Below, in pieces: positions 1 to 64,000 of a stretch of 64,000 bases of DNA. The stretch is taken from contig NZ_JAABOO010000002.1 of assembly GCF_010671605.1 (NCBI RefSeq), positions 186,001-250,000 on the forward strand, given 5' to 3'. A program made the translations under genes and the position numbers. Numbering within the stretch: position 1 is the first letter of the stretch; the number at the start of each line of letters is the position of its first letter. The DNA comes from Leptobacterium flavescens. GTDB lineage: Bacteria > Bacteroidota > Bacteroidia > Flavobacteriales > Flavobacteriaceae. The notes beneath the pieces were generated by a model. That model saw only the letters and a list, made by a program, of their open reading frames with translations, was not told the DNA's origin and ran no database searches.

Positions 1-253
1 CGTATTCCTTATAAGCAGTCGTCACGATAACTTTAGGCGGAGAGGGAAGCGTTTTCAGGAATTCAAAACCTTTTAGCTTAGGCATATTCAGGTCCAGAAA
101 GATAAGATCTACTTCATCTTTTGCCAGGTACTCAAATGCTTCCAGGGCATCGTAGCAGTTTTTCATGAGCTTCATATTCGGAAGCAGATCGCAGTATCCC
201 TTAATAATATCATGGGCTACAAATTCGTCATCGATGATCAGATATTTTATCAT
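1..253 (-). CDS. LytTR-family response regulator, receiver domain only (cut by window edge)
   Basis: The gene starts at 253 and runs off the left edge, so only about 84 residues are visible. They form a receiver domain: an acidic pocket (IIDDE, residues 7-10), the phosphoacceptor Asp54 in FLDLNMP, and the conserved Thr79 in VTTAYKEY. Its ATG overlaps the TGA of the upstream kinase gene (ATGA), so the two are translationally coupled and form a two-component pair. Regulators paired with this kinase type usually carry a C-terminal LytTR DNA-binding domain. Here that is inferred from context, because the domain lies outside the window. Confidence 0.88.
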   Translation of the reverse strand, partial: MIKYLIIDDEFVAHDIIKGYCDLLPNMKLMKNCYDALEAFEYLAKDEVDLIFLDLNMPKLKGFEFLKTLPSPPKVIVTTAYKEY

Positions 254-1011
254 AAGTGTTTTAAAATTAATCTGGCCCTGTACATATCTCCGGAAGAAGA
301 AAAGGTCAGGGAGTGTTTATAAGGATACACGAGTTCCAGTCTACGCTTTAGATTTTCCAGCCCGATACCGGTTCCTTCGCGAACATCTTCGGCATCAAAA
401 TTATTCTCCACAATAAACTGTATGCTTTTTGAAGTGGCGTTGAACTCTATATGAACATAGGCATTTTCTCTAAGGTTTTCTACTCCGTGTTTAAAGGCAT
501 TCTCCAGGAGAATAATAAACAACAGGGGCATCACCTTATATCCTTCGGTTTCTATATTAACATTAAACCGAATGTCTATCTCCTTGTGATAACGCATACG
601 ATGCAATTCGGTATAATTCTTCAGATAGTCTATTTCCTCCTCCAAAGTAACCCAATCCTTTTGCCCGTCATAAATACTGTATCGCATCATATCCGATAGT
701 TTCAGGATAAGTTCCTGGGCCTTTTTACCGTCCTTTTCCACCCAACCGTAGAGATTGTTCAGGGTATTAAAAAAGAAATGAGGGTTCACCTGACTTTTTA
801 GGTGAAGCAATTCGGTTTTGGCTTTTTCATTTCTCAGCCTGATCAGCGACCTTAATTCCCGGATGATCCAGAAAAATATGACCATGAAGTATATGAAGGT
901 AAACAGGGAGAAAAAAGGCTCGGTATCATAATTCTCCATTACGATCAGCAAGGCTCCGATCCCCGCCATCAATATCCATCTAAATCTTTTTCTCAAAAAT
1001 TGCATGTCCAA
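250..1011 (-). CDS. LytS/YehU-type sensor histidine kinase (His_kinase family)
   Basis: This is a 253-residue membrane kinase. Two hydrophobic helices (about residues 11-26 and 33-50) anchor it, and there is no large sensor domain. The catalytic part has the LytS-family H-box QVNPHFFFNTLNNL with His78, the N-box ENAFKHG around Asn171 and a G-box GTGIGLENL near 213. It should autophosphorylate and pass phosphate to the receiver encoded immediately downstream, with which it overlaps by 4 bp. No signal can be deduced, and the short membrane domain suggests sensing within or at the membrane. The start could also be at the Met3 codon. Family assignment is firm. Confidence 0.92.
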   Translation of the reverse strand: MDMQFLRKRFRWILMAGIGALLIVMENYDTEPFFSLFTFIYFMVIFFWIIRELRSLIRLRNEKAKTELLHLKSQVNPHFFFNTLNNLYGWVEKDGKKAQELILKLSDMMRYSIYDGQKDWVTLEEEIDYLKNYTELHRMRYHKEIDIRFNVNIETEGYKVMPLLFIILLENAFKHGVENLRENAYVHIEFNATSKSIQFIVENNFDAEDVREGTGIGLENLKRRLELVYPYKHSLTFSSSGDMYRARLILKHL

Positions 1012-1178
1012 TATTACTTAAATAAAACATGGCAGCCAAAGAAGTTGACAAACGTATATTTTAGGGGGATCAACCTCTTCAGAAACGGGATCAAATCCCT
1101 TAATATACAACTGCGGGTTATCTGTGTTCCTTAACTGTCTGTTTATCACATTTATTACTCCAGGCCTTAGGCAGGATC

Positions 1179-1186
1179 TAAGTTTG
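1179..1186 (+). promoter_or_regulatory. Candidate -7 promoter element for the 1215 gene
   Basis: TAAGTTTG matches the Bacteroidota -7 consensus TAnnTTTG and lies 28 bp before the ATG at 1215. A good -33 TTTG at the right distance is not evident, so this is a moderate candidate. Confidence 0.4.
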
Positions 1187-1214
1187 CTACTCAATCCTTT
1201 AAAAACATTAAAAA

Positions 1215-2390
1215 ATGAAAACTAAATTATTAAGATACTTCAAACATTTATTTCTAACCATCCTTGTATTGGGAATCACAGCTGTTCTGATCGGGCTCTA
1301 TATGGGGGCGAGCCTGAATTATGCAGACAGGCCCGGAAAATGGAACATGGAGAAGGAAGGACCTTATGTCTTTTTTGAAAATGACAGTGTTTTAAGCGTA
1401 AACCATATCAGGGGAAATCGCGATAAAGGCTTTTATGTAGATAAAAAAGAATATCCGATCGGTTCCGAGATCGAGGCTACCAGTTATTTTTCACTCGATG
1501 CCACGGATTTTAATTTTTCCCTGAAAACAGATTTTAAAACTCCGAAAACTACCTATGATGACGGAAATAAAATACTGGCTATATCTGATATTGAAAGCGG
1601 ATACAAAACCTTCAGGGATTTCCTGATCAACAGTAAGGTGATTGATGCCGAATTAAACTGGACCTTCGGAAATGGACATCTGGTTCTGGTAGGCGATTTT
1701 GTAGACAGGGGCTTCTCGACAACCCAGGTGCTTTGGTTTATCTATAAACTGGAACAGGAAGCTCAAAAGAAAGGCGGAATGGTACATTTTATTCTGGGGA
1801 ACCATGAATTAAAGAACCTTCAGGGGAATTATGGGGCTGCTTCCGACAAATACCTGGCAGTTTCCAATATTCTGGAAAAGCAGCAATTTGAACTGTATAA
1901 CTCCGATTCTTTTATAGGGCGATGGCTGAGCAGTAAGAATACCGTAGAACGTATTAACGGGAATCTTTTTACCCACGGAGGCCTTCATCCCGATCTTGCC
2001 GATACAAACATTAGCCTGGAACAACTTAATGAAACCGTACGAAAGAACTATTACAAGGCTTACTATCCCAAAGCAACAAAAAGTACGGAACAAATGCTTG
2101 TTTCTACCAGAATTGGCCCGTCGTGGTACCGCGGTTATTTTAGAGAAAACCTGACTCAGGAAGAAGTAGAACGCGGACTGGATAAGTTTGATGCCAAAGC
2201 GGTAATCGTGGGACACACGATCCAGCGAAAAGTAAATCGCAAGTTCCAGGGGAAAGTTATAGGAATAGATGTTCACCATCCTAAGGACTATAGCAAAAGC
2301 TGGCCAAAAAGGAGATCGGAAGCATTAATGATAGAAGGAGGGAAGTACTATAGAGTGTTTGATAACGGAGGAAGGAGAGAAATGCTTTAG
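1215..2390 (+). CDS. Membrane-anchored calcineurin-like (PPP-type) metallophosphatase, variant metal motif
   Basis: A 391-residue protein with one N-terminal membrane helix (about 12-32), so the catalytic domain is probably periplasmic. PPP/Shewanella-like phosphatase motifs occur in order: D125-I-E-S, GDFVDRG (D161, D165), GNHE (N196-E198), THGG and GHT. The usual first motif is DxHG. Here the metal-ligand His is replaced by Glu127, whereas the paralogue at 38735 keeps DIHG (H96). The two proteins also share the stretch IDAELNW then FGNGHLV. A Glu may still bind metal, and a DIE version may be a genuine subfamily, so loss of activity is not implied. It is monocistronic, read away from the kinase genes. 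The substrate is unknown. Confidence 0.85.
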   Translation: MKTKLLRYFKHLFLTILVLGITAVLIGLYMGASLNYADRPGKWNMEKEGPYVFFENDSVLSVNHIRGNRDKGFYVDKKEYPIGSEIEATSYFSLDATDFNFSLKTDFKTPKTTYDDGNKILAISDIESGYKTFRDFLINSKVIDAELNWTFGNGHLVLVGDFVDRGFSTTQVLWFIYKLEQEAQKKGGMVHFILGNHELKNLQGNYGAASDKYLAVSNILEKQQFELYNSDSFIGRWLSSKNTVERINGNLFTHGGLHPDLADTNISLEQLNETVRKNYYKAYYPKATKSTEQMLVSTRIGPSWYRGYFRENLTQEEVERGLDKFDAKAVIVGHTIQRKVNRKFQGKVIGIDVHHPKDYSKSWPKRRSEALMIEGGKYYRVFDNGGRREML

Positions 2391-2544
2391 CAATGAGCAA
2401 TGAGCAATTAACAGTGAACAATAATCAATAAATAATTATCAATCAAAGGGTGAACAGAGAGGAGAGGGATTGATCCTCCACCTTAAGCAGATGCCGGATT
2501 TGAATTTTAGGTTCAGATTCGGTATTTGTATTTTTGAGTTTCAC

Positions 2545-2614
2545 CTCTCGACGAGCCTGTATCGAGCGTAGTCGAGATGCTCGAGATGATAACTCTGGAA
2601 ACTATGCACTAACA
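2545..2614. repeat. Repeat family B, copy 1 (CTCGACGAGCC / TCGAGATG unit)
   Basis: The unit begins CTCTCGACGAGCCTGTATCG and runs through a TCGAGATGCTCGAGATGA core into CTCTGGAAACTA and CACTAACAACCA. It is nearly identical to 2924-2997. A shortened version lacking the middle lies at 3091-3141. TCGA-containing palindromes dominate the unit. Confidence 0.8.
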
Positions 2615-2657
2615 ACCAAATTCCAAGCACCAAATTCCAAATGAGTGAAATCAAAAT

Positions 2658-2766
2658 TTGTCAATTCGAGTGATCCCAGAGGGATTGTATCGAGAATCAA
2701 ATTTTGTGTTTGCCATTTATGACTGTTCTCGATACTTTTTCCTGCGGAAAAAACTCGAACTGACAT
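2658..2766. repeat. Repeat family A, copy 1: about 108-bp imperfect hairpin
   Basis: The outer arms are TGTCAATTCGAGT (2659-2671) and ACTCGAACTGACA (2753-2765). The inner arms are TATCGAGAA (2688-2696) and TTCTCGATA (2726-2734). Other copies lie at 10091-10197 (full) and 10679-10768 (lacking the right arm). The nested inverted arms point to a structured, perhaps once mobile, non-coding element. Confidence 0.85.
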
Positions 2767-2806
2767 TCCTCTTAATATTCAATTCTTTGTGTCCAGTACT
2801 TAAGAT

Positions 2807-2863
2807 ACACCCCTCTTGTTTTCTCCCCTCCAGGGGAGAACGAAATCCTCAAGGGGACAATGC
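2807..2863. repeat. Repeat family C, copy 1 (TTCTCCCCT hairpin unit)
   Basis: The unit begins ACCCCTCTTGTTTTC. It contains a perfect 9-bp hairpin, TTCTCCCCT-CC-AGGGGAGAA (2821-2840), and ends CTCAAGGGGACAAT. An essentially identical copy is at 10909-10962. Confidence 0.8.
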
Positions 2864-2923
2864 TAATCACCAATTGCTAACAACTAAAAACAATCAACTA
2901 ATAATCAAATCCCAAATTCCAAT

Positions 2924-2997
2924 CTCTCGACGAGCCTGTATCGAGCGTAGTCGAGATGCTCGAGATGACAATTCTGGAAACTATACACTAACAACCA
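2924..2997. repeat. Repeat family B, copy 2
   Basis: Nearly identical to 2545-2614, including the trailing TCTGGAAACTA and CACTAACAACCA words. The partial third copy at 3091-3141 has CTCGACTGCGCTCGAGATGA instead of the full middle. Confidence 0.8.
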
Positions 2998-3240
2998 CCA
3001 ACCACCAACGTACACCGCCCGCGTGCCGCCATAGCTCCAGCGGAGGCGCAAACTTTAGTGAAGGTGTGACAACCAAAACCCAAATTCCAATCTCTCGACT
3101 GCGCTCGAGATGACAACTCCAGAGACTATACACTAACAACCTCCAACCAACAACTAACAACCAAAACATCAACATTCAACATTTAAAATTGAACATTCAT
3201 AATCTATGAACCTCAATACTTTGTACTCATAACTACTACT

Positions 3241-4359
3241 TCACAAATTAAGCCATTGTTTAAATTCTGCTGCTTTGTTCTTACTGATAATTACATCTAC
3301 TTCAGAATTGGGACTCACCAGTATCTTTAGCTGGTTATTTCCGTAGCGGATGATCTTTTCTATGGCGGAGATAGCAATAATAAACTGGCGGTTGGCCCGG
3401 TAAAAATCGCTTTCATTTAAATTGGAGAAGAGTTCATCCAGGCTGTTATTGGTAGTTGAGCGTTTACCGTCAAAATTTACCACATAGGTAATGGTGTGCT
3501 CGGTAAAAATATAGGCGATCTCCTCCGTTGGAACCGGTAAGAGCTCATTTCGCAAATAGGTAAGGATCCTCTTTTTTCCTTTTTCCGTCTTTTTCCCGAC
3601 CGTATTGATCTGCGGTTTTTCATCGATAGCCCTCTGCTGATATTTCTCCAGGGCACTGTTTAATTTGGCCAGGTTGATAATCTCATCTTCAAGCTTCTGA
3701 TTTTTGAGCTCCAGCCTTTTCTCATACGCACTTCCGATAAGGCGAACCATGATAACCGAAGACAGGATAATAAAGAAGCCCATAATGGTAAAAATGACAT
3801 AAAAGGTATTCCTCAGGCCGTCGATCTGGGTGTATATCCGGGTAATATTGGCATGGGCTGCGATGATCCAATCAGAATTATCCACCGGATAGAGATAGAT
3901 GATCTCCGATTCCCGTTCTGCATTCCCAAAATCGCGGATACCACCCACCTGGCGCCTGCTCATCAGAAGATCGTAGAAATCTTCGGAACTTATATTGTCT
4001 TTTATACCGGAAACAAAAGACTCATTAGGGCTTAACTGTTGCCCCACTTTTTTGATGTCCGGGTTGCAGATCTCAATCCCCGACCAATCGAACATACTGA
4101 TTGATCCCGTTTCCAGGTCTGTGTTCTCTATGGTTTTCTGAATATTATTTATAATGGAATCTTTCGGGAGTCCGCTGGCCAGTTGATAGCTAATGAGACT
4201 GGCTATCTCCTTGGCCTCTCTCTTACTCGATTCCAATTGGGTGTTTAATAACTGATTGGCACTGGCCTGTATAAAGTACCTGATGGAAATCCCGGCAATA
4301 ATGATAAATATGACGGATATCGCTAAAAAAGTAAAAAAATACAATTTGTCCTTTTTCAT
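3241..4359 (-). CDS. Membrane-embedded LytTR transcriptional regulator with periplasmic Cache-like sensor
   Basis: A 372-residue protein. A TM helix (about 8-30) is followed by an extracytoplasmic domain of about 150 residues that looks like a Cache/sensor fold. A second TM helix (about 183-207), a coiled coil (about 212-245) and a C-terminal LytTR-type DNA-binding domain (about 265-365, with FTEHTITYVVNFDG and FYRANRQFIIAI) follow. Sensor and DNA-binding output are therefore in one polypeptide, with no kinase or receiver. It is divergent from the lamin-tail lipoprotein and the duplicated OB/YceI/DUF5777 operon and may regulate them. That target is inferred from position only. The start ATG at 4359 gives a good membrane leader. 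Confidence 0.85.
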   Translation of the reverse strand: MKKDKLYFFTFLAISVIFIIIAGISIRYFIQASANQLLNTQLESSKREAKEIASLISYQLASGLPKDSIINNIQKTIENTDLETGSISMFDWSGIEICNPDIKKVGQQLSPNESFVSGIKDNISSEDFYDLLMSRRQVGGIRDFGNAERESEIIYLYPVDNSDWIIAAHANITRIYTQIDGLRNTFYVIFTIMGFFIILSSVIMVRLIGSAYEKRLELKNQKLEDEIINLAKLNSALEKYQQRAIDEKPQINTVGKKTEKGKKRILTYLRNELLPVPTEEIAYIFTEHTITYVVNFDGKRSTTNNSLDELFSNLNESDFYRANRQFIIAISAIEKIIRYGNNQLKILVSPNSEVDVIISKNKAAEFKQWLNL

Positions 4360-4581
4360 GATACACGGGGGTTATGGGATGACAATGTTCAATAGTATAT
4401 GCTAAGATAAACTATAATTTGTAACTGTATGATTATCAGATTTAAGAAGCGCTTTACCTGTTCCCGAAAACGGAATTATTCCCTCTTAAGGCTTGTTTTT
4501 CCCTTTCACACTCTTTTTTTATGTATCCCCGGCCTTAATATGTTCTTTTGGTACTGATTTAACCTTTAAAAGCATAATAAG

Positions 4582-5625
4582 ATGAAAAAGTACCTATTAG
4601 TGTTAACGGTAATTTTTGCAGCCTGGAGTTGCTCTGGCGATGATGATGGTGGAACTCCGCCGCCCCCGCCTTCGGGTAATCCATCCGTAGTGATCAATGA
4701 GGTAGCCTACCTGGGTGATGAGGTAGAGCTCTTTAATAATGGGAATGTCAATGTAGATCTCAGCAGTTATTTCCTGTGCCTGGGGCCGGGAACCTATAGA
4801 AGAATAGGGGACCTGCAACTTCAAGGAAATGCAAACCTGGCACCTGGAGAATACCTGGTAATTACATATGCAATGCCAAGGGCCGAAGGAGGATTGGGGC
4901 TTTACAGGAATAATTCCGATTTCGCAGACCCTGATACCCTGGCTGATTTTGTACAGTGGGGAGTCGATGGCAGCCCCAGAGAAAATGTTGCGGTAGCAGC
5001 AGGAATCTGGACGGCAGGAGAGTTTGTAGAGGTCGTTTCTGATGCGGATAACAGTATTGCATTTGACGGAAACGGAAATGCAGCTTCAGATTGGGCGGAA
5101 ACTACAACACCTACCCTGGGAGCGGCAAATTCGGTTACTCCTCCGGTACGTTCTGTTGTTATAAATGAGGTGGAGTATCTCGTAGATGATCAGATAGAAC
5201 TCTACAACAGTGGTGATACACCCGTAGATCTGACCGATTACTGGTTGTGCTTCGGTCCCGGAGCTTATTTCAGGATTGGCGATCCTGCTATGACCGATAT
5301 CATAAGCGGAAATATTAGCCTGGCACCGGGAGAGTTCCTGGTGGTTTCGGCAGTAAACCTGGATGCCCCGGATGCAGCAGGTGCGATCGGACTGTATATA
5401 AACGACAGTAATTTTGCCGATTCTTCTACCATCAGGGACTTTGTACAATGGGGAGCAGCAGGGAATGCAAGGGAAAGTGTTGCCGTTGATGCCGGTATCT
5501 GGGATGCCGGAGGATTTGTCCCCAATGTCGCAGTAGGGTCCAGTATAGCCTATGATGGTACCGGAGATACCTCCGCCGATTGGAGTGAAGATACTACCCC
5601 CACCTTAGGTAGCGGTAATAACTGA
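4582..5625 (+). CDS. Lipoprotein with two lamin-tail-like domains
   Basis: A 347-residue lipoprotein. The signal sequence ends in AAWSCSGDDDGG, where Cys17 followed by acidic/Gly residues resembles the Bacteroidota surface-lipoprotein export signal. A short Pro linker leads into two homologous domains of about 150 residues. Each begins VVINEV and continues with an E-L-(Y/F)-N strand, a (D/V)L(S/T)xYxLC(L/F)GPG segment and a DFVQWG strand, then ends near WSEDTTPTLG. This pattern fits the lamin-tail/LTD Ig-like fold seen in bacterial secreted proteins, probably for adhesion or nucleic-acid/cell-surface binding. It lies upstream of the OB/YceI/DUF5777 operon in the same direction with a 177-bp gap, and could be functionally linked. 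Confidence 0.82.
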   Translation: MKKYLLVLTVIFAAWSCSGDDDGGTPPPPPSGNPSVVINEVAYLGDEVELFNNGNVNVDLSSYFLCLGPGTYRRIGDLQLQGNANLAPGEYLVITYAMPRAEGGLGLYRNNSDFADPDTLADFVQWGVDGSPRENVAVAAGIWTAGEFVEVVSDADNSIAFDGNGNAASDWAETTTPTLGAANSVTPPVRSVVINEVEYLVDDQIELYNSGDTPVDLTDYWLCFGPGAYFRIGDPAMTDIISGNISLAPGEFLVVSAVNLDAPDAAGAIGLYINDSNFADSSTIRDFVQWGAAGNARESVAVDAGIWDAGGFVPNVAVGSSIAYDGTGDTSADWSEDTTPTLGSGNN

Positions 5626-5802
5626 GAATAAAATAGTGATCTGTTGATCCTGTATCACTGTAGTGGGAATTGGTTGTTATGAAAAAGACCCGTATTCCCG
5701 GTTTACCGAAGAAAACCCATATTGCAAAACATTAATTGATTTGCTTTATGGGTTTTAAAATGCATATTGAAGGGAGTTGGCATGAGATAAAAGTTTGATG
5801 GG

Positions 5803-6240
5803 ATGAAAAAGCAGTTGATCAAAAACATTGCAATACTTTTTTTTGTGGGCTTGCTCATACTTTATGCCGGCTTGTACCGTATATTTTTTAAGGAGGTTGA
5901 TATGATCAAAACCCCTGCGGAGATCCGTATCAGTTCGGAGCATCTGGTGGCATCTTTTTTAGCAAATGAACCTCTGGCAAACAACCGGTATGTAGAGAAA
6001 GTAATTGAGGTTCAGGGGATTATTGACGAAATCACCTATTTAAATGATCGTTATACCGTATTTTTGCAGGGAGGGGATAAGTGGTCCTGCCTGATGTGCG
6101 ATATGCAACCCGATCAGATTGAGAAGGTGAAAAAGCTGAAGCCAGGTCAAAAAGTCCTCCTTAAAGGTATATGCAAGGGATTTCTAAAAGATGCTATCCT
6201 GTTAAACTGTGTATTGCTTAACCAAAAAATAAATGAATAA
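5803..6240 (+). CDS. Membrane-anchored OB-fold (tRNA_anti-like) protein, copy 1
   Basis: A 145-residue protein with an N-terminal TM helix (about 8-27), then a helical segment (SSEHLVASFLANEPLANNRY) and a small beta-barrel. The pattern of IEVQGIIDEI, a strand ending in Cys residues, LKPGQKVLLKGICKG and LLNCVL matches the periplasmic OB-fold family called tRNA_anti-like. It is first of three overlapping genes (8 bp into the YceI gene) and has a paralogue at 8159 that shares the (D/N)EALANK-type segment and KGxCxG(F/Y)L. The role is unknown. The OB fold need not bind nucleic acid in this location. Confidence 0.82.
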   Translation: MKKQLIKNIAILFFVGLLILYAGLYRIFFKEVDMIKTPAEIRISSEHLVASFLANEPLANNRYVEKVIEVQGIIDEITYLNDRYTVFLQGGDKWSCLMCDMQPDQIEKVKKLKPGQKVLLKGICKGFLKDAILLNCVLLNQKINE

Positions 6241-6781
6241 AACCATTACGCTAATACTCATATTGATAGTACGGATCGGGTGCGCTCAGGAACCTGATCA
6301 GTACATAACCCGTCAGGGGCAGGCGTCGTTTTTTTCATATACCTCTGTAGAGAACATTCAGGCTACCAATAACCAGGTGCTGAGCATTATTGACCTCTCC
6401 AAAAAAGAGATTGCTGTGAGTATGCTGATGCGGGCTTTCGTTTTCGAAAAGTCGCTGATGGAAGAACATTTTAACGAGAGTTATATAGAATCCGATATTT
6501 ACCCCAAAGCCACCTTCCAGGGACAGATACAGGATTTCGATCCTTCTATTAACGGAGAACAGACACGGATCGTAAAAGGACAATTGACCATTCACGGGGT
6601 TACCAGAGAAACAGAGATCAAGACCAAAATAGAGAAAACGGGCAGAACCTATGTCCTTTCCGGAGATTTTGAACTAAGGATCAAAGATTATGAAATTAAA
6701 GTACCTCCCATTCTTGCGAGGAATATAGCCAAAACCATTTCTGTGACATTCAGTTTTAAATATATACCCTATGAAAAATAA
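6233..6781 (+). CDS. YceI-family periplasmic lipocalin-like protein, copy 1
   Basis: A 182-residue exported protein with a short signal peptide ending near GCAQ. YceI-family features are visible: an FFSYTSVENIQATNNQ strand pair, the FVFEKSLMEEHFNESY segment, IYPKATFQG and a GQLTIHGVTRE strand. YceI proteins form an elongated beta-barrel that binds long isoprenoid or amphiphilic molecules, so a quinone or lipid ligand is possible but not shown. It overlaps both neighbours (8 bp and 11 bp), which indicates tight coupling in an OB-fold/YceI/DUF5777 operon. The paralogue at 8586 is clearly similar across its length. Confidence 0.92.
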   Translation: MNKTITLILILIVRIGCAQEPDQYITRQGQASFFSYTSVENIQATNNQVLSIIDLSKKEIAVSMLMRAFVFEKSLMEEHFNESYIESDIYPKATFQGQIQDFDPSINGEQTRIVKGQLTIHGVTRETEIKTKIEKTGRTYVLSGDFELRIKDYEIKVPPILARNIAKTISVTFSFKYIPYEK

Positions 6782-7664
6782 CAGGCTATATATAATACTT
6801 CTTTTGTTCTTAAGCGGATTTTACAGCTTGAGCGCACAGGATCTGCTGAAACTCATAGAGCAGGAACAGAAAGATACTGTGCTTTATACGCTGGCTACCT
6901 TTAAAGCCACACGTATTGCTATCGGGCAATCGGTAGAAACACGCAAAAAAGGAGTTCTGGAATGGCAGTTTATGAGCAGGTTCTGGAATATTCCCGACAG
7001 ACGGACACAAAGTTTCATTGCAGATAAGGTAAGCGCCAGAATAGGCCTTGTATATGGAGTCTCAGACCGGCTTAGTTTTGGTTTGGGAGGAACCACCTGG
7101 GACGGGATCTTTGACGGTTTCCTGAAATACAGGCTTATATGGCAAAGAACAGATAAAAAAGGAGCTCCTTTTAGTATTACCCTTTTTCAGAATGCAAGCT
7201 ACCGGAGCGATTCCTATCCGAATATAACAGCCACAGATAATTTTCGCAATAGGTTATCATTTACCAGTCAACTGCTTATAGCGCGGAAATTTACTCCCAA
7301 TTTCTCCCTTCAGCTAACACCAACCTATATTCACCGGGGCTCGCTACTGTTTCCGGAAGATCGTCAGAATCTGTTTGCCCTGGGATTGGGAGCAAGATAT
7401 AAAGTGAACAATCATTTAGCAGTGGTTTCGGAGTATCACTATCTCACCAACCCTATACGGGCTGTAGATACCTTTGATGCATTTGCGATAGGAGTGAACT
7501 GGGAGGCCAGCGATGTGATCCTACAGTTCTACCTGACCAATGCAAGAAATATAGAAGTAGGTAATTTTAGTACTCAGACCTTCAATAATTTTAATTTTAA
7601 TGACGGGAACCTGCATTTCGGCTTTAATTTCACCTATGTCCTTCATTTGAAGAAAAAAAGATGA
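6771..7664 (+). CDS. DUF5777-family outer-membrane beta-barrel protein, copy 1
   Basis: A 297-residue protein with signal peptide (cleavage near SLSAQ) followed by alternating hydrophobic strands and a C-terminal NLHFGFNFTYVLHLKKKR. This is typical of small outer-membrane barrels. Conserved phrases shared with the paralogue at 9136 are SxETRKKGVLEF/W, YDGYVKYRLIxQ-type strands, LLIARKFxxNFSxQLxPT and the HFGFN ending. This matches the Bacteroidota family DUF5777. It is last in the first OB/YceI/DUF5777 triplet and overlaps the YceI gene by 11 bp. It may provide an outer-membrane partner for the YceI protein. No biochemical function is known to me. Confidence 0.85.
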   Translation: MKNNRLYIILLLFLSGFYSLSAQDLLKLIEQEQKDTVLYTLATFKATRIAIGQSVETRKKGVLEWQFMSRFWNIPDRRTQSFIADKVSARIGLVYGVSDRLSFGLGGTTWDGIFDGFLKYRLIWQRTDKKGAPFSITLFQNASYRSDSYPNITATDNFRNRLSFTSQLLIARKFTPNFSLQLTPTYIHRGSLLFPEDRQNLFALGLGARYKVNNHLAVVSEYHYLTNPIRAVDTFDAFAIGVNWEASDVILQFYLTNARNIEVGNFSTQTFNNFNFNDGNLHFGFNFTYVLHLKKKR

Positions 7665-7804
7665 CATCGACCCTTTTTCAGCGGAAATTTTAACACGGAA
7701 ATTTCCTTTTCAAAGCTCGTTTTTCCCCTTCGGAAAGTTTTATTTGATCCCCGGATTACAGAGGACTTACTTTGACTCCTGAAACAGTCAAAAACAATCC
7801 GGCC

Positions 7805-8155
7805 ATGACCAAAAAACAATTCTTCAGTCTATTTCTATGGCTTTCAGTGTTCCTGGCTTCCTGCGAAAATTTTGTGGAAAATGAGGAAGAGCCAATAGAT
7901 GTTCAATGTGAAAATCCGGTTTCCTATACTACAACAATCCGTCCGCTGATCAATCTAAACTGTATGCCCTGCCACAATGGTGATGGCACCGAGCCCGGTG
8001 CTCCAGACCTGACCACCTTTAATGCCGTTAACAACCTTGCAGACCTGGTGAGAGAAGTTACTCAGTCGCGAAGAATGCCCCTGGGAGGCAGCCTTACCGA
8101 TAAGGAGATAAACGATATACGTTGCTGGGTAGAACAGGGAGCGCAAAACAATTAG
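7805..8155 (+). CDS. Small c-type cytochrome-like lipoprotein
   Basis: The ATG at 7805 gives a 116-residue lipoprotein with lipobox VFLASC. An upstream TTG in frame would spoil the leader. A single haem-c motif CMPCH follows TTIRPLINLNC, and a later RRMPLGG supplies a plausible sixth-ligand Met. The C-terminal LTDKEINDIRCWVEQGA helix is typical of monohaem domains in Bacteroidota secreted proteins. It sits exactly between the two OB/YceI/DUF5777 triplets, 3 bp before the second one, so it likely delivers or accepts electrons for whatever that system does. Redox function is a family inference. Confidence 0.85.
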   Translation: MTKKQFFSLFLWLSVFLASCENFVENEEEPIDVQCENPVSYTTTIRPLINLNCMPCHNGDGTEPGAPDLTTFNAVNNLADLVREVTQSRRMPLGGSLTDKEINDIRCWVEQGAQNN

Positions 8156-8158
8156 CAT

Positions 8159-8581
8159 ATGGCTTCAAGAAAACTCAAAATCACACTAATTGCTTTGGTA
8201 TTCCTTGTTGGGGGAATAACAATATACCTGCTTTACAACAGTAAACCTTATGCCCATATCAGAAGGGCAGAGGCTACTTACATTCTGTCTGCCGGTAATC
8301 TTATAGCGGATTATGATAAGGATGAGGCCCTGGCGAATAAAAAGTACTCCGAAAGTATCATAGAGGTAAGCGGAAGGATCAGCGAAATAAAGAAGGTAAT
8401 GGAATACCATGTAATAAGCCTGTATGGGAATGAAACGGAATCGGGCATTATTTGCCATATGCTTCCGGAAGAAAACTCAAAAGTAACCCGCTTACAAAAA
8501 GAGCAGCAAATAACCTTAAAGGGCGTTTGTACCGGCTACCTGATCGATGTGATGATGATTAAATGCATACTAAAAGATTAA
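8159..8581 (+). CDS. Membrane-anchored OB-fold (tRNA_anti-like) protein, copy 2
   Basis: A 140-residue paralogue of the 5803 product. It has an N-terminal TM helix (about 7-26), then SAGNLIADYDKDEALANKKY, IIEVSGRISEI, an internal strand with Cys in GIICHML, and QITLKGVCTGYLIDVMMIKC. It starts 3 bp after the cytochrome lipoprotein and 4 bp before the second YceI gene. The shared architecture and order with 5803-7664 show a segmental duplication, but the two proteins are only moderately similar, so the duplication is old. Its role is unknown. Confidence 0.82.
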   Translation: MASRKLKITLIALVFLVGGITIYLLYNSKPYAHIRRAEATYILSAGNLIADYDKDEALANKKYSESIIEVSGRISEIKKVMEYHVISLYGNETESGIICHMLPEENSKVTRLQKEQQITLKGVCTGYLIDVMMIKCILKD

Positions 8582-8585
8582 GATC

Positions 8586-9131
8586 ATGATAAAACTTTAT
8601 ACCATATGCCTGTGTTTTTTCCTGGCAACTGTAGCTGTTAATGCCCAGACCAGGTATTTTACTAAGGACGGCCATATTTCCTTTTATTCGCATGCATTGA
8701 TAGAGGATATAAAAGCCGATAACCACCAGGTGTTAAGCGTGATCGATACGGAGAGCCGAGAGCTTGCAATACAGCTCTTAATGCGGTCTTTTACCTTTAA
8801 AAAAGCCTTGATGCGGGAGCATTTTAATGAGAATTATGTAGAATCGCATATCTATCCCAAGGCAAAGTTCACAGGCCGGATCGCGGAAATAAAATTAAAT
8901 GATACGAACCCTTATGAAACCGAAATTTCGGGGACACTCAGTATTCACGGTGTTGAAAAGGAAGTCAGTACCAAAGCTCAGGTTAGAATAGAAGCAGATA
9001 AAATTACCCTTAGCGGAGATTTTAATGTTGTCGTTGCAGATTACAATATCAAGATCCCTGCATTGGTAAGGGATAATATTGCCAAAATTGTAAAGGTCAG
9101 TTTTGAACTACACCACAAACCATATAAATAA
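8586..9131 (+). CDS. YceI-family periplasmic lipocalin-like protein, copy 2
   Basis: A 181-residue exported protein (signal peptide ending VAVNAQ) that aligns along its whole length with the 6233 product: ITFYSHALIEDIKADNHQ-type start, FTFKKALMREHFNENYVES, IYPKAKFTG, LSIHGVEKEV and LSGDFNV. As for other YceI proteins, binding of a hydrophobic ligand in a barrel is the expected role. It is the middle gene of the second triplet, with only 4-bp spacers on both sides, in contrast to the overlapping genes of copy 1. Confidence 0.92.
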   Translation: MIKLYTICLCFFLATVAVNAQTRYFTKDGHISFYSHALIEDIKADNHQVLSVIDTESRELAIQLLMRSFTFKKALMREHFNENYVESHIYPKAKFTGRIAEIKLNDTNPYETEISGTLSIHGVEKEVSTKAQVRIEADKITLSGDFNVVVADYNIKIPALVRDNIAKIVKVSFELHHKPYK

Positions 9132-9135
9132 AATC

Positions 9136-10026
9136 ATGAAATATTTTCTCTTAACCATTATTATAGGTCTGCTTTCGTTTACAGCGAATTCGCAGGAACT
9201 GGAAGCTATTTTAGAAAAGGAATCCGCAAACGGGACGGAGCTGGTTTTAGGAAGCTTTAACGGTACCCGTTTACTGAACGGACATTCTATAGAAACGAGG
9301 AAAAAAGGAGTGCTCGAATTCCTGATCTCTCACAGATTTGACCGTGTCAACTCCGGTTTTGATGAGTTTTTCGGGCTGGACGATTCCAATATCCGCTTTG
9401 CATTCGAATATGCCTTTAACGATCGACTCACACTGGCAGTCGGAAGAAGTTCTTTTGAAAAGACCTATGATGGATATGTCAAATACAGGTTGATTCGACA
9501 GAAAACAGGAAAAAAGGCTTCTCCCATCAGTGCAACTCTTTTTGGCAGTATGACGATTAAGACCATAGATGATTTTGAAGACGAGAGCGATGCTACTTTT
9601 GGAAGAAGGCTTAGTTATACGAGTCAGATCCTGATAGCCCGGAAGTTCAATCAGAATTTTTCATTTCAACTGGCACCGACTTTTATACATTTTAATCGGG
9701 TGAATTCTCCGGACGATCCTCACAATATGTTTGCTCTGGGGGCAGGGACCAGGGTTAAGATCAGTAAGAGGGTGTCTCTGAACGGAGAGTATTATTACAA
9801 TCTGAACCCCTTCGAATCCAGAGACGTTAAGAATTCCATCGCCTTCGGAGTAGATATAGAAACAGGCGGACATATATTCCAGCTTATATTTACCAATGCG
9901 GTTTCCATGATAGAAAAAGGGTTTATTGCCGAAACCACAGGTGATTTCTTTAAAGGAGATATTCATTTCGGCTTTAATATCTCCAGGGCATTCCAGGTGA
10001 GTAAAGCAATTAGCAATGAGCAATGA
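9136..10026 (+). CDS. DUF5777-family outer-membrane beta-barrel protein, copy 2
   Basis: The ATG at 9136 gives a 296-residue protein with a clean signal peptide (SFTANSQ). The upstream in-frame ATG at 9103 lies inside the YceI gene. It aligns with the 6771 product: IETRKKGVLEF, YDGYVKYRLI, ILIARKFNQNFSFQLAPTF and DIHFGFNISRAF. The barrel should end near NISRAF. The last residues, AISNEQ, are encoded by GCAATTAGCAATGAGCAATG, which belongs to the low-complexity tract that fills the following intergenic region. The repeat seems to have spread into the 3' end of the gene. Confidence 0.85.
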   Translation: MKYFLLTIIIGLLSFTANSQELEAILEKESANGTELVLGSFNGTRLLNGHSIETRKKGVLEFLISHRFDRVNSGFDEFFGLDDSNIRFAFEYAFNDRLTLAVGRSSFEKTYDGYVKYRLIRQKTGKKASPISATLFGSMTIKTIDDFEDESDATFGRRLSYTSQILIARKFNQNFSFQLAPTFIHFNRVNSPDDPHNMFALGAGTRVKISKRVSLNGEYYYNLNPFESRDVKNSIAFGVDIETGGHIFQLIFTNAVSMIEKGFIAETTGDFFKGDIHFGFNISRAFQVSKAISNEQ

Positions 10027-10090
10027 TCAATGATCAATTAACAATTAACAAATTCCAAATTCCAAATTCCAAATGAATGAAAACAAAATT

Positions 10091-10197
10091 TGTCAGTTCG
10101 GGTGATCCCAAAGGGATTGTATCGAGAATCGAATTTTGTGTTTATCCTTTATAACTGTTCTCGATACTTTTTCCTGCGGAAAAAACTCGAACTGACA
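10091..10197. repeat. Repeat family A, copy 2 (full hairpin)
   Basis: The outer arms start TGTCAGTTCGGGTG and end ACTCGAACTGACA. The inner arms are TATCGAGAA and TTCTCGATA, as in 2658-2766. A CCCGATAGCTATCGGG palindrome follows at 10208-10223 and recurs at 11076-11091. Confidence 0.85.
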
Positions 10198-10291
10198 TTT
10201 CTCTCATCCCGATAGCTATCGGGACTCACTACGTAATGCTAATTAACAACTAAATCGTATTTTTGAAATATAGGGATCTAATAAAAATTGA

Positions 10292-10585
10292 ATGATGAAA
10301 AAAACTCAGGAACAATGCTATAAATGCGGAGATACTTCCAAAAACCAACTCGAAGAATTATATGGTTATACGATCTGTAACTCATGTAAATCCAGATTGG
10401 GACTATTCCTTGATCCGACCATAGAAAAGCACGTTTTATCATTTAGGGAAACCAAAAGAGAAGACCCTACCAAACCCACCTATAAAGAAGAGGTCGCATT
10501 CAGATTGGACTGCCTCGACAAGGATTATATTAGCAAGAAAATCAAACTCCTTCATATACAAGATCGGATAAATAATTTAAGCTAG
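10292..10585 (+). CDS. Small zinc-ribbon-like hypothetical protein
   Basis: A 97-residue (or 96 from the second Met) cytoplasmic protein with two CxxC pairs, CYKCGD (residues 9-14) and CNSCKS (about 29-34), spaced as in a treble-clef or zinc-ribbon fold. The rest is charged and helical (FRLDCLDKDYISKKIKLL). I do not recognise a named family. It is an island between two copies of repeat family A (10091 and 10679) with no other gene near it, so it may have travelled with the repeats. Translation looks genuine because the Cys spacing is regular and the codon use resembles that of neighbouring genes. Confidence 0.6.
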   Translation: MMKKTQEQCYKCGDTSKNQLEELYGYTICNSCKSRLGLFLDPTIEKHVLSFRETKREDPTKPTYKEEVAFRLDCLDKDYISKKIKLLHIQDRINNLS

Positions 10586-10678
10586 GATAGTTGTTCAGAG
10601 AATGTTTAAGCTGCTGTGTTTTCACATTTACCACATATATGAAGAAATATCAAATCCCAAATGAGTGAAATCAAAATT

Positions 10679-10768
10679 TGTCAATTCGAGTGGTCCCAAA
10701 GGGATTGTATCGAGAATCGAATTTTGTGTTTATCCTTTATAACTGTTCTCGATACTTTTTCCTGCAGA
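10679..10768. repeat. Repeat family A, copy 3 (right arm missing)
   Basis: It matches the first about 90 bp of the other copies and breaks off after CTTTTTCCTGC, exactly where the right outer arm should begin. This truncated copy and the full copy at 10091 flank the small zinc-ribbon gene as direct repeats. Confidence 0.8.
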
Positions 10769-10908
10769 TTTAACCCTTCCGTCTTTAACTGTGTTAAAGC
10801 CACCTTCCCTTATTTAAGGGAAGGAATTTTTTTAAGCAGGAGATATACAAAATTCCCCTCCTTTCAAAGGAGGGGTGCCTACCTCTAGGTAGGCGGGGTG
10901 GTTCGTGT

Positions 10909-10962
10909 ACCCCTCTTGTTTTCTCCCCTCCAGGGGAGAACGAAATCCTCAAGGGGACAATA
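10909..10962. repeat. Repeat family C, copy 2
   Basis: Essentially identical to 2807-2863, including the 9-bp hairpin and the trailing CTCAAGGGGACAAT. Confidence 0.8.
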
Positions 10963-11193
10963 CTGACCGCTAACAACCACCAACCAACAACTAACAACGT
11001 GCTCTGAAGTCTTGACGAAAGAGCAACAACCAAATTCCAACTTCTCAACTGCGCTCGAAGTGACACCCTTCTCATCCCGATAGCTATCGGGACTTAATAC
11101 TTTGTACTCACTACTCACATGTTTTTTGTATATTATTTAATAGAAAACTAGCAAATTATGCGTAATTTAGAGTGTTGATTAAAGAAATACGCT

Positions 11194-11652
11194 ATGAAAA
11201 TATCACAACGACTGGAAAACGCTATAAGCAAACTATATACAGCCTTTCACACGAATACTTTACATCCGGAGTGCCGGATGAGTTGTGCAGTGGGGAATAT
11301 CTGCGATAATACGACCACCTGGACCCATCTCACAAACGGACACGGCTCCCTGCAACTGAGTTATATTGGACAGTTAAATGAAGCTTTCGGAAGAAAGGTA
11401 TTCGGTTATTCTCCCTCGGAACTACTTCAGATTGAAGCAGTGTTCCTTACCGCTTGCGGATATGAGATCCCTTTGGCATTTAATGCTAAAAAACCAAAGG
11501 ACCCCGCAGACAAAGAATTATTATTTAACGCGCTCTGTGCGGTAGTGGAGTTCTTATGCAAACTTGACGGGGTTCCAAATGTAATGGATTACTCCAAACT
11601 GTTTGAGTTTGAGGATGACCGTCCGAAATACGAGCTACCCGCATTTGCTTAA
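11194..11652 (+). CDS. Conserved flavobacterial hypothetical protein
   Basis: A 152-residue soluble protein with no signal peptide or TM helix. It starts MKISQRLENAISKLYTAFH and has several conserved-looking positions (HPECRMSCAVGNICDN, HGSLQLSYIGQLNEAFG, GYSPSELLQIEAVFL, CGYEIPL). From memory, proteins of this type occur widely in flavobacteria and are sometimes labelled as an NADH:quinone reductase subunit. The sequence shows no flavin or ferredoxin domain to justify that label. The CxxxC near residues 28-32 might bind metal. It is monocistronic after the repeat mosaic. Confidence 0.75.
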   Translation: MKISQRLENAISKLYTAFHTNTLHPECRMSCAVGNICDNTTTWTHLTNGHGSLQLSYIGQLNEAFGRKVFGYSPSELLQIEAVFLTACGYEIPLAFNAKKPKDPADKELLFNALCAVVEFLCKLDGVPNVMDYSKLFEFEDDRPKYELPAFA

Positions 11653-11997
11653 AATCCGATTGGTTTAGAATATGTTTTACTACCGTCTTAGAGCTGTTTA
11701 ATACAACAGCTATTTACAGAGGTGGATCAATATCTCTTTGCTTTGTGTCTGATGGATATCGTTAGATATAAAGCTTATGTTTTCTCTCCCATTATCTTTT
11801 CTACCCGGGGAGGGCCTTATGACATTTGTCATTTTTTAAGTCGCTGATATCTACTATTTTAGAAATGAGGTTGCCTGAAGTAAGGAAGATTAAACCCTTC
11901 AACTAAACAGGGATACCTGAAGTATGTTCTTTGCCTGATAATTATCATGGAATAAGCAGAACCTGATCCGTAATTTTAATAAAAGAATAAAGAAATC
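11653..11997. promoter_or_regulatory. Upstream region of the universal stress gene, with a palindrome
   Basis: This 345-bp region has no gene. The only striking element is a perfect palindrome, ATGACA-TT-TGTCAT (11819-11832), about 165 bp before the 11998 ATG. It could be a binding site for a dimeric regulator of the stress operon. Nothing else was seen. Confidence 0.35.
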
Positions 11998-12852
11998 ATG
12001 AAAAAAATATTAGTACCCACCGATTTTTCATCTAATGCCTGGAATGCTGTTTGCTACGCTCTGGATTTTTTTAAGGATGAGGAGTGTACTTTTTATTTCC
12101 TCCATACTTATATCCCTCATTTTTACAGAACGGATTATACTATGGGAGGGGTTGCCATGTACAGTACTCCGGATGCTCTAAGGCAGATATCACTTGCCGG
12201 GCTGGAAAAGACACTTACGAACGTAAAGGAGCGTTATTCCAACTCCAAGCACTCATATGAATGCCTGTCCGCTTTTAATCTTCTGACCGACGAGATCAAT
12301 GAAGTAGTGGCAAGAGAGAAGATAGACCTCGTAGTTATGGGCACCCAGGGAGCTACAGGCTCAAAGGAGATATTTCTTGGTACTAATGCGGTGTTCACTA
12401 TCCGTAAAGCTAAAGTACCTGTCCTTGTAATTCCCGAAAAGAGCATGTTCCATGAACTGGAAAAAATACTTTTTCCAACCGATTATATGACCTTTTACAA
12501 AAGAAGAGAGTTAAAACCGATGATCAGGATGGCTAAAGCCCGTAATGCAAAGATTACTGTATTGCATGTTGTTGGTGAAAGGGAATTAACGGAAAAACAA
12601 AAATCTAACAGAGAATTTCTCGATGAGTGCCTTGAGGAAACAGATCATCATTTTAAGGAAATTCACAAGCAACTTATGCCCGATGCCATACACAATTATA
12701 TCAGGGATAACGATTTTAATATGCTTGCAATGATGAAGAGAAAGCACTCTTTTCTTGAGCGTCTCCTTTTAAAACAAAATGTAGACTCTATCGGGTTTCA
12801 TGTGAAGATACCTTTTTTGGTGATGCCCGATACGGCTAAGATCTCTTATTAA
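11998..12852 (+). CDS. Universal stress protein, two tandem Usp domains
   Basis: A 284-residue cytoplasmic protein. The first domain (1-145) begins MKKILVPTDFS and ends with the nucleotide-binding signature VVMGTQGATG then LGTNA and VPVLVIP, so it should bind ATP. The second domain (about 152-280) begins ILFPTDY but its C-terminal loop (MMKRKHSFLERLLLKQN) lacks the Gly-rich motif and is probably degenerate. Two-domain Usp proteins are common in flavobacteria as survival proteins under starvation or low oxygen. The gene is followed after about 40 bp by the eRF1-like gene, forming a likely two-gene operon. Confidence 0.92.
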   Translation: MKKILVPTDFSSNAWNAVCYALDFFKDEECTFYFLHTYIPHFYRTDYTMGGVAMYSTPDALRQISLAGLEKTLTNVKERYSNSKHSYECLSAFNLLTDEINEVVAREKIDLVVMGTQGATGSKEIFLGTNAVFTIRKAKVPVLVIPEKSMFHELEKILFPTDYMTFYKRRELKPMIRMAKARNAKITVLHVVGERELTEKQKSNREFLDECLEETDHHFKEIHKQLMPDAIHNYIRDNDFNMLAMMKRKHSFLERLLLKQNVDSIGFHVKIPFLVMPDTAKISY

Positions 12853-12893
12853 AATTGAACATGAGAATATTTTAAAACAATAAAACCAAACAA

Positions 12894-13304
12894 ATGAAAA
12901 AAGCAGGGGTCTGGATAGATAAAGAAAAGGCACACCTATTATTGATCAATAAAGGAAAGGAAGAATTTATAACCGTTCTCTCCGGGGTGGAAAATTATCG
13001 TGTACACGGTGGCTCCCGATCAAAGACTAAATGGGGGCCTCAGGATGTGGTTCAGGACAGCAAATACCTGGAACGTCAGAAACACCAGTTAAGAGATTAT
13101 TTTAAGAGAGTTATCGATTATCTTAAAACGGCAGAAGTGATTGCTATTTACGGCCCGGCAGAAACCTATCAGAAGCTGGATAAAGAATTAAAAGAATCAT
13201 ATAGAGAAATCGCCGCTAAGATCAGAACCGTGCAAAAAACAGATAGTATGACCAATAACCAACTTAGGGCATTGATGAGAGATTATTTCAGGGAAAACCC
13301 GTGA
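12894..13304 (+). CDS. eRF1-domain/host-attachment-like small protein
   Basis: A 136-residue soluble protein: AGVWIDKEKAHLLLI start, RVHGGSRSKTKWGPQDVV loop, YLERQKHQLRDYFKRVIDYL helix, and AEVIAIYGPAETYQKL. The WIDxxKA opening and the (I/L)xGPAExxxxL strand-turn resemble the RNase-H-like eRF1 middle-domain family that includes bacterial host-attachment proteins. Such genes commonly sit next to universal stress genes, as here. The biochemical role is unknown. It is likely co-transcribed with the Usp gene upstream. Confidence 0.75.
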   Translation: MKKAGVWIDKEKAHLLLINKGKEEFITVLSGVENYRVHGGSRSKTKWGPQDVVQDSKYLERQKHQLRDYFKRVIDYLKTAEVIAIYGPAETYQKLDKELKESYREIAAKIRTVQKTDSMTNNQLRALMRDYFRENP

Positions 13305-14013
13305 TCATTCCAGCGACCTCCTTTAAATTCTACAGTTGATAGACTACCTATGTATTTTCATGACATAAAATCACTCTGTCTTATTTTTAAACATTTGATA
13401 ATCAACCTTCTGAAAATGATTTCGTGAAACAGAATTGTATTTGATGAAAATCTGTCAAAACGATTAGTATTCTGTAGTATTTTAGGTTCATAGCATTTGC
13501 AAAATGATCTGGAACATCGCTAAAGTGATTTTCTGCGCTCTGTCTCTGATTGCCAATATTTATTCCTGACAGGATTATCACAGGAGCACACACAGGGTGT
13601 TGAGAGAAAAAGAAGGTAAAGAAGGGTTGTATCTGGTTATTACGCTTTTCATAATCTCTATTTTACTGGAACAGGTATCGGAACTCTGATATACACTTTC
13701 TTTGGTAATGGAAAAAAAGACGTATCGTTTTGTAGGATGTTTATTGGAGGGCAAAAAGAAGATTTGATTTGAAAATTAATTGTATGTGTAATTTCGAGAT
13801 AATTACGAATTCTTCTTTTTGTAGAGGACCTGTAGCGGAGAACCATTTTTGTTGTGATTTAAGCCCCTGGTACAGGTCCTTAATTTTTAAAATACTGAGA
13901 AACCACGAGTTTTTATAATCCTTCACACGTGATTTATTCCAAAACCATTGAAGTGGCAATGTGTGAAAAAGCCCTGTACCCCGACGGCGACAGGGCTTAT
14001 TTTTTAAATATAC
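13305..14013. other. 700-bp intergenic region with a long-stem hairpin
   Basis: No convincing gene on either strand. A perfect 10-bp stem, AGGACCTGTA (13825-13834) and TACAGGTCCT (13871-13880), encloses a 36-nt loop and is followed by TTAATTTTT. It could be the 3' end of a small RNA or a repeat relic. A similar AGAGGACCTG-CAG word occurs at about 25569-25582 in another gene-free region. A terminator for the minus-strand gene lies at the right end. Confidence 0.5.
13969..14003. terminator. Bidirectional-looking terminator of the cyclase gene
   Basis: Stem AAGCCCTGT (13969-13977) and ACAGGGCTT (13990-13998), GC-rich loop, T/A runs on both sides. It lies 10 bp past the stop of the minus-strand cyclase-family gene. 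Confidence 0.8.
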
Positions 14014-15003
14014 TTATCGGATAGCAATAGGGCGTCCCGGAGATCCCGTTGCACCTTTAAAAGGAACCGGGGTGAAAACAAACATGAATTGGTAGACCCT
14101 GTCCTCTGCAAGACTGTCGAAGGTGAGATTTTCCAGATTCAGAATACCGTGTTGATTTATCAGGAACTGATGCACAGGAAAGGCCGCATTGGGTACTGAG
14201 CTGGGTTCAACTTCCGTCCCGTACTGATCAGATCCGATCATGGATACATTTTTGGATGCCAGCCAACGGGCTACTTCCATACCGATCCCGGGAGGATTCG
14301 TATTGTATTTATCCGGGTTATTCCAATACTTCGACCAGCCATATCTGAAGAACAGCGCGTCTCCGTTTTTAAGATCGGCTTCTTTGATCCCTTGCTTTTC
14401 CATAGCCCCTTTTACATCAGCCAGAGTAACCTCATAGCTATGATCGAGAGCCTCAACATTTTTATAACCTGCAATATCTATCAGATAACCCCTGGTTATA
14501 ATAGGTTTTATATTTTCAATTCCCAGTTGCTTTAAACCATAAGGACTGTATATCTCATCTCCCGTATGACCATTGTAAAAGACATCACGTTCCTTACCAT
14601 CATCAAACTTCAGGCGTGTACCAATATGCCCTAAACCGTCGAATTGAGTCCCGACCTGGCCGATCTCTGTGGTTATGAATTCATCGTTGTAAACCAGCTT
14701 GTTCTCTCCAAAAGGCCCACCTGTCGGAGCCCCGGGACTTCTTAGTTCGTAGGTGCGGGCGCCGAATAGTGGCATCCCGGTCTCGTATACCTGCCCCAGT
14801 TCGTAAACTTTCCCGGTTTTAACCAGACTTGTGGCCTCGAGGACTTTTTCGGGAGTGATCCAGTTAGATGCTCCGGCCTGATCACCGGCTCCCCAGATAG
14901 GATGCGGCCACCACGGCCCCTTATCTTTGGTCTGTGCCCTTACTGTTGTTAAACTGATCAATGCGATTAATACAAAAACAAAAGTGTGTGTTTTCAATTT
15001 CAT
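14014..15003 (-). CDS. Exported cyclase-family hydrolase (kynurenine-formamidase-like)
   Basis: A 329-residue protein with a signal peptide (cleavage near VRAQ), so it is probably periplasmic. It belongs to the cyclase/formamidase metal-dependent hydrolases. The metal motif is normally HxGTHxDxxxH. Here it reads QVGTQFDGLGHIG, keeping Asp and the last His but with Gln at two positions. The C-terminal GSDQYGTEVEP and FPVHQFLINQHGI segments match the active-site loop of this large cyclase subgroup. The Gln-containing version may be a normal variant of the subgroup. The substrate is unknown. It is monocistronic with its own terminator. Confidence 0.82.
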   Translation of the reverse strand: MKLKTHTFVFVLIALISLTTVRAQTKDKGPWWPHPIWGAGDQAGASNWITPEKVLEATSLVKTGKVYELGQVYETGMPLFGARTYELRSPGAPTGGPFGENKLVYNDEFITTEIGQVGTQFDGLGHIGTRLKFDDGKERDVFYNGHTGDEIYSPYGLKQLGIENIKPIITRGYLIDIAGYKNVEALDHSYEVTLADVKGAMEKQGIKEADLKNGDALFFRYGWSKYWNNPDKYNTNPPGIGMEVARWLASKNVSMIGSDQYGTEVEPSSVPNAAFPVHQFLINQHGILNLENLTFDSLAEDRVYQFMFVFTPVPFKGATGSPGRPIAIR

Positions 15004-15123
15004 AGTGTTAATTTTTAATAGTTATAGCAATTTTAATCGATGGTAATAATCAATAATAAATTTAGCTGTTTTTTTTAGAAAAGTAAAGGCATAAAACACT
15101 GATTTACGGCTGTAAACAAAAGT

Positions 15124-15984
15124 TTAACAGTAAACCGCGTCACATACTGCCGGAGTTTTTAAAGAGGAAGTTTTATGGAAGCTCTTCGATGGATCGGATA
15201 TGGAGAAGACTTCCTCACCTGAATTAAGGCTTCCTGCGAATTTGCAGGATATCCTGATGGCATGAAAGCTATAGGTTCCCTGAGGGTTGAGGTGGTTCTT
15301 CTCAATATATGCCCTGACATCCTTTCGTACCGGCGGGTTTATAATAGGGTGGAGGTTAAGCATAAACTCGGTAACCATATAGGCGGAGCAGATATCGGGA
15401 GGTGTGCAATAAGCGTATATGGTATCCATCTTCAGGGAGAAGGCTTTTCCGTGTCTCTTTTTAAACAGATCTGCAAGAGAGTTGAGATCTGCGTGTTTAT
15501 TGAGAAAGTGCCCGGACATCTTATTAAAATCTGTTTGCCCGTTCTGAAGAATGATCAGGGCAACGCCTCCGGGTTTTAGCCAGGATGCGAGTGTTTCAAG
15601 ATTAAGCATCCACAGGGCAGGATCTATATAATAAAACACATGAGAACAAAGTACCAGATCGGCTGCCGCCGGTACTTTGGATTCGGCTATAAAGCCGGGT
15701 AAGAGCAGACAACGGGGGAAATTTTTGCGAAACTCTCTGCGTAAATATTCATTGGGTTCAATGGCCAGTGTAGAATTGAAGTAACGGGCCACCCAGGAGG
15801 TAAGCTCTCCGGTCCCGGCTCCTGCATCGATAAACTGATATCGCTGAGGTAAGGCCTCTATATACGATTCCAGCCATTTTAATAGCTTCACTTTCTGATC
15901 CGTGTGTTTTAGAAAAGTTTTAAACCCTTTTTTGTACATTTTGCTTTGAGAATTGTACACTTTTACCAAATCTGTTTTACTCAT
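15124..15984 (-). CDS. Class I SAM-dependent methyltransferase
   Basis: A 286-residue soluble protein. Motif I QFIDAGAGTGELTSWVA (about residues 51-67) binds S-adenosylmethionine, LAIEPNEYLR is the motif II acidic loop, and ADLVLCSHVFYYID followed by LKPGGVALIIL is the motif IV/VI region. The N-terminal VYNSQSKMYKKGFKTFL helix is typical of small-molecule or lipid methyltransferases. The last about 35 residues (from SLNSGEEVF) look like an unrelated tail. The acceptor cannot be predicted. The gene is isolated, convergent with neither neighbour. Confidence 0.85.
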   Translation of the reverse strand: MSKTDLVKVYNSQSKMYKKGFKTFLKHTDQKVKLLKWLESYIEALPQRYQFIDAGAGTGELTSWVARYFNSTLAIEPNEYLRREFRKNFPRCLLLPGFIAESKVPAAADLVLCSHVFYYIDPALWMLNLETLASWLKPGGVALIILQNGQTDFNKMSGHFLNKHADLNSLADLFKKRHGKAFSLKMDTIYAYCTPPDICSAYMVTEFMLNLHPIINPPVRKDVRAYIEKNHLNPQGTYSFHAIRISCKFAGSLNSGEEVFSISDPSKSFHKTSSLKTPAVCDAVYC

Positions 15985-16067
15985 TTTACTCTTTTTAATT
16001 CAGGGTCAATATTTCATCAACTTTCAACTAAAAACCCTGCTTTTCAATTAAATGTAAGCGGAAAATT

Positions 16068-16150
16068 CAGATTAAAAAAAACATGGTTCATAGGACGTAA
16101 ACACCAATGTTTATAGCAGTTTTCGAGGTGCTTTTCCAATTTGATTATAA
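16068..16150. repeat. Repeat family D, diverged copy
   Basis: Shares GATTAAAAAAA, the CACCAATGTTTATAGCAGTTTTC core and the following CTTTTCCAATTTG with the better-conserved copies at about 41497-41600 and 62663-62770. The match is weaker here. Confidence 0.45.
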
Positions 16151-16253
16151 CGTTGGAAGCTGTTTTTGGAAGTAGAGAGATCAGGAAAGGAAATAGTGAT
16201 ATTCTTCCGTGTTTATGTTGCAATTTGCCAAATGCTTTTCTTAATTTTAGCCG

Positions 16254-17732
16254 ATGATCAAGCTATTAGAAAAAGCCGCTTCATACGGGGAGCGAAAAGC
16301 TATTGTCTCTGACGGGAGATCCTTTAGTTATCATGAACTTTTAAGATCCTCCGGGAATGTTGCTGCCCAATTACTTTCAGGACAGGACGATCTGAAAGAA
16401 GAACGTATTGCTTTTCTGGTTCCGCCTTCCTTCGAATACACTGCCGTACAATGGGGTATTTGGGCAGCGGGAGGGATTGCTGTTCCTCTTTGTGTGTTAC
16501 ATCCTTTGCCATCTATTAAATATGTGCTGGAGGATACGGCAGCCCGAATTGTTATAACACATCGGGATTACGAAGCTTTTCTCAGGCCCCTGGAAGAAGA
16601 GATAGGGATACGCCTGCTTCTGATAGATGAGATTATGAAAGAAGCCTCTGCTGTCTTACCCGATATAGAAAACACAAGGAGGGCCATGATCCTGTACACC
16701 AGTGGTACTACGAGCAAACCGAAAGGAGTGGTAAGCACCCATGCCAATATTGAATCGCAGATCAGTACGCTGGTAGATGCCTGGGAATGGCAAAAGGACG
16801 ATCATATCCTGAACATCCTGCCCCTACATCATGTTCACGGGATTATTAATGTAATGAGTTGTGCGTTGTGGACAGGTGCCTGCTGTGAGTTTCTACCGGA
16901 ATTTGATGCCGGGAAGGTATGGGAAGTCATCAGTTCAGGAAGACTGACCCTGTTTATGGCCGTGCCTACGATCTACTATAAATTAATTGCCTTTTGGGAA
17001 GCTTCCGGCGCTAATGAGAAGCACCGGATGTCTGAAGCTGCATCACGGCTTAGATTAATGGTTTCCGGCTCGGCGGCATTACCTGTTCCTGTACTTGAAA
17101 AATGGAGAGAAATTACCGGAATGACCCTTTTGGAGCGCTACGGGATGACAGAAATAGGAATGGGACTCTCTAATTCGTACAGAGGAGAAAGAAGGCCGGG
17201 GCATGTAGGATTACCTCTGCCCGGAGTTTCTATTCGCCTGGTAGATGAGAATAACCAACCCGTAAAAGAGGGTACTGCAGGAGAAATACAGGTGAAAAGC
17301 GCATGTGTATTTAAAGAGTATTGGGAAAAGGAAGAAGCTACCCGGAAAGCATTTACGGAGGACGGCTGGTTTATCACAGGAGATATAGCGGTGCTGAATG
17401 AGGGATCCTATAAGATCCTCGGAAGGGATAGTGTAGACATTATTAAATCGGGGGGATATAAGATCTCTGCCCTGGAGATTGAGGATGTTCTTAGAAAGCA
17501 CGAACTTATAAAAGATTGCGCCGTGGTGGGGATCCCCGAGCCCGAATGGGGAGAAATAGTAGCAGCCTGTATTGTGACAGAGGAAAATGAGATCGACTTT
17601 AAACAGCTATCGGATTGGCTTAAAAGCTACCTGCCTTCATATAAAGTTCCCCGCAAATACCTTATCAACAAGGAACTTCCCAGAAACGTTTTGGGAAAAG
17701 TGACCAAGAACACCCTGAAGAGCAGGTTTTAA
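16254..17732 (+). CDS. Malonyl-CoA-synthetase-like acyl-CoA synthetase (MatB/ACSF3 type)
   Basis: A 492-residue ANL-superfamily adenylating enzyme. P-loop ILYTSGTTSKPKGVVSTH (about residues 145-162), acyl-binding region LLERYGMTEIGMGLSN, adenylate-binding TGDIAVLNEGSYKILGRDSVD, and hinge and C-terminal IIKSGGYKISALEIEDVL with the catalytic Lys in PRNVLGKVTK. The RYGMTEIGM signature and compact length are typical of malonyl-CoA synthetases of the MatB/ACSF3 type, which activate malonate or methylmalonate. A medium-chain acyl specificity cannot be excluded. It is a single gene; the start ATG at 16254 is the first in frame. Confidence 0.85.
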   Translation: MIKLLEKAASYGERKAIVSDGRSFSYHELLRSSGNVAAQLLSGQDDLKEERIAFLVPPSFEYTAVQWGIWAAGGIAVPLCVLHPLPSIKYVLEDTAARIVITHRDYEAFLRPLEEEIGIRLLLIDEIMKEASAVLPDIENTRRAMILYTSGTTSKPKGVVSTHANIESQISTLVDAWEWQKDDHILNILPLHHVHGIINVMSCALWTGACCEFLPEFDAGKVWEVISSGRLTLFMAVPTIYYKLIAFWEASGANEKHRMSEAASRLRLMVSGSAALPVPVLEKWREITGMTLLERYGMTEIGMGLSNSYRGERRPGHVGLPLPGVSIRLVDENNQPVKEGTAGEIQVKSACVFKEYWEKEEATRKAFTEDGWFITGDIAVLNEGSYKILGRDSVDIIKSGGYKISALEIEDVLRKHELIKDCAVVGIPEPEWGEIVAACIVTEENEIDFKQLSDWLKSYLPSYKVPRKYLINKELPRNVLGKVTKNTLKSRF

Positions 17733-17818
17733 TTTCGGGAGGTTTTCCATATAATTTCTCACAGAAGAGCAACCATTTTCCTGATCCGGCATCTTATACA
17801 AAAACAACCAATACAATT

Positions 17819-18364
17819 ATGAGAACACTGGCAATCAGCATTATTGCAATTCTGGGCTCCCTTTTTATTTCAAATGCCCAGAAAGTAGAATTTGGTCTTA
17901 CGGCGGGGTATCTGTATACCGAGGGAAAACTGGATACAAGTGGTTTTGAAATTAAAGACACAGAGAACGGGTTTTACCTGGGAGTACTAGCAGAGATAGA
18001 TATTAATGAAAAGTTCCGCTTTCAACCGGAAGTACTTTATGGGAATGGAACGGATAGTAAGTTTTTATATATCCCTTTATTGTTTAAGTATTATCTGGGG
18101 GAAAGATTCAACCTTCAGGCAGGCCCGCAGGCTACTTTACTGCTCGACGATAATGCCTTCGGAGATCCTTTTCGAACGTTTGGTATAGATCTGAGTTTCG
18201 GCCTTGGTTTTGATATTACGGAAAGGATCTTTATAGAAGCCAGGTATGCCTTTGAAATTACCGACAGGGCCAATGATAACATTCTTATTTTTGGCGATAT
18301 CCTTTCTCCGGTAGACGATGCCCGGTTTAAAGCTTTAGGTATCGGACTGGGTTACAGGTTTTAA
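17819..18364 (+). CDS. Small outer-membrane beta-barrel protein
   Basis: A 181-residue exported protein (signal peptide cleaved near SNAQ) made of alternating amphipathic strands and ending in the aromatic motif GLGYRF, the usual C-terminal signal for the barrel-assembly machinery. It fits the OMP_b-brl_2/porin-like family. A paralogue is encoded at 40853-41428 on the other strand, sharing the (Y/L)FLH/YIPL strand, GPQxT(L/I)LLDD and IFxxxRYAxE motifs. The function is unknown. It lies upstream of the MarR gene but is probably not in its operon, because that gene has its own promoter. Confidence 0.82.
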   Translation: MRTLAISIIAILGSLFISNAQKVEFGLTAGYLYTEGKLDTSGFEIKDTENGFYLGVLAEIDINEKFRFQPEVLYGNGTDSKFLYIPLLFKYYLGERFNLQAGPQATLLLDDNAFGDPFRTFGIDLSFGLGFDITERIFIEARYAFEITDRANDNILIFGDILSPVDDARFKALGIGLGYRF

Positions 18365-18415
18365 AGCAGGATAGAAGTCAGTTTCAGTTTAATTTGTAAA
18401 GACAGATAGTACATA

Positions 18416-18447
18416 TTTGTATTATTTAAAATAACCTAATATATTTG
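18416..18447 (+). promoter_or_regulatory. Promoter of the MarR/FMN-reductase operon
   Basis: TTTG (18416-18419), 20-nt spacer, TATATTTG (18440-18447), matching the Bacteroidota consensus TTTG-N19-21-TAnnTTTG. Transcription should start near 18452, inside the palindrome at 18449-18467, leaving a leader of about 20 nt. Confidence 0.75.
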
Positions 18448-18448
18448 T

Positions 18449-18467
18449 ACCTACAAATAATGTAGGT
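18449..18467. promoter_or_regulatory. Probable MarR autoregulatory operator
   Basis: Perfect inverted repeat ACCTACA-N5-TGTAGGT directly after the -7 element and 3 bp before the MarR ATG. Its position on the predicted start site is ideal for repression by the encoded MarR dimer. Confidence 0.75.
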
Positions 18468-18470
18468 GTA

Positions 18471-18896
18471 ATGAATTCTTATTACGAAGCTGTTTTCGAA
18501 ATTATCAGAACAGGTCACTGGATGACAGATTCAGTATCCAGGGAGCTAAAGGAATTCGGGATATATGAACCTCAGTTTAATGTGTTGCGAATACTTAAGG
18601 GAGCAAGGGGAAAAGCTGTTTCGGTAAATGATATCCTGGATCGTATGGTACAGCGCTCCAGTAATGTTACGCGTATTGTCGACAAGCTGGAAGCGAAAGG
18701 TTTAGTAGAAAGGACGCTATGTCCGGACGACCGGCGAAAGATGGATATAGTGATAACAAAGGAAGGAGAAGCATTATTAAAAAAACTGAACAGGAAAGTT
18801 GAAGCGCTCCATAAACCTATGAAGAATAACCTCAGTCAGCAGGAAGCAGAAACTTTAAAAAACTTAATCAAAAAATTAAAAGGAGAACAAAAATGA
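18471..18896 (+). CDS. MarR-family repressor
   Basis: A 141-residue winged-helix protein. The recognition region reads VNDILDRMVQRSSNVTRIVDKLEAKGLVER (residues about 55-84, wing PDDRRKMDIVITKEG), as in MarR/OhrR-type dimers that usually release DNA on binding phenolics or on Cys oxidation. Only Cys85 lies near the wing. Its stop overlaps the ATG of the FMN reductase gene (ATGA), so the two form an operon controlled by the promoter/operator just upstream. The likely job is to sense electrophiles or quinones and induce the reductase. The inducer is inferred. Confidence 0.9.
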   Translation: MNSYYEAVFEIIRTGHWMTDSVSRELKEFGIYEPQFNVLRILKGARGKAVSVNDILDRMVQRSSNVTRIVDKLEAKGLVERTLCPDDRRKMDIVITKEGEALLKKLNRKVEALHKPMKNNLSQQEAETLKNLIKKLKGEQK

Positions 18897-19423
18897 AGAA
18901 AATAGTAGCCATTGGAGGAAGTAATAGCAGAAGTTCTATCAATAAAACCCTGGCAACCTATGCAGCCAGGCAAATAGATAATTCGGAAGTTGTGGTTGCA
19001 GATCTGAATGATTATGCCTTACCTCTGTACGGGATAGATGAAGAGAAGGATAATGGTATTCCGGAAGATGCACACAGGTTTAACGAATTGATCGCGTCTG
19101 CAGACGGCCTGGTGGTTTCCCTGGCGGAACACAACGGTTCGTATTCTACCGCCTTTAAAAATGCATTCGACTGGTTGTCGAGGATCCATCAGAAAGTATG
19201 GAAGAACAAACCCATGTTATTAATGGCAACATCTCCAGGAGCAAGGGGAGGAGCTACGGTGCTTCAGACCGCTAAAACATCCTTTCCACATTTGGGAGGA
19301 AATATCGTTGCCGATTTTTCCCTGCCTTCTTTCCATAACAACTTCTCTGAAGAGGGAATTGCAGATAAAGAGTTAAATACCGATTTACATAATAAGATCC
19401 GGTTATTACAGGAAGCTATTTAA
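18893..19423 (+). CDS. NADPH-dependent FMN reductase (quinone/azo reductase type)
   Basis: A 176-residue flavodoxin-fold enzyme. AIGGSNSRSSINKTLATYAA (residues 5-24) binds the FMN phosphate, PLYGIDEEKDNGIP is the second loop, and VSLAEHNGSYSTAFKNAFDWLSR is the flavin-ring loop typical of the NADPH-FMN reductase/ChrR/ArsH-like group, which reduce quinones, chromate or azo dyes. The gene overlaps the MarR repressor by 4 bp and is followed by a good terminator at 19481. The operon looks like a quinone or electrophile detoxification pair. Confidence 0.9.
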   Translation: MKKIVAIGGSNSRSSINKTLATYAARQIDNSEVVVADLNDYALPLYGIDEEKDNGIPEDAHRFNELIASADGLVVSLAEHNGSYSTAFKNAFDWLSRIHQKVWKNKPMLLMATSPGARGGATVLQTAKTSFPHLGGNIVADFSLPSFHNNFSEEGIADKELNTDLHNKIRLLQEAI

Positions 19424-19480
19424 GGAACAAACTGTTCAAAAGAGTATCAGAACCTATTTACTGTGGGAGAATAATTTATA

Positions 19481-19511
19481 AAGGGAACTATTTCGTAATA
19501 GTTCCTTTTTT
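19481..19511 (+). terminator. Terminator of the MarR/FMN-reductase operon
   Basis: Stem GGAACTATT (19484-19492) and AATAGTTCC (19497-19505), 4-nt loop, then a T-run. The remaining about 290 bp to the next gene hold no other feature that I can support. Confidence 0.85.
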
Positions 19512-19802
19512 GTTAGAATGACTTTCTGATTTTATGACATACTGTTCATCTTTTATGCAATGGAATTATTCTTCGATTTTTATAAAGTACTGATAAGCAT
19601 TCTCTTAAGAAGAATTTAATGAAATAATTTTTTATTTGATGAAAATTGAGCTGAAAGGGATAGTTGAAACGTAATTTAGTATAGGTGTCACTCCGAAATC
19701 GGAATAACCGTTAAATTTCTTCAATATCATGGCAATTAAAGGTATTGCCGGAAGGGATTAAATGGGAAAAGACATAAATTTACGGGAACTTAAATCCAAA
19801 AG

Positions 19803-20915
19803 ATGTTTAAAAAGCTTATAGTAATACTGCTGGGTATATTGATATTCTCCTGTGGGAAGGATAAAGAGCGATCTGCTGATCCCGAATTAAAAGAAATGAT
19901 AGGTCAGATGATCATGATCGGGTTCAGGGGAATGGAAGTAGATAGTATTGATAAGGAGATCCTCAATCAGATAGACAGTGGTTATGTGGGAGGGTTAATC
20001 CTGTTTGATTACGACCTGGTAAGCAGATCTGCCAACCGAAATATACGATCCCCGCAACAGCTAAGGTCACTTATCTCAGATCTCCAGCAACGGTCGGAAA
20101 CTCCGCTTTTTATGGCGGTAGACCAGGAGGGAGGATTGGTAAACAGGCTTAAACCCAAATATGGCTTTCCTCAAATTGCTTCTGCTGCATATCTCGGAAA
20201 GATCAATAATCCCGATTCCACACGTTATTACGCTTCGCTGAATGCGCATAATTTAAGGACTATGGGCTTTAATGTAAATTTTGCACCTGTAGTGGATATA
20301 GATCTTAATCCGCAGAACCCCGTGATCGGAAAATACGAAAGAAGTTACGGAGACAATGCCGAACTGGTGATCACCCATGCCAAAGAATGGATACAGGTAC
20401 ATGATTCTTTAGGGATCATCTCTACCTTAAAGCATTTTCCGGGACATGGCAGCTCGGATTCCGATTCGCATGAAGGATTTACAGATATTACAGCCTACTG
20501 GTCGGAGGAAGAGCTTCAACCCTTTAAAAGCTTAAGTCAGATGGATTACCGCATGGGTATTATGACGGCTCATGTCTTTAACAGCAAACTCGATCCTGAT
20601 TATCCGGCTACCCTTTCCAAAAAGATCATTCAGGATATTTTAAGGGATCAATGGAAATACAGGGGATTGATATTTTCGGACGATCTGCAGATGAAAGCTG
20701 TGAATAAGCTTTACGATACGGAGACCATCCTTAAAAATTCGATCAATTCCGGTGTGGATGTACTGGTTTTTGGTAATAACCTGGAATATGATGAACTGAT
20801 CCCTAAGGAAGCCGTAGATCATATCATAGAATTGGTAGAGAAGGGGGAGATCAGTAAAGAACGTATCAGGGAATCGTACGACAGGATAATGAAAGTTAAA
20901 GAAAACCTCAAATAG
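19803..20915 (+). CDS. NagZ-like GH3 beta-N-acetylhexosaminidase lipoprotein
   Basis: A 370-residue lipoprotein (lipobox LIFSC) with a single glycoside hydrolase family 3 N-terminal domain. The NagZ signature KHFPGHGSSDSDSHEGF contains the unusual Asp-His acid/base dyad, FMAVDQEGGLVNRL is the substrate loop, and FSDDLQMKAV contains the nucleophile Asp. The single-domain length and the motif set favour beta-N-acetylglucosaminidase activity on peptidoglycan or chitin fragments, here at the membrane rather than in the cytoplasm. It is monocistronic. Confidence 0.88.
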   Translation: MFKKLIVILLGILIFSCGKDKERSADPELKEMIGQMIMIGFRGMEVDSIDKEILNQIDSGYVGGLILFDYDLVSRSANRNIRSPQQLRSLISDLQQRSETPLFMAVDQEGGLVNRLKPKYGFPQIASAAYLGKINNPDSTRYYASLNAHNLRTMGFNVNFAPVVDIDLNPQNPVIGKYERSYGDNAELVITHAKEWIQVHDSLGIISTLKHFPGHGSSDSDSHEGFTDITAYWSEEELQPFKSLSQMDYRMGIMTAHVFNSKLDPDYPATLSKKIIQDILRDQWKYRGLIFSDDLQMKAVNKLYDTETILKNSINSGVDVLVFGNNLEYDELIPKEAVDHIIELVEKGEISKERIRESYDRIMKVKENLK

Positions 20916-20974
20916 GATAGAGAACCCAAGTCTCAATTTTATGTACCTTCGGTACTACTGAATATTGTAACCTT

Positions 20975-21508
20975 ATGGATCATAGGAGCACCCTTGACGA
21001 ATCTTTACACAGAACCGAATACCTCAAAAACGGGGATGTCTTTCTTGAATATGGGAAGCCGTGTACTCGAATAGGGAAACTGATAAGCGGGGTGATGCGG
21101 GGTTTTGTTTATAATGATGAAGGCGATGAAATAACCACTCATTTTTATCAGGAAGGCGATGTGATTATTGGGAGCTATATTCCGAATATAAGTATGACGA
21201 TGACCATCCAGGCGATGGAAGACTGCGAGATTTCTATTGCCGATTATGCGGAAGTTATGTCCTGGGTCAATAAAGACAGGGAGATTACAGAAATCATCAC
21301 CAGGGAATTTCAAAAGCTGAATGATCAGCTACAGTCGCGATTAGTATCGCTTTTAAATCTGAGCTCTGTGGAAAAATACGAACTCTTCCTTAAAGAATAC
21401 CCGAATCTGATCAATCGTATCCCGCATTACTATGTAGCAAACTACCTCGGAATAACACCCACTCAATTAAGCCGGGCCCGAAAACAATTTATCGACAAAT
21501 GTAAATGA
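20975..21508 (+). CDS. Crp/Fnr-family regulator (cyclic-nucleotide-binding-like domain)
   Basis: A 177-residue protein. The N-terminal jelly-roll reads LKNGDVFLEYGKPCTRIGKLISGVMR with EGDVIIGSY and IQAMEDCEISIADYAEV strands. The C-terminal helical part ends YYVANYLGITPTQLSRARKQF, a winged-helix recognition segment. Many Bacteroidota members of this family lack the residues for cAMP binding, and I see no clear RxSxxxR cassette, so the ligand is unknown. A small GTACC-TTC-GGTAC hairpin lies just upstream (about 20942-20954). It may form an operon with the 21564 gene, 55 bp away. Confidence 0.85.
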   Translation: MDHRSTLDESLHRTEYLKNGDVFLEYGKPCTRIGKLISGVMRGFVYNDEGDEITTHFYQEGDVIIGSYIPNISMTMTIQAMEDCEISIADYAEVMSWVNKDREITEIITREFQKLNDQLQSRLVSLLNLSSVEKYELFLKEYPNLINRIPHYYVANYLGITPTQLSRARKQFIDKCK

Positions 21509-21563
21509 GAAAGAGGCTGCTGCTCCATTACTTTGTATTCTTAAAACAGTATAATACAACGGA

Positions 21564-21977
21564 ATGGAAAAGCATTTTCAATTAACAGATAAGGAATTCG
21601 AAAAACAGTTTGCGAACTGTGAATTGGATCCGTTAGATTTTAGTCACGAGGCACACTTAAGGCTGGCATGGATACATATTAAGGAATACGGAATTGAACA
21701 AGCCGAAAAAAACATTCAGGCACAGCTACAAGCTTTTGTAAGTTTTGTGGGAGCTGAAGATAAGTACAATACAACCCTGACTATCGCTTCCATCAGGGCG
21801 GTTGATCATTTTATGCAGCGGTCAGGATCAGATAATTTTAAAGATTTTATTAGCGAGTTCCCGGACTTAAAAAACAACTTTAAAAAACTGATCGGTAGTC
21901 ATTACAGTTTTGATATTTTTAATTCCAAAGCGGCCAGAACCATTTATTTAAAACCGGATCTGCTTCCTTTTGACTAG
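21564..21977 (+). CDS. Hypothetical soluble protein downstream of Crp-type regulator
   Basis: A 137-residue, mostly helical protein with no signal peptide. Visible conserved-looking features are FSHEAHLRLAWIHIKEYG (residues 26-43), with a His-x-x-His pair that could bind metal, and SHYSFDIFNSKAARTIYLKPDLLPFD at the end. I do not recognise a named family. It reads in the same direction as the Crp-type regulator 55 bp upstream and could be its target or partner. The family is probably conserved, because the pattern is rich in aromatic and His residues. Confidence 0.65.
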   Translation: MEKHFQLTDKEFEKQFANCELDPLDFSHEAHLRLAWIHIKEYGIEQAEKNIQAQLQAFVSFVGAEDKYNTTLTIASIRAVDHFMQRSGSDNFKDFISEFPDLKNNFKKLIGSHYSFDIFNSKAARTIYLKPDLLPFD

Positions 21978-22146
21978 TGCTGTTTTTATATGGAGATTCC
22001 TCCTTTATGGGATAAATTCACTATATTTTATAGTTAAACAACTTAAGGCCTGATTTTTTGAGGCTAATAAGTCAATGTTATGCCTGTATAGGTGTAACAT
22101 TTCAGGACAATTTATATCCTTATAATATATTCAACAACCGGTCAAA

Positions 22147-23796
22147 ATGAAAAAACTAATTATTATGGTGCTTTGTTGCTTTGCTATGCAGGCGACCGCA
22201 CAAAACATGCAATCTGCCGAAGAGTGGCAGGACGATCTTAAATTCCTTCAGAATACGATACATTCGGACTATTCCTTTTTATTTAAAAAAACCACCGCAT
22301 CCGATTTTGATAAATCAGTCAGTGAGTTATCCAAAGCCATTCCGTCTTTAGAAGAACATGAAATAATTGTAGGCCTAGCCAGGATTATTTCTTCGTTTAA
22401 ATACGGGCATACGGCTCTCGGATTCAGAAGTATCCCGGGGAAATTCCATAGTTTGCCGCTTAATCTGTACTATTTTAAAGATGGGATCTATGTACAGGGA
22501 GTGCACAAAGATTACAAACAGTTATTGGGAGCAAAAGTAACAGCTGTTGCAGGCGTTCCTGTTGAGGATGTGCTAAAAGCTGTTTACCCCGTTGTACCTG
22601 CCGAGAACGATCAGTTCTTTAAGGCATACGGATTACGGTATATGATAAGTCCGGAAATACTGCATGCACAGGGGGTGATCGATAAATTGTCAGATAATGT
22701 TGAGCTTAGCCTGAAAAAAGGGACTGAAACTTTTAAACAGACGGTGAAGGTGATGTCTGCTGATGAAAGAGCTCCTATAAAATACGGATTTGTTCAGCAG
22801 GAAGGTGACTGGCTGGATGCGCGCAAGCAGGATAAGACGCCTCTATACCTTAAGAACCTTGATAAAATATATTATTACGAATATCTTCCGGAAAAGAAAA
22901 CAGTATATGTAAGACACAGTCAGATACAGGATGATCCTTCGGAAAACATTCCGGATTTTTACGATAGAGTCTTCAATTTTATAGCAAATAACGATGTAGA
23001 ACGGCTAGTGATAGATGTACGCCTGAATGGAGGTGGAAACAACTATAAAAACAAAGCTGTTATTACCCGTATTATTGAATCCAAAAAAATAAATCAGGTC
23101 GGGAAGCTGTATGTGATCATCGGAAGGCGAACTTTTTCTGCCTGTCAGAACCTGGTTAACGAGTTTGATAATTATACGAATGCCATATTTATAGGAGAGC
23201 CTACGGGTGAGAACATCAACTTTTATGGTGATAACAGACGGGTAGAACTTCCGAACAGTAAGATCCCCATGTTCTTATCCTTTGCCTGGTGGCAGGACAA
23301 GCCACAATGGGAAAACGGACCCTGGACTGCTCCGCAAATAGCCGTCGATATGAGCTTTGAGGATTATAAGGAAAACAGAGACCCGGTTCTCGATGCTAGC
23401 CTGTCTTTCTCGGATTCTGAGTATATAACTGATCCTATGCAATATATGACCGATCTGTACCTAGCAGGGGAAATGGAAAAACTTCAGAAAGAAGCGGTAA
23501 GGATGATAAATGACCCGGCTTACCAGTTTTTTGATTTCGAGGGAGAACTGAATAAGACCGGCTATGATATGCTGGGAAGAGGTGACCATGAGACTGCAGT
23601 TGCGGTTTTTACTTTTGTTACCCAATTATTCCCGGATTCTGCCAATGCCTGGGACAGCCTGGCCGAAGGTTATTTAAAAGCAGGACAAAAAGAAAAAGCG
23701 ATCGAGTATTACCGCAAGGCGCTTTCTATGGACCCTGAAGGTGCCACCGGAAAGAATGCGAGTGAAATGCTTAAAGAGATAACGAAAGAGCAATAG
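22147..23796 (+). CDS. S41-like peptidase with C-terminal TPR
   Basis: A 549-residue exported protein (signal peptide MATAQ-type cleavage near 19-20). An N-terminal helical cap with a PDZ-like segment (about 100-170) is followed by an S41/tail-specific-protease core: VIDVRLNGGGNNY (about 289-301), RRTFSACQNL with Ser331 at the catalytic-serine position, and EPTGENINFYGD. The classical PDZ and Lys dyad are not obvious, so peptidase activity is probable rather than certain. A TPR tail (about 470-540, YYRKALSMDP) follows. A second protein of the same design is encoded at 43972. Such fusions suggest a periplasmic enzyme docked to other proteins. Confidence 0.82.
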   Translation: MKKLIIMVLCCFAMQATAQNMQSAEEWQDDLKFLQNTIHSDYSFLFKKTTASDFDKSVSELSKAIPSLEEHEIIVGLARIISSFKYGHTALGFRSIPGKFHSLPLNLYYFKDGIYVQGVHKDYKQLLGAKVTAVAGVPVEDVLKAVYPVVPAENDQFFKAYGLRYMISPEILHAQGVIDKLSDNVELSLKKGTETFKQTVKVMSADERAPIKYGFVQQEGDWLDARKQDKTPLYLKNLDKIYYYEYLPEKKTVYVRHSQIQDDPSENIPDFYDRVFNFIANNDVERLVIDVRLNGGGNNYKNKAVITRIIESKKINQVGKLYVIIGRRTFSACQNLVNEFDNYTNAIFIGEPTGENINFYGDNRRVELPNSKIPMFLSFAWWQDKPQWENGPWTAPQIAVDMSFEDYKENRDPVLDASLSFSDSEYITDPMQYMTDLYLAGEMEKLQKEAVRMINDPAYQFFDFEGELNKTGYDMLGRGDHETAVAVFTFVTQLFPDSANAWDSLAEGYLKAGQKEKAIEYYRKALSMDPEGATGKNASEMLKEITKEQ

Positions 23797-23843
23797 AAGA
23801 TAAAATAGCGGGTTTAGACCGCTTAACTGTATAAAATTGATCA

Positions 23844-23874
23844 GGCCCGTATTCCTTAGGATACGGGTCTTTTG
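23844..23874. terminator. Terminator between convergent genes
   Basis: Stem CCCGTAT (23846-23852) and ATACGGG (23861-23867) followed by TCTTTT. It ends the S41/TPR gene and lies 30 bp past the stop of the convergent minus-strand small gene. Confidence 0.75.
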
Positions 23875-23902
23875 ATTAGGCAGATCAGCGCAGGGCTGTA
23901 TT

Positions 23903-24154
23903 CTATGCAGCAGCCATTTTCAGGTATTTTAACTCCAGTGTTGAAGCTCTCAACAATTGTTTAAGCTTTATTCTTTGGAGTTTGCATTCGCAATATCTAA
24001 GATCATCTTCGGTTCGGTAAACCAGGGATCTGCAGTAATCTATTTTTTGGTCACAGGGCATTTTTGACACGATTGTTCCGTAAAATTCATCAATATCCGC
24101 CAATGTTTCCCCGGAAGAACGGATCTTCCAATACCATTCAATTAGCCTTTTCAT
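23903..24154 (-). CDS. Small hypothetical protein, charged helical
   Basis: An 83-residue soluble protein, MKRLIEWYWKIRSSG start, with Cys at four positions (KMPCDQKIDYC and YCEC) and a basic helix KLQRIKLKQLL. No family recognised. Support for it being real: it fills the space between a terminator and a divergent promoter region, starts with a good ATG, and a pair of 16-bp direct repeats lies just upstream of it. The evidence is still modest. Confidence 0.5.
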   Translation of the reverse strand: MKRLIEWYWKIRSSGETLADIDEFYGTIVSKMPCDQKIDYCRSLVYRTEDDLRYCECKLQRIKLKQLLRASTLELKYLKMAAA

Positions 24155-24181
24155 TTTTCATCAGGGTTTTAGGTTTTCCAC

Positions 24182-24249
24182 TTAAATATAGCATCAAGCT
24201 TTGTTCCAAAAGATGTTAAAAACTAATAAGATTTTAAATATAGCATCAA
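24182..24249. promoter_or_regulatory. Pair of 16-bp direct repeats in a divergent promoter region
   Basis: TTAAATATAGCATCAA occurs perfectly at 24182-24197 and 24234-24249, 52 bp apart, between the minus-strand small gene and the exported isoaspartyl methyltransferase gene. Weaker similarity continues after each copy (GTTAAAAACT versus GTCAAAAACT). They could be operator sites or a small duplication carrying promoters. Confidence 0.5.
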
Positions 24250-24331
24250 TAATTGTCAAAAACTCCCCCTTAAAAGAAGGAATTGTACCAATAGTTTCGT
24301 AACTTATAGAGCAACGTATATAAGCCTGATC

Positions 24332-25039
24332 ATGAGCAGAATTGCCGGTATATTAATATGTGTTTTTTTAATGACGGGTGCTGCTATTGGTCAGGAGGAT
24401 TATATCGCTAAGAGAAAGCTGATGGTGGAGGCACAGATCAAAGCAAGGGGTATTGTAAGCCCTGCTACTTTAAGGGCCATGTCTAAGGTTCCCAGGCACC
24501 TTTTTGTTCCCGAAGGTATGAAAATATATGCCTATACAGATGGCCCGTTACCCATAGGGAACGGTCAGACCATTTCCCAGCCCTATATCGTAGCCTTTAT
24601 GACGCAGGCATTGAGATTAAAACAGGACCATAAGGTGCTGGAGATAGGTACAGGTTCCGGATATCAGGCAGCTGTCCTGGCCAAAATTGTGGATTCCGTA
24701 TATACTATTGAAATTGTAAAAGACCTGGCTTTAAGGGCTCAGAAAAAGCTGTATAACATGGGATACGATAATATTGAGGTCAGATGGGGAGACGGTTATA
24801 ACGGCTGGCCTGGAGAAGCTCCTTTCGATGCCATTATGGTAACCGCCGGAGCCGAATCCATTCCTCAGCCCCTGATCGACCAGCTAAAAGTGGGAGGGAG
24901 GATGATCATTCCGGTAGGCCCTCACAATTCCATTCGTCAGCTGGTATTGGTCCATAAAAAGAAGAACAAAGTAGTTAAAAAAGAACTGATGGCAGTACGG
25001 TTTGTACCTTTTACCAGGGAGAAAAACAGAAAACCGTAA
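24332..25039 (+). CDS. pcm: Exported protein-L-isoaspartate O-methyltransferase
   Basis: A 235-residue enzyme with a signal peptide (cleavage near AAIGQE). It repairs isoaspartyl residues using S-adenosylmethionine. The SAM motif VLEIGTGSGYQAAVLAKIV (about residues 109-127), the N-terminal MVEAQIKARGI and VPRHLFVPEG segments, and PLPIGNGQTISQPYIVAFM are all characteristic. Placement of this normally cytosolic repair enzyme in the periplasm is seen in several Gram-negative groups; how SAM would be supplied there is unclear. It is followed after about 100 bp by a small gene. Confidence 0.93.
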   Translation: MSRIAGILICVFLMTGAAIGQEDYIAKRKLMVEAQIKARGIVSPATLRAMSKVPRHLFVPEGMKIYAYTDGPLPIGNGQTISQPYIVAFMTQALRLKQDHKVLEIGTGSGYQAAVLAKIVDSVYTIEIVKDLALRAQKKLYNMGYDNIEVRWGDGYNGWPGEAPFDAIMVTAGAESIPQPLIDQLKVGGRMIIPVGPHNSIRQLVLVHKKKNKVVKKELMAVRFVPFTREKNRKP

Positions 25040-25140
25040 AGTGTTAGTACGAAATAGTGAAACTGAAGGCTATAAATGACCTTAAAAGGGCATTTAATGA
25101 TTGTACAATTGACAGATGAAGAAACTGTAAGCAAAGAGCA

Positions 25141-25443
25141 ATGGAAACAGATAATTTTGACACCCTTTCAGTAGCTGTAGACAGCCTTACCAGAAAAGGA
25201 TATACTGATAGTTTTAAAGCGGAGGAGCATTGTATCGTAGCCTTGTATTCCAAAAAGGAATATCAACCCGAAGATCTTAAAATAGTTCATAGTTTTCGAT
25301 TTGAGGGAATGACCAACCCGGCAGATGAAACGGAGTTATTTGCTATAGCGGCTAAGGATGGCTTAAAAGGCACCCTTGTAATGTCGTATAGCGCAGAACA
25401 TTCCCAAAATGTAGAGCTGATAAAGAAGATCAGGGAGATATAA
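25141..25443 (+). CDS. Small conserved Bacteroidota protein
   Basis: A 100-residue soluble protein: DNFDTLSVAVDSLTRKGYTDSF start, then EDLKIVHSFRFEGMTNPADET, and AIAAKDGLKGTLVMSYS. From memory this pattern belongs to a widespread Bacteroidota family often labelled phosphoribosylpyrophosphate synthetase, a name the sequence does not support because it is far too short and has no PRPP-binding loop. The HSFRFEGMTNPxD segment is the best family signature. Function unknown. No operon partner is evident. Confidence 0.75.
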   Translation: METDNFDTLSVAVDSLTRKGYTDSFKAEEHCIVALYSKKEYQPEDLKIVHSFRFEGMTNPADETELFAIAAKDGLKGTLVMSYSAEHSQNVELIKKIREI

Positions 25444-25816
25444 AGTGCATTTTGCTCTATATCAACATCTCATTATAATACAGTAATTTTAGTTCAAGAA
25501 TTGCTGCGATACCACCCAACTATTTCTTTCAACTTCATAAAGTCGAACATTTTTAATAATAAAGACTAGAGAGGACCTGCAGCCTTGCCTGGACCGGGTG
25601 GGGCTATATTCCTCAAATTAAGAGAATATAATTATAACCAGATAGCATAGAAGGAAAGAGGAAGATGTTATAGTTAAATACAGAACTATAAGAACACTCA
25701 ATTATATCCTGATTTCAACCGAAAAAGTCACAGTCGAATAAATTTGGTAATTTGTAAAACATATTTAAATTGCCGGGAAATAAACAACCAACCGTTTTTA
25801 AGACAAACCGCTACTA
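25444..25816. other. 373-bp intergenic region
   Basis: Nothing clearly functional. A GC-richer patch at about 25569-25610 (AGAGGACCTGCAG then CCGGGTGGGG) stands out and its first word resembles one at 13824-13834. TAAATTTG at about 25740-25747 is a possible -7 element for the AraC gene. Confidence 0.3.
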
Positions 25817-26929
25817 TTGAGTTTAGACTATAACCTCTTTAATATAATTATTCTGTTTGGGGCTATTCAGGGCTTTATCCTCTGTATTTTTTTGAACCAG
25901 AAAAGAAACACCAATCCGCAGTCTGTCAATTTTTTTCTCCTGTTCCTGTTCTCCCTGGCTTTTTTTAATCTGATCTATGCGCTTTTGGATATGGATCTGT
26001 TTAAATATTACCGGCCATTGCACATGTTCCCTTTTCCTTATAAATGGCTTATTGGCCCCGGTTTTTATTTTTATATTAAATATCAGTTTCCTGCTCCTGC
26101 CGATAAACCGGTGTATCATAGAAGAGAGTGGTATTTATTAGCTCCTGCAGTGGTTTATTTGTTTTTGAGAACGTACTGGTTTTCCATTGCCGTTAAAGAG
26201 AACAGCTATCGTATTACCCAAGTGGTGGTGGAATCGAATTTCTTCAGGATCCACGAATATTTCTTTTTGTTTTTTACTCTTTATATGGGGATTGCTTCAT
26301 TGCGATTTCTAAATAAGAACAAGGACAGGGTAACTTCAAAATCGGCACCGGCACTAAACTGGCTTAGTCAGTTCTCCCGGGTATTTATCGGTATTACATT
26401 TATCGATATTCTACTCTATACGTTTGATTTGGTAATGCATTCAGGTATTGAAACTTTTGGATTCTATTATGCCACCTTAATCATAAATGCTGCTTTTATT
26501 TATTGGATAGGATTCAGGGGCTTCACCCGTTCGCACTTATTCTTTAATAGGTTTAAGTATGCAGGTGATGGCTCCGGTGTAACTGCTTCAGATATTTCCG
26601 TGAAGTTGGAACAATGTATTCTGGAAAAAAAAGTATACCTCAATCCGAATTTCAGTTTATCGGATCTATCCAGGGAATTAGGGATTACACCTAAAGAACT
26701 TTCAAAGCACATCAATGACACGCTGGGGATGAATTTTTCCGAGTATATCAATATGCACAGGGTTGAGGAAGTCAAACAACTCATGGCTTCTGAAGATGCT
26801 TCAAAATATACCCTGGTCAGCTTATCGGAAAAAGCGGGATTTAGCTCGAAATCATCTTTTAACGCTGCTTTTAAAAAGATCACCGGAATGACCCCTACGG
26901 CCTATAAAAAGAAGATCTCCGAACAATAA
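25817..26929 (+). CDS. AraC-family regulator with multi-TM N-terminal sensor (TTG start)
   Basis: A 370-residue protein. Residues 1-235 hold about seven hydrophobic helices (first one starting at FNIIILFGAIQGFIL). The C-terminal about 110 residues are an AraC HTH pair (NFSLSDLSRELGITPKELSKHIN and YTLVSLSEKAGFSSKSSFNAAFKKITG). Membrane-embedded AraC proteins of this type should transduce a membrane or extracellular signal directly to DNA. The frame opens at a TTG; the next ATGs lie after the first two helices, so TTG is the probable start. A paralogue is encoded at 42729. The likely target is the erythromycin-esterase-like gene directly downstream. Confidence 0.88.
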   Translation: MSLDYNLFNIIILFGAIQGFILCIFLNQKRNTNPQSVNFFLLFLFSLAFFNLIYALLDMDLFKYYRPLHMFPFPYKWLIGPGFYFYIKYQFPAPADKPVYHRREWYLLAPAVVYLFLRTYWFSIAVKENSYRITQVVVESNFFRIHEYFFLFFTLYMGIASLRFLNKNKDRVTSKSAPALNWLSQFSRVFIGITFIDILLYTFDLVMHSGIETFGFYYATLIINAAFIYWIGFRGFTRSHLFFNRFKYAGDGSGVTASDISVKLEQCILEKKVYLNPNFSLSDLSRELGITPKELSKHINDTLGMNFSEYINMHRVEEVKQLMASEDASKYTLVSLSEKAGFSSKSSFNAAFKKITGMTPTAYKKKISEQ

Positions 26930-27032
26930 AATACGTCCAGAAACCGGGTTTCCGCACATATATACTTAAGAATTACTTTTTTCATGACGGTTGGGCTTTA
27001 ATCTTTGTGACAAATTAAAAACGACATCAGTT

Positions 27033-28292
27033 ATGAAGAATTTCTCTTTGATCATTATTATGCTTGCAGGCTTTGTGCAATTCTCCTGTAGCCAGAATCA
27101 ATTATCCCAATCGGAGTGGTTAACTAAGAACACTCTTGAATTTCAACCGAACGGAACTTATGACTTTTCCGGATTAAAAGATGTACTTAAAAACCGGCGT
27201 ATTGTTGCGATTGGTGAAAGTACTCATGGCCTGGGAGAGTTTTATGCTATGAAATCGGCTTTGGTGATGTACCTGCATAAAGAACTGGGATATGACATCC
27301 TGGCTATGGAAGCAGGGCTGGGCGATATTAACCTGGCCTATACAGACATCGATTCCATATCCCCGAAAAACTTAAGAGACTATACCCTTTTTGGAAATTT
27401 TAAAGCTAAAGAAGTCGACACGCTTTTTAGTTATATAAAGCAAAGCAGTACTACAAAAAAACCGTTGATATATACCGGTTATGACACTCAGTTTTCTTCA
27501 GATTATTTTATGATAAAACTCAAGCGGTTATTGGAGCCCTTGGACAAAACCATGGCAGATAGTTTATCCAACCGGATGTACGCATTTCAAAAATCGTTTC
27601 GGGCTTCACGTCAACACGATTCTGTCGGGTATATAAAGTATCGTGATATCTATATTAAAAACGCGATCGATATTGGTCAGTTGCTTCAAACAAAAAAGGA
27701 TTCCCTTATACGAACAAATATGATCAGCAACATGGAATATTTGATTATCCGGAGAACCCTGGATATGTTTGTCAGATCTACAGATCTTAGTTATGAAGAT
27801 CGCTTTCAGGGATATCAGCTCAGGGATAAACTTATGGCAGAAAACCTGACCTGGTTGCTGGATGAAATATATCCGGAAGCAAAGGTTATTATATGGGCTC
27901 ATAATGGTCATATAGAAAAAAGCTTTGTTGAAGGATATGACAATAAGCTTATGGGGCATTATCTAAAAGAACGCTATGGTGAAGATTATTATTCACTCGG
28001 TCTTTTTGCCTATGAGGGAGAGGCCTATGAACATTGGACAGCCAATACTGTTCCCTTTAAAAACAACGATAGTACCGCCATTGAGTTTCGGTTTATGAAT
28101 ATTGATAAAGACGCTCCCTTCCTGGATCTGTCAAATATAAAACCGGGCCCTTCTACCCAATGGTTGTTTGAACCTGTTACCGGTTTCGAATTGGAGAATG
28201 GCAGGAATATCCGGTTTATTCCAACAAAGCGATTCGACGGTATCATTTCCATAAAACATTCGGGAATCCCTACCTATAACAGGACTAATTAA
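27033..28292 (+). CDS. Erythromycin-esterase-family lipoprotein
   Basis: The ATG at 27033 gives a 419-residue lipoprotein (lipobox VQFSC). An ATG 42 bp upstream would destroy the leader. Family motifs are VAIGESTHGLGEFYAMKSA, ILAMEAGLGDINLAY and IIWAHNGHIEK, which contain the conserved His and Glu of the EreA/succinoglycan-associated hydrolase family. Macrolide esterases are one branch, but most members in Bacteroidota have unknown substrates, so antibiotic resistance should not be assumed. It sits about 100 bp after the AraC sensor and ends at a strong hairpin, suggesting AraC control. Confidence 0.85.
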   Translation: MKNFSLIIIMLAGFVQFSCSQNQLSQSEWLTKNTLEFQPNGTYDFSGLKDVLKNRRIVAIGESTHGLGEFYAMKSALVMYLHKELGYDILAMEAGLGDINLAYTDIDSISPKNLRDYTLFGNFKAKEVDTLFSYIKQSSTTKKPLIYTGYDTQFSSDYFMIKLKRLLEPLDKTMADSLSNRMYAFQKSFRASRQHDSVGYIKYRDIYIKNAIDIGQLLQTKKDSLIRTNMISNMEYLIIRRTLDMFVRSTDLSYEDRFQGYQLRDKLMAENLTWLLDEIYPEAKVIIWAHNGHIEKSFVEGYDNKLMGHYLKERYGEDYYSLGLFAYEGEAYEHWTANTVPFKNNDSTAIEFRFMNIDKDAPFLDLSNIKPGPSTQWLFEPVTGFELENGRNIRFIPTKRFDGIISIKHSGIPTYNRTN

Positions 28293-28315
28293 GGCCTATC
28301 ATAACAATAAAAAAA

Positions 28316-28347
28316 AGCCTATGAGTTTAACTCATAGGCTAATAAAA
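28316..28347. terminator. Bidirectional terminator between convergent genes
   Basis: Stem AGCCTATGAGTT (28316-28327) and AACTCATAGGCT (28329-28340) with A/T runs on both sides. It serves both the esterase-like gene and the convergent DUF4249 gene. Confidence 0.88.
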
Positions 28348-28373
28348 AACTACACCAATTATTAAAACGAACC

Positions 28374-29198
28374 TTAATTAATTACAAAGTTTGCTCTGTC
28401 AACTTCACTAAGCCTGAAATAACCCAGAACCTCTTCGTCCGGATCATTTATATTAATACAATTGCCTTTTAATCTGGCAGGAGTGGTCTGAAAAGGCCCG
28501 TCCTCACCGATCTGACTGGTTAAAAGCTCTATATAATTAAAAAAATTCTGAGATATTCCCTGTAAACTTATATCGACAGCATCCCCTACAGCAAGGTTTC
28601 CGTCATCGTATTCTATAAAGGTCTCATTTCCGTTGTAAAATTCATCATCGGAAGGTTCCAGTCCCAATAAGGGGCTGTTTGACGGGATAAACTCTGCCAG
28701 ATAAAAGTTCCGTTCACCCTGAGGATCTTCGTAAAATAAGGTAACGGATATTTCATCTCCATCAAAACCACTCACTTCATTTTGCTCTATAGAAGTGATC
28801 TCGGTAACGGAAGCCAGGGTTTCTGTTGCCTGGTAGGTATTACCATCATAAATGATCTCCATAGTATATGACACATCTATAACCGGTATAAAACCATCGG
28901 TCGAATAGATACCGTTTCCCTGTTCGTCAAAAACAAACTGATCGCCGGTGTCATTATTGATGATCACTACCGATGCCCCGGTTACTGCAATATCCAGGTC
29001 GCTGGCAAAGAATTCTGTGGATTTTGAAAGTTTAACGGATTGATCCTGCCCTGAAGTTCCCTTTTCCCACATGATGGAAGCTTCGACCACCAAGCGATCA
29101 CCGCCATTGGGAACAGTTACATCTACCGTTTCGGTACAGGAAAGGAAAAGGGAGAATAAGGTACAGCTCAGGACAGTTTTTATATATGATTTTTTCAT
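28374..29198 (-). CDS. DUF4249 lipoprotein, partner of TonB receptor
   Basis: The ATG at 29198 gives a 274-residue lipoprotein with lipobox LFLSC followed by TETVDV. Longer upstream starts lie inside the receptor gene and have no leader. The mature part has Ig-like strands (RLVVEASIMWEKGTSGQ, SVVIINNDTGDQFVFDEQGNG, YTMEIIYDGNTYQATETL) that match DUF4249. This family is regularly encoded right after a TonB-dependent receptor, as here (4-bp gap). The protein is probably surface-exposed and cooperates in uptake in a SusD-like manner, though it is not a SusD homologue. The ligand is unknown. Confidence 0.87.
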   Translation of the reverse strand: MKKSYIKTVLSCTLFSLFLSCTETVDVTVPNGGDRLVVEASIMWEKGTSGQDQSVKLSKSTEFFASDLDIAVTGASVVIINNDTGDQFVFDEQGNGIYSTDGFIPVIDVSYTMEIIYDGNTYQATETLASVTEITSIEQNEVSGFDGDEISVTLFYEDPQGERNFYLAEFIPSNSPLLGLEPSDDEFYNGNETFIEYDDGNLAVGDAVDISLQGISQNFFNYIELLTSQIGEDGPFQTTPARLKGNCININDPDEEVLGYFRLSEVDRANFVIN

Positions 29199-29202
29199 CT
29201 TC

Positions 29203-31611
29203 TTAAAATTTAAAATTGTAACTAACTGATGGGATGATCCCGAAAATCGAGGTACGGGTCGCTTCATTAACTCCGATATCTTCATTTTGACCGAAGGAGA
29301 TAGAGGCAGCATTACTTCTGTTATACACATTGTAAATACTGAAAACCCATTCGCCCTGCCATTTCCGGTTCCTGTTCTTTCTCGGGGTTAAGGTTGCCGA
29401 CAGATCCAGGCGGTGATAGGCAGGGAGCCTGTCTGCATTCCTGTCGGAATAGGTAGGGATGGAAAGTCCGTTATATTGAAACTGACCATTGGGGTAGGTA
29501 ACCGGCCGGCCCGTCTGAAAGGCAAAATTCGCTCCGAAACTCCATTTGTCATTCAGTTTGTAATTCCCGGTAAAGGAAATATCGTGTGTTCTGTCGTATG
29601 GGGTCTTATACCAATCCCCGTTATTTATCCCGGGACCACCTGCAGCACCTCCCAGGGTTCTCTGTTCTGCCCTGGAGAGGGTATAGGAGATCCAGCCTGT
29701 AAAATCCCCCGTGTTTTTCCTCAACAGGAATTCCAAACCGTATGCGCGTGATTCTCCGTTTAAAATTTCGGTTTCAATATTGTTCTGCGCAATCAGATCG
29801 GCACCATCTATATAATCTACACGATTGTCTACGGTTTTATAATACACCTCTGCCTCAATAGAGTATTTATCTTTACCAAAATTTCTGAAGTACCCCACAG
29901 CATATTGGTCTGCCAGTTGTGGTTTTAGAAATTTTCCACTGGGAGCCCAAACATCCAACGGCGTGGCAGAGGTGGTATTGGAAATAAGATGTAAATATTG
30001 TGCTGTCCGGTTATAGCTTGCTTTTACGGAAGACTTGTCGTTAAGTTGATAGGAGAGGGCAAGCCTCGGCTCAAAATTCCCAAAAGAGGCAATGGATTCC
30101 CCACTGGAGAAACTTGTTTCACCGATAGCTTCGCCTCTTTCATAAATACCCAGTTGTTCATTGTAAACTACGGGCAGGTTATTCTGATACTCATTTAATG
30201 TTTGAGACCCCAAACGGTTAAAAGCACTGTAGCGCAAACCGTACTGGGCGGTAAGCCTGTCGGTAATTTTGTGCTCCAGGCTTGCATAGAGCCCTCCTTC
30301 CAAAGCAAATTTATCATCCAGTTTTCGTCTGTTGATACCGGAATCAGAACCCAGAGGTTGTAATAACCCGGGATTGAACTGATAATAGATACCGCTGGCC
30401 CCAAAGTTCAACTGCAACTTGTCATTTAGAAAATAACTTAAGTCGTACTTGAGATTATAGTTTTTAATATCCGATTCCCAGTCTAACCCGTTAAGAACCA
30501 ATTCCAGGTTATAATCGTACCTGCTGTAGATCATAGACAGATTGGAAAACAATTTATCGCTGAAGATGTGATTCCATCTTAGGTTTGCTGAGATATTTCC
30601 GTAATTGTTTGCAAATGAGCTGGAGATACTAAAATTATCACGCCCCAGATAACCTGATAAAAACAATCTGTTCTTATCGTTTATCCTGTAATTTGTCTTG
30701 AGGTTAAGGTCGTAAAAACCGGCACTGTTGTCATTCCCTGCCAGTTGAAGGAACAAATGAGCATATGAAGCCCGACCCGCTAGTAAAAAGGAGCCCCTGT
30801 CTTTAAATGTGGGACCTTCAACCGTTAACCTGCTGGAGATGGCCCCGATACCTCCCGATAATGCAAAATTCTTACTGTTACCGTCTTTTTGCCGTATATC
30901 CAGTACAGAAGATACCCTCCCTCCGAACTGAGCAGGGATCCCGCCTTTATAAAGCTTTACGTCTTTGATCGCATCGGCGTTGAAGACGGAAAAGAAACCG
31001 AATAAATGCGAGGAATTATAAATAATGGCCTCATCCAACAAGATCAGGTTCTGATCTTCGGCTCCACCTCTTACATTAAAGCCTGAAGCACCTTCCCCGG
31101 CATTGGTAACTCCCGGTAACAATTGGATGGACTTGATAATATCAACCTCGCCCAGGACCGCCGGTATTTGTTTTATGGTTTTTGAAGACAATTTAGCAAC
31201 ACTCATTTGCGGGGTTCGGAGATTTACCTTTTTAGATTCTTCGGCTGTAACTACCACTTCATCCAGCCGGGAGGCGTCCTCCTGTAATTCAATATTTATT
31301 TTCTGGCTACCATCCAGTACAATCTGCCTTTCTATGGTGGTAAACCCTAAATAGGAAATTATCAGGGTATAATTGCCTCTTGGAGCCGTAAGCGAATAAA
31401 AACCGTATTCATTGGTGGTGGTACCTATGGATGTTCCTTTAAGGAAGACTGATGCACCGAGCAGGGTCTCCCCATTATTAATGTCGGTCACCACACCACT
31501 GACCGTATAATTCTGCTGACCGTAGAAAAACAGGGGAGTGAACAAAAAAATAAAAAACAGATTGTTTTTTCCTGAAGGTTTGAAAATAAAATTGGACACT
31601 TTTCTAATCAT
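29203..31611 (-). CDS. TonB-dependent outer-membrane receptor
   Basis: An 802-residue outer-membrane receptor. After the leader (hydrophobic to about residue 32) comes a carboxypeptidase-regulatory-like domain (VSGVVTDINNGETLLGASVFLKGT, about 37-120), then the plug (LDEVVVTAEESKKV, VKLYKGGIPAQFGGRVSSVLDIRQKDG), then a 22-strand type barrel ending FGIIPSVSYNFKF. It imports a ligand using TonB energy. It forms an operon with DUF4249 and lies next to a LytS/LytTR pair, one of whose members has a His-rich periplasmic loop, so metal or metal-complex uptake is a possibility. No SusD is present, so a polysaccharide locus is unlikely. Confidence 0.92.
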   Translation of the reverse strand: MIRKVSNFIFKPSGKNNLFFIFLFTPLFFYGQQNYTVSGVVTDINNGETLLGASVFLKGTSIGTTTNEYGFYSLTAPRGNYTLIISYLGFTTIERQIVLDGSQKINIELQEDASRLDEVVVTAEESKKVNLRTPQMSVAKLSSKTIKQIPAVLGEVDIIKSIQLLPGVTNAGEGASGFNVRGGAEDQNLILLDEAIIYNSSHLFGFFSVFNADAIKDVKLYKGGIPAQFGGRVSSVLDIRQKDGNSKNFALSGGIGAISSRLTVEGPTFKDRGSFLLAGRASYAHLFLQLAGNDNSAGFYDLNLKTNYRINDKNRLFLSGYLGRDNFSISSSFANNYGNISANLRWNHIFSDKLFSNLSMIYSRYDYNLELVLNGLDWESDIKNYNLKYDLSYFLNDKLQLNFGASGIYYQFNPGLLQPLGSDSGINRRKLDDKFALEGGLYASLEHKITDRLTAQYGLRYSAFNRLGSQTLNEYQNNLPVVYNEQLGIYERGEAIGETSFSSGESIASFGNFEPRLALSYQLNDKSSVKASYNRTAQYLHLISNTTSATPLDVWAPSGKFLKPQLADQYAVGYFRNFGKDKYSIEAEVYYKTVDNRVDYIDGADLIAQNNIETEILNGESRAYGLEFLLRKNTGDFTGWISYTLSRAEQRTLGGAAGGPGINNGDWYKTPYDRTHDISFTGNYKLNDKWSFGANFAFQTGRPVTYPNGQFQYNGLSIPTYSDRNADRLPAYHRLDLSATLTPRKNRNRKWQGEWVFSIYNVYNRSNAASISFGQNEDIGVNEATRTSIFGIIPSVSYNFKF

Positions 31612-31962
31612 ATAATTAAATTTAGTTTTGATTCAAGTGTAATTTTATGTCATATGCCTTCGGTGTTTATTGGTGTTGTTGCAGAGTGCGCCTGTATCGT
31701 TGAAAGAAAGGATGGAGCTCAATCCAAACTTATTCTCCATCCTCTCGTCATCAATCAAACATGTGCCATTAGCTGGCATCTAATCACTCGCATTTTTGTG
31801 GTTTTTATTGTTGGCTTATCGCCTATTGCGATTACTGACCAAAAGTATAATGGGGGTACCGGATGCAGAAATCTAATATACCAGTCCGAAAAAAGTATCG
31901 ACGAACACGGTTTTGGAAAGTATTTAATGTTTTAAGGAAGCTTGCTGCAGATAGAATGAGTT
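31612..31962. other. 350-bp intergenic region between receptor and response regulator
   Basis: Both flanking genes are on the minus strand, so this holds the promoter of the receptor operon and the 3' region of the regulator gene. I see no hairpin terminator or conserved repeat. An open frame on the plus strand looks non-coding. Confidence 0.3.
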
Positions 31963-32664
31963 TTATATACCCAATCTTTTCATGACCTCATTTTTATAAG
32001 TCTCTCCTATAGGTAAGCGCTCGTTCCCTACCACTAGTTTGTTCTTCTGATGGGAGCTTACATAATCTATATTGATGATGTAGGAGCGGTGGATACGCAA
32101 AAACTTCTGAGTGGGCAGTTTTTCCATGATATCCTTAAAGCTCATTAAAGTAAGTGTAGACCTGGATGAACCGTGAATGTGGATCTTAATATAATCCTTT
32201 AGCCCTTCAATATGGGTTATATCTGTGGTTTTGATCTTGATATTTTCATATTCGGACTTTACAAAAATAAAATCGTCCTGTACGGCTAAAGGGTTATTTT
32301 CTTTAAGTTTTAACTCATGGAATTCCCTGGCTTTGGAGACTGCTTTTACAAAGCGGGGAAACGGAATGGGTTTTACCAGATAATCGGTAGCATTGAGTTC
32401 AAATCCGTCAAGAGCATACTGCGGATAGGCTGTCGTAAAGATGAATTGCGGAAGTTTAGACAGAGTCTTTACAAGTTCCAGGCCGGTAAGATTCGGCATC
32501 TCAATATCTAAAAACACCAACTCGATTTCCTCCGTCTGCAACAAATTTAATGCCTCCAGAGGATCGTTGGTTGTGGCTACGATCTCCAGGTTCCCGACGC
32601 GTTCAACATATGCAACGATCAGATCTACAGCTAAAGGTTCATCATCTACAATTATGCATTTCAT
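31963..32664 (-). CDS. LytTR-family response regulator
   Basis: A 233-residue regulator. The receiver domain (1-120) has acidic residues D7-D8, phosphoacceptor Asp53 (VFLDIEMP) and the Thr/Lys switch (FTTAYPQYALDGFELNATDYLVKPI). The C-terminal LytTR domain (about 135-233) has FVKSEYENIKIKTTDITHIEGLKDYIKI and FLRIHRSYIINIDYV, the typical DNA-binding beta fold. It is 4 bp downstream of its kinase gene. By position it probably controls the TonB receptor/DUF4249 operon. Confidence 0.94.
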   Translation of the reverse strand: MKCIIVDDEPLAVDLIVAYVERVGNLEIVATTNDPLEALNLLQTEEIELVFLDIEMPNLTGLELVKTLSKLPQFIFTTAYPQYALDGFELNATDYLVKPIPFPRFVKAVSKAREFHELKLKENNPLAVQDDFIFVKSEYENIKIKTTDITHIEGLKDYIKIHIHGSSRSTLTLMSFKDIMEKLPTQKFLRIHRSYIINIDYVSSHQKNKLVVGNERLPIGETYKNEVMKRLGI

Positions 32665-32668
32665 AGTT

Positions 32669-33673
32669 CTAATCGAGCTTTAAAGAGAGGTTTACTATAA
32701 AATTACCATTTTCTTCCGCAATGGATAATTTGTGATTATCGGGATATAGCATTTGCAGGCGTTTTTTGGTGTTTTGCAGGCCTATACCGGAGTTCTCATC
32801 GTTCTGTTGCTTTTTACTGATGCGGTTAAGGCAGTAAAACCGAACAGTATTTTTATTGACATTAATCGTAATGGTTACATTCGTATCTCCCGAAATATCA
32901 ACTCCGTATTTAAAAGCATTCTCTATAAAAGAGATCAATAGCAGGGGAGGGATCTTCTGAGAATTTACAGCTCCGCTAACGGTTAGAGATACACTGTCTT
33001 TATTGGCCAAACGGAGTTTTTGCAGATTTACATAGTTCTCTATATAGGCAATCTCCTTTTCCAGTAAGACCAGTTCGTCGGTTGCCTCATAGAGCATATA
33101 ACGCATTAACCCGGAAAGCATGATAATGGCCTCGGGGGTTTCATCAGATTTTTTAACGGCCAGTGAACAAATACTGTTTAATGAATTAAATAAAAAGTGA
33201 GGATTGATCTGGTTTTTCAGAGCCTCCAGTTCGGACGCATTTTTCTGACTTTCAATTTCCCGCTTATCCAGTTCGTTTTTGTTCAGTTTGTTATAAGTCC
33301 TGGTAATGGTACCCAAAACCATAAAAATAGTATAGACCAAAAAACCAATGGCTTTGGAATTATGGTGTTCGTGATTCGGATCATCATGGAGGCCATCAAA
33401 ATGCTCTAAAAGTTCTACTTCATATATTATGGTACCGCCGGTATAAATCAATGCAAATACGCTTAGAATATACAGGGCGATCCTCTTTCTGAAGAAAAGC
33501 TTGGGTATTAAGATAAGATAGTTAATATAGAAGATAATGATCCCAACCCCAATACGAATCAAAAACAGAACAGGCGATTCATCATCTTCTAATGTAGCGT
33601 CGAGGACAGCCATTAAGATTATAGCCAACCATATCAGAAAATGTATTAAAACCTGCCTGTTTATCTTATTCAT
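32669..33673 (-). CDS. LytS-type sensor kinase with His-rich periplasmic loop
   Basis: A 334-residue kinase with four TM helices (about 10-24, 35-55, 66-84, 108-125) and a LytS-type kinase core: NQINPHFLFNSLNSI with His159, SFIENAFKYG N-box and NSGIGLQNTKKRL G-box. By the positive-inside rule, the loop between TM3 and TM4 is periplasmic, and it contains HFDGLHDDPNHEHHNSK (residues 91-107), which has six His and several acidic residues. That looks like a metal-binding sensor loop, although the family is not known for metal sensing. It pairs with the LytTR regulator 4 bp downstream. Confidence 0.92.
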   Translation of the reverse strand: MNKINRQVLIHFLIWLAIILMAVLDATLEDDESPVLFLIRIGVGIIIFYINYLILIPKLFFRKRIALYILSVFALIYTGGTIIYEVELLEHFDGLHDDPNHEHHNSKAIGFLVYTIFMVLGTITRTYNKLNKNELDKREIESQKNASELEALKNQINPHFLFNSLNSICSLAVKKSDETPEAIIMLSGLMRYMLYEATDELVLLEKEIAYIENYVNLQKLRLANKDSVSLTVSGAVNSQKIPPLLLISFIENAFKYGVDISGDTNVTITINVNKNTVRFYCLNRISKKQQNDENSGIGLQNTKKRLQMLYPDNHKLSIAEENGNFIVNLSLKLD

Positions 33674-33942
33674 ATCGTAAAGACTGTAGAATTTAACACT
33701 TCAATTGCTTATCGACATCTTCAAAAATCCTTCCCGACCTAAAAACTACACAAAGTTCTGCAAAATTGGGCTTTCTTGCCGGTTTTTATAGACCAACCCG
33801 GGAAATGTATAGACGAATCTGAGTGAGGCTTGCTTATGTAATTAAAATGATCGCTGTTTTCCAAATGTTCGATCAGGTCTTATTTTTTTGTACTTTTAAT
33901 TTCTCCCATTGTTTTTTGTTCTGTTAACTAACAAACCAACTA

Positions 33943-34707
33943 ATGATAAAATTCTTCAGGAGGATCAGGCAACAGTTACTGAGAGAACGTAAATTCAGTA
34001 AATATCTGCTATATGCCATCGGAGAGATCTTTCTGGTGGTTATCGGGATCCTGATCGCCTTACAACTGAACAACTGGAACGAATCGCGTAAGGACCGCAA
34101 TGAAGAACAACTGGTTGTACAGACTATTTATGACGAATTGAATCAAAACCTGCAATACAGCACTTCCGTGGCTTCGCAAATTGAGGGCCGCCTTAATATG
34201 ACCATTACCCTTATGGGCTATACTGCTGCTCAGGAAGCGGCTATCCCTGTCCATGTCTTTGATTCCATTATGGTCCGCGCTTTCCTGTTTCCACCTTATA
34301 CACCGATAAAAGCGGATATGGAACGGGTTTTGGGATCGGACCAGATAGATCTGATACGGTCTACGGAATTACAAAAGAGACTCTCCGATTATAAAACCTC
34401 TATAGACGGAGCCGCCTTGTATTACCGCTATGCAGAAGATGATTTTAAACTCCTTATATTACCCTATTTCGTAAAAAACTATCCTTTAAAAGCCCTGTTG
34501 CTGCAATACGGCATGCAGGTACCGCCCTCCGCCCATAAAAGCAATTACAACGATTTACTCGCATCCAGAGAGTTTGAAAATATATTGTCGGTAATTTTTG
34601 CCGATTCCGGAGGGCAACTACAGGCCCTAAGCGCAAATCTGAGTTTGATTGAAGTGCTAAAGGACCTGATAGAAAAGGAATATCCTTCTGTAGTAAAGAA
34701 CAACTAA
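33943..34707 (+). CDS. DUF6090-family membrane protein
   Basis: A 254-residue protein whose first 55 residues carry the conserved opening FRRIRQQLLRERKFSKYLLY, followed by a TM helix AIGEIFLVVIGILIALQLNNWN and a basic/acidic ESRKDRNEEQ stretch. This is the DUF6090 signature found in many flavobacterial genomes, often in multiple copies. The remaining about 190 residues are helical and presumably periplasmic. The function is unknown. It is followed after 39 bp by the small exported gene at 34747, which may be co-transcribed. Confidence 0.85.
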   Translation: MIKFFRRIRQQLLRERKFSKYLLYAIGEIFLVVIGILIALQLNNWNESRKDRNEEQLVVQTIYDELNQNLQYSTSVASQIEGRLNMTITLMGYTAAQEAAIPVHVFDSIMVRAFLFPPYTPIKADMERVLGSDQIDLIRSTELQKRLSDYKTSIDGAALYYRYAEDDFKLLILPYFVKNYPLKALLLQYGMQVPPSAHKSNYNDLLASREFENILSVIFADSGGQLQALSANLSLIEVLKDLIEKEYPSVVKNN

Positions 34708-34746
34708 ACCGATGATCATGAACTTATCTAAAATGAACTAATTTAT

Positions 34747-35175
34747 ATGAAAACAACCTTTACCGTAGTATCCGCACTTCTTATAACCCTGGCAGTAAAT
34801 GCACAGATCAAGGACACTGTTTATATAGACCTGGAGAAATACGATTATAAGCAATCATTTCAGGAATCGTATGAAAAGAATCCGGCAGAATATGTATATA
34901 ATATTCAAAATGAAACCTTTTCATTTCCAGTATCCGATCGGGATCGTGTCAGGCTTCTCAGGAAGGAAGAGCTTTCGTTGCTACATTTCGTTTCTATTGA
35001 AGACCTCCTCAAAATGCATTACGAAGAATCAGTCCGTTTTTTAGGGGAAGGAGAAAAAAAAGGAAGTATTAAAGTACTTTTTAAATATGATTTTCCGGAG
35101 CAGGTTTACCTGGTAAAAAAGGAAAGAGGCGGGTTAAAAGCCTATCCTGTTAGTTGGATCGAAAAAACAGAATAG
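34747..35175 (+). CDS. Small exported hypothetical protein, possibly truncated by frameshift
   Basis: A 142-residue protein with signal peptide (LAVNAQIK). The mature part is acidic and strand-rich: DTVYIDLEKYDYKQSF, YVYNIQNETFSFPV, and IKVLFKYDFPEQVYLVKKE. I know no family. The reading frame closes with SWIEKTE and TAG. The run GAAAAAAC at 35161-35168 lies four codons before that stop. In the other frame the coding-like sequence continues for another 40 residues (see the next entry), so the gene may be frameshifted or subject to -1 slippage at the A-run. Confidence 0.6.
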   Translation: MKTTFTVVSALLITLAVNAQIKDTVYIDLEKYDYKQSFQESYEKNPAEYVYNIQNETFSFPVSDRDRVRLLRKEELSLLHFVSIEDLLKMHYEESVRFLGEGEKKGSIKVLFKYDFPEQVYLVKKERGGLKAYPVSWIEKTE

Positions 35176-35288
35176 AACTATCTGTTTATGAAGAACAGGA
35201 AGACAAGAAAATATATGCTAATCTTCCGGCTTCGGATATCCTTAAATCCCTGAAAGAAAGTAGATTGAAGAAAAATTCAGCTCGTTAA
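35163..35288 (+). pseudogene. Out-of-frame C-terminal continuation of the 34747 gene
   Basis: After the A-run, the -1 frame reads KNRIELSVYEEQEDKKIYAN and then LPASDILKSLKESRLKKNSAR before TAA at 35286-35288. The composition and the smooth join (SWIEK-NRIELSVYEE) suggest it was the C-terminus of the upstream protein. One extra A in the A6 run, or a -1 slip on AAA, would fuse the two. It has no start codon of its own, so I read it as a frameshift remnant rather than an independent gene. Confidence 0.45.
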
Positions 35289-35437
35289 AGCGATAAGCTG
35301 CTATTATTATGCTTTAATGGAAGCTTAAACTACGCGTTTAAAACCATGAGTTATACTGTAACAATTATGTTTTTTCATTGTCTTAATACATGAAGATCTT
35401 TACCGATAAAGAATAACCGAATTAAGGCCAATAAATA

Positions 35438-36412
35438 ATGAAAAAAATCACGATCGTAACTTTTGTCATCATCTTGCTGATATTGAGTTGCAAAAGCCCG
35501 AATAAAAAAGATGAACGCGTAATAACCGGAACTACAACTATCGTAAGATCCGGTGTGGAAAATCAGAAGATAAGCCGGGAATGGCTGGAAGCATTGCGAA
35601 CAAGGGAAAGTAAGACATACCGCGATTCCATTGCTGAGTTAAAAAGACCTCTGTCTGAAGGAGAACTGGAATGGCAGCAATTGATAGAATCCATAACCGG
35701 TGAATGGGATGCAATGCGGGATTCTATAAATGTCCCTTTCGGCAAGTTAGGGATATCAGATACTATCTATGTTTTGCTGGGTTACAGAGGACGTGATGAC
35801 GCTTTTACGTATAAAGACCGGACCATGTGTTTAGATCTAACAGCTCTAAACGACAATTACGGATCTGCCGGGGATAGTACCAATAAAGATCGGATCATGC
35901 GTATTATGAGCCATGAATACACACATTTGCTCTCCAAAAAATGGATGGATGATAATGATTTTGAGATACCTGCCAATCATTATGCTTCGGATACGGCTTT
36001 TAGAAAGCATATCTTATGGGAGATCTGGTATGAAGGTTTTGGTGTTTATCGCTCCATGTCGCCTAAATGGTTCCCAAAGGGAGATTCCTTATCTCCGATT
36101 GCCAAAAAAACACTCGAAAAGCTGTCACCCGTTTTTACCGATAAGATCATCACAATGGATACTACAAAAGCGTTGACTTTAGAGCAGAAGAAATGGATAC
36201 AGGAAAAAGTTTCCCGTGCCCCCTTTAGAGAGAAATATGCGGCCCTGCCGGTTGGGATCTGGCTGGCGCTCGAATCAAAAGGTAATGATAAGAACCTTAG
36301 CGTTTGGGTAAATAAAGGCCCGGAAGGGATACTTGGCCTGGCCAAAAAACATTTAAAAGGAGAAAATAAAAAGAAGTTTGATGCCGTATTTCACGATCGG
36401 TTTAAAGATTAA
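35438..36412 (+). CDS. Zincin-like metalloprotease lipoprotein
   Basis: A 324-residue lipoprotein (lipobox LILSC). A zinc motif HEYTH (about residues 160-164, in IMRIMSHEYTHLLSKKW) is followed 45 residues later by WEIWYEGFGVYRSMSP, whose Glu fits the third ligand of the gluzincin type. The N-terminal segment IRSGVENQKISREWLEALR is helical. It should be a membrane-anchored peptidase facing the periplasm. I do not recognise the exact family. It is monocistronic, 150 bp downstream of the frameshifted small gene and in the same direction. Confidence 0.7.
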   Translation: MKKITIVTFVIILLILSCKSPNKKDERVITGTTTIVRSGVENQKISREWLEALRTRESKTYRDSIAELKRPLSEGELEWQQLIESITGEWDAMRDSINVPFGKLGISDTIYVLLGYRGRDDAFTYKDRTMCLDLTALNDNYGSAGDSTNKDRIMRIMSHEYTHLLSKKWMDDNDFEIPANHYASDTAFRKHILWEIWYEGFGVYRSMSPKWFPKGDSLSPIAKKTLEKLSPVFTDKIITMDTTKALTLEQKKWIQEKVSRAPFREKYAALPVGIWLALESKGNDKNLSVWVNKGPEGILGLAKKHLKGENKKKFDAVFHDRFKD

Positions 36413-36533
36413 AGCACTCCTTCCTGCCGGGAATAGGAGAGGGAAACCGAGTCCTGATATTTGCTAATACCACAAAAGCAATATATAAACTGTTCATAAA
36501 AACAGATTGATTTTAGTGATTATTAAAGCAACT

Positions 36534-36551
36534 GTTGTATATTGCAACTAA
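36534..36551. promoter_or_regulatory. MarR operator O1 (overlaps the MarR start)
   Basis: GTTG-N7-CAAC with trailing TAA: GTTGTATATTGCAACTAA. The same site occurs at 37041 and 37101 in front of the amidohydrolase gene. It overlaps the putative TTG start, which fits autorepression. Confidence 0.75.
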
Positions 36552-36999
36552 ATTAGATTTAGCTATTAAAGAAAACAAAGCATATGATTCTTTCCCGAGG
36601 TTAATAAGTGTTGCAGAACGCTTATTAATAGGGGAGTTGCGAAAGGATCTATCCGCTAATAAAGTTGATATTACCATTGAACAGTGGCGGATATTGTTTT
36701 ATCTGTGGAGTGAAGATGGGATCAATCAACAGGAGTTGACATTACGTGCAAAGAAGGAGAAGAGTACTATTGCCAGACAGATCGATGCTTTGGAAAAGAA
36801 AAAGCTGATAGAGAGAAGGAGTTATGGGGAAGACAAGCGCAATAAACTCATCTTCCTGACCAAAAAGGGAAAAAATACTGAAGTTAAAGCAATGGCTTCA
36901 GCCGAAAAGATTATTGCAAAGGCGGGCGATAATATAGAAAAAGAAGAATTGGAGATCTTTACTAAAGTCATTAAGCAAATAATTAAAAACCTTGATTAA
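36535..36999 (+). CDS. MarR-family repressor (non-ATG start)
   Basis: A MarR winged-helix protein of about 150 residues: NQQELTLRAKKEKSTIARQIDALEKKKLIERR, then wing GEDKRNKLIFLTKKG. No ATG occurs before the conserved part. The frame begins at TTG 36535, which lies inside the operator GTTGTATATTGCAAC, so the real start may be there or at a nearby non-ATG codon such as ATT 36541. Three copies of this operator, one here and two in the next promoter, indicate autorepression and control of the amidohydrolase/metallophosphatase operon. The inducer is unknown. Confidence 0.85.
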   Translation: MYIATKLDLAIKENKAYDSFPRLISVAERLLIGELRKDLSANKVDITIEQWRILFYLWSEDGINQQELTLRAKKEKSTIARQIDALEKKKLIERRSYGEDKRNKLIFLTKKGKNTEVKAMASAEKIIAKAGDNIEKEELEIFTKVIKQIIKNLD

Positions 37000-37040
37000 A
37001 TAAGGCATCTGAAAAAAATGTCTTTTTTTTGTAACAAATG

Positions 37041-37058
37041 GTTGTATATAGCAACTAA
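37041..37058. promoter_or_regulatory. MarR operator O2
   Basis: GTTGTATATAGCAACTAA, same spacing as O1 (GTTG-N7-CAAC). It lies 105 bp before the amidohydrolase ATG, 60 bp from O3. Confidence 0.78.
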
Positions 37059-37100
37059 CAAATATTCAAAACCGATTTACAGTATTTTTTTGTCAAAATA

Positions 37101-37118
37101 GTTGTAAACAACAACTAA
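37101..37118. promoter_or_regulatory. MarR operator O3
   Basis: GTTGTAAACAACAACTAA with the near-perfect dyad AGTTGT-N5-ACAACT. It lies 45 bp before the amidohydrolase ATG and about 60 bp downstream of O2, i.e. roughly six helical turns. Confidence 0.78.
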
Positions 37119-37162
37119 TAAAATTACAAAACATTAAAAGAAGAGTATTAAAAACCATAGCA

Positions 37163-38695
37163 ATGAGAAAAACAATTTTAGCATTTTTGATTACCGTATT
37201 AGTCACTGTATCGGTTTCGGCACAGTTACCGGAACAAATAAAGGAAGGACTAAAGAACTTAACTGTAAAAGTGGATAAGTTAACAGATGCTTCTACAATA
37301 CAAAAAGAGATCCTGTCTTTTATCAGCGCAGCTCCGAATGAAGATCTAAAGAAGAAAGCCCTTGTATTTATTCAGGAGAACAGCAAATCTGCTCATACAA
37401 AAGAAGTCCTGGCCAGGCTTTTAAAGGGAAGTGATTCGGTAGTCACCAATAAAAACTATATAGTTCTGAAAAATGCAAACATTATCGATGCGATTTCCGA
37501 TACAAGTAAAAAAGGAAGCGTTTTTATCGAAGGCGATAAAATAACCGCTATTGATTATACGAATAGCATGCAAATCCCTGAGGTAGCAGCTATTTACGAC
37601 TTGGAAGGGAAGTATATAATCCCCGGTTTAATTGATGCCCACGTCCATATTACACATGGCACCTTAAAAGATGCTCAGGAACATTTACAAACAGCATTAA
37701 AAAAAGGTGTAACCGGAGTAAGAGATATGGGAGGTGACGGAAGAATGTTAACCCTCCTTAAAAAGAATACAATGATAGGAGAAGATGTGGGGCCGGATGT
37801 ATTCTTTTCAACGATCATCGCAGGACCGGAATTCTTTGAAAACGACCCAAGACCAAAAGAAGTTGCCAAAGGTGCAACAGCGGGAAAAGTGCCCTGGCAG
37901 ACTGCGATTACCCATGATTCGGATTTACGACAGGTTGTGGCAGAAGCAAAAGGTTTGGGAGCAACAGCTATAAAAGTGTACCTGAATGTTGATAAAGACC
38001 TCTTTAGAAAGGTAGCTGCAGAAGCAAAACGTCAGAGATTAAAAGTTTGGTCTCATGCTGTCGTACCACCTACAAAAGCGATAGATATTACCAACGGAGG
38101 TTCGGAAGTAATGTCGCATGCAGCTTCTATGGTGCAATACGAATTTATAAAAGGGGATCTAAAAAGCAGACACGCATTTAAATCGCAGGAAGAGTTAAAA
38201 GCTTACAGACAGAAGAGTCAAAACCTGAACTGGGATAAAAACTCGGCTGAAGTAAAACGTCTTTTTAATGCTATGAAAGCCAATAACAGTATTTTAGATG
38301 CTACGATGTTTGTTTATACCCTGGGCCTGGAGCCATCTGAAAACGGAAAAAAAGTAGATTCCACTCGCTATAAAATAGGGGTAAAAGCAGTTAAGATAGC
38401 ATATGATATGGGGGTAAAGATTGGTGCAGGATCAGACCATATGATCTCTAAGGATAATATCATAAATATTCACAGAGAAATAGAATTATTAACCCTGGCA
38501 GGTCTATCAAACATAGATGCTATAAAAGCAGCTACAATCATTAATGCCGAAGGCCTGGGCGAAGAAAAGAACATTGGTACAATAGAAAAAGGGAAATTAG
38601 CAAACCTGGTAGTATTAAATACAAATCCTTTGGAAAACATAGAAAGCACCAAAGACATAAAATTCGTGATCAAACGAGGGAAAATTGTTGAATAG
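37163..38695 (+). CDS. Exported amidohydrolase-family enzyme
   Basis: A 510-residue exported protein (signal peptide VSVSAQ). A helical N-terminal extension (about 22-95) precedes an amidohydrolase TIM-barrel. All expected metal ligands are visible: His160 and His162 in DAHVHITHG, Lys271 (probably carboxylated, AIKVYLN), His298 (VWSHAV), His319 (MSHAAS) and Asp425 (GAGSDHM). Imidazolone-propionase/prolidase-like enzymes share this layout. The substrate cannot be read from sequence. The promoter region holds two operator copies (O2 and O3) for the MarR upstream, and the metallophosphatase gene follows after 39 bp. Confidence 0.88.
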   Translation: MRKTILAFLITVLVTVSVSAQLPEQIKEGLKNLTVKVDKLTDASTIQKEILSFISAAPNEDLKKKALVFIQENSKSAHTKEVLARLLKGSDSVVTNKNYIVLKNANIIDAISDTSKKGSVFIEGDKITAIDYTNSMQIPEVAAIYDLEGKYIIPGLIDAHVHITHGTLKDAQEHLQTALKKGVTGVRDMGGDGRMLTLLKKNTMIGEDVGPDVFFSTIIAGPEFFENDPRPKEVAKGATAGKVPWQTAITHDSDLRQVVAEAKGLGATAIKVYLNVDKDLFRKVAAEAKRQRLKVWSHAVVPPTKAIDITNGGSEVMSHAASMVQYEFIKGDLKSRHAFKSQEELKAYRQKSQNLNWDKNSAEVKRLFNAMKANNSILDATMFVYTLGLEPSENGKKVDSTRYKIGVKAVKIAYDMGVKIGAGSDHMISKDNIINIHREIELLTLAGLSNIDAIKAATIINAEGLGEEKNIGTIEKGKLANLVVLNTNPLENIESTKDIKFVIKRGKIVE

Positions 38696-38734
38696 CAGGT
38701 TTTTTATAATAGTCTGACAAACAAAAACATCAAA

Positions 38735-39808
38735 ATGAGAACAAAGATTTTATTTTTTTCCTTTCTGGTAATAACCCTTTTTAATTTAAACGGGCAGGAA
38801 TCATCGAATAGTAATCCGGCAGGGACGGATAACAAAGATATTTCCAAACTAAATGAAGGGCCGTATATTTTTATTGAAAAGGACAAACTGATTGAGAAGG
38901 GGATCGTAAACGGAAAGGTTTACAGCAAGGAATTACCCTTAGACTCTTATAAAACCGATTTTACTCCTGAAAAGAGCGAATATAAGGGAGTAGAAAAAGT
39001 TGCTGTACTAAGTGATATCCACGGGCAATACGACCTGACCATCGAATTATTTAAGAATAATGGCATCATCGACGCTGAATTAAACTGGAACTTCGGAAAC
39101 GGGCACCTGGTAATTGTAGGCGATATCTTTGACAGAGGCCCGAAGGTAAATGAAATGCTATGGTTCCTTTATAAACTTGAAAAACAGGCAGAAAAGGAGA
39201 ATGGTAAAGTTCATTTTTTACTGGGAAATCATGAATACATGGTCTTACTGGGTGATCTGAGATATCTTCATAAGAAATATGAAACCCTCTCAAAGCTCTT
39301 GAACATTAGTTATGACGAATTATACGGGCCTGAAACGGTTTTGGGGCGATGGATACGTTCCAGGGCAACGGTTATCAAAATAGGGAACGACACTTTTGTA
39401 CACGGCGGTATTTCTTCTCAGTTTCTATCTCACGGCTATGATATTTCTGAGATCAATATGGTAATGAGAAATTCGATAGATAGGGAAACAAACCAATTAC
39501 GAGCTTCGGATCTCTTTAAAATTTACTTCGGCAGAAGCGGCCCGATATGGTATAGGGGTTATTTTACGGATAACTTAGAAGACACAGAGATCTCCGGGAT
39601 CTTAAACCGGATAAATTCAAAACATATTATAGTAGGGCATTGCTCTAATAAAGAAGTAGTTCAATTATACGATCACAAAATATATGGTGTGGATTCCAGT
39701 CTTAAGGGAGGAGAGTATGGGGAACTTCTGTTTATTATAAACCAAAAGGAATACTATCGCGCCACCTTAGATGGGAAAAAGATTCAATTTAAAAACAGTA
39801 AAAATTAA
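38735..39808 (+). CDS. Exported PPP-type metallophosphatase with intact DxHG motif
   Basis: A 357-residue protein with a short leader (LNGQE). PPP motifs: D94-I-H-G, GDIFDRG, GNHEY, HGG and GHC. It is a paralogue of the 1215 product, sharing IDAELNWxFGNGHLV and IWYRGYF, but it keeps the canonical His96. The expected role is dephosphorylation of proteins or small molecules in the periplasm or on the surface. It follows the amidohydrolase in the same direction, so both are probably under MarR control. A terminator at 39851 ends the operon. Comparison with the 1215 protein is the key observation. Confidence 0.88.
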   Translation: MRTKILFFSFLVITLFNLNGQESSNSNPAGTDNKDISKLNEGPYIFIEKDKLIEKGIVNGKVYSKELPLDSYKTDFTPEKSEYKGVEKVAVLSDIHGQYDLTIELFKNNGIIDAELNWNFGNGHLVIVGDIFDRGPKVNEMLWFLYKLEKQAEKENGKVHFLLGNHEYMVLLGDLRYLHKKYETLSKLLNISYDELYGPETVLGRWIRSRATVIKIGNDTFVHGGISSQFLSHGYDISEINMVMRNSIDRETNQLRASDLFKIYFGRSGPIWYRGYFTDNLEDTEISGILNRINSKHIIVGHCSNKEVVQLYDHKIYGVDSSLKGGEYGELLFIINQKEYYRATLDGKKIQFKNSKN

Positions 39809-39850
39809 TAATGGATAAAGAATGAAGTAGGAGAGTGGGGTTGTAGGGTT

Positions 39851-39878
39851 AAGCCTGCCTTTCGGCAGGCTTATTTAT
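39851..39878. terminator. Terminator of the amidohydrolase/metallophosphatase operon
   Basis: Stem AAGCCTGCC (39851-39859) and GGCAGGCTT (39864-39872) followed by ATTT. It also lies 20 bp beyond the end of the convergent minus-strand gene. Confidence 0.82.
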
Positions 39879-39896
39879 GGAGCAGACCTGAATTCT

Positions 39897-40775
39897 TTAC
39901 TGAACCATATTGCGTTTTACAAATGCAATTACATCCCGCTCGTACTGTTTAAGTGCTTCGGGATCTGCTCCCTGATAAGCGGTAAATGAAATGCTATTGC
40001 CTCTCTTTACTGTAACTTTTTCTAAAGGGCCTTCAAATAACAGATGACCGGCATTTTCATAGAAAATAAATTTAACCGGATGCCCTTTTTCCTGTTGTGC
40101 GGTTACCCAATGTTCTATGGAGATAGGAGAAGACGGATAGGTCCTCTTCCATACATAATCTGTATCGGAAGTTCCCGCCCAGGTATCCAGTTTACCAAAG
40201 GGAATGATAGTAGGAATACTAAGATCGCCAAGCTTATAGCCGGTAGCAGCCGGAGCTTCGGAGATAATACCCCTGATATTTTTATATTTTAATTCGCTTC
40301 CCGCATAAAGAATGATCCGTCCGCCGTTAGAGCCCCCGTAAAGGAAAATATTCCGGCTATCCCAAAGATCACTCTTTGCTGCATATTCAACTGCTCCTTT
40401 AAAAACACCCCAAATGAGATTTTGCTTCCCTGAGTTGGTAACCCTTCTGGTAACGAATTTCCAATCCATGTTATTCATTTCGTAGGCATCAAAGGAGATG
40501 GTAGCAAAACCATTTCGCCTGAACATCTCTATCCGGGCACGGTCGTCTTCGCGATAACCGGCACCTCCATGAGCATATACTATAACAGGGACTTTTTGCC
40601 CGTTGGGAGGAGTCCAGATCTCAACGGATTCGTGATGGGGATCGAAAATTGCAAAAGGTCCGACGGTGGTGTACCGCCCTCTGGAACCGACCTCCTTAAG
40701 TTCTGCTGTTTGGGATATTACTTCAGATCCGGATGTTTGAAGGATCATAAGAAGAATAAAAAGTAACTTTTTCAT
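39897..40775 (-). CDS. Exported alpha/beta hydrolase (dienelactone-hydrolase-like)
   Basis: The ATG at 40775 gives a 292-residue protein with a good signal peptide (LQTSGSEVISQ). An upstream ATG adds a poor leader. The oxyanion segment VIVYAHGGAGYREDD, nucleophile elbow YGGSNGGR, acid region FGKLDTWAG and catalytic His in ENAGHLLFEG give a complete Ser-Asp-His triad, so it is a secreted esterase or lactonase of the alpha/beta-hydrolase fold. The substrate is unknown. It is convergent with the phosphatase operon and immediately precedes, on the same strand, the region of the OMP gene. Confidence 0.87.
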   Translation of the reverse strand: MKKLLFILLMILQTSGSEVISQTAELKEVGSRGRYTTVGPFAIFDPHHESVEIWTPPNGQKVPVIVYAHGGAGYREDDRARIEMFRRNGFATISFDAYEMNNMDWKFVTRRVTNSGKQNLIWGVFKGAVEYAAKSDLWDSRNIFLYGGSNGGRIILYAGSELKYKNIRGIISEAPAATGYKLGDLSIPTIIPFGKLDTWAGTSDTDYVWKRTYPSSPISIEHWVTAQQEKGHPVKFIFYENAGHLLFEGPLEKVTVKRGNSISFTAYQGADPEALKQYERDVIAFVKRNMVQ

Positions 40776-40852
40776 TTTGTTTGATTTTTTCGGTAGTACC
40801 CTAAAGACGGATCCTGCAAAAAAGTGTGGCAAAACGATTGAAGTACTTTCAA

Positions 40853-41428
40853 TTAAAAACGACAGCCAACGCCAAACATAAAACTGTTGATACTAAAGCT
40901 TAGATCTTCTTCAAAGAAGGGATCCGGTTCATCTTTTGCCCTGTTGCCAAGTTCAACGGCATATCGTGTGTTCAGGAATATTTTGTCCGATAGATCGTAG
41001 TTAAGTCCGAAACCTATGTCCAGACCGAACTCATGTATCTCATCGAAGGGATCGTCCAGGAGAATTGTTATTTGAGGCCCTACCAGGACCCCGAGCTTTT
41101 TGTCGACTTGAAGTTGAAGGTATAACGGGATGTGTAGAAAATCTGTTTCAATATAATTGGCATATAATAACTGAGGAGCCAGCCCCCATTTTGCGCCGAA
41201 CTCAAAATTCATTGCAGCTCCGATAAAGAACCCGGGCTGGCTGTCACCTTCTATATCACTGGATTTTGAGTTTATATCTATCAGGCTATAACCCAGGGTA
41301 AGGCCGAATTGTGGTTCTTTATCCTGGGCATTTAAGGTTCCGATCAACATGATTCCGGATAACAAGCATATTTTTGAGTTGATAATGGTTCTGCCGGCAA
41401 ATGACAGCATTGATTTGTTTGATCTCAT
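40853..41428 (-). CDS. Small outer-membrane beta-barrel protein, paralogue of 17819
   Basis: A 191-residue exported protein with a longer leader (ICLLSGIMLIGTLNAQ) and barrel strands ending in MFGVGCRF. It shares with the 17819 product the PLYLQL/IPLLFK strand, VGPQITILLDD and FLNTRYAVEL-type motifs, so they are paralogues of the OMP_b-brl_2 type. No specific role is known. It is upstream of the alpha/beta hydrolase gene on the same strand with a 77-bp gap and may be co-transcribed. The start could be a later Met at residue 7 or 27. Confidence 0.8.
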   Translation of the reverse strand: MRSNKSMLSFAGRTIINSKICLLSGIMLIGTLNAQDKEPQFGLTLGYSLIDINSKSSDIEGDSQPGFFIGAAMNFEFGAKWGLAPQLLYANYIETDFLHIPLYLQLQVDKKLGVLVGPQITILLDDPFDEIHEFGLDIGFGLNYDLSDKIFLNTRYAVELGNRAKDEPDPFFEEDLSFSINSFMFGVGCRF

Positions 41429-41496
41429 TTTATTGTTTTTTAAAGTTATTTTCCGATATAAAACCCATGCAAAAACAAGCTCATTTTCTTCAAGTT

Positions 41497-41600
41497 AAAT
41501 AGCTTTTTTTGATTAAAAAAATAAGGCGTTATAGGCCGGAATGACCAGTGTTTTTAGCAGTTTTCATGGTATTTTGCCCTTTGGAAAATTCAATAAAAGA
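41497..41600. repeat. Repeat family D, copy near 41.5 kb
   Basis: TTAAATAGCTTTTTTTGATTA, then GTTATAGGCCGGAA, CAGTGTTTTTAGCAGTTTTC and TTTGGAAAATTCAA. This matches the copy at 62663-62770 over about 100 bp, and the 16068 copy less well. It lies upstream of the OMP gene, between two minus-strand genes. Confidence 0.65.
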
Positions 41601-41653
41601 AGGGTAGAGGGAGTTGTTTTATAAAAGCAGGAAAGGAAGGAAAGGATACTATA

Positions 41654-41684
41654 AAAGCTCTGGAATTTCCGGAGCTTTTTTTAT
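41654..41684. terminator. Terminator for the TraB-like gene
   Basis: Stem AAAGCTC-T-GGAA and TTCC-G-GAGCTTT (41654-41678) with T-rich tracts on both sides. It lies 27 bp beyond the stop of the TraB-like gene. Confidence 0.8.
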
Positions 41685-41711
41685 GGGTTAAAAAGGAGAG
41701 GGGATAAATAT

Positions 41712-42575
41712 TTATTTTACAGCTTTAACCGTATACCCTTCCTTTCGCAATAGATTGATCACTCCATTTTTCCCGGGTAAATGTCCGGCACCTACTCCAA
41801 AAAAACTGGGCTGCTCCATAGCGTAGTTTTTAATTTTAGGGATCCATTTTTTGTTTCGGTCATCAACCAAAATATGTAAATATTTATCAGATACTTCGCT
41901 TGGATAATCTTTTAGTAGATCGTGTAACTCGCTTATATTTTCGTTATTATAGAGATCAAGCATTTCATTGAACATTTTCTTATCTCTTTTGAGTGTATCA
42001 GATACTGAATTTAACAGATCGGTAACCTGTGCCTCATAGGGAATGTCATCAAAGATCTTAAATTGTTCTTCCAAAGTTTCCAGGCCTAAAACTTCTTCAT
42101 TTTGTTCATATGCCAGTTTTATTAATTCAGACTCTAGGGATACTATAGGACAATCAAATAATTTGGTATAGGTAAGAACTATAATAAAATATGGTTTGAT
42201 TGTATTCATTTCTTCTATGGGTAATGTCAATTCATTTTTTACAAAAGTTTCCAAAGCTTTGTATTCTTTGTCAGTTGTTAGATCCTGAATGGTAGTACCG
42301 TTTTTCATTTTAACTTGATTCCGCATATCGTCACTCGGTTCAAGATCGTCTATATCCAGCTCTAGTATTACAACAGAAGTTTTGTCCAGGGCCTTTATTA
42401 CTTTATCGTCCAGGGACGCATCGCAAATGGCATGTATGGTTCCAAATAAATAGGAGGGTTCTTCTAAACCATTACCCGATATTTCCCATAGGAGTGAATT
42501 ATCCAGGGGTTGTTCTTTCTTTGAGCAGGAGAATGTTAGCAAACACAAACTGATAATACCTAAAAACTTTTTCAT
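41712..42575 (-). CDS. TraB/GumN-family lipoprotein
   Basis: A 287-residue lipoprotein (lipobox LTFSC). The TraB/GumN family opening LLWEISGNGLEEPSYLFGTIH is present, including the conserved GTIHA with its His, and a C-terminal FFGVGAGHLPGKNGVINLLRKEGY contains the second GxGH motif. TraB-type proteins are Tiki-like putative metalloproteases or conjugation-inhibition factors. No substrate is known for Bacteroidota members. The gene stands alone, with its own terminator. Confidence 0.87.
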   Translation of the reverse strand: MKKFLGIISLCLLTFSCSKKEQPLDNSLLWEISGNGLEEPSYLFGTIHAICDASLDDKVIKALDKTSVVILELDIDDLEPSDDMRNQVKMKNGTTIQDLTTDKEYKALETFVKNELTLPIEEMNTIKPYFIIVLTYTKLFDCPIVSLESELIKLAYEQNEEVLGLETLEEQFKIFDDIPYEAQVTDLLNSVSDTLKRDKKMFNEMLDLYNNENISELHDLLKDYPSEVSDKYLHILVDDRNKKWIPKIKNYAMEQPSFFGVGAGHLPGKNGVINLLRKEGYTVKAVK

Positions 42576-42728
42576 CTTGAGATCTATTTTTCAGTATTAG
42601 TGTAGGGGTTCAGAAAAAAGTTACAAATATTGTAAAACTTTATGTTGCGAATATTTAACTGGAACCGTATAAACCGGCTGTAACATTGCTTAATAAATCA
42701 CGTCCTTATTTTAAAAGCAATTGTATAT

Positions 42729-43832
42729 ATGGAGACAGTTAAACTATGGACCATCTTATTTCTTTGTATTGCCATTCAGGGCTTTTTTTTGAGTTTCCTG
42801 ATCGCCACCCGTAAGAACAGGCCTCATAAAAGGGCTGATCTCTTTTTAAGTGCCTTTATCGGTTTGTTTTCTACGATAATGCTTTTTTGGGTGGGTCACT
42901 GGAACAAATTGTTTGATGCATATCATATACTTAGCTTTATCTACCGGCCGATCCCCTTATTAATTGGTCCTTTTTTATTCTATTACGTTAAAAGCTTTTT
43001 TGAAAAAACAGATAGGAGGGATCTGCTTCATCTTCTTCCGTTTATGATTGTTTCTGCTTACTTCCTGCCCGTTTATCTGAATTATAGTTATTCTCCGGAC
43101 ATTCATTCGCTTCTGTGGAAATGGGAAGCATTAGGCTCTTTTATTAATTCGGCCAATACCATTTCTATTCTGTTTTACAGTGTGTATTTGTATGCCTATT
43201 ACCGGTCTAAAAACAAACTGCTTACCCGGGAGCTTAGAACAGCCAGATTAAAACTGTTAAGGCTTATCATCATATTCTTCGGGATCTTTTCGGTAATTGC
43301 TCTGGCTAATCTCTGGATCAGGATGACCCTGTCCAACCATCCGATAATTACAGATTTTATAATGTCTTTATTAATAAGCTTCTTTATCTACACTATCGGT
43401 TATTTAGGGTTTAACAACTCGGCTTTGATGCGTGTTTTTGATAAAGAGCTTCCGGCTATGTATTCGAGTTCTAAGCTTAAAGCCAATGATGCCGATCTGT
43501 TATTGTCGAAATTGATCGGGTATTTGGAACAGCAGCAACCGTATTTAAAGGAGGGGTATAAGATTAGCGAGCTCTCATCCGAGACCGATATTCCTTCTCA
43601 CCATATATCGGAATTACTCAACAAATACCACCGTAAAAGTTTTTCGGATGTCATAAATGAGTACAGGATCAGGGAGGCCAAGAAACTGTTGTTATCCGAT
43701 CATTATCGCAATACAAAGGTTTCTGCGGTTGGTTTTGACGTTGGCTTTAATTCCCCTTCCACCTTTTATTCCTGGTTTAAGAAAATTACGGGTACTTCTC
43801 CTGCCAGTTATCAGAAAGAAGGGTTAGGGTAA
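42729..43832 (+). CDS. AraC-family regulator with multi-TM N-terminal sensor
   Basis: A 367-residue protein of the same design as the 25817 product: about seven hydrophobic helices in residues 1-235 (IQGFFLSFLIATRKNR at the start) and a C-terminal AraC pair (KISELSSETDIPSHHISELLNKY and VSAVGFDVGFNSPSTFYSWFKKITG). It should sense a membrane-accessible signal. The downstream S41/TPR gene, 140 bp away in the same direction, is the natural target. The parallel arrangement with 25817/27033 suggests a reused regulator type controlling secreted hydrolases. Confidence 0.9.
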   Translation: METVKLWTILFLCIAIQGFFLSFLIATRKNRPHKRADLFLSAFIGLFSTIMLFWVGHWNKLFDAYHILSFIYRPIPLLIGPFLFYYVKSFFEKTDRRDLLHLLPFMIVSAYFLPVYLNYSYSPDIHSLLWKWEALGSFINSANTISILFYSVYLYAYYRSKNKLLTRELRTARLKLLRLIIIFFGIFSVIALANLWIRMTLSNHPIITDFIMSLLISFFIYTIGYLGFNNSALMRVFDKELPAMYSSSKLKANDADLLLSKLIGYLEQQQPYLKEGYKISELSSETDIPSHHISELLNKYHRKSFSDVINEYRIREAKKLLLSDHYRNTKVSAVGFDVGFNSPSTFYSWFKKITGTSPASYQKEGLG

Positions 43833-43971
43833 TTGATCTTCAGCTACTAACTTTTTATAGGTTATCTCCTCACGAAAGTATTTTCCGGTTTTATACTTCC
43901 TGAATTATTATATAAGATAATTCCCGGAACTTAACTCTTTAGATTTGGATCATTAACTAAAGATGTTACCT

Positions 43972-45675
43972 ATGAAAAAACTATTCTTTTTACTTTTTGT
44001 TTTCTCTTTAAACCTGATATCGGCCCAGTCGGACAGCAATCAGTTGTCAACACAACAATGGACAGAAGACCTGGACTATCTGGTAAATATTATAAAAACA
44101 AGGCACCTTAAGCCGTATACCACGGTTTCCGAGCAGACACTGGACAGTTTAAAAAACGATATAAAGCAAAATATAGAAACTTATTCCGAAGAAAAGATCA
44201 TAAGCGAATTTTCAAAGCTCACCGCCCTGCTAAAATGGGGACATACCCGGCTTAGCCTGCCGGTTAATAATGATCATTTGGGCTTGTACCTGGGGCACAG
44301 GAGGGAAGAAAAACCGAACGAAGCTGTTTCTATGTTTTCTGTATTACCCTTGCGCTTCGTAAAATTTTCGGATGGGGTTTATGTGGAAAGCACAACGACA
44401 AACAATGCCCGTTTACTGGGGAAAAAGCTAACCCATATTAACGGTCATCCGGTTGATGAAGTCCTAAAGCGACTCTCCCTATATATTTCCCATGAAAATA
44501 CATCTGCTTTGGACCTCTTATCGGCTTCCTACCTGTCGATCGTAGAATTGCTATATGCTGAAGGCCTGATACAATCCAAATCCAGTGTCCGCCTGACATT
44601 CGACTCAGGTGAAGAAGTAACCTTAAAACCTATTAAATACAATGATAACAGTGTCTGGGTTGATTATTTAACCCACAACAGGATCACAAAACCCTTATGG
44701 CTTAAAAACACCGATAATGGTATTTGGAAGGTGGTAACCAACGATAAATTTTATACGGAAGAAGATCAATACTATTGGTACGATTTCAATCCGGAAAACA
44801 AGTTCTTTTATATTAAAATAAATTACCTTTTTCATCATCCCGACAAAAGCATCGCCGTGTTTATGAATGAAGCCATGAAGGTTGCTGCTGAAAAGGATGC
44901 AGAAAAGATCATCCTCGACTTGCGGCATAACCGTGGTGGTTCCGGAGATGTGAACAGGGCCGTTAGACTGGCGCTGCAGCGATGGCCTAAAATATCCACT
45001 TTCGGAAATGTATTTGTTATTGTGGGGCGTCACTCGTATTCTGCAGCTATTTTACTGGCCCTGGACATGGAAAGGAATTTTAATGTCATTTTTCTTGGAG
45101 AGGAAATGGGAGGGAGGCCCGGACACATCGGGGATTCCCAGAGATATCGCTTACCCCACAGCGGACTTACGCTAAGAATTTCGGTTAAGGAACACCACGA
45201 CTGGACCGGATTGCCCGATCGCTCCTCTACCTGGCTGCATTACAAAACTCCCATGTCTTTTAAAGATTATAAGCAGGGGATAGACAGGGCGATGGATTTT
45301 GCAGTGAATTACCGCTTTAAGGATGTAAAGACAGAGATCATCAACATCTATAAAAATACCGATATCAATGTAGCCCTGTTGGTCTTTTATCATTTACTGA
45401 CCGATCCGGCTTCCGCTGTTGAAGATCACTCAGAGGTAGCTTATTCCCTGGCAAAATACCTGTATAAAGAAGAGGATAACAGCCGGTTTGCCCTGGCGCT
45501 TTTACAGTATAATCTGGAGTACTATCCGAAGCATGTTCCGTCCTTGTTGCAGTTGGCCGAGATACAGCTGGCATCAGAAAATACAAAGGAAGGAAAAGAG
45601 ACCCTACATAAAATTTTGGCTATAGAACCCGGCAATGCAGCTGCAAAAGCAATGCTTAAATCGGTTCCGGAATAG
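43972..45675 (+). CDS. S41-like peptidase with C-terminal TPR
   Basis: The ATG at 43972 gives a 567-residue exported protein (leader ends LISAQ). An ATG three codons upstream is also possible. It is a paralogue of the 22147 product: LKWGHTRLSLP versus FKYGHTALGF cap, ILDLRHNRGGSGD, the serine region RHSYSAAI with Ser357, and a C-terminal TPR-like tail (YYPKHVPSLLQLAEIQLAS onward). Peptidase activity is likely, although some family members lack it. It is probably regulated by the AraC sensor upstream. Confidence 0.83.
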   Translation: MKKLFFLLFVFSLNLISAQSDSNQLSTQQWTEDLDYLVNIIKTRHLKPYTTVSEQTLDSLKNDIKQNIETYSEEKIISEFSKLTALLKWGHTRLSLPVNNDHLGLYLGHRREEKPNEAVSMFSVLPLRFVKFSDGVYVESTTTNNARLLGKKLTHINGHPVDEVLKRLSLYISHENTSALDLLSASYLSIVELLYAEGLIQSKSSVRLTFDSGEEVTLKPIKYNDNSVWVDYLTHNRITKPLWLKNTDNGIWKVVTNDKFYTEEDQYYWYDFNPENKFFYIKINYLFHHPDKSIAVFMNEAMKVAAEKDAEKIILDLRHNRGGSGDVNRAVRLALQRWPKISTFGNVFVIVGRHSYSAAILLALDMERNFNVIFLGEEMGGRPGHIGDSQRYRLPHSGLTLRISVKEHHDWTGLPDRSSTWLHYKTPMSFKDYKQGIDRAMDFAVNYRFKDVKTEIINIYKNTDINVALLVFYHLLTDPASAVEDHSEVAYSLAKYLYKEEDNSRFALALLQYNLEYYPKHVPSLLQLAEIQLASENTKEGKETLHKILAIEPGNAAAKAMLKSVPE

Positions 45676-45746
45676 GGGTTTGCTGCTGATGACGACTGGT
45701 AAACAACAAATTAAAACCTAAAAGTTATAAAAAGATAAGCGGTTTA

Positions 45747-45777
45747 TTTGTAATAGTTCTAAATAATAGTAATTTTG
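45747..45777 (+). promoter_or_regulatory. Promoter immediately before a GTG-started gene
   Basis: TTTG (45747-45750), 19-nt spacer, TAATTTTG (45770-45777). This is a textbook match to the Bacteroidota promoter. The predicted start point (about 45781-45784) falls on the GTG at 45782, implying a leaderless transcript. Confidence 0.7.
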
Positions 45778-45781
45778 CGCC

Positions 45782-46051
45782 GTGATTACATTTACATTAT
45801 CCTCAAATAAGTACCAGTTGAATTTCCATGGAAAGGAAATGCTTCTGAGTTTTTGCGAATTACTGGCATTCAGAAATACTATAAATGCTATAGATATTGA
45901 TTCTCATTTTTACAATGATCATAGTGGCATTGAAATAGTTCCTCTATGTAATTTAAAAGAGATCCTGATTCTTGAAACGACAGATGTTATAGAATTAAAA
46001 AAGATCATCCATGCCATTTTTACTCCAAAAGAAGTAGAGGTACTTAACTAA
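45782..46051 (+). CDS. Small hypothetical protein, possibly leaderless mRNA
   Basis: An 89-residue soluble protein: MITFTLSSNKYQLNFHGKEM with a GTG start, then LLSFCELLAFRNTINAI and IVPLCNLKEILILETTDVI. No family recognised. The GTG start coincides with the predicted transcription start of a consensus promoter (TTTG at 45747-45750, TAATTTTG at 45770-45777). Either the message is leaderless, or translation begins at a later codon such as ATG 45839, which would remove about 19 residues. The protein is small and mixed alpha/beta. Confidence 0.6.
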   Translation: MITFTLSSNKYQLNFHGKEMLLSFCELLAFRNTINAIDIDSHFYNDHSGIEIVPLCNLKEILILETTDVIELKKIIHAIFTPKEVEVLN

Positions 46052-46183
46052 GTACTTAGAATAGCTAATCTGCATTTATTTAGACCAATCCTAAAATACT
46101 CTTTACCAGCATTTTATACTCGTGTTTTTCGTAACTTTAAAGTTCCTCCCTTTTTAAGTAATGATTAATTAATAATACGAGTT

Positions 46184-46696
46184 ATGGAAAATCTAGTAAG
46201 AGAAAATTTATCTATAAATATTAAGATTATCGACCTCTTAAATGAGCAGATAAAAATGGAAGCCAAAGCATCGTCTATGTATCTGGCAATGGCTTCATGG
46301 TGTGAGCAACACGGATATGACCATAGTGCTAAACTTTTCTATGATCAGTCCGCCGAAGAGCGCGAGCATATGCTTAAGATATTTAAGTTTATTAACGATA
46401 ATGGCGGGATGGCATATGCACCGGAAGTACCAAAAGTCAGCCATGAGTACGAATCTATTTTAGATCTTTATAAAACAGCTTTGCATGAAGAGATCCAGGT
46501 GAGTAAATCTATTCAGAGTATCTTTTTAACATGCAGAAAAGAAAAAGATGTGGCATCAGAACTTTTCCTCCAGTGGTTTGTTAATGAGCAATTGGAAGAG
46601 GAGCAAAAAATGAGGCATGCTGTGAAGATCTATGAGCTTCATGGAGACGATGTTGAAAATCTTTATGCTTTAGATAAGCGTATATCCAGAGGCTAA
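46184..46696 (+). CDS. ftnA: Ferritin (non-haem, FtnA-type)
   Basis: A 170-residue ferritin that stores iron as ferrihydrite in a 24-mer. The ferroxidase residues are at canonical spacing: Glu26, Tyr33, Glu59, His62, Glu103 (in HEEIQVS) and Gln136. The segment MEAKASSMYLAMASWCEQHG is the usual second-half of helix A. No haem-ligand Met pattern of bacterioferritin is present. The gene is monocistronic. An iron-regulated site upstream is not obvious. Confidence 0.94.
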   Translation: MENLVRENLSINIKIIDLLNEQIKMEAKASSMYLAMASWCEQHGYDHSAKLFYDQSAEEREHMLKIFKFINDNGGMAYAPEVPKVSHEYESILDLYKTALHEEIQVSKSIQSIFLTCRKEKDVASELFLQWFVNEQLEEEQKMRHAVKIYELHGDDVENLYALDKRISRG

Positions 46697-46909
46697 ACAT
46701 TTTTTAAATACCACCTTTATTTTATCTGATAATAAGCAAACAACATGCTGTTTGTAGTTTGCTATGGGATAGTATTTGTTTTGTTATAGGCTTTTTTAGC
46801 TGAGTAGGTGAGTATGTGGAGGGATTCGTTTAACTTTATGAACTCTTGTAGCAGCTATTTTGAGTAATGCAAAAGCAGAAATAAAAGATTATTGTGATCA
46901 TTAGAACTT

Positions 46910-47359
46910 ATGGATCCAAAAAATACTATATCTAAAGCGTTACCGTTCGGCAGAATTCTCCGGTTTGCCTTTGGTGTATTTTTTGTTACTGAAGTCTGGC
47001 CCGTATATATGGATGTTACTATGGATGGAGCATTAATTCGATTAGGTTGGGCATTGGGCCTGATGATCATCTACCTTTTATTGCACTTATTTATTTTAAA
47101 GTTCACTCCTCATTTCAATAGCGTTATAGGTGCCATACTGGCCTTTGGACCTTTGCTAGCTGTTTTCTTTATCGGATATGGCGGTCCCGCAGCTACCGGA
47201 GCTTTAACCTATCTGGCTGCTGCGTTACTTATTGCAGCAATACGCGGAGACAGGGGCTGCGAAGTAATGTCTGTCCCTGCATTATTTACCGGAAAACATA
47301 CACATCTGGCCTGTTTACTGTTTTCACCAATTGATTGGTGCGAAAGCAAGCTTAAATAA
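46910..47359 (+). CDS. Hypothetical integral membrane protein
   Basis: A 149-residue protein with about four TM helices (about 11-28, 43-64, 73-92, 96-112) and a Cys-containing tail CEVMSVPALFTGKHTHLACLLFSPIDWCESK. The glycine-rich loops (FFIGYGGPAATGAL) are typical of small channels or accessory membrane proteins. I do not recognise a family. Its TAA overlaps an ATA that appears to start the glyoxalase-like gene (ATAA), so the two are translationally adjacent and likely in one operon. Confidence 0.65.
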   Translation: MDPKNTISKALPFGRILRFAFGVFFVTEVWPVYMDVTMDGALIRLGWALGLMIIYLLLHLFILKFTPHFNSVIGAILAFGPLLAVFFIGYGGPAATGALTYLAAALLIAAIRGDRGCEVMSVPALFTGKHTHLACLLFSPIDWCESKLK

Positions 47360-47718
47360 AAATCACGAGTATAAAACCATTTATAGGAGCCGGGTATTTT
47401 AAAATATCAAGAGAATTTTACAGGGAATTGGGTTTCAGAGAAGTTATAGTTGATGAAAATCTTTCATTTTTTGGTACAGATCGACAACAGGGCTTCTATT
47501 TGCAGAGATATTTTGTCAAAGAATGGGTTGAAAATTCTATGCTTATCCTGTCTATAGATGATATTGATAAATGTTGGAAAAATATAATCGCAAAGGATTT
47601 AGAACGTAAATATGAAGGTGTAAAATTAATTCCAATAAGAGATTTTGAATGGGGACGGGAATGTTTTGTTCACGACCCATCAGGAGTATTATTACATTTT
47701 TGCGAGTTTAAAAAGTAG
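47356..47718 (+). CDS. Glyoxalase/bleomycin-resistance-fold protein with apparent ATA start
   Basis: The frame is open from 47356 to TAG at 47718 (120 residues): KITSIKPFIGAGYFKISREF, FYRELGFREVIVDENLSFFG, VKEWVENSMLILSIDDIDKCW and FEWGRECFVHDPSGVLLHF. This is a complete single-domain VOC/glyoxalase fold, with the first beta strand starting at the second codon. No ATG precedes it. The only codon before the stop of the previous frame is ATA (47356-47358). A TTG start at 47428 would delete the first strand. An ATGA overlap changed to ATAA would explain the arrangement. Function unknown. Confidence 0.75.
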   Translation: MKITSIKPFIGAGYFKISREFYRELGFREVIVDENLSFFGTDRQQGFYLQRYFVKEWVENSMLILSIDDIDKCWKNIIAKDLERKYEGVKLIPIRDFEWGRECFVHDPSGVLLHFCEFKK

Positions 47719-47815
47719 ATCTTTGTTTGTCGGTGTCAGTTTTATCTTTCTGCATATCGCTTCAGCGGACAGGTAGCCTTTATTGTCCCGGGCGCTTAGC
47801 TTAATAAACAACCAA

Positions 47816-49891
47816 TTACAGCAATCCCTGATCCTCCAATGACTTTTTTAGTTCTGCCTGGTTTTCCCAAAAGCGGTCTTTGATCTTTTGAACGACCTTG
47901 TCATACTCAGGATGCTTTTTCAAAGGCTCAACAAGCGGATCCTTTTCCAGGAATAACAAGAACCAGTACTGATAGTTATTTTGCGCTGCAAAGATCTTGA
48001 GTTGCTCAATAGCCTGATCGATCTTTCCTTCGTATGCGTACTTCATAGCTATACTGGCCGGCTTGTAGATAGACTGATCCTTTTCGCAATACTCGGCATA
48101 CGACTTAAAAAATCCTGCGGCCTCTTCATCCAGCCCCATTTTTTCATAGACCACCCCGATCTTTATATCTTCCTGCGGAAACAGATTCAGAGCATTATTC
48201 TTTCTGGCTTCTGCAAATCTTTTATAGTAGATAAAAGCATTGTCATAGTCCTCCTGGTAATAATTCAGTTTTGCAACTTCCTGCAGGATATCCAGGCGGG
48301 TGCTGTCCTTTTGCAGCTCCTTTATTAACAGCTGTTTGGTTTGCTCCAAATCTTTGTCTCTGGCATAGAGGATATACGCTTTTACATAGGGTGCAAAATA
48401 ATTATTTTCATCATAATCCAGGGACTTATCAATATATTCAAGTGCCTCTTCGGTAAAACCGGTTTGGATAAGTGCATTGCCCAGATTCAGGTAAATATAG
48501 CTTTTGGTCACCGAGTCATTTGCGGCAATATCGAGTTGTATCCCCATTAATGCATATTTCAGGTATTTGGCCGTATTAGGAAGGGAATTGGCATATAAAC
48601 TGGACAGTACCTGAACCACTGCATTCGAATTCGGATTGTATTCCAGGGCTTTCTCCAGATGGGGCAGTGCCAGTCGATACTCTCCGGTATGCATATAGTA
48701 CAGGGCTTTGGAAATAAGGCTGATATCGGATTTGGAATCATAGAGCAGGGCCTTGTCTGCATAATTATTGATCACATCTGTGTATTGCTTTTGTTTCTGA
48801 TGTAAATCGAGAAAGTAGTACGATATAGCTAAATTGGCATGCGCCAGGGCAAACTGAGAATCCTCTTCGATGGCCTTTTCAAACAGGGGAATAGCCGTAT
48901 TCAGGCCTTCCTGGGTCCTGGAATAAAAAGGATCGAGGGCCTGAAGGTAATAATCATAAGCTAACAGGTTTTCGGTAGGTTTCTTTTCAATTTGCTCTAA
49001 TTCTGCAGGCGTAACCGTAGCCTCGATGGCATTTGCAATTTTTCGGGCAACTTCATTCTGCAAAGCAAATATATCTACCACTTTATGGCTATACTGTTCA
49101 ACCCAAATAGGTTTGTCTGTGGATGCTTCTATTAACTGGATATTGAGCAAAACCTGGTCATCCACTCGCTGGCCGCTACCTTCTACCAGGTAATTAACAT
49201 TGAGTTCTTTGGCTATCTCCGGAATGCCTTTCTCGGTATTCCTGTATTTCTCTACCGAAGTCCTGCTGATCACCCTCAGATCTTCAATCTTTTGAAGATT
49301 ATTAAGTGCCGATTCCATCAATCCGTTTACAAAATAGAGGTTAGAAGAATCGCTGCTTTCATTCTTAAAGGGCAGGACGGCAATGGATTTTTCAATTTCA
49401 ACCTGGCTTACTTCAGAAGAAGCAGGTGTATTTTTAAAGTAGAAGAGGAACGCAACAAGTGCGATGAGAGCTGTAACTCCAATAATTTTCCATTGATATT
49501 GCTCCCTAAAAGAAGGTTGAACACTTTCCGTAGCTATTGTTTCTTTCCCGGCTTCCGTTTCTTTTCCAACTTCTCCCGGGGGATATCCGTAATGTTCCCT
49601 AAAGCATTTAATAAAGTAGGAAGTACTCCCGAAGCCTACCTGATAAGAGATCTCAGAAACGGTTAATGAGGTTTGCTGAAGCATGTCCATTCCTTTTTGA
49701 AGGCGAACCTGACGGATAAACTGACTCGCAGAAAGCTGAGTGTGCTTTTTGATCTTCCTGAGCAGGCTGGAGCGACTCATATTCATGACTTCTGCCAGCT
49801 CGGAAACCCCAAATTGCTCATTGGAGATATTCTCCATAATGGCGGCCTCTGCCTGTTTAATAAAATCTCCCTGGATCGGTTTGTCGGACAT
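47816..49891 (-). CDS. Transmembrane AraC regulator with TolB/FlgO-like and TPR domains
   Basis: A 691-residue protein. The N-terminal AraC HTH (about 11-110: GVSELAEVMNMSRSSLLRKI and LTVSEISYQVGFGSTSYFIKC) is followed by a TM helix (about 134-151), then an extracytoplasmic FlgO/TolB-like alpha/beta domain (KSIAVLPFKNESSDSSNLYF, LRVISRTSVEKYRNTEKG, IPEIAKELNVNYLVEGSGQR) and a TPR array (about 310-640). DNA binding is therefore cytoplasmic and protein-protein sensing periplasmic. The architecture resembles regulators of the PgaA/SARP-AraC TPR type in Bacteroidota. No cyclase or kinase domain is present. It is divergent from the ankyrin gene. Confidence 0.87.
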   Translation of the reverse strand: MSDKPIQGDFIKQAEAAIMENISNEQFGVSELAEVMNMSRSSLLRKIKKHTQLSASQFIRQVRLQKGMDMLQQTSLTVSEISYQVGFGSTSYFIKCFREHYGYPPGEVGKETEAGKETIATESVQPSFREQYQWKIIGVTALIALVAFLFYFKNTPASSEVSQVEIEKSIAVLPFKNESSDSSNLYFVNGLMESALNNLQKIEDLRVISRTSVEKYRNTEKGIPEIAKELNVNYLVEGSGQRVDDQVLLNIQLIEASTDKPIWVEQYSHKVVDIFALQNEVARKIANAIEATVTPAELEQIEKKPTENLLAYDYYLQALDPFYSRTQEGLNTAIPLFEKAIEEDSQFALAHANLAISYYFLDLHQKQKQYTDVINNYADKALLYDSKSDISLISKALYYMHTGEYRLALPHLEKALEYNPNSNAVVQVLSSLYANSLPNTAKYLKYALMGIQLDIAANDSVTKSYIYLNLGNALIQTGFTEEALEYIDKSLDYDENNYFAPYVKAYILYARDKDLEQTKQLLIKELQKDSTRLDILQEVAKLNYYQEDYDNAFIYYKRFAEARKNNALNLFPQEDIKIGVVYEKMGLDEEAAGFFKSYAEYCEKDQSIYKPASIAMKYAYEGKIDQAIEQLKIFAAQNNYQYWFLLFLEKDPLVEPLKKHPEYDKVVQKIKDRFWENQAELKKSLEDQGLL

Positions 49892-50121
49892 GCTGTTTTG
49901 TGTTAGGTCGAAATTAGAAAATTTTACGGAAATACCTACTATGAAATTGTTCGCATCCGCGGAAAAAAATAAGCGACTTGCGTCATAATTTATATTTCTG
50001 CGCCATAGTTTTTATACCCTCTACAAAGTTAACACATTTAGCTGCATAGCTCATTATTCTTGCCTTGATGGTTGCCGGACCTTTGTAACATCAAAAAAAA
50101 TAAACAGTAAAAATCAAAGTC

Positions 50122-50697
50122 ATGAAAAAATTTAAAATGAATTCCCTGATCATCTTATTCAACACTATGCTGGTAGTTGTTTTTCTAACAACCGCCTGCG
50201 CACAATCCGGTAATAAAACAACTGCTAAGTCGGGAGTAGATACGCCAAAAATGGATATTCAAACCGCTATAGTTTCCGGGAAACTCGATGTAGTTAAACA
50301 GCATATCGAAGCAGGAACCGATATTAACGAGAAAGACCCTTTAACCGGTGCAACTCCTTTAATCTCGGCTGCAACTTTTAATAAGATCGGTGCTGCTGAA
50401 GCTTTGATAAATGCCGGTGCAGACCTGACGGTTAAAAATAATGACGGCTCTACCGCTTTACACGTTGCCGCCTTCTTTGGCCGGGTAGAAATTGTACAAC
50501 TGCTTATAGATGCCAAAGCAGATAAGACCGTGAGAAACAACTTTGGAGCCACCGCCAGGGAATCTGTAATGGGGCCTTTTAATGAGATCAAACCGATCTA
50601 TGAGATGCTTCAGCAACAATTAGCGCCTTTTGGCTTAAAACTGGATATGAACGAACTGGAAAAGACCCGTCCGGTAATTGCCATGATGTTACAATAA
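50122..50697 (+). CDS. Ankyrin-repeat lipoprotein
   Basis: A 191-residue lipoprotein (lipobox LTTAC) carrying about four ankyrin repeats (about 50-160: KLDVVKQHIEAGTDINEKDP, GATPLISAATFNKIGAAEAL, DGSTALHVAAFFGRVEIVQL). Ankyrin repeats mediate protein-protein contacts, here on the periplasmic side of a membrane. It is 21 bp upstream of the acyltransferase gene in the same direction and divergent from the AraC-TPR gene, which may regulate it. It is a probable partner of the acyltransferase. Confidence 0.87.
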   Translation: MKKFKMNSLIILFNTMLVVVFLTTACAQSGNKTTAKSGVDTPKMDIQTAIVSGKLDVVKQHIEAGTDINEKDPLTGATPLISAATFNKIGAAEALINAGADLTVKNNDGSTALHVAAFFGRVEIVQLLIDAKADKTVRNNFGATARESVMGPFNEIKPIYEMLQQQLAPFGLKLDMNELEKTRPVIAMMLQ

Positions 50698-50718
50698 TCA
50701 ATTTAAATCAAAACACAA

Positions 50719-51801
50719 ATGACAACAGAAAGAAGATACGATATCGATTGGTTGCGGGTCATTGCAATCGGCTTGCTGCTGATCTATCATATAGCTATTA
50801 TTTTTCAGCCCTGGGCCATGTTTATCGGCTTTATCAGGAGCGATGAACCCCTGGAAACTTTATGGGGGCCTATGACCATGCTTAACGTATGGCGGATCCC
50901 GCTTTTATTCTACGTATCGGGTATGGGGCTCTATTTTGCCATGAGAAAACGAAACTGGCAGCAGCTGCTTACCGAACGCAGTAAGCGGATCCTTTTACCT
51001 TTTGTTTTTGGTATCATTGCCATAGCGCCCCTGCATATATTTATCTTTCAGAAATATTATAAAATGCCCATGGGTTATTTTCCTAATTCCGGACATTTGT
51101 GGTTCCTCGGAAATATCTTTGTTTATGTGCTGCTGCTGTTACCACTTTTCTTTTACCTGAAGAAAAAAGAGGAGGGAAGGTTTAAAAAAGCGCTTTCCTC
51201 TTTTATGAGTAATCCTGTCGGGCCCTTGTCGATATCTGTCTTTTTTATCCTGGAAGAATTATTGGTCAACCCTGCAATATTTGAGCTCTACGCACAGACC
51301 TGGCATGGTTTCTTCCTGGGGCTTCTTGCCTTCTTTTTCGGTTTTCTTTTTGTATACAGCGGAAAGGCATTCTGGCAAACCATCTTAAAATGGAGGTGGT
51401 TGTATCTGGCCCTGGCCGTTGTTTTATACACTATTCGATTAACGGTGTTCGAAATGCAATCGCCCGGTTATCTAATGGTCATAGAATCTAACAGCTGGAT
51501 CTTAGGGGTTTTTGGTTTCGGTTATAAATACCTGAACAGGCCCAGTGCTACCTTAAGCTACTTAAGTCAGGCTGCATATCCGGTATACATTATTCATATG
51601 TTTGTATTATACGCGGGGGCTATGATCATTTTGCCTTTAGAAATGCCGCCGGTATTAAAATTTATAGCTATTATAGCATTTACCGGTGCCGGATGCTACC
51701 TTATTTACGAATTTATCATCCGCAGAATGGGTGTCCTGAGGCCTTTGTTCGGACTTAAATGGAAATTCAACAAAACAGAAAAAACATATAAACTTTCATA
51801 A
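50719..51801 (+). CDS. Membrane acyltransferase (Acyl_transf_3 family)
   Basis: A 360-residue polytopic protein. RYDIDWLRVIAIGLLLIYHIAIIF (about 5-28) contains the family His in the first helix, FYVSGMGLYFAMRKRNW and KRILLPFVFGIIAIAPLHIFI are the next conserved loops, and about ten TM helices follow. OafA/NolL-type acyltransferases move acyl groups from carriers onto extracellular glycans or lipids. It is in an apparent operon with the ankyrin lipoprotein (21 bp upstream) and the 51811 small membrane protein (9 bp downstream). Confidence 0.9.
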   Translation: MTTERRYDIDWLRVIAIGLLLIYHIAIIFQPWAMFIGFIRSDEPLETLWGPMTMLNVWRIPLLFYVSGMGLYFAMRKRNWQQLLTERSKRILLPFVFGIIAIAPLHIFIFQKYYKMPMGYFPNSGHLWFLGNIFVYVLLLLPLFFYLKKKEEGRFKKALSSFMSNPVGPLSISVFFILEELLVNPAIFELYAQTWHGFFLGLLAFFFGFLFVYSGKAFWQTILKWRWLYLALAVVLYTIRLTVFEMQSPGYLMVIESNSWILGVFGFGYKYLNRPSATLSYLSQAAYPVYIIHMFVLYAGAMIILPLEMPPVLKFIAIIAFTGAGCYLIYEFIIRRMGVLRPLFGLKWKFNKTEKTYKLS

Positions 51802-51810
51802 ATAAACAAA

Positions 51811-52008
51811 ATGGATACAAATCATAAGAAAGAGATCCCTGCAGCAATTATAACCACATGCCTGCTAATTCTGGTAGGGTGCACCGTATTAGGAGTAGGA
51901 GTGGGGATCGGTATAGGTAAAGTATGGGCCTCTACATTAATCGGAGCCGGTTTGGGCTTTATCATTAATGCCGTATTGGTTATAAGGACCTATGGTAAAA
52001 AGGGGTAA
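51811..52008 (+). CDS. Small two-helix membrane protein
   Basis: A 65-residue protein with two hydrophobic segments, AAIITTCLLILVGCTVLGVG and WASTLIGAGLGFIINAVL, separated by a glycine-rich turn, and polar ends. It has no recognised family. It follows the acyltransferase after 9 bp and probably belongs to that operon as an accessory subunit. Confidence 0.65.
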   Translation: MDTNHKKEIPAAIITTCLLILVGCTVLGVGVGIGIGKVWASTLIGAGLGFIINAVLVIRTYGKKG

Positions 52009-52034
52009 TAACCGAAGTTCTTTAGTATCAAATT

Positions 52035-52946
52035 TTAATTACAATCCGTGTTTAACTCCTGATATTCAGACATCGTAAGGTTAGGGACCGTCTGGCCGGT
52101 CTCAATTTTAATGCACGATAAGTCCGGGTTTCTGTCAACAGTTAAGAAAACCAGCTTTTCCAGATTACTTATGTCCAGAGACAGCAGGGAGTTACTGGAA
52201 ATATAAAGCGTTTCAATTTCAGGATTCGCTTCCAGGTTTACAGACTGTATCCTGTTATCTGAAAGTGCCAGGGTTTCCAAAGCAGTGTTGGTAGTAAGGT
52301 CTATTTCTGAAATTCTATTGGTTTGAGCCAAAAGGGTAATTAAACTCTCGGCATTTTGGATATCTAAAGAGGTGAGAAGGTTATCCCTGATAAATAAACT
52401 CTCCAAAGCGGTAGTTTGGATACTGAATTCCTCTAATACATTATAGGAAAGGCTTAACCACTTTAAATTGATGGCATTTTCCAATCCGCTTACGGAGCTT
52501 AACTCATTTACGCTAAGGTTTAGTTTAATAAGCGCGGTGTTATTACTAAGATCTATGGTCTTTATAAAATTGCCTGAAAGGATAAGGGTATCGAGTTGTT
52601 TATTGGAGCTGAGATCTACAGTTGTTAGCGAATTTCCTTCGGCCTGTAGCTTTGTTAGGTTTTTAAATCCTTCAATCCCTGTTAGGTCGCTGATTTCGTC
52701 TTTACCGAAAGAATTTAAATCCAGATCTTCCACCTTCAGGGCATCTGTTTTTAATAGCCGTTGGTCCGTAATACCTTCGGAATCTATCCCCAGGGAAATA
52801 AGTTTAGATTCAAAATTCAAATCGGGAATTTGTACATAAAGATCGTCTTCCTGTTCGTTACTGTTGTCGTTAGAGCAGGAAATAATCAGATTAGAAAGAA
52901 TAATGTAAATTAAGGCAGCCATAAACGGCCTGGCATGAATATTCAT
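52035..52946 (-). CDS. Leucine-rich-repeat lipoprotein (internalin-like)
   Basis: A 303-residue lipoprotein (lipobox LIISC). About nine leucine-rich repeats of 21-22 residues occupy residues about 85-270 with motifs such as LTGIEGFKNLTKLQAEGN, LDTLILSGNFIKTIDLSNN, LKWLSLSYNVLEEFSI and LESLFIRDNLLTSLDIQN. This is the SDS22/internalin type of repeat common in surface lipoproteins. It likely mediates extracellular binding. It is convergent with the acyltransferase operon and divergent from the ECF sigma gene. Confidence 0.87.
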   Translation of the reverse strand: MNIHARPFMAALIYIILSNLIISCSNDNSNEQEDDLYVQIPDLNFESKLISLGIDSEGITDQRLLKTDALKVEDLDLNSFGKDEISDLTGIEGFKNLTKLQAEGNSLTTVDLSSNKQLDTLILSGNFIKTIDLSNNTALIKLNLSVNELSSVSGLENAINLKWLSLSYNVLEEFSIQTTALESLFIRDNLLTSLDIQNAESLITLLAQTNRISEIDLTTNTALETLALSDNRIQSVNLEANPEIETLYISSNSLLSLDISNLEKLVFLTVDRNPDLSCIKIETGQTVPNLTMSEYQELNTDCN

Positions 52947-53154
52947 GGTTAAGATCTGGTGTTTAAGTTTGTTTAGATTGTTTAATTTTTAGCAACAGAT
53001 TCCTGGTCTAAAAATGGTGTCATAAAAGTATAACATTTAAGCTGTATTTTAATGTCTCTTCTAAAAACTTCACTAAAAATTAACTATTATTTTAAATCAT
53101 TTGTCATATTTCCAAACTCTCTGTCACTAACGTAGTAGAGAGAAAACAAACCAT

Positions 53155-53661
53155 ATGCAAAATCAAGTAACTCAAACTTTTGAACAAATCATCGAAGCCA
53201 ATAAAGGCAGTATATACAGGATCTGCCGGATTTATGCGGTAAATCCAATAGAACCGGAAGACCTCTTCCAGGAAGTGGTCTATCAGATATGGAAGTCCTA
53301 TACATCATTTAAAGGAAATTCGAGTATCAGCACCTGGATCTATAAAATTGCATTGAATGTCTGTATTCGTTCAAAGGGAAGGCTCAGCAAAAAAAATGAC
53401 AAAACCCTGCGACTGGATTCCATTCAGTTTGCATCCGAAGAAAAGGCGGTAAGTACTGTTGAAGACATCAAATACACAGCTCTGCAGAGTTGTATCTCCA
53501 TACTAAAGCCGCTGGATAAATCAATTGTCATTCTTTCTCTGGAAGACCAACCTTATAAGAAGATCGCAGCCATAACTGGTTTGTCGGAAAACAACGTAGC
53601 CGTACGGATGAAACGGATAAGAAAAAAATTATTGGATTGTATAACAGCTAAAATAAAGTAA
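53155..53661 (+). CDS. ECF-type sigma-70 factor
   Basis: A 168-residue sigma factor. Region 2 (about 10-80) has IYRICRIYAVNPIEPEDLFQEVVYQIWKSY and FKGNSSISTWIYKIALNVCI, and region 4 (about 110-165) has LKPLDKSIVILSLEDQPYKKIAAITGLSENNVAVRMKRIRKKL. It directs RNA polymerase to an extracytoplasmic-stress or cell-envelope regulon. The next gene, 1 bp later, encodes a small helical protein instead of a classical membrane anti-sigma factor, and the serine-hydrolase gene follows. The regulon is unknown. Confidence 0.93.
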   Translation: MQNQVTQTFEQIIEANKGSIYRICRIYAVNPIEPEDLFQEVVYQIWKSYTSFKGNSSISTWIYKIALNVCIRSKGRLSKKNDKTLRLDSIQFASEEKAVSTVEDIKYTALQSCISILKPLDKSIVILSLEDQPYKKIAAITGLSENNVAVRMKRIRKKLLDCITAKIK

Positions 53662-53662
53662 T

Positions 53663-53938
53663 ATGTGGAATAAAGAACAACAGGAAGTTTGGGATGATAT
53701 AAAAAATATGTGGAATGAATCATCGCAAAGCAAAGCAATAAAGATCGATATGTCTCAGCTTGTAGTCGAATTAAAAAACAAAACAAGCCAGTTCGAAAAG
53801 GATGCTATTAAATGGGATATAGAGATGATCAAAGGATCTATCAGCCAGTTTGAAAAAGATTCTATTAAGTCGGATATCGCCTTAATTACCAGCGTGGTAA
53901 AGAAATTTGTTGCAAAACTTAAAGGCAAAAAAGATTAA
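53663..53938 (+). CDS. Small helical partner of the sigma factor with internal repeat
   Basis: A 91-residue soluble, highly helical protein. It contains an internal repeat, SQFEKDAIKWDI (42-53) and SQFEKDSIKSDI (61-72), 19 residues apart. It has no TM helix, no zinc-binding anti-sigma motif and no signal peptide. Its position directly after the sigma gene suggests a regulatory partner, possibly a cytoplasmic anti-sigma or coactivator, but no homology supports this. It may be conserved in flavobacteria with the same sigma factor. Confidence 0.65.
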   Translation: MWNKEQQEVWDDIKNMWNESSQSKAIKIDMSQLVVELKNKTSQFEKDAIKWDIEMIKGSISQFEKDSIKSDIALITSVVKKFVAKLKGKKD

Positions 53939-54004
53939 AAGTGTAACCAAATCATCAAAACTTCAGTCATAGAGTATAAAATAAAATCAATCAACAAAAC
54001 AGTT

Positions 54005-55753
54005 ATGATCAATATAGTCAAATTAATTATCGCCCTGCTTATAAGCAGTTTCATTTACGCGCAACAAACTCCGACCAATAAGGCGCTGCATAAAAAGATA
54101 GACCGGTATCTTACCGAGGGAGTAGCTAACGGATTTTCGGGGGCCGTCCTGATATCCAGGAATGGAGAAATTGTTCTGAACAAGGGCTATGGCCTGGCCA
54201 ACAGAGCGGAAAAGCGGCACAATACCCCAAAAACCGTTTTTTCTACAGGTTCGGTAACCAAACAGTTTACAGGCACCGCTATTCTTAAGTTGGTGGAGCA
54301 AAACAAATTAAAGCTTACCGATGTTATCAGTACTTTTTTTGACGGACTACCGGAGGATAAGAAGGATATCACTATACATCAGCTGCTCACGCATTCTGCA
54401 GGCCTGGTGGATGTTATAGGCGATGGCGATTTCGACTATATACCGACCGATGAATTTTTTAAGACCCTGTTCGCCACCAAACTGCTTTACCAACCGGGCG
54501 CAAGACATCGGTATTCCAATGCCGGCTATAGTATCCTGGCCCGTATTATCGAACTGGTTTCCGGGCAGGACTATGAAAGCTTTTTACAGCAGTATTTGTT
54601 TGAGCCTGCGGGAATGAAACAAACCGGCTACCTAATGCCCGAATGGGATAACACCACATTAGCAAATGGCTACGCAAGGAGTATTATAGATTTAGGAACA
54701 ATGGTCTCGCGTTTTCAAAAAGCCGGAAAGGTATCCTGGGTCTTAAAAGGAAACGGAGGTATTCAAAGCACCCAGGAAGATATGTTTAAATGGTATAAAG
54801 CATTAAAGTCCAATACCGTTTTATCGGAGCACTCCACAAAACTTTTAACCACTCCATATATACAGGAGCAACAGGGAAGCGACGAAAGTTTTTATGCCTA
54901 CGGATGGGCTATCTTTAACTCGGAGAGGAATACAAAGATTGTTACGCATAACGGCTCCAACGGTATCTTTTTTCATGAGTTTATGTGGTTGCCCGAAGAA
55001 GATGTGGTGATCATCTTTTCTACCAATGCCTATAGCCGTGAAGTAGAAATAACATGGAGGCTGAAAAAGATGTTATTTGATAATAGCTACCAGCCAAAAC
55101 CCATTAAAAAGAACTCTTACTTTTTAGTAATGGATTTTGTAAAGAAAAACAAAGCAGACCAGGCAGATGCACTACTAAGCCTGATCAAACAAGAATACGG
55201 TAATGATTTTAAAAATGCCAATGTCTTAAACCAGGTAGGCTATATGCTTTTGGAAAACGACCCGAATTCCGATTGGACCCTGGAGCTGTTTAAACTAAAT
55301 GTGCAGCTATTCCCGAACAATGCAAACCTCTGGGATTCTTTAGGCGATGGCTATAAGAATAAAAACGATAAGGAAAACGCCATTACATCCTATAAAAAAG
55401 CCCTGGAACTGGACCCAACCATTTCCGCTTCTAAAAAGTCATTAGCCGAACTTGGGATAACCGTTAAGGATACTCCACAAAAGGAAGTGGTGCTGAGTCC
55501 CGAGCTTTTAAAAAGCTATACGGGGACCTATCAGTTAGATTCCGGGCATCTGATAAAAATAGTAGAAGATAAAGGTAAGCTCTATGCAGAGTTTGCCGGA
55601 AGGCCTGGCATGCTATTAACTCCAAGGTCTGAGGTAAAATTTGCTATCGGAAGCCGGAATGCAGCACTTTTATTTAATAAAAACAAAGATGCTAAAATAG
55701 AAAGCCTTACCATCCTGGAAAGCGGAGAGCAAATGGTAGCAAAAAGGAAGTAA
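54005..55753 (+). CDS. Serine hydrolase (beta-lactamase/DD-peptidase fold) with TPR and C-terminal domain
   Basis: A 582-residue exported protein (leader ends SFIYAQQ). The class C/DD-peptidase core has the SxxK motif Ser83-V-T-K86 in STGSVTKQF, the YxN motif Tyr170-S-N172, and a probable third motif HNGSNG. A TPR segment (about 420-470, FPNNANLWDSLGDGYKNKN, then SYKKALELDP) and a DUF3471-like beta domain (about 495-580, SPELLKSYTGTYQLDSG) follow. These proteins are usually esterases or peptidoglycan-modifying enzymes, rarely resistance beta-lactamases. It follows the sigma factor pair and may be part of its regulon. Confidence 0.87.
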   Translation: MINIVKLIIALLISSFIYAQQTPTNKALHKKIDRYLTEGVANGFSGAVLISRNGEIVLNKGYGLANRAEKRHNTPKTVFSTGSVTKQFTGTAILKLVEQNKLKLTDVISTFFDGLPEDKKDITIHQLLTHSAGLVDVIGDGDFDYIPTDEFFKTLFATKLLYQPGARHRYSNAGYSILARIIELVSGQDYESFLQQYLFEPAGMKQTGYLMPEWDNTTLANGYARSIIDLGTMVSRFQKAGKVSWVLKGNGGIQSTQEDMFKWYKALKSNTVLSEHSTKLLTTPYIQEQQGSDESFYAYGWAIFNSERNTKIVTHNGSNGIFFHEFMWLPEEDVVIIFSTNAYSREVEITWRLKKMLFDNSYQPKPIKKNSYFLVMDFVKKNKADQADALLSLIKQEYGNDFKNANVLNQVGYMLLENDPNSDWTLELFKLNVQLFPNNANLWDSLGDGYKNKNDKENAITSYKKALELDPTISASKKSLAELGITVKDTPQKEVVLSPELLKSYTGTYQLDSGHLIKIVEDKGKLYAEFAGRPGMLLTPRSEVKFAIGSRNAALLFNKNKDAKIESLTILESGEQMVAKRK

Positions 55754-55779
55754 ACAGAACAACAACCATATCATTTTTA

Positions 55780-55811
55780 AAGACCTGTGCCTTTGGTACG
55801 GGTCTTTTTTG
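55780..55811 (+). terminator. Terminator of the serine hydrolase gene
   Basis: AAGACC (55780-55785) pairs with GGTCTT (55801-55806) around an inner GT/AC stem and a CCTTTGG loop, followed by T-run. It ends the sigma/hydrolase region and marks the left border of the AT-rich island. Confidence 0.75.
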
Positions 55812-55835
55812 TTTTTGGAATAAAGTGGAAAAACG

Positions 55836-55935
55836 GTTAAAAACTTTAGCGAGAATTGCGGATTTTCCGTAAAGAATAGTGCTTAAGATTGAGTTACTTT
55901 GGAAATATCAAAATTTATATTGAATATTTTAATAA
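55836..55935. repeat. Repeat family E, left copy
   Basis: GTTAAAAACTTT then GAGAATTGCGGATTTTCCG, TAAAGAATA and ATTGAGTTACTTTGG. It matches the right copy at 62841-62945 over about 80 bp with few differences, and weaker similarity continues further. It lies just upstream of the 55978 gene, as the right copy lies upstream of the 63038 gene. Confidence 0.75.
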
Positions 55936-55977
55936 TGACTATATTGTATAAAACAGATGTGAAAATTCAATAAAACG

Positions 55978-56277
55978 ATGAGCAAGGTTAATATTCCAAA
56001 TAATTATCCGAAAGGATGTTCTGATGATTCAATAAAAAAAGTTGTGGAAGAATGCCAAACTAAAATCGCAACAGTGAATTATGCATACAATGTTGTTTTA
56101 GGAACTTCTTATTATGCAACTATAGCTGAACAAGGTAACGCTGAGCTAAATCGCAGACTTAGTGAAAGATTGATTACAAATTTGGAAAAATCTTCTAAAC
56201 GACAAAGAGAATTAACTTGGACAATTATAATTATTGGTGGATTAAATTTAGTATTAGCATTTTTGAAATTGTTTTAA
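55978..56277 (+). CDS. Small tail-anchored membrane protein in defence-like island
   Basis: A 99-residue protein: soluble, Cys-containing N-terminal part (NNYPKGCSDDSIKKVVEECQ) and one C-terminal TM helix (TWTIIIIGGLNLVLAFLKLF, residues 80-99). No family recognised. Its stop TAA is followed directly by the ATG of the HEPN-like gene (56278), so the two are translated as a unit. A membrane partner plus HEPN-type effector is a typical layout for abortive-infection pairs. This is inference from architecture. Codon use is AT-rich, unlike the genes to the left. Confidence 0.65.
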   Translation: MSKVNIPNNYPKGCSDDSIKKVVEECQTKIATVNYAYNVVLGTSYYATIAEQGNAELNRRLSERLITNLEKSSKRQRELTWTIIIIGGLNLVLAFLKLF

Positions 56278-57204
56278 ATGAAATCCAATAAAAAGAAAAT
56301 ACTAGATATAAAAGATAGGGAAGAAGAGTTTTCTAAAATAAAAGAAAGAATTCAACTTCTAAATAAAGGATTTAGAGCAATATATGCCGATTATTCACAT
56401 CATATTGAAGTGAGGAATACACAGTTAAATGAATTGACTAATAATATAAATTATAGATTTTTCGCATCGCTATTTCATTTGGAGTTGATTATAAATCACC
56501 ATTACTTAGTTGAAAAAAGTATAGAAGAGATCTATTCTAAGGATCCTGAATATATATTACGACGTTATCAGCCTGTTCACCCATTATATGATCATTACGA
56601 AAAACAAGTTACTTCTCTATTTGATAGTTTAATTTTTCATTTGGGTTCAGCTTTTGATTATCTTAGTAAGGTTGTATATTTTATAGTAAACAATAAGAAC
56701 GAATCAATGTCTCACTGGACGAAATTGAACAAAATTTCAATTCCTTCAAATAAGAGTAATTTTTCTAAGAATCCAATTGCTAAAACTATAGTGGAAGAAA
56801 ACAATTGCTTTGTAGGTAAACTTTATGACTATAGATCTAAAGTGATTCATAAAAGAAGTGATAGAAATACTTATTTGATTTCTACAGTTTTAAAATCGGG
56901 GAAGACTAGTGCTAAATTTATTTCATCTGGAGCTTTAACGAACATTTTTTCGGGTTTAAGATCAAAATCAAAAACTCATGATTTAACAGTTCAATATTCT
57001 TCTACATGGTTGATCAATAATACAATAGATTCTATTTCAAGAATTCTTATTGCTTTAAAAAGCGATGTAGAGTCTAAATCTACTTTTCCAAATCATGTAA
57101 AAGATAATGATATTATTTTTATTCAAATCGAACCAGGTACTAACAAAGGGGTTCCTGCGTCAACCCGTTTGTGGAATGACTTTATAACCCATATATTCAA
57201 ATGA
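56278..57204 (+). CDS. HEPN-like protein, candidate effector
   Basis: A 308-residue helical protein, no signal peptide. The middle helices include LIFHLGSAFDYLSKVVYFIV (about 118-137) and, 50 residues later, LYDYRSKVIHKRSD with Arg186-x4-His191. This is the R-x4-6-H arrangement of HEPN-domain RNases, preceded by the expected helical packing. HEPN assignment rests on this motif and helical content, so it is tentative. The gene starts immediately after the small membrane protein and ends 109 bp before the type IIG restriction enzyme. The A+T richness marks it as part of the island. Confidence 0.6.
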   Translation: MKSNKKKILDIKDREEEFSKIKERIQLLNKGFRAIYADYSHHIEVRNTQLNELTNNINYRFFASLFHLELIINHHYLVEKSIEEIYSKDPEYILRRYQPVHPLYDHYEKQVTSLFDSLIFHLGSAFDYLSKVVYFIVNNKNESMSHWTKLNKISIPSNKSNFSKNPIAKTIVEENNCFVGKLYDYRSKVIHKRSDRNTYLISTVLKSGKTSAKFISSGALTNIFSGLRSKSKTHDLTVQYSSTWLINNTIDSISRILIALKSDVESKSTFPNHVKDNDIIFIQIEPGTNKGVPASTRLWNDFITHIFK

Positions 57205-57312
57205 TTGAAATTTACTTATATCAAGTATTTATATGTCTTTGCTTTATGGGATTTAAAATTTATAGTACAATTTATTCATAATTAATATCTTTATATTTTT
57301 TACAAATTATAA

Positions 57313-60300
57313 ATGCCATTATACCAGAACTCCGTACTTAAAACCTATTTAGCACAACAAGATAAAGAGCTTGTTTCTAAAGCATATAAAAAGTTTGCAA
57401 AATACTTTCATAATCCTGTTAGACAGCAAAATATAAAGAAAATAAAAGAAGAAGGTTTCCAACAAAAATTTTTAATGGAACTCTTTGTAACTGTCTTTGG
57501 CTATACGATAAATCCAGATCCAAAATTTAATCTTACCACAGAATTCAAAAATGAAAAGGGTGCAAAAAAGGCGGATGGCGCTATCTTAAAAGAGGATAAA
57601 GCTTTAGGTGTTATTGAATTAAAAAGCACGAAGTTAAAGGATTTAGAAAAGATACGACAGCAGGCCTTTGACTACAAAGCCAATCAAACAGAATGTATAT
57701 ATGTTATTACTTCCAATTTTGAGAAACTCCGTTTTTACATCAATAATGCAGTAGAATTTGAAGAATTTGATTTGTTTACACTTACAGAAGAACGTTTTCA
57801 ACTTATGTATCTCTGTTTAGCAAAAAGCAATATCTTAAGTAATGTACCCCTTAACATTAAACAAGCATCTATACAGGAAGAAAAGAAAATCACTGATGAT
57901 TTTTACAAAGCTTATTCTATATTTAAACGTGAGTTATTTCGTGATTTGGTCAAGCGGAATATGAAAAATGAAGTTTTTCGTGCTGAATTAAATAATGAAG
58001 ATACAGACCGGGGAACAAAAAATATTAAAAGTACATTATTTAAAAAATCACAAAAATTAATAGATCGTTTCTTATTTGTTTTCTTTGCGGAAGATAGTAC
58101 ATTATTAACCAGTAATTCTGTAAAAAGGATACTAGATAAGTGGAAAGCGGATAATGACTTTGGAGATGAAAAACCACTATATGATTTATTCAAGCAGTAT
58201 TTTCATTTTCTTGATACAGGAAGGAAAGGAACAACATCTAGAGCCGAAATCTTTGCATATAATGGAGGATTGTTTAAGCCTGACCCTATTTTAGATAGTC
58301 TGTTAATAGATAACGATTTGTTGTATAAACATACAGATACTTTACAAACTTATAATTTTGAAAGTCAGGTAGATGTAAATATTCTTGGACATATTTTTGA
58401 AAATTCATTGAATGAAATTGAAAGTGTAAATGCTGAGATAGAAGGGGCTAGTTTTGATAAACAGAAAACTAAACGAAAAAAAGATGGTGTTTACTACACA
58501 CCTAAGTACATCACCAAATATATTGTAGATAATACAGTTGGTAAACTTTGTAATGAAAAGAAAATTGAGCTTAACATAATAACAGATGAATTTCGCCCTA
58601 ATCGCCAAACTGAAACAAAAAGAAGACTTTTAAGTGCTTTGGAAGCGTATAGGGAATGGTTATTACAATTAACCATCCTTGACCCGGCTTGTGGTTCTGG
58701 TGCTTTTCTAAATCAAACCCTCGATTTTTTAATAAAGGAACATCAGTACTTAGATGAATTACAAACTATATTATTGGGAGGAGGATTTGTGTTTCCGAAT
58801 ATTGAAAACACTATTTTAGAAAACAATATCTATGGTGTCGATTTAAATGAAGAATCTGTAGAAATCGCAAAGCTTTCCTTATGGCTTCGTACCGCTCAAC
58901 CGAGAAGAAAACTTAATAATTTAAGTGAAAATATAAAATGCGGGAATTCATTAGTTAGTGTGAAAAATATTGCAGGATCAAAGGCTTTTGATTGGAATTT
59001 AGGTTTTCCAGATATTATTCAAAAAGGTGGTTTTGATGTTATAATTGGCAACCCCCCATATGGTGCAAAGTTAGATAAGGAAACTCAAAATTATCTTAAC
59101 AAAAATTATATAAAAGGAGGTTCTGAAACAGTAATTTCTTTTATAAAACTTTCTCATGACCTTTTAATTGATGGAGGGAAATTTGGTTTTATAATACCAA
59201 AAGCATTTTCTTTTTCATCAAATTATAAGTATATAAGAGAATTATTATTAAATGAAATTGATGAAATAGTTGACTGTAAAAAAGTATGGAAAGAAGTAAA
59301 GTTAGAGCAAGTTATTGTTGGGTTCACTAAAAATAATACATCCAAAACATATAAGACACTTTTGCGTAAAGATCAAGAAATAATTGAGATTGGGCAGATT
59401 TTGAAACAAGATTATGAAAAGTTTGGGTTTTACTTAAATGGAATTTCAAGTGTGGAATTAAACGTAGCAAATATTATTTTAAAAAATAGTAGAACTCTAA
59501 ATAAAATTGCAAAAAATCAAAGAGGAGGGGCATTACAAAAACTTGTCAATGATAGCGGAAATGTAAAAGCATTAGGCGGAGTAAATATTCAAAGAGAAGG
59601 TATAATTGGCTATAAAGGTTTAATAAATAAAGAGCTAATAGATTTAGATTCTAAAAATTTCATAAACTCTAATTCCTTATTGGCGCAAAATATTGTATCA
59701 CATATTAGTAATCCAGTAGAGCATATTAAAATTATTGCATGTATACCTTTAGAGAATGATTATGCTATTTTAGATACAATAAACCAAATAACTATTAATA
59801 ATGGGACTTATAGCAATAAGTTTATTTGTGCATTATTGAATTCAAAAGTTATAAACTGGTATTGTTATCGTTTTATTTATGGTAAGGCGATAAGAACAAT
59901 GCATTTCGATAATGCAATAACTGATAGAATTCCAATACCATTTATTACAAAGAAAGATTTAAAATTTGTAGAAGATAAAATGGATAAATTATCTGATACT
60001 AATGAAGAAATAATTAAAAATAGAAGTTCTTTTCATGATTATGTATGTGCAATGTATACAAATGAAAATAGCTCAAATAAAATGATTAATTGGGATAAAT
60101 ATGATTTAAAAAAAATAAATACTGAAATCAATTTAATTCGAGTGAATAATAATTTGTCAAAAATGAATTCAGATGAGGAATATAAACTTTTTGAAATTCA
60201 TAGTAAATCTAAAAATCTAATTACAAAATTAATTAATAATAAAAACGAAATTGTGAATTCAATTGATTATAAAATGTTTGAATTGTTTAATCTTAATGAA

Positions 60301-60336
60301 GATTCAAAAAACTTAATTGTTTGTCAAATGCCTTAA
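57313..60336 (+). CDS. Type IIG restriction-modification enzyme (nuclease-methylase-specificity fusion)
   Basis: A 1007-residue single-chain enzyme. An N-terminal PD-(D/E)XK nuclease domain has Asp88 and Glu102-x-Lys104 (GVIELKSTKL). A helical linker (about 180-400) leads to an N6-adenine methylase with motif I DPACGSGAFLNQ (457 on) and motif IV NPPY (580-583). The C-terminal about 300 residues (about 700-1007) form the target-recognition part. It is typical of Eco57I-like type IIG enzymes that cut and methylate through one polypeptide. Homologues of PglX are longer and lack the N-terminal nuclease. The recognition sequence cannot be read. The DNA is AT-rich. Confidence 0.9.
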   Translation: MPLYQNSVLKTYLAQQDKELVSKAYKKFAKYFHNPVRQQNIKKIKEEGFQQKFLMELFVTVFGYTINPDPKFNLTTEFKNEKGAKKADGAILKEDKALGVIELKSTKLKDLEKIRQQAFDYKANQTECIYVITSNFEKLRFYINNAVEFEEFDLFTLTEERFQLMYLCLAKSNILSNVPLNIKQASIQEEKKITDDFYKAYSIFKRELFRDLVKRNMKNEVFRAELNNEDTDRGTKNIKSTLFKKSQKLIDRFLFVFFAEDSTLLTSNSVKRILDKWKADNDFGDEKPLYDLFKQYFHFLDTGRKGTTSRAEIFAYNGGLFKPDPILDSLLIDNDLLYKHTDTLQTYNFESQVDVNILGHIFENSLNEIESVNAEIEGASFDKQKTKRKKDGVYYTPKYITKYIVDNTVGKLCNEKKIELNIITDEFRPNRQTETKRRLLSALEAYREWLLQLTILDPACGSGAFLNQTLDFLIKEHQYLDELQTILLGGGFVFPNIENTILENNIYGVDLNEESVEIAKLSLWLRTAQPRRKLNNLSENIKCGNSLVSVKNIAGSKAFDWNLGFPDIIQKGGFDVIIGNPPYGAKLDKETQNYLNKNYIKGGSETVISFIKLSHDLLIDGGKFGFIIPKAFSFSSNYKYIRELLLNEIDEIVDCKKVWKEVKLEQVIVGFTKNNTSKTYKTLLRKDQEIIEIGQILKQDYEKFGFYLNGISSVELNVANIILKNSRTLNKIAKNQRGGALQKLVNDSGNVKALGGVNIQREGIIGYKGLINKELIDLDSKNFINSNSLLAQNIVSHISNPVEHIKIIACIPLENDYAILDTINQITINNGTYSNKFICALLNSKVINWYCYRFIYGKAIRTMHFDNAITDRIPIPFITKKDLKFVEDKMDKLSDTNEEIIKNRSSFHDYVCAMYTNENSSNKMINWDKYDLKKINTEINLIRVNNNLSKMNSDEEYKLFEIHSKSKNLITKLINNKNEIVNSIDYKMFELFNLNEDSKNLIVCQMP

Positions 60337-60347
60337 TCTAATGAGAG

Positions 60348-60896
60348 ATGAATAAAAATTATTGGAAAAATGCATATAAAGATTTCTGGGAAGTTGCAGC
60401 TTCCAAGGAAAAAAAGATAAAAAATATTATTGAAAGTGAAACCGGTTTTGAAGTAATTGAAATTGGATTAGGTGCTGGAAGTACTGCGTTTATTGAAGGC
60501 AATGCCAAAGACAATAAACTAGAAAAAGGAGATGCTGATTTATATGTTAAGGAAAAAGAATGTTACATTGAAGTAACTGGCCCAAATATAAAAATGGATT
60601 TTGATAAGCCACTATGGGTTAGGCCGGATAAATTAAGAAATGCTTATAAAAAACATAAAAGAGGAGAAGGAAAATTACATGTAATTGTGCATGTATTAAT
60701 TCAAAAAAATAACGAAACAGTAATTAGAGTTATCATATTAGATGATTTATTTTTTGATCATATTATCAATAAAAAATCATTCGAATTGGTTAATCCTATT
60801 ATAAGAGGTAAAAAAGAAGAATATTATGAGTTACCACCTGAACATGAAACGATTATATCGCTCAAAGATTTTATCAAAAAATTAAAGGAATTATAA
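60348..60896 (+). CDS. PD-(D/E)XK-like protein with EVT motif, accessory to the IIG enzyme
   Basis: A 182-residue soluble protein 11 bp after the type IIG gene. A strand-rich core reads GLGAGSTAFIEG (about 44-55), then LEKGDADLYVKEKECYIEVTGPN. Asp64 and Glu75 are 11 residues apart, as in PD-(D/E)XK nucleases, but the Lys position (ExK) is Thr (E75-V-T77). A nearby Lys (WVRPDKLRNAYKKHK) could substitute. It may be a nuclease or a DNA-sensing partner. Because it is directly coupled to the IIG enzyme, it is likely part of the same system. The family is not known to me. Confidence 0.6.
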   Translation: MNKNYWKNAYKDFWEVAASKEKKIKNIIESETGFEVIEIGLGAGSTAFIEGNAKDNKLEKGDADLYVKEKECYIEVTGPNIKMDFDKPLWVRPDKLRNAYKKHKRGEGKLHVIVHVLIQKNNETVIRVIILDDLFFDHIINKKSFELVNPIIRGKKEEYYELPPEHETIISLKDFIKKLKEL

Positions 60897-60945
60897 GCAT
60901 TACACATTATCGAGTCTTAATATAGTGGATTGTATATAATTAACC

Positions 60946-61140
60946 TTATTTCTTCCTTCTAGAATAACTAACCTTCTTTTTAAAATCTATAATCTCGTCT
61001 TTAAGTTTTTTATTGGCATTTTCTATAAGCTCATTTTGGAGCTTCATAATACGTAGAAGATCGTGCATTGCATTTAGGTTATCCAGTTGTATAAGTACGA
61101 TTTCCTCAAGTTCTGCTTTGGTATATCTTAATTTACTCAT
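60946..61140 (-). CDS. Small coiled-coil protein divergent from XRE regulator
   Basis: A 64-residue protein (KLRYTKAELEEIVLIQLDNL, then NAMHDLLRIMKLQNELIENA and a basic C-terminus). Heptad-like Leu/Ile spacing suggests a coiled coil. It is read away from the XRE gene, sharing the 61141-61281 region with it. No toxin or antitoxin family is recognised. The size and arrangement are compatible with a small regulator or antitoxin, but the sequence does not show either. Confidence 0.5.
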   Translation of the reverse strand: MSKLRYTKAELEEIVLIQLDNLNAMHDLLRIMKLQNELIENANKKLKDEIIDFKKKVSYSRRKK

Positions 61141-61281
61141 AATTATATAATATTTTAATACAAGTGTATCGAATTTCTATACTAAAGTATCAAAAATATA
61201 CCTAATGATGTATAAAAAGTTTTAAAATTTGAAACTAATGTATCAACTATCTATATTTATGTGTATAAAGATGATACGACT
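61141..61281. promoter_or_regulatory. Divergent promoter region with repeated GTATC sites
   Basis: GTATC-type words recur at 61166, 61187, 61210 (GTATA) and 61240, each in a similar TGTATCRAA context, with dyads ATAC-TAAA-GTAT (61179-61190) and ATAC-N8-GTAT (61198-61213). This looks like a cluster of operators for the small XRE protein, controlling both divergent genes. Confidence 0.5.
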
Positions 61282-61503
61282 ATGACCAAACTAGGTCTCT
61301 ATTTAGCAAAGAAATCTATCAATAAAGCAGAAGTTTCCAGAAAAACTGGAATTAGCAAATCTCGTATGAGTCAATTAAGTTCTAATGAGTCTACCAAGCT
61401 TCGTGTAGATGAGTTGTATCTTATTGCTTTAGCCATTGATGTTGATCCTTGTGAAATTTTCAAAGAAATCTGTGCAGGTTTAACCTTAAAAGAGGATAGC
61501 TAA
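61282..61503 (+). CDS. Small XRE-family HTH regulator
   Basis: The ATG at 61282 gives a 73-residue protein; a GTG 21 bp upstream is also in frame. HTH: SINKAEVSRKTGISKSRMSQL (residues about 12-32), then a C-terminal dimer helix DELYLIALAIDVDPCEIFKEI. This is the size and form of C-proteins that control restriction-modification genes and of small phage-like repressors. It is close to the type IIG gene but transcribed separately, with repeated GTATC sites upstream. Whether it controls the RM gene is unknown. Confidence 0.85.
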   Translation: MTKLGLYLAKKSINKAEVSRKTGISKSRMSQLSSNESTKLRVDELYLIALAIDVDPCEIFKEICAGLTLKEDS

Positions 61504-61846
61504 ACTTTAAAATCTTATAGAAACACTCTTTTTTTCAAAATCGGAACTAAAAACTCCCCCAAACCATCATCGCTGTTTAGACGGGTAGGGGAGTCGTTAT
61601 ATAGAGGGTAAGAATATCACCTCTTGGAGGCCCCGTATTCGGGAGCTTTTTTAGAGTTACCTAGTGATTTAAAAAAAAGAACCTGGATATATTTTTTAAA
61701 CAACCTGGTTATTTATCTTGAGTTACTTGGTTATTTATTTTAAGTTACCTAGTTGTTTATTTTAAATAACCCGGTAATCCATTTTGTATCTCCAGGGCAT
61801 TTTCCGGTCCCACCCATTTTTAATAAGTTTTAAGCAATCTGACCGG
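61504..61846. other. Intergenic region with long hairpin and 22-bp repeat array
   Basis: The region contains a hairpin with arms ACTCCCC (61553-61559) and GGGGAGT (61588-61594), a short CCCG-TATT-CGGG hairpin followed by T-run (about 61632-61652), and then the six-unit 22-bp array (61655-61786). No gene on either strand. The minus-strand DUF4469 gene ends at 61847. Confidence 0.7.
61655..61786. repeat. Array of six degenerate 22-bp units
   Basis: Exactly six contiguous 22-bp units: 61655, 61677, 61699, 61721, 61743, 61765 (each 22 bp). The core is ACCTGGTTATTTATTTTA (18 bp). Units 4 and 5 differ by only three bases, while 1, 2 and 6 have drifted. The unit length is constant (two helical turns) with no spacers. 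It is not a CRISPR and not codon-multiple. It could be a protein-binding (iteron-like) array or a satellite. Confidence 0.8.
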
Positions 61847-62548
61847 TTAACCCACCGTAAGGGTGTGGTGCAATGTACCTATACGGATACTTGCCTGATT
61901 GGTATATCCTCTTCGAACTTCCATGATATATTCACCCACACTAAGTGTAGAAGGTACCATAAACATAAGCCGTCCTTCGGTAAGGATGGAAACAGTACTT
62001 ACCCTAATGGCATCGCCGCTGGCCTCCGGAACAAGAAAAATACCTTCCTCTTCATTGGCCGCATCGTACTTAAGGGCCTGACCGTTAATCTCACCAATAT
62101 TATCGGGCGTAAGGATACTGTCTGTAGTATGGCTGCCGTAATCGGTATATTGGATAAGGAAGGGAGCGGGCAGGGGTACGGTAACACGTTCACCCGAGGC
62201 CTCGCGCATTTTCTTTTTCAGATCGGCACCTTCGCTTAATGCTGCTCTAAAATGATGGCGGCTGGGATCGAAAGGATCAGTAGCTCCGTTAAAGATCCCT
62301 TTAATACCCGGGCGGTAATTGGTAAGGCGCGTATTAACGGCCCATCCTTCTGCAAGCCCATCTGAGACTACTTTGGTAAACAGGTCCAGGGTAGCCTGCA
62401 TATCTTCCCGGCTAATACCGGTACCTCTCTGCACCATTCGGTCTAAAATATTCCTTTCGGAGAGCGAACCTCTTGCCTGGATCTTCCCGGCTTTATGATC
62501 AGGTTCCGGACCAATTGCCAAGTCAACTAAATAATATGGTATATTCAT
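61847..62548 (-). CDS. HU-like DNA-binding domain protein with DUF4469
   Basis: A 233-residue protein. The N-terminal half (1-125: YYLVDLAIGPEPDHKAGKIQ, ILDRMVQRGTGISREDMQAT, WAVNTRLTNYRPGIKGIF) is an HU-like DNA-binding fold of the type found in Bacteroidota paralogues, followed by a C-terminal DUF4469 Ig-like domain (about 140-233, ILTPDNIGEINGQALKYDAA and LMFMVPSTLSVGEYIMEVRR). It is a nucleoid or structural DNA-binding protein whose precise role is unknown. It is moderate in composition, not AT-rich, and lies between the two AT-rich segments, next to the 22-bp array. Confidence 0.87.
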   Translation of the reverse strand: MNIPYYLVDLAIGPEPDHKAGKIQARGSLSERNILDRMVQRGTGISREDMQATLDLFTKVVSDGLAEGWAVNTRLTNYRPGIKGIFNGATDPFDPSRHHFRAALSEGADLKKKMREASGERVTVPLPAPFLIQYTDYGSHTTDSILTPDNIGEINGQALKYDAANEEEGIFLVPEASGDAIRVSTVSILTEGRLMFMVPSTLSVGEYIMEVRRGYTNQASIRIGTLHHTLTVG

Positions 62549-62634
62549 AATAAATGATATTTAAATGCTCCCGAAAAGGGAGCTGTTTTCACTACATCTT
62601 AATGGTGATTTTCACGGAAGTACGGGGGAGAAAA

Positions 62635-62660
62635 AAGCCTGAAAAACAGGCTTAATTTTT
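62635..62660. terminator. Orphan bidirectional-looking terminator
   Basis: Stem AAGCCTG (62635-62641) and CAGGCTT (62647-62653), A5 loop, then AATTTTTT; the opposite strand also has a T-run. No gene reads into it from either side: the HU-like gene starts at 62548 and is transcribed away, and nothing is coded on the minus strand to its right. Confidence 0.6.
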
Positions 62661-62662
62661 TC

Positions 62663-62770
62663 AATTTAACTAGCTTTTTTTGATTAGCAAAATAGCTTGT
62701 TATAGGCCGGAACCACCTGTGTTTTCAACAGTTTTCATAGGATAATTCCTTTTGGAAATCCAACAAAAAA
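62663..62770. repeat. Repeat family D, copy near 62.7 kb
   Basis: AATTTAACTAGCTTTTTTTG, GTTATAGGCCGGAA, CTGTGTTTTCAACAGTTTTC and CTTTTGGAAATCCAAC. It resembles 41497-41600 throughout, with about one difference in four to five bases. Confidence 0.65.
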
Positions 62771-62840
62771 ATGATACCAAGGAAAGGCGTCAGAGACTGT
62801 TTTGTAAAAACAAGAGAGAGAAGCAGAAGATGAAAAAATA

Positions 62841-62945
62841 GTTAAAAACTTTGGAGAGAATTGCGGATTTTCCGTAAAGAATAATGATTGGAATTGAGTT
62901 ATTTTGGATATATTAAAACTCGATGTAAATATTATAATGAATGTT
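62841..62945. repeat. Repeat family E, right copy
   Basis: Matches 55836-55935 (GTTAAAAACTTT, GAGAATTGCGGATTTTCCG, TAAAGAATA, ATTGAGTTA and the following AT-rich part). The two copies are 7005 bp apart in the same orientation and bracket the defence-like island and HU-like gene. Confidence 0.75.
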
Positions 62946-63037
62946 AGATATGTGCTATATATTAATTAATTGTTCATTTGAAATATTGAAACAATGAAGT
63001 TTATAAATTTTGGTAAGAAATATTAACTCAAAACAAA

Positions 63038-63871
63038 ATGGAAAAATTCAAAGATTTCATAACCAAGAATCTTTATATCATAATTGCTATATATTTTATA
63101 CTAGTTCTTATTTTACCCTATATATTTACAAGACAAGGTATTTCAAGAGTAGATTTTACAACTACTGGGCAAATAGGAGATACTATTGGTGGAATAACTG
63201 CACCTTTTTTGAATTTTTTAACGATTATTCTAATATATATTACAGTAAGAGAACAGAAAAAGACTAATAAGTTGATGTCAAATACTAATACGATTGAATT
63301 TTCGAATATTATTTTTGAAACAGTGGTCTCATCATACAAGAATGATATGGAACGTTTAACTTCCAGCGTTGAAAACCTACACGATGCAGCTTCACGCATT
63401 GGGGATCATGTTAATATTCTTAATGAATCTTTAGAACAGGTAAGAGAAATGCCCGATGATTCATTGGACAAATTAATTGTTTTAAGAACGTTTAATGAAG
63501 ACCTTTTTACTCTTAGACCTAACATTTTTCAATTGGCAATTTCAATTAATTCTAATTACAACGACTTTCGTGGCCTTAGATATTTAAGAAAAAAATTAGA
63601 TGATGATTTTAAAAATGATGAATTAAAGGAAGAAATATTGAATTATTATCAATTTGTTTTCACAGAATTATTTGATTCTAGAGCTTACTTTAATGCTAGA
63701 TTTGTGAATACATTGGATAAGTATAAAGATATTTTGAACTTCATTGAAGTTCATTCCGATAATTTTTTTCAAAATGATGAGCGTATGAATTTAGATTTAC
63801 CCATGTTCAAAGATTGTTTAACTAAGCTTTCAAAAATTGATAAAAGCTTGAAATATTTTAAACCTGTTTAA
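63038..63871 (+). CDS. Putative abortive-infection membrane protein (AbiC-like)
   Basis: A 277-residue protein with two TM helices (about 10-31 and 46-68). The segment GQIGDTIGGITAPFLNFLTI followed by IYITVREQKKTNKL is the hallmark of the putative phage abortive-infection (putAbiC) family. A long helical cytoplasmic domain (about 80-277) follows, with a region NYNDFRGLRYLRKKLDDDF. Such proteins are thought to abort phage infection at the membrane. The gene is AT-rich and has repeat E upstream, as does the first gene of the island. The remaining 129 bp to the window end hold nothing I can support. Confidence 0.75.
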   Translation: MEKFKDFITKNLYIIIAIYFILVLILPYIFTRQGISRVDFTTTGQIGDTIGGITAPFLNFLTIILIYITVREQKKTNKLMSNTNTIEFSNIIFETVVSSYKNDMERLTSSVENLHDAASRIGDHVNILNESLEQVREMPDDSLDKLIVLRTFNEDLFTLRPNIFQLAISINSNYNDFRGLRYLRKKLDDDFKNDELKEEILNYYQFVFTELFDSRAYFNARFVNTLDKYKDILNFIEVHSDNFFQNDERMNLDLPMFKDCLTKLSKIDKSLKYFKPV

Positions 63872-64000
63872 ATTTAAGTTTTGGATTTGTGATGATTTTT
63901 TGATTATTATCTATTCTATTATAATAAACTAAGTTACCTACCCATCATCAGTAAAGTATTCTTTTCCATACCTATAACAAATCTTCAGTAGTTATTTTAA

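Follow-up and report, generated by a model that had tools for sequence, protein, structure and literature searches.

The small gene that follows a Type IIG restriction enzyme gene in the 64,000-nucleotide stretch of Leptobacterium flavescens DNA analysed here (the window) belongs to an unnamed family of proteins of approximately 180 residues, which we tentatively interpret as a mobile PD-(D/E)XK nuclease family of Holliday-resolvase-like form, recruited into restriction operons as an auxiliary effector. This interpretation is based on gene order, on the family and its conservation, on a modelled fold, and on the occurrence of family members at loci of two restriction types and on phage contigs. 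By the usual description, one gene suffices for a Type IIG system and two for a Type III system. The features of the window locus are:

55978..61503, no strand: AT-rich stretch containing a 99-aa ORF, a 308-aa ORF, the IIG gene with the small gene, and an HTH ORF
57313..60336, + strand: Type IIG restriction enzyme-methyltransferase of 1007 aa, with an N-terminal D88...E102-L-K104, an Eco57I/N6 methyltransferase core and a TaqI_C-like recognition part
60337..60347, + strand: gap of 11 bp between the IIG stop and the ATG of the small gene
60348..60896, + strand: small accessory gene of 182 aa, with a predicted PD-(D/E)XK (resolvase-like) fold and no convincing library family

An earlier sequence-only reading had placed a 182-residue protein 11 bp after the IIG gene, and the ORFs at 57313-60336 and 60348-60896, both on the + strand, confirm that arrangement. 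The larger ORF matches the PADLOC model REase_MTase_IIG (E 6.8e-222) and Pfam Eco57I (1.7e-34), with Eco57I, N6_Mtase and two MmeI domains above the Pfam cut-off and TaqI_C and MmeI_N below theirs. Its N-terminal part carries D88-x13-E102-L-K104 (counted by eye on the translation), and its target recognition part, where the below-cut-off TaqI_C match lies, covers approximately residues 691-1007. Judged from its sequence, it looks like a complete Type IIG enzyme whose single chain holds a nuclease domain, an N6-adenine methyltransferase and a recognition domain. The G+C contents of the IIG gene (28.0%), the small gene (27.3%) and the HTH ORF (33.7%) compare with 38.7% for the whole window, and the AT-rich stretch at 55978..61503 is probably acquired DNA.

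Ten relatives of the small protein were found, with 26-51% identity to the window copy, in a count that leaves out weaker matches at E 0.04-0.35. The residues K7, E21, D64, E75, T77, R92, D94 and K95 are invariant in 11/11 members; these include the phage copy L050, which is nearly identical to L051 and L052 and was omitted from alignments A6 and A7. The D64-x10-E75 spacing with EVT in place of ExK is as the sequence-only reading described it, and it proves to be a fixed feature of the family: EVT (EIT in one member) replaces ExK throughout, T77 occupies the lysine position in every member, and the canonical D...(D/E)-x-K, with the lysine two residues after the glutamate, is absent from all 11. 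For six of nine pairs of close members, dN/dS was approximately 0.04-0.11, a rough estimate with dS above 1 in three of the six, while dS could not be computed for the other three pairs; these ratios suggest that the family is under purifying selection. Because the D64/E75/T77 pattern is invariant down to 26% identity and dN/dS is low, the pattern appears to be more than chance.

No convincing match to the small protein was found in Pfam, NCBIfam, PADLOC, PHROGs or PDB sequences. Among the 10 members scanned, no PADLOC model matched at E 1, and Pfam gave as its strongest match PF03472, which we do not believe to be the identity of the protein, as it was seen in a single member at E 0.009; the KH domain PF22675, matched by 4/10 members at a best E of 0.017 and 15.4 bits (cut-off 30), is likewise disbelieved. 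PDB sequence searches gave nothing significant, the best being a chance match at 0.072. The window protein found no relative in the plasmid and phage collections, other family members used as queries found none in the phage collection, some viral scans also found none, and others returned the same three phage contigs (L050-L052). Two weak matches (E 0.006-0.008), inside a methionine-synthase-like ORF (L002) and a 6-phosphogluconolactonase-like ORF (L003), were excluded on the character of those ORFs.

Two AlphaFold models, one built with the window sequence first and one with that of L066 first, came from overlapping alignments of nearly the same seven to eight sequences; their pLDDT values were 80.8 and 77.8, and the conserved GLGAG region was poorly modelled (residues 41-60 below 50). 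The best VIA-align matches of both were archaeal Hjc/Hje resolvases, 1gef_E for the window-first model (Z 11.4, rmsd 2.5, 112 aligned) and 2eo0_A for the L066-first model (Z 10.7, rmsd 4.0, 123 aligned), scores only moderately higher than the best Z of 7 to 8 that is typical without a clear Foldseek match. Lower ranks held SPARDA nuclease subunits (10.3 and 8.9 for the two models), RecU-type proteins (9.2 and 7.3) and I-Ssp6803I (8.3 and 7.3). Foldseek alone returned nothing from the PDB at E <0.001 (best DpnI, 0.012), and hhalign of the family against an Hjc profile gave a probability of 0.3 of 100, from shallow profiles (Neff 2.4 and 1.7) and a three-sequence Hjc alignment. With PD-(D/E)XK nucleases as the top structural rows, the models support a PD-(D/E)XK fold with an alpha-beta-beta-beta-alpha-beta core, and the PD-(D/E)XK-like nature suggested from sequence is thereby upheld at the level of prediction. 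Hjc/Hje (and RecU) have the nearest predicted fold among the PDB chains compared, and a by-eye alignment orders the acidic residues of the small protein similarly to Hjc E12, D42 and E55-x-K57 (invariant in three sequences); however, the small protein has T77 for the lysine, no sequence-level profile match, and restriction genes adjacent to it.

The EVT motif does not necessarily mean a dead enzyme. PD-(D/E)XK variants are known in which Asn, Gln, an acidic residue or a migrated Lys is found (PMC1189080), and a 'PD-EXX-K' layout has been proposed for the COG4636 family (Tt1808), where the lysine is absent after E-x and present in the adjacent helix (PMC551604). In the small protein, K95 lies near the start of predicted helix 93-105, the next helix after the E75 strand, and by analogy with COG4636 it is a candidate replacement for the missing lysine; EVT could be compatible with a live enzyme because the invariant K95 could provide that residue. 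Both families would then have a lysine that has migrated to the adjacent helix, and Tt1808 (1wdj_A) is among the VIA-align matches (Z 6.3). The E-to-K distance differs, at 16 residues in the COG4636 protein all3650 compared to 20-22 in the small-protein family, and a restriction-operon context is not part of the COG4636 account drawn on here (PMC551604), whereas the small gene has restriction neighbours.

In all seven bacterial genome-assembly loci, a DNA methyltransferase gene lies within 280 bp of the small gene on the same strand, and in 6/7 the called ORFs of the two overlap or have no more than 11 bp between them, although the loci are few (n=7) and four are close relatives (71-83% identical). 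These neighbours comprise two IIG genes, four Type III mod genes followed by res, and one truncated mod. At both IIG loci the enzyme gene comes first and the small gene after it; at the second, L075, the small gene overlaps a IIG gene built differently from that of the window, and BLAST at E 1e-3 gave no match between its N-terminal part and residues 1-390 of the window IIG. At L065, L066, L067 and L074, the small gene stands directly before mod-res. Pfam identifies PF01555, then ResIII (PF04851) and RE_endonuc (PF19778), at L065 and L066, while the Mods of L067 and L074 align with these and their Res was assigned from length and translation start; by such sequence criteria all four are Type III restriction operons, mod then res. 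Another same-strand ORF ends 4 bp before the small gene at L074. The Mod beside the small gene at L064 (Segetibacter) ends before the C-terminal end that the other Mods reach, which rules out this locus as a minimal methyltransferase and small-protein system. The small gene is also disfavoured as a normal Type III part, since tblastn with the L066 Mod found 107 plasmid records at E 1e-60 (15 of the 107 listed), whereas the L066 small protein found the Roseomonas plasmid alone in the same collection at E 0.1.

That plasmid (L056) and the phage contigs L050-L052 carry the small gene, and neither PF01555 nor PF07669, the two methyltransferase families covered, matched them above cut-off; a PF01555 match on the plasmid, at 12.4 bits against a cut-off of 26.7 and approximately 13 kb away from the small gene on the circular molecule, was rejected as a methyltransferase. 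The phage copies lie in a phage gene array, with an SmpB gene and an ORF resembling thymidylate synthase beside them. The idea of an accessory specific to Type IIG fails on the four Type III loci, the truncated Mod locus, the three phage contigs and the plasmid, and since the small gene occurs without IIG genes at Type III, phage and plasmid loci, its supposed dependence on them falls as well. Identity to the window copy is 49% for the other IIG-linked copy and 51% for the phage copies, which are thus equally similar, and the L064 and L075 small proteins are 57% identical with different neighbours. Partner genes have been swapped, which argues against an intimate subunit. The small protein looks less like a piece of a single enzyme type than like a transferable anti-phage defence helper.

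Relatives of the window IIG were found in 22 genomes besides its own, and wider DNA for 20 of these plus two viral loci gave 22 loci for comparison. None of the 22 contains a small-protein match at E 1 (the contig of L031 ends just past the IIG ORF), nor do the short loci of the remaining two genomes, G754 and G763. The pairing with a IIG enzyme is repeated in one other genome, with the differently built IIG, but in none of these 22 loci, which rules out a small gene constantly beside window-type IIGs. Tight spacing as proof of coupling is ruled out too, since a different gene is equally near in 9/21 relatives whose downstream side was read (an ORF on the same strand, 90 aa or longer, that starts no more than 30 bp past the IIG stop). 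The window and L075 IIGs have their target recognition domain in common, at 54% across 182 aa. Among 23 IIGs, the window domain is matched by L029, L046 and L075 at 42-55% and more weakly by seven others (17-24%), and a strict tie of the small gene to it is not upheld, since L029 (42% over 301 aa) and L046 (55% over 183 aa) have the domain and no small gene in the DNA examined. As sequence common to two IIG pairs (n=2), it is only a hint of a link to the small gene.

If the family is an auxiliary effector, it would have joined restriction-modification operons more than once, as an additional gene coupled to both Type IIG and Type III systems. The large enzyme would recognise unmodified foreign DNA and make the first cut, the small protein would make a further cut (in the second strand, or at leftover ends, branches or nicks), and the neighbouring methyltransferase would prevent the attack from starting on host DNA. 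Threonine would occupy the usual lysine position (E75-V-T77), with K95, where the following helix begins, as the probable source of the catalytic lysine. In this picture the catalytic activity of the small protein, what K95 does in it, the teamwork with the neighbouring enzyme and the kind of DNA attacked are inferred. It is conceivable, if rather doubtful, that one nuclease family with a relocated lysine serves Type IIG and Type III systems as a transferable 'third component', a module across types and not the subunit of one, which phages carry as well; phage-borne copies could then serve to break down host DNA or to weaken restriction by the host.

Threonine in place of lysine in 11/11 members would also suit a catalytically silent PD-(D/E)XK fold that binds DNA and acts as a sensor, a brake or a regulator of the restriction enzyme, delaying restriction until the host is methylated or marking DNA for the enzyme. 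Such a role would fit the position directly before mod in the Type III loci, expected of an early-acting regulator, as well as the phage contigs without an above-cut-off PF01555 or PF07669, whose copies would then be captured brakes with which phages weaken restriction by the host; for BREX-related systems, a sensor role has been proposed for inactive REase-fold domains (PMC12839542). However, E21, D64, E75 and K95 are all invariant, seemingly beyond the needs of a non-catalytic fold, and the small gene is not always first, following the enzyme in both IIG loci and another ORF at L074. We hold a silent role to be somewhat unlikely. A passenger origin, in which a phage-type DNA-metabolism nuclease (a resolvase or host-DNA degrader) sits in defence islands with no functional connection to the restriction genes, is favoured by the phage gene array with its SmpB and thymidylate-synthase-like neighbours, by the uncharacterised REase-fold proteins, recalling archaeal resolvases, that are reported from large phages (PMC7824862), by the 9/21 IIG relatives with some gene starting no more than 30 bp downstream, and by the acquired look of the AT-rich stretch. 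This origin is nevertheless unlikely in view of the methyltransferase gene beside the small gene in 7/7 genome loci of two restriction types, overlapping or tight in six. Least probable is a small Type II-like endonuclease that works independently at a site of its own and is guarded by a neighbouring methyltransferase of the same site and, in IIG loci, matched through the common recognition domain: the paired IIGs do have that domain in common (54%/182 aa) with unalignable N-terminal parts, and the small protein stays constant while neighbours vary, but the L029 and L046 IIGs have the domain without the small gene in the DNA examined, the Type III Mods are of a different methyltransferase family (PF01555), the phage contigs and plasmid show no above-cut-off PF01555 or PF07669, and 182 aa would leave little space for a recognition domain.

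The small subunits of Type IIT/IIS enzymes (BspD6I/BstNBI, BtsI A, BsrDI) resemble the window pair in that a small protein stands beside a large enzyme. In these enzymes the site is recognised by the large partner, which cuts one strand, and the small catalytic subunit (186 aa in BspD6I/BstNBI) cuts the other (PMC4081073; for BtsI, PMC2909958). Their partners are not described as IIG or Type III in the accounts used here (PMC4081073, PMC2909958), whereas the present family pairs with both and occurs on phage contigs; sequence comparison, which went as far as PDB searches, gave no significant match. HVO_A0006 of Haloferax volcanii is also a free-standing PD-(D/E)XK protein discussed alongside Type IIG genes, but is described as a fragment homologous to the IIG N-terminus with a canonical D60-x14-E75-A-K77 (PMC4389544). 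SPARDA nuclease (DREN) subunits have a similar fold (Z 10.3, 8.9) and belong to a defence system, although their described partner is a short Argonaute (PMC12205087) and not a methyltransferase. Among the published papers listed in literature searches, judged by title and abstract opening, none is about such a gene.

If the association is real, the family would be an auxiliary restriction effector (or brake) outside present annotation, common to Type IIG systems, Type III systems and large phages. It would be a further case of a 'relocated lysine' active site, and would connect phage nucleases to restriction operons in a testable manner. A survey of jumbo phages describes a novel family with the REase fold that recalls archaeal resolvases (PMC7824862), and the phage members here could belong to such an uncharacterised family, a likeness that comes from structural matches and that description. 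Phage REase-fold models in BFVD match the small-protein fold, among them A0A3G8G899 (E 6.9e-8, TM 0.69) and Gp685 of Bacillus phage G, with 8-16% identity across 21 rows at E <=0.001.

The sequence-only reading placed a small gene 11 bp after a Type IIG gene, and the arrangement is present as noted:

55978-57204: two AT-rich ORFs, 99 aa and 308 aa, just upstream of the Type IIG gene
57313-60336: Type IIG gene, 1007 aa, identified by PADLOC and domain matches
60348-60896: small gene, 182 aa, 11 bp from the Type IIG gene

The Type IIG product strongly matches the PADLOC REase_MTase_IIG models (6.8e-222) and contains Eco57I, N6 methylase, and MmeI domains. The pair was probably acquired, since both genes are AT-rich (28.0% G+C in the Type IIG gene and 27.3% in the small gene) relative to the whole window (38.7%). 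Neither upstream ORF gave a real-looking match in Pfam, NCBIfam, or PADLOC; the shorter one has, by eye, a C-terminal hydrophobic stretch. The small protein matched no family at E 1 in the same three collections and nothing among PDB sequences at E 10, and its sole PHROG match (0.47) was judged to be chance.

When the protein alone was searched against 397 genomes of the bacterial family and 395 of the phylum (overlapping samples), each search returned only its own copy and one chance match. In viral sequences, a fragment carrying the motif picked out three phage contigs (64-66% identity across 58 aa), and one phage member led to a Roseomonas mucosa plasmid protein (28% identical). A three-row alignment matched 56 stretches in genomes, four of which encode relatives, in MAGs of Segetibacter (L064), Eubacterium (L065), Butyrivibrio (L066), and Lachnospiraceae (L067). 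Profile searches added members from genomes G813 (2 of 250 genomes matched) and G1106 (2 of 147), one match in each case being the query's own; among 395 genomes of the phylum, the profile matched only its own genome. No additional copy turned up when an HMM was run over all 76 loci, apart from one chance match at 0.48. These searches bring the family to 11 distinct members including the window protein, to which the others are 26-51% identical, and it is rare in the genomes scanned, which were samples searched with short patterns. The plasmid relative (L056:8992-9741, 249 aa) carries, by eye, a C-terminal extension of approximately 60-70 aa rich in proline and alanine. No description of the family was found by title or abstract start in the literature covered, a scope that excludes subscription papers and preprints.

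The proposed PD-(D/E)XK-like fold holds as a prediction. The window protein (7 alignment rows, pLDDT 80.8, pTM 0.78) and the L066 protein (8 rows, pLDDT 77.8, pTM 0.75) were modelled with AlphaFold, and the two models show a largely similar order of elements. Foldseek found nothing in the PDB below E 0.001 (the top match was DpnI, 0.012); when its candidates were realigned with VIA-align, archaeal Hjc/Hje ranked first for both models (Z 11.4, rmsd 2.5, 112 aligned for the window protein; Z 10.7, rmsd 4.0, 123 aligned for L066), above SPARDA nucleases, RecU, and I-Ssp6803I. BFVD yielded 21 predicted viral proteins at E <= 0.001, mostly unnamed or uncharacterised, two of them annotated as Holliday junction resolvases. 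Because a profile comparison of the family with Hjc found nothing, the resolvase link is one of predicted fold only. Residues invariant in all 11 members include K7, E21, D64, E75, T77, R92, D94, and K95; the model puts D64 and E75 at strands 65-67 and 72-77 and has K95 close to where helix 93-105 begins. A catalytic Lys relocated to an adjacent helix is described for COG4636 (PMC551604), and Lys migration, or replacement of Lys by Asn, Gln, or an acidic residue, is described for the superfamily (PMC1189080). We infer a candidate active site of the form PD-E-x-T...K.

The feature noted is real, but the suggestion of a new Type IIG accessory is too narrow, as relatives also occur at Type III loci, in phages, and on a plasmid. 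A methyltransferase gene adjoins the small gene at 7 of 7 genome-assembly loci, whereas none was seen beside it in any of the four phage or plasmid records when these were scanned for PF01555 and PF07669. That scan gave nothing above cut-off and one sub-threshold PF01555 match on the plasmid; the phage contigs may be fragments. In L075 (genome G1106), the small gene, incomplete where the contig ends inside it, overlaps the 3' end of a 1214-aa Type IIG gene by 56 bp. The architecture of this enzyme (DUF7149, DUF7814, Eco57I, TaqI_C; L075:5364-9008) differs from that of the window enzyme. Recognition domains appear to move between Type IIG backbones, because those of the two enzymes are 54% identical over 182 aa while the L075 N-terminal part has no match to window residues 1-390 at E 1e-3. 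Four Type III loci (L065, L066, L067, L074; Pfam was run on the first two) have the order small gene, mod, res, the small gene lying directly before mod, with a YhcG/DUF1016 PDDEXK nuclease gene (L066:5237-6364) between mod and res in L066. L074 has a helicase-like ORF and a 219-aa ORF immediately before the small gene, which therefore does not always come first. In L064, a C-terminally truncated Type III Mod (L064:7345-8712) is followed, after a 279 bp gap, by a small gene that looks intact. In the three phage contigs, the small gene adjoins an SmpB gene (Pfam in L051; by eye in L050 and L052), which in L051, a contig from a large phage (5377-5799; PF01668, E 1.1e-43), directly follows it, and a thymidylate-synthase-like ORF lies close by (by eye). 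Among the literature matches listed, no paper was devoted, by title, to phage SmpB genes. On the plasmid, the neighbours are hypothetical genes.

Within the DNA examined at 22 loci (20 genomic, 2 viral) with relatives of the window Type IIG enzyme, the small gene was found in none. A same-strand ORF starts within 30 bp downstream in 9 of 21 of these loci, and close spacing is therefore common around this enzyme family. The downstream ORFs are mostly of differing kinds by eye (e.g. 467, 353/357, 284, 274, and 254 aa); the 3' flank of these Type IIG genes appears to serve as a docking site at which partner genes change. The window recognition domain is shared by 3 of 23 Type IIG enzymes at 42-55% identity and more weakly by seven others (17-24%); the small gene is absent from two of those three, and shared recognition domains offer only a hint of a link to it.

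The nearest functional parallel comes from BspD6I, BtsI, and BsrDI, whose small subunit makes the second-strand cut for a large subunit that recognises the site (PMC4081073, PMC2909958). Unlike a dedicated subunit, however, the family accompanies differing enzymes, the L064 and L075 proteins are 57% identical yet have different neighbours, and the phage copies match the window protein as well (51%) as the other IIG-linked copy does (49%). For these reasons we favour an auxiliary nuclease, which would act on DNA that the restriction enzyme has already attacked, rather than a tight heterodimer. Less favoured readings are that the protein is a catalytically silent sensor or brake, a small endonuclease working on its own, or a passenger. 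A jumbo-phage survey describes uncharacterised families with the REase fold that recall archaeal resolvases (PMC7824862); the phage members may be part of these.
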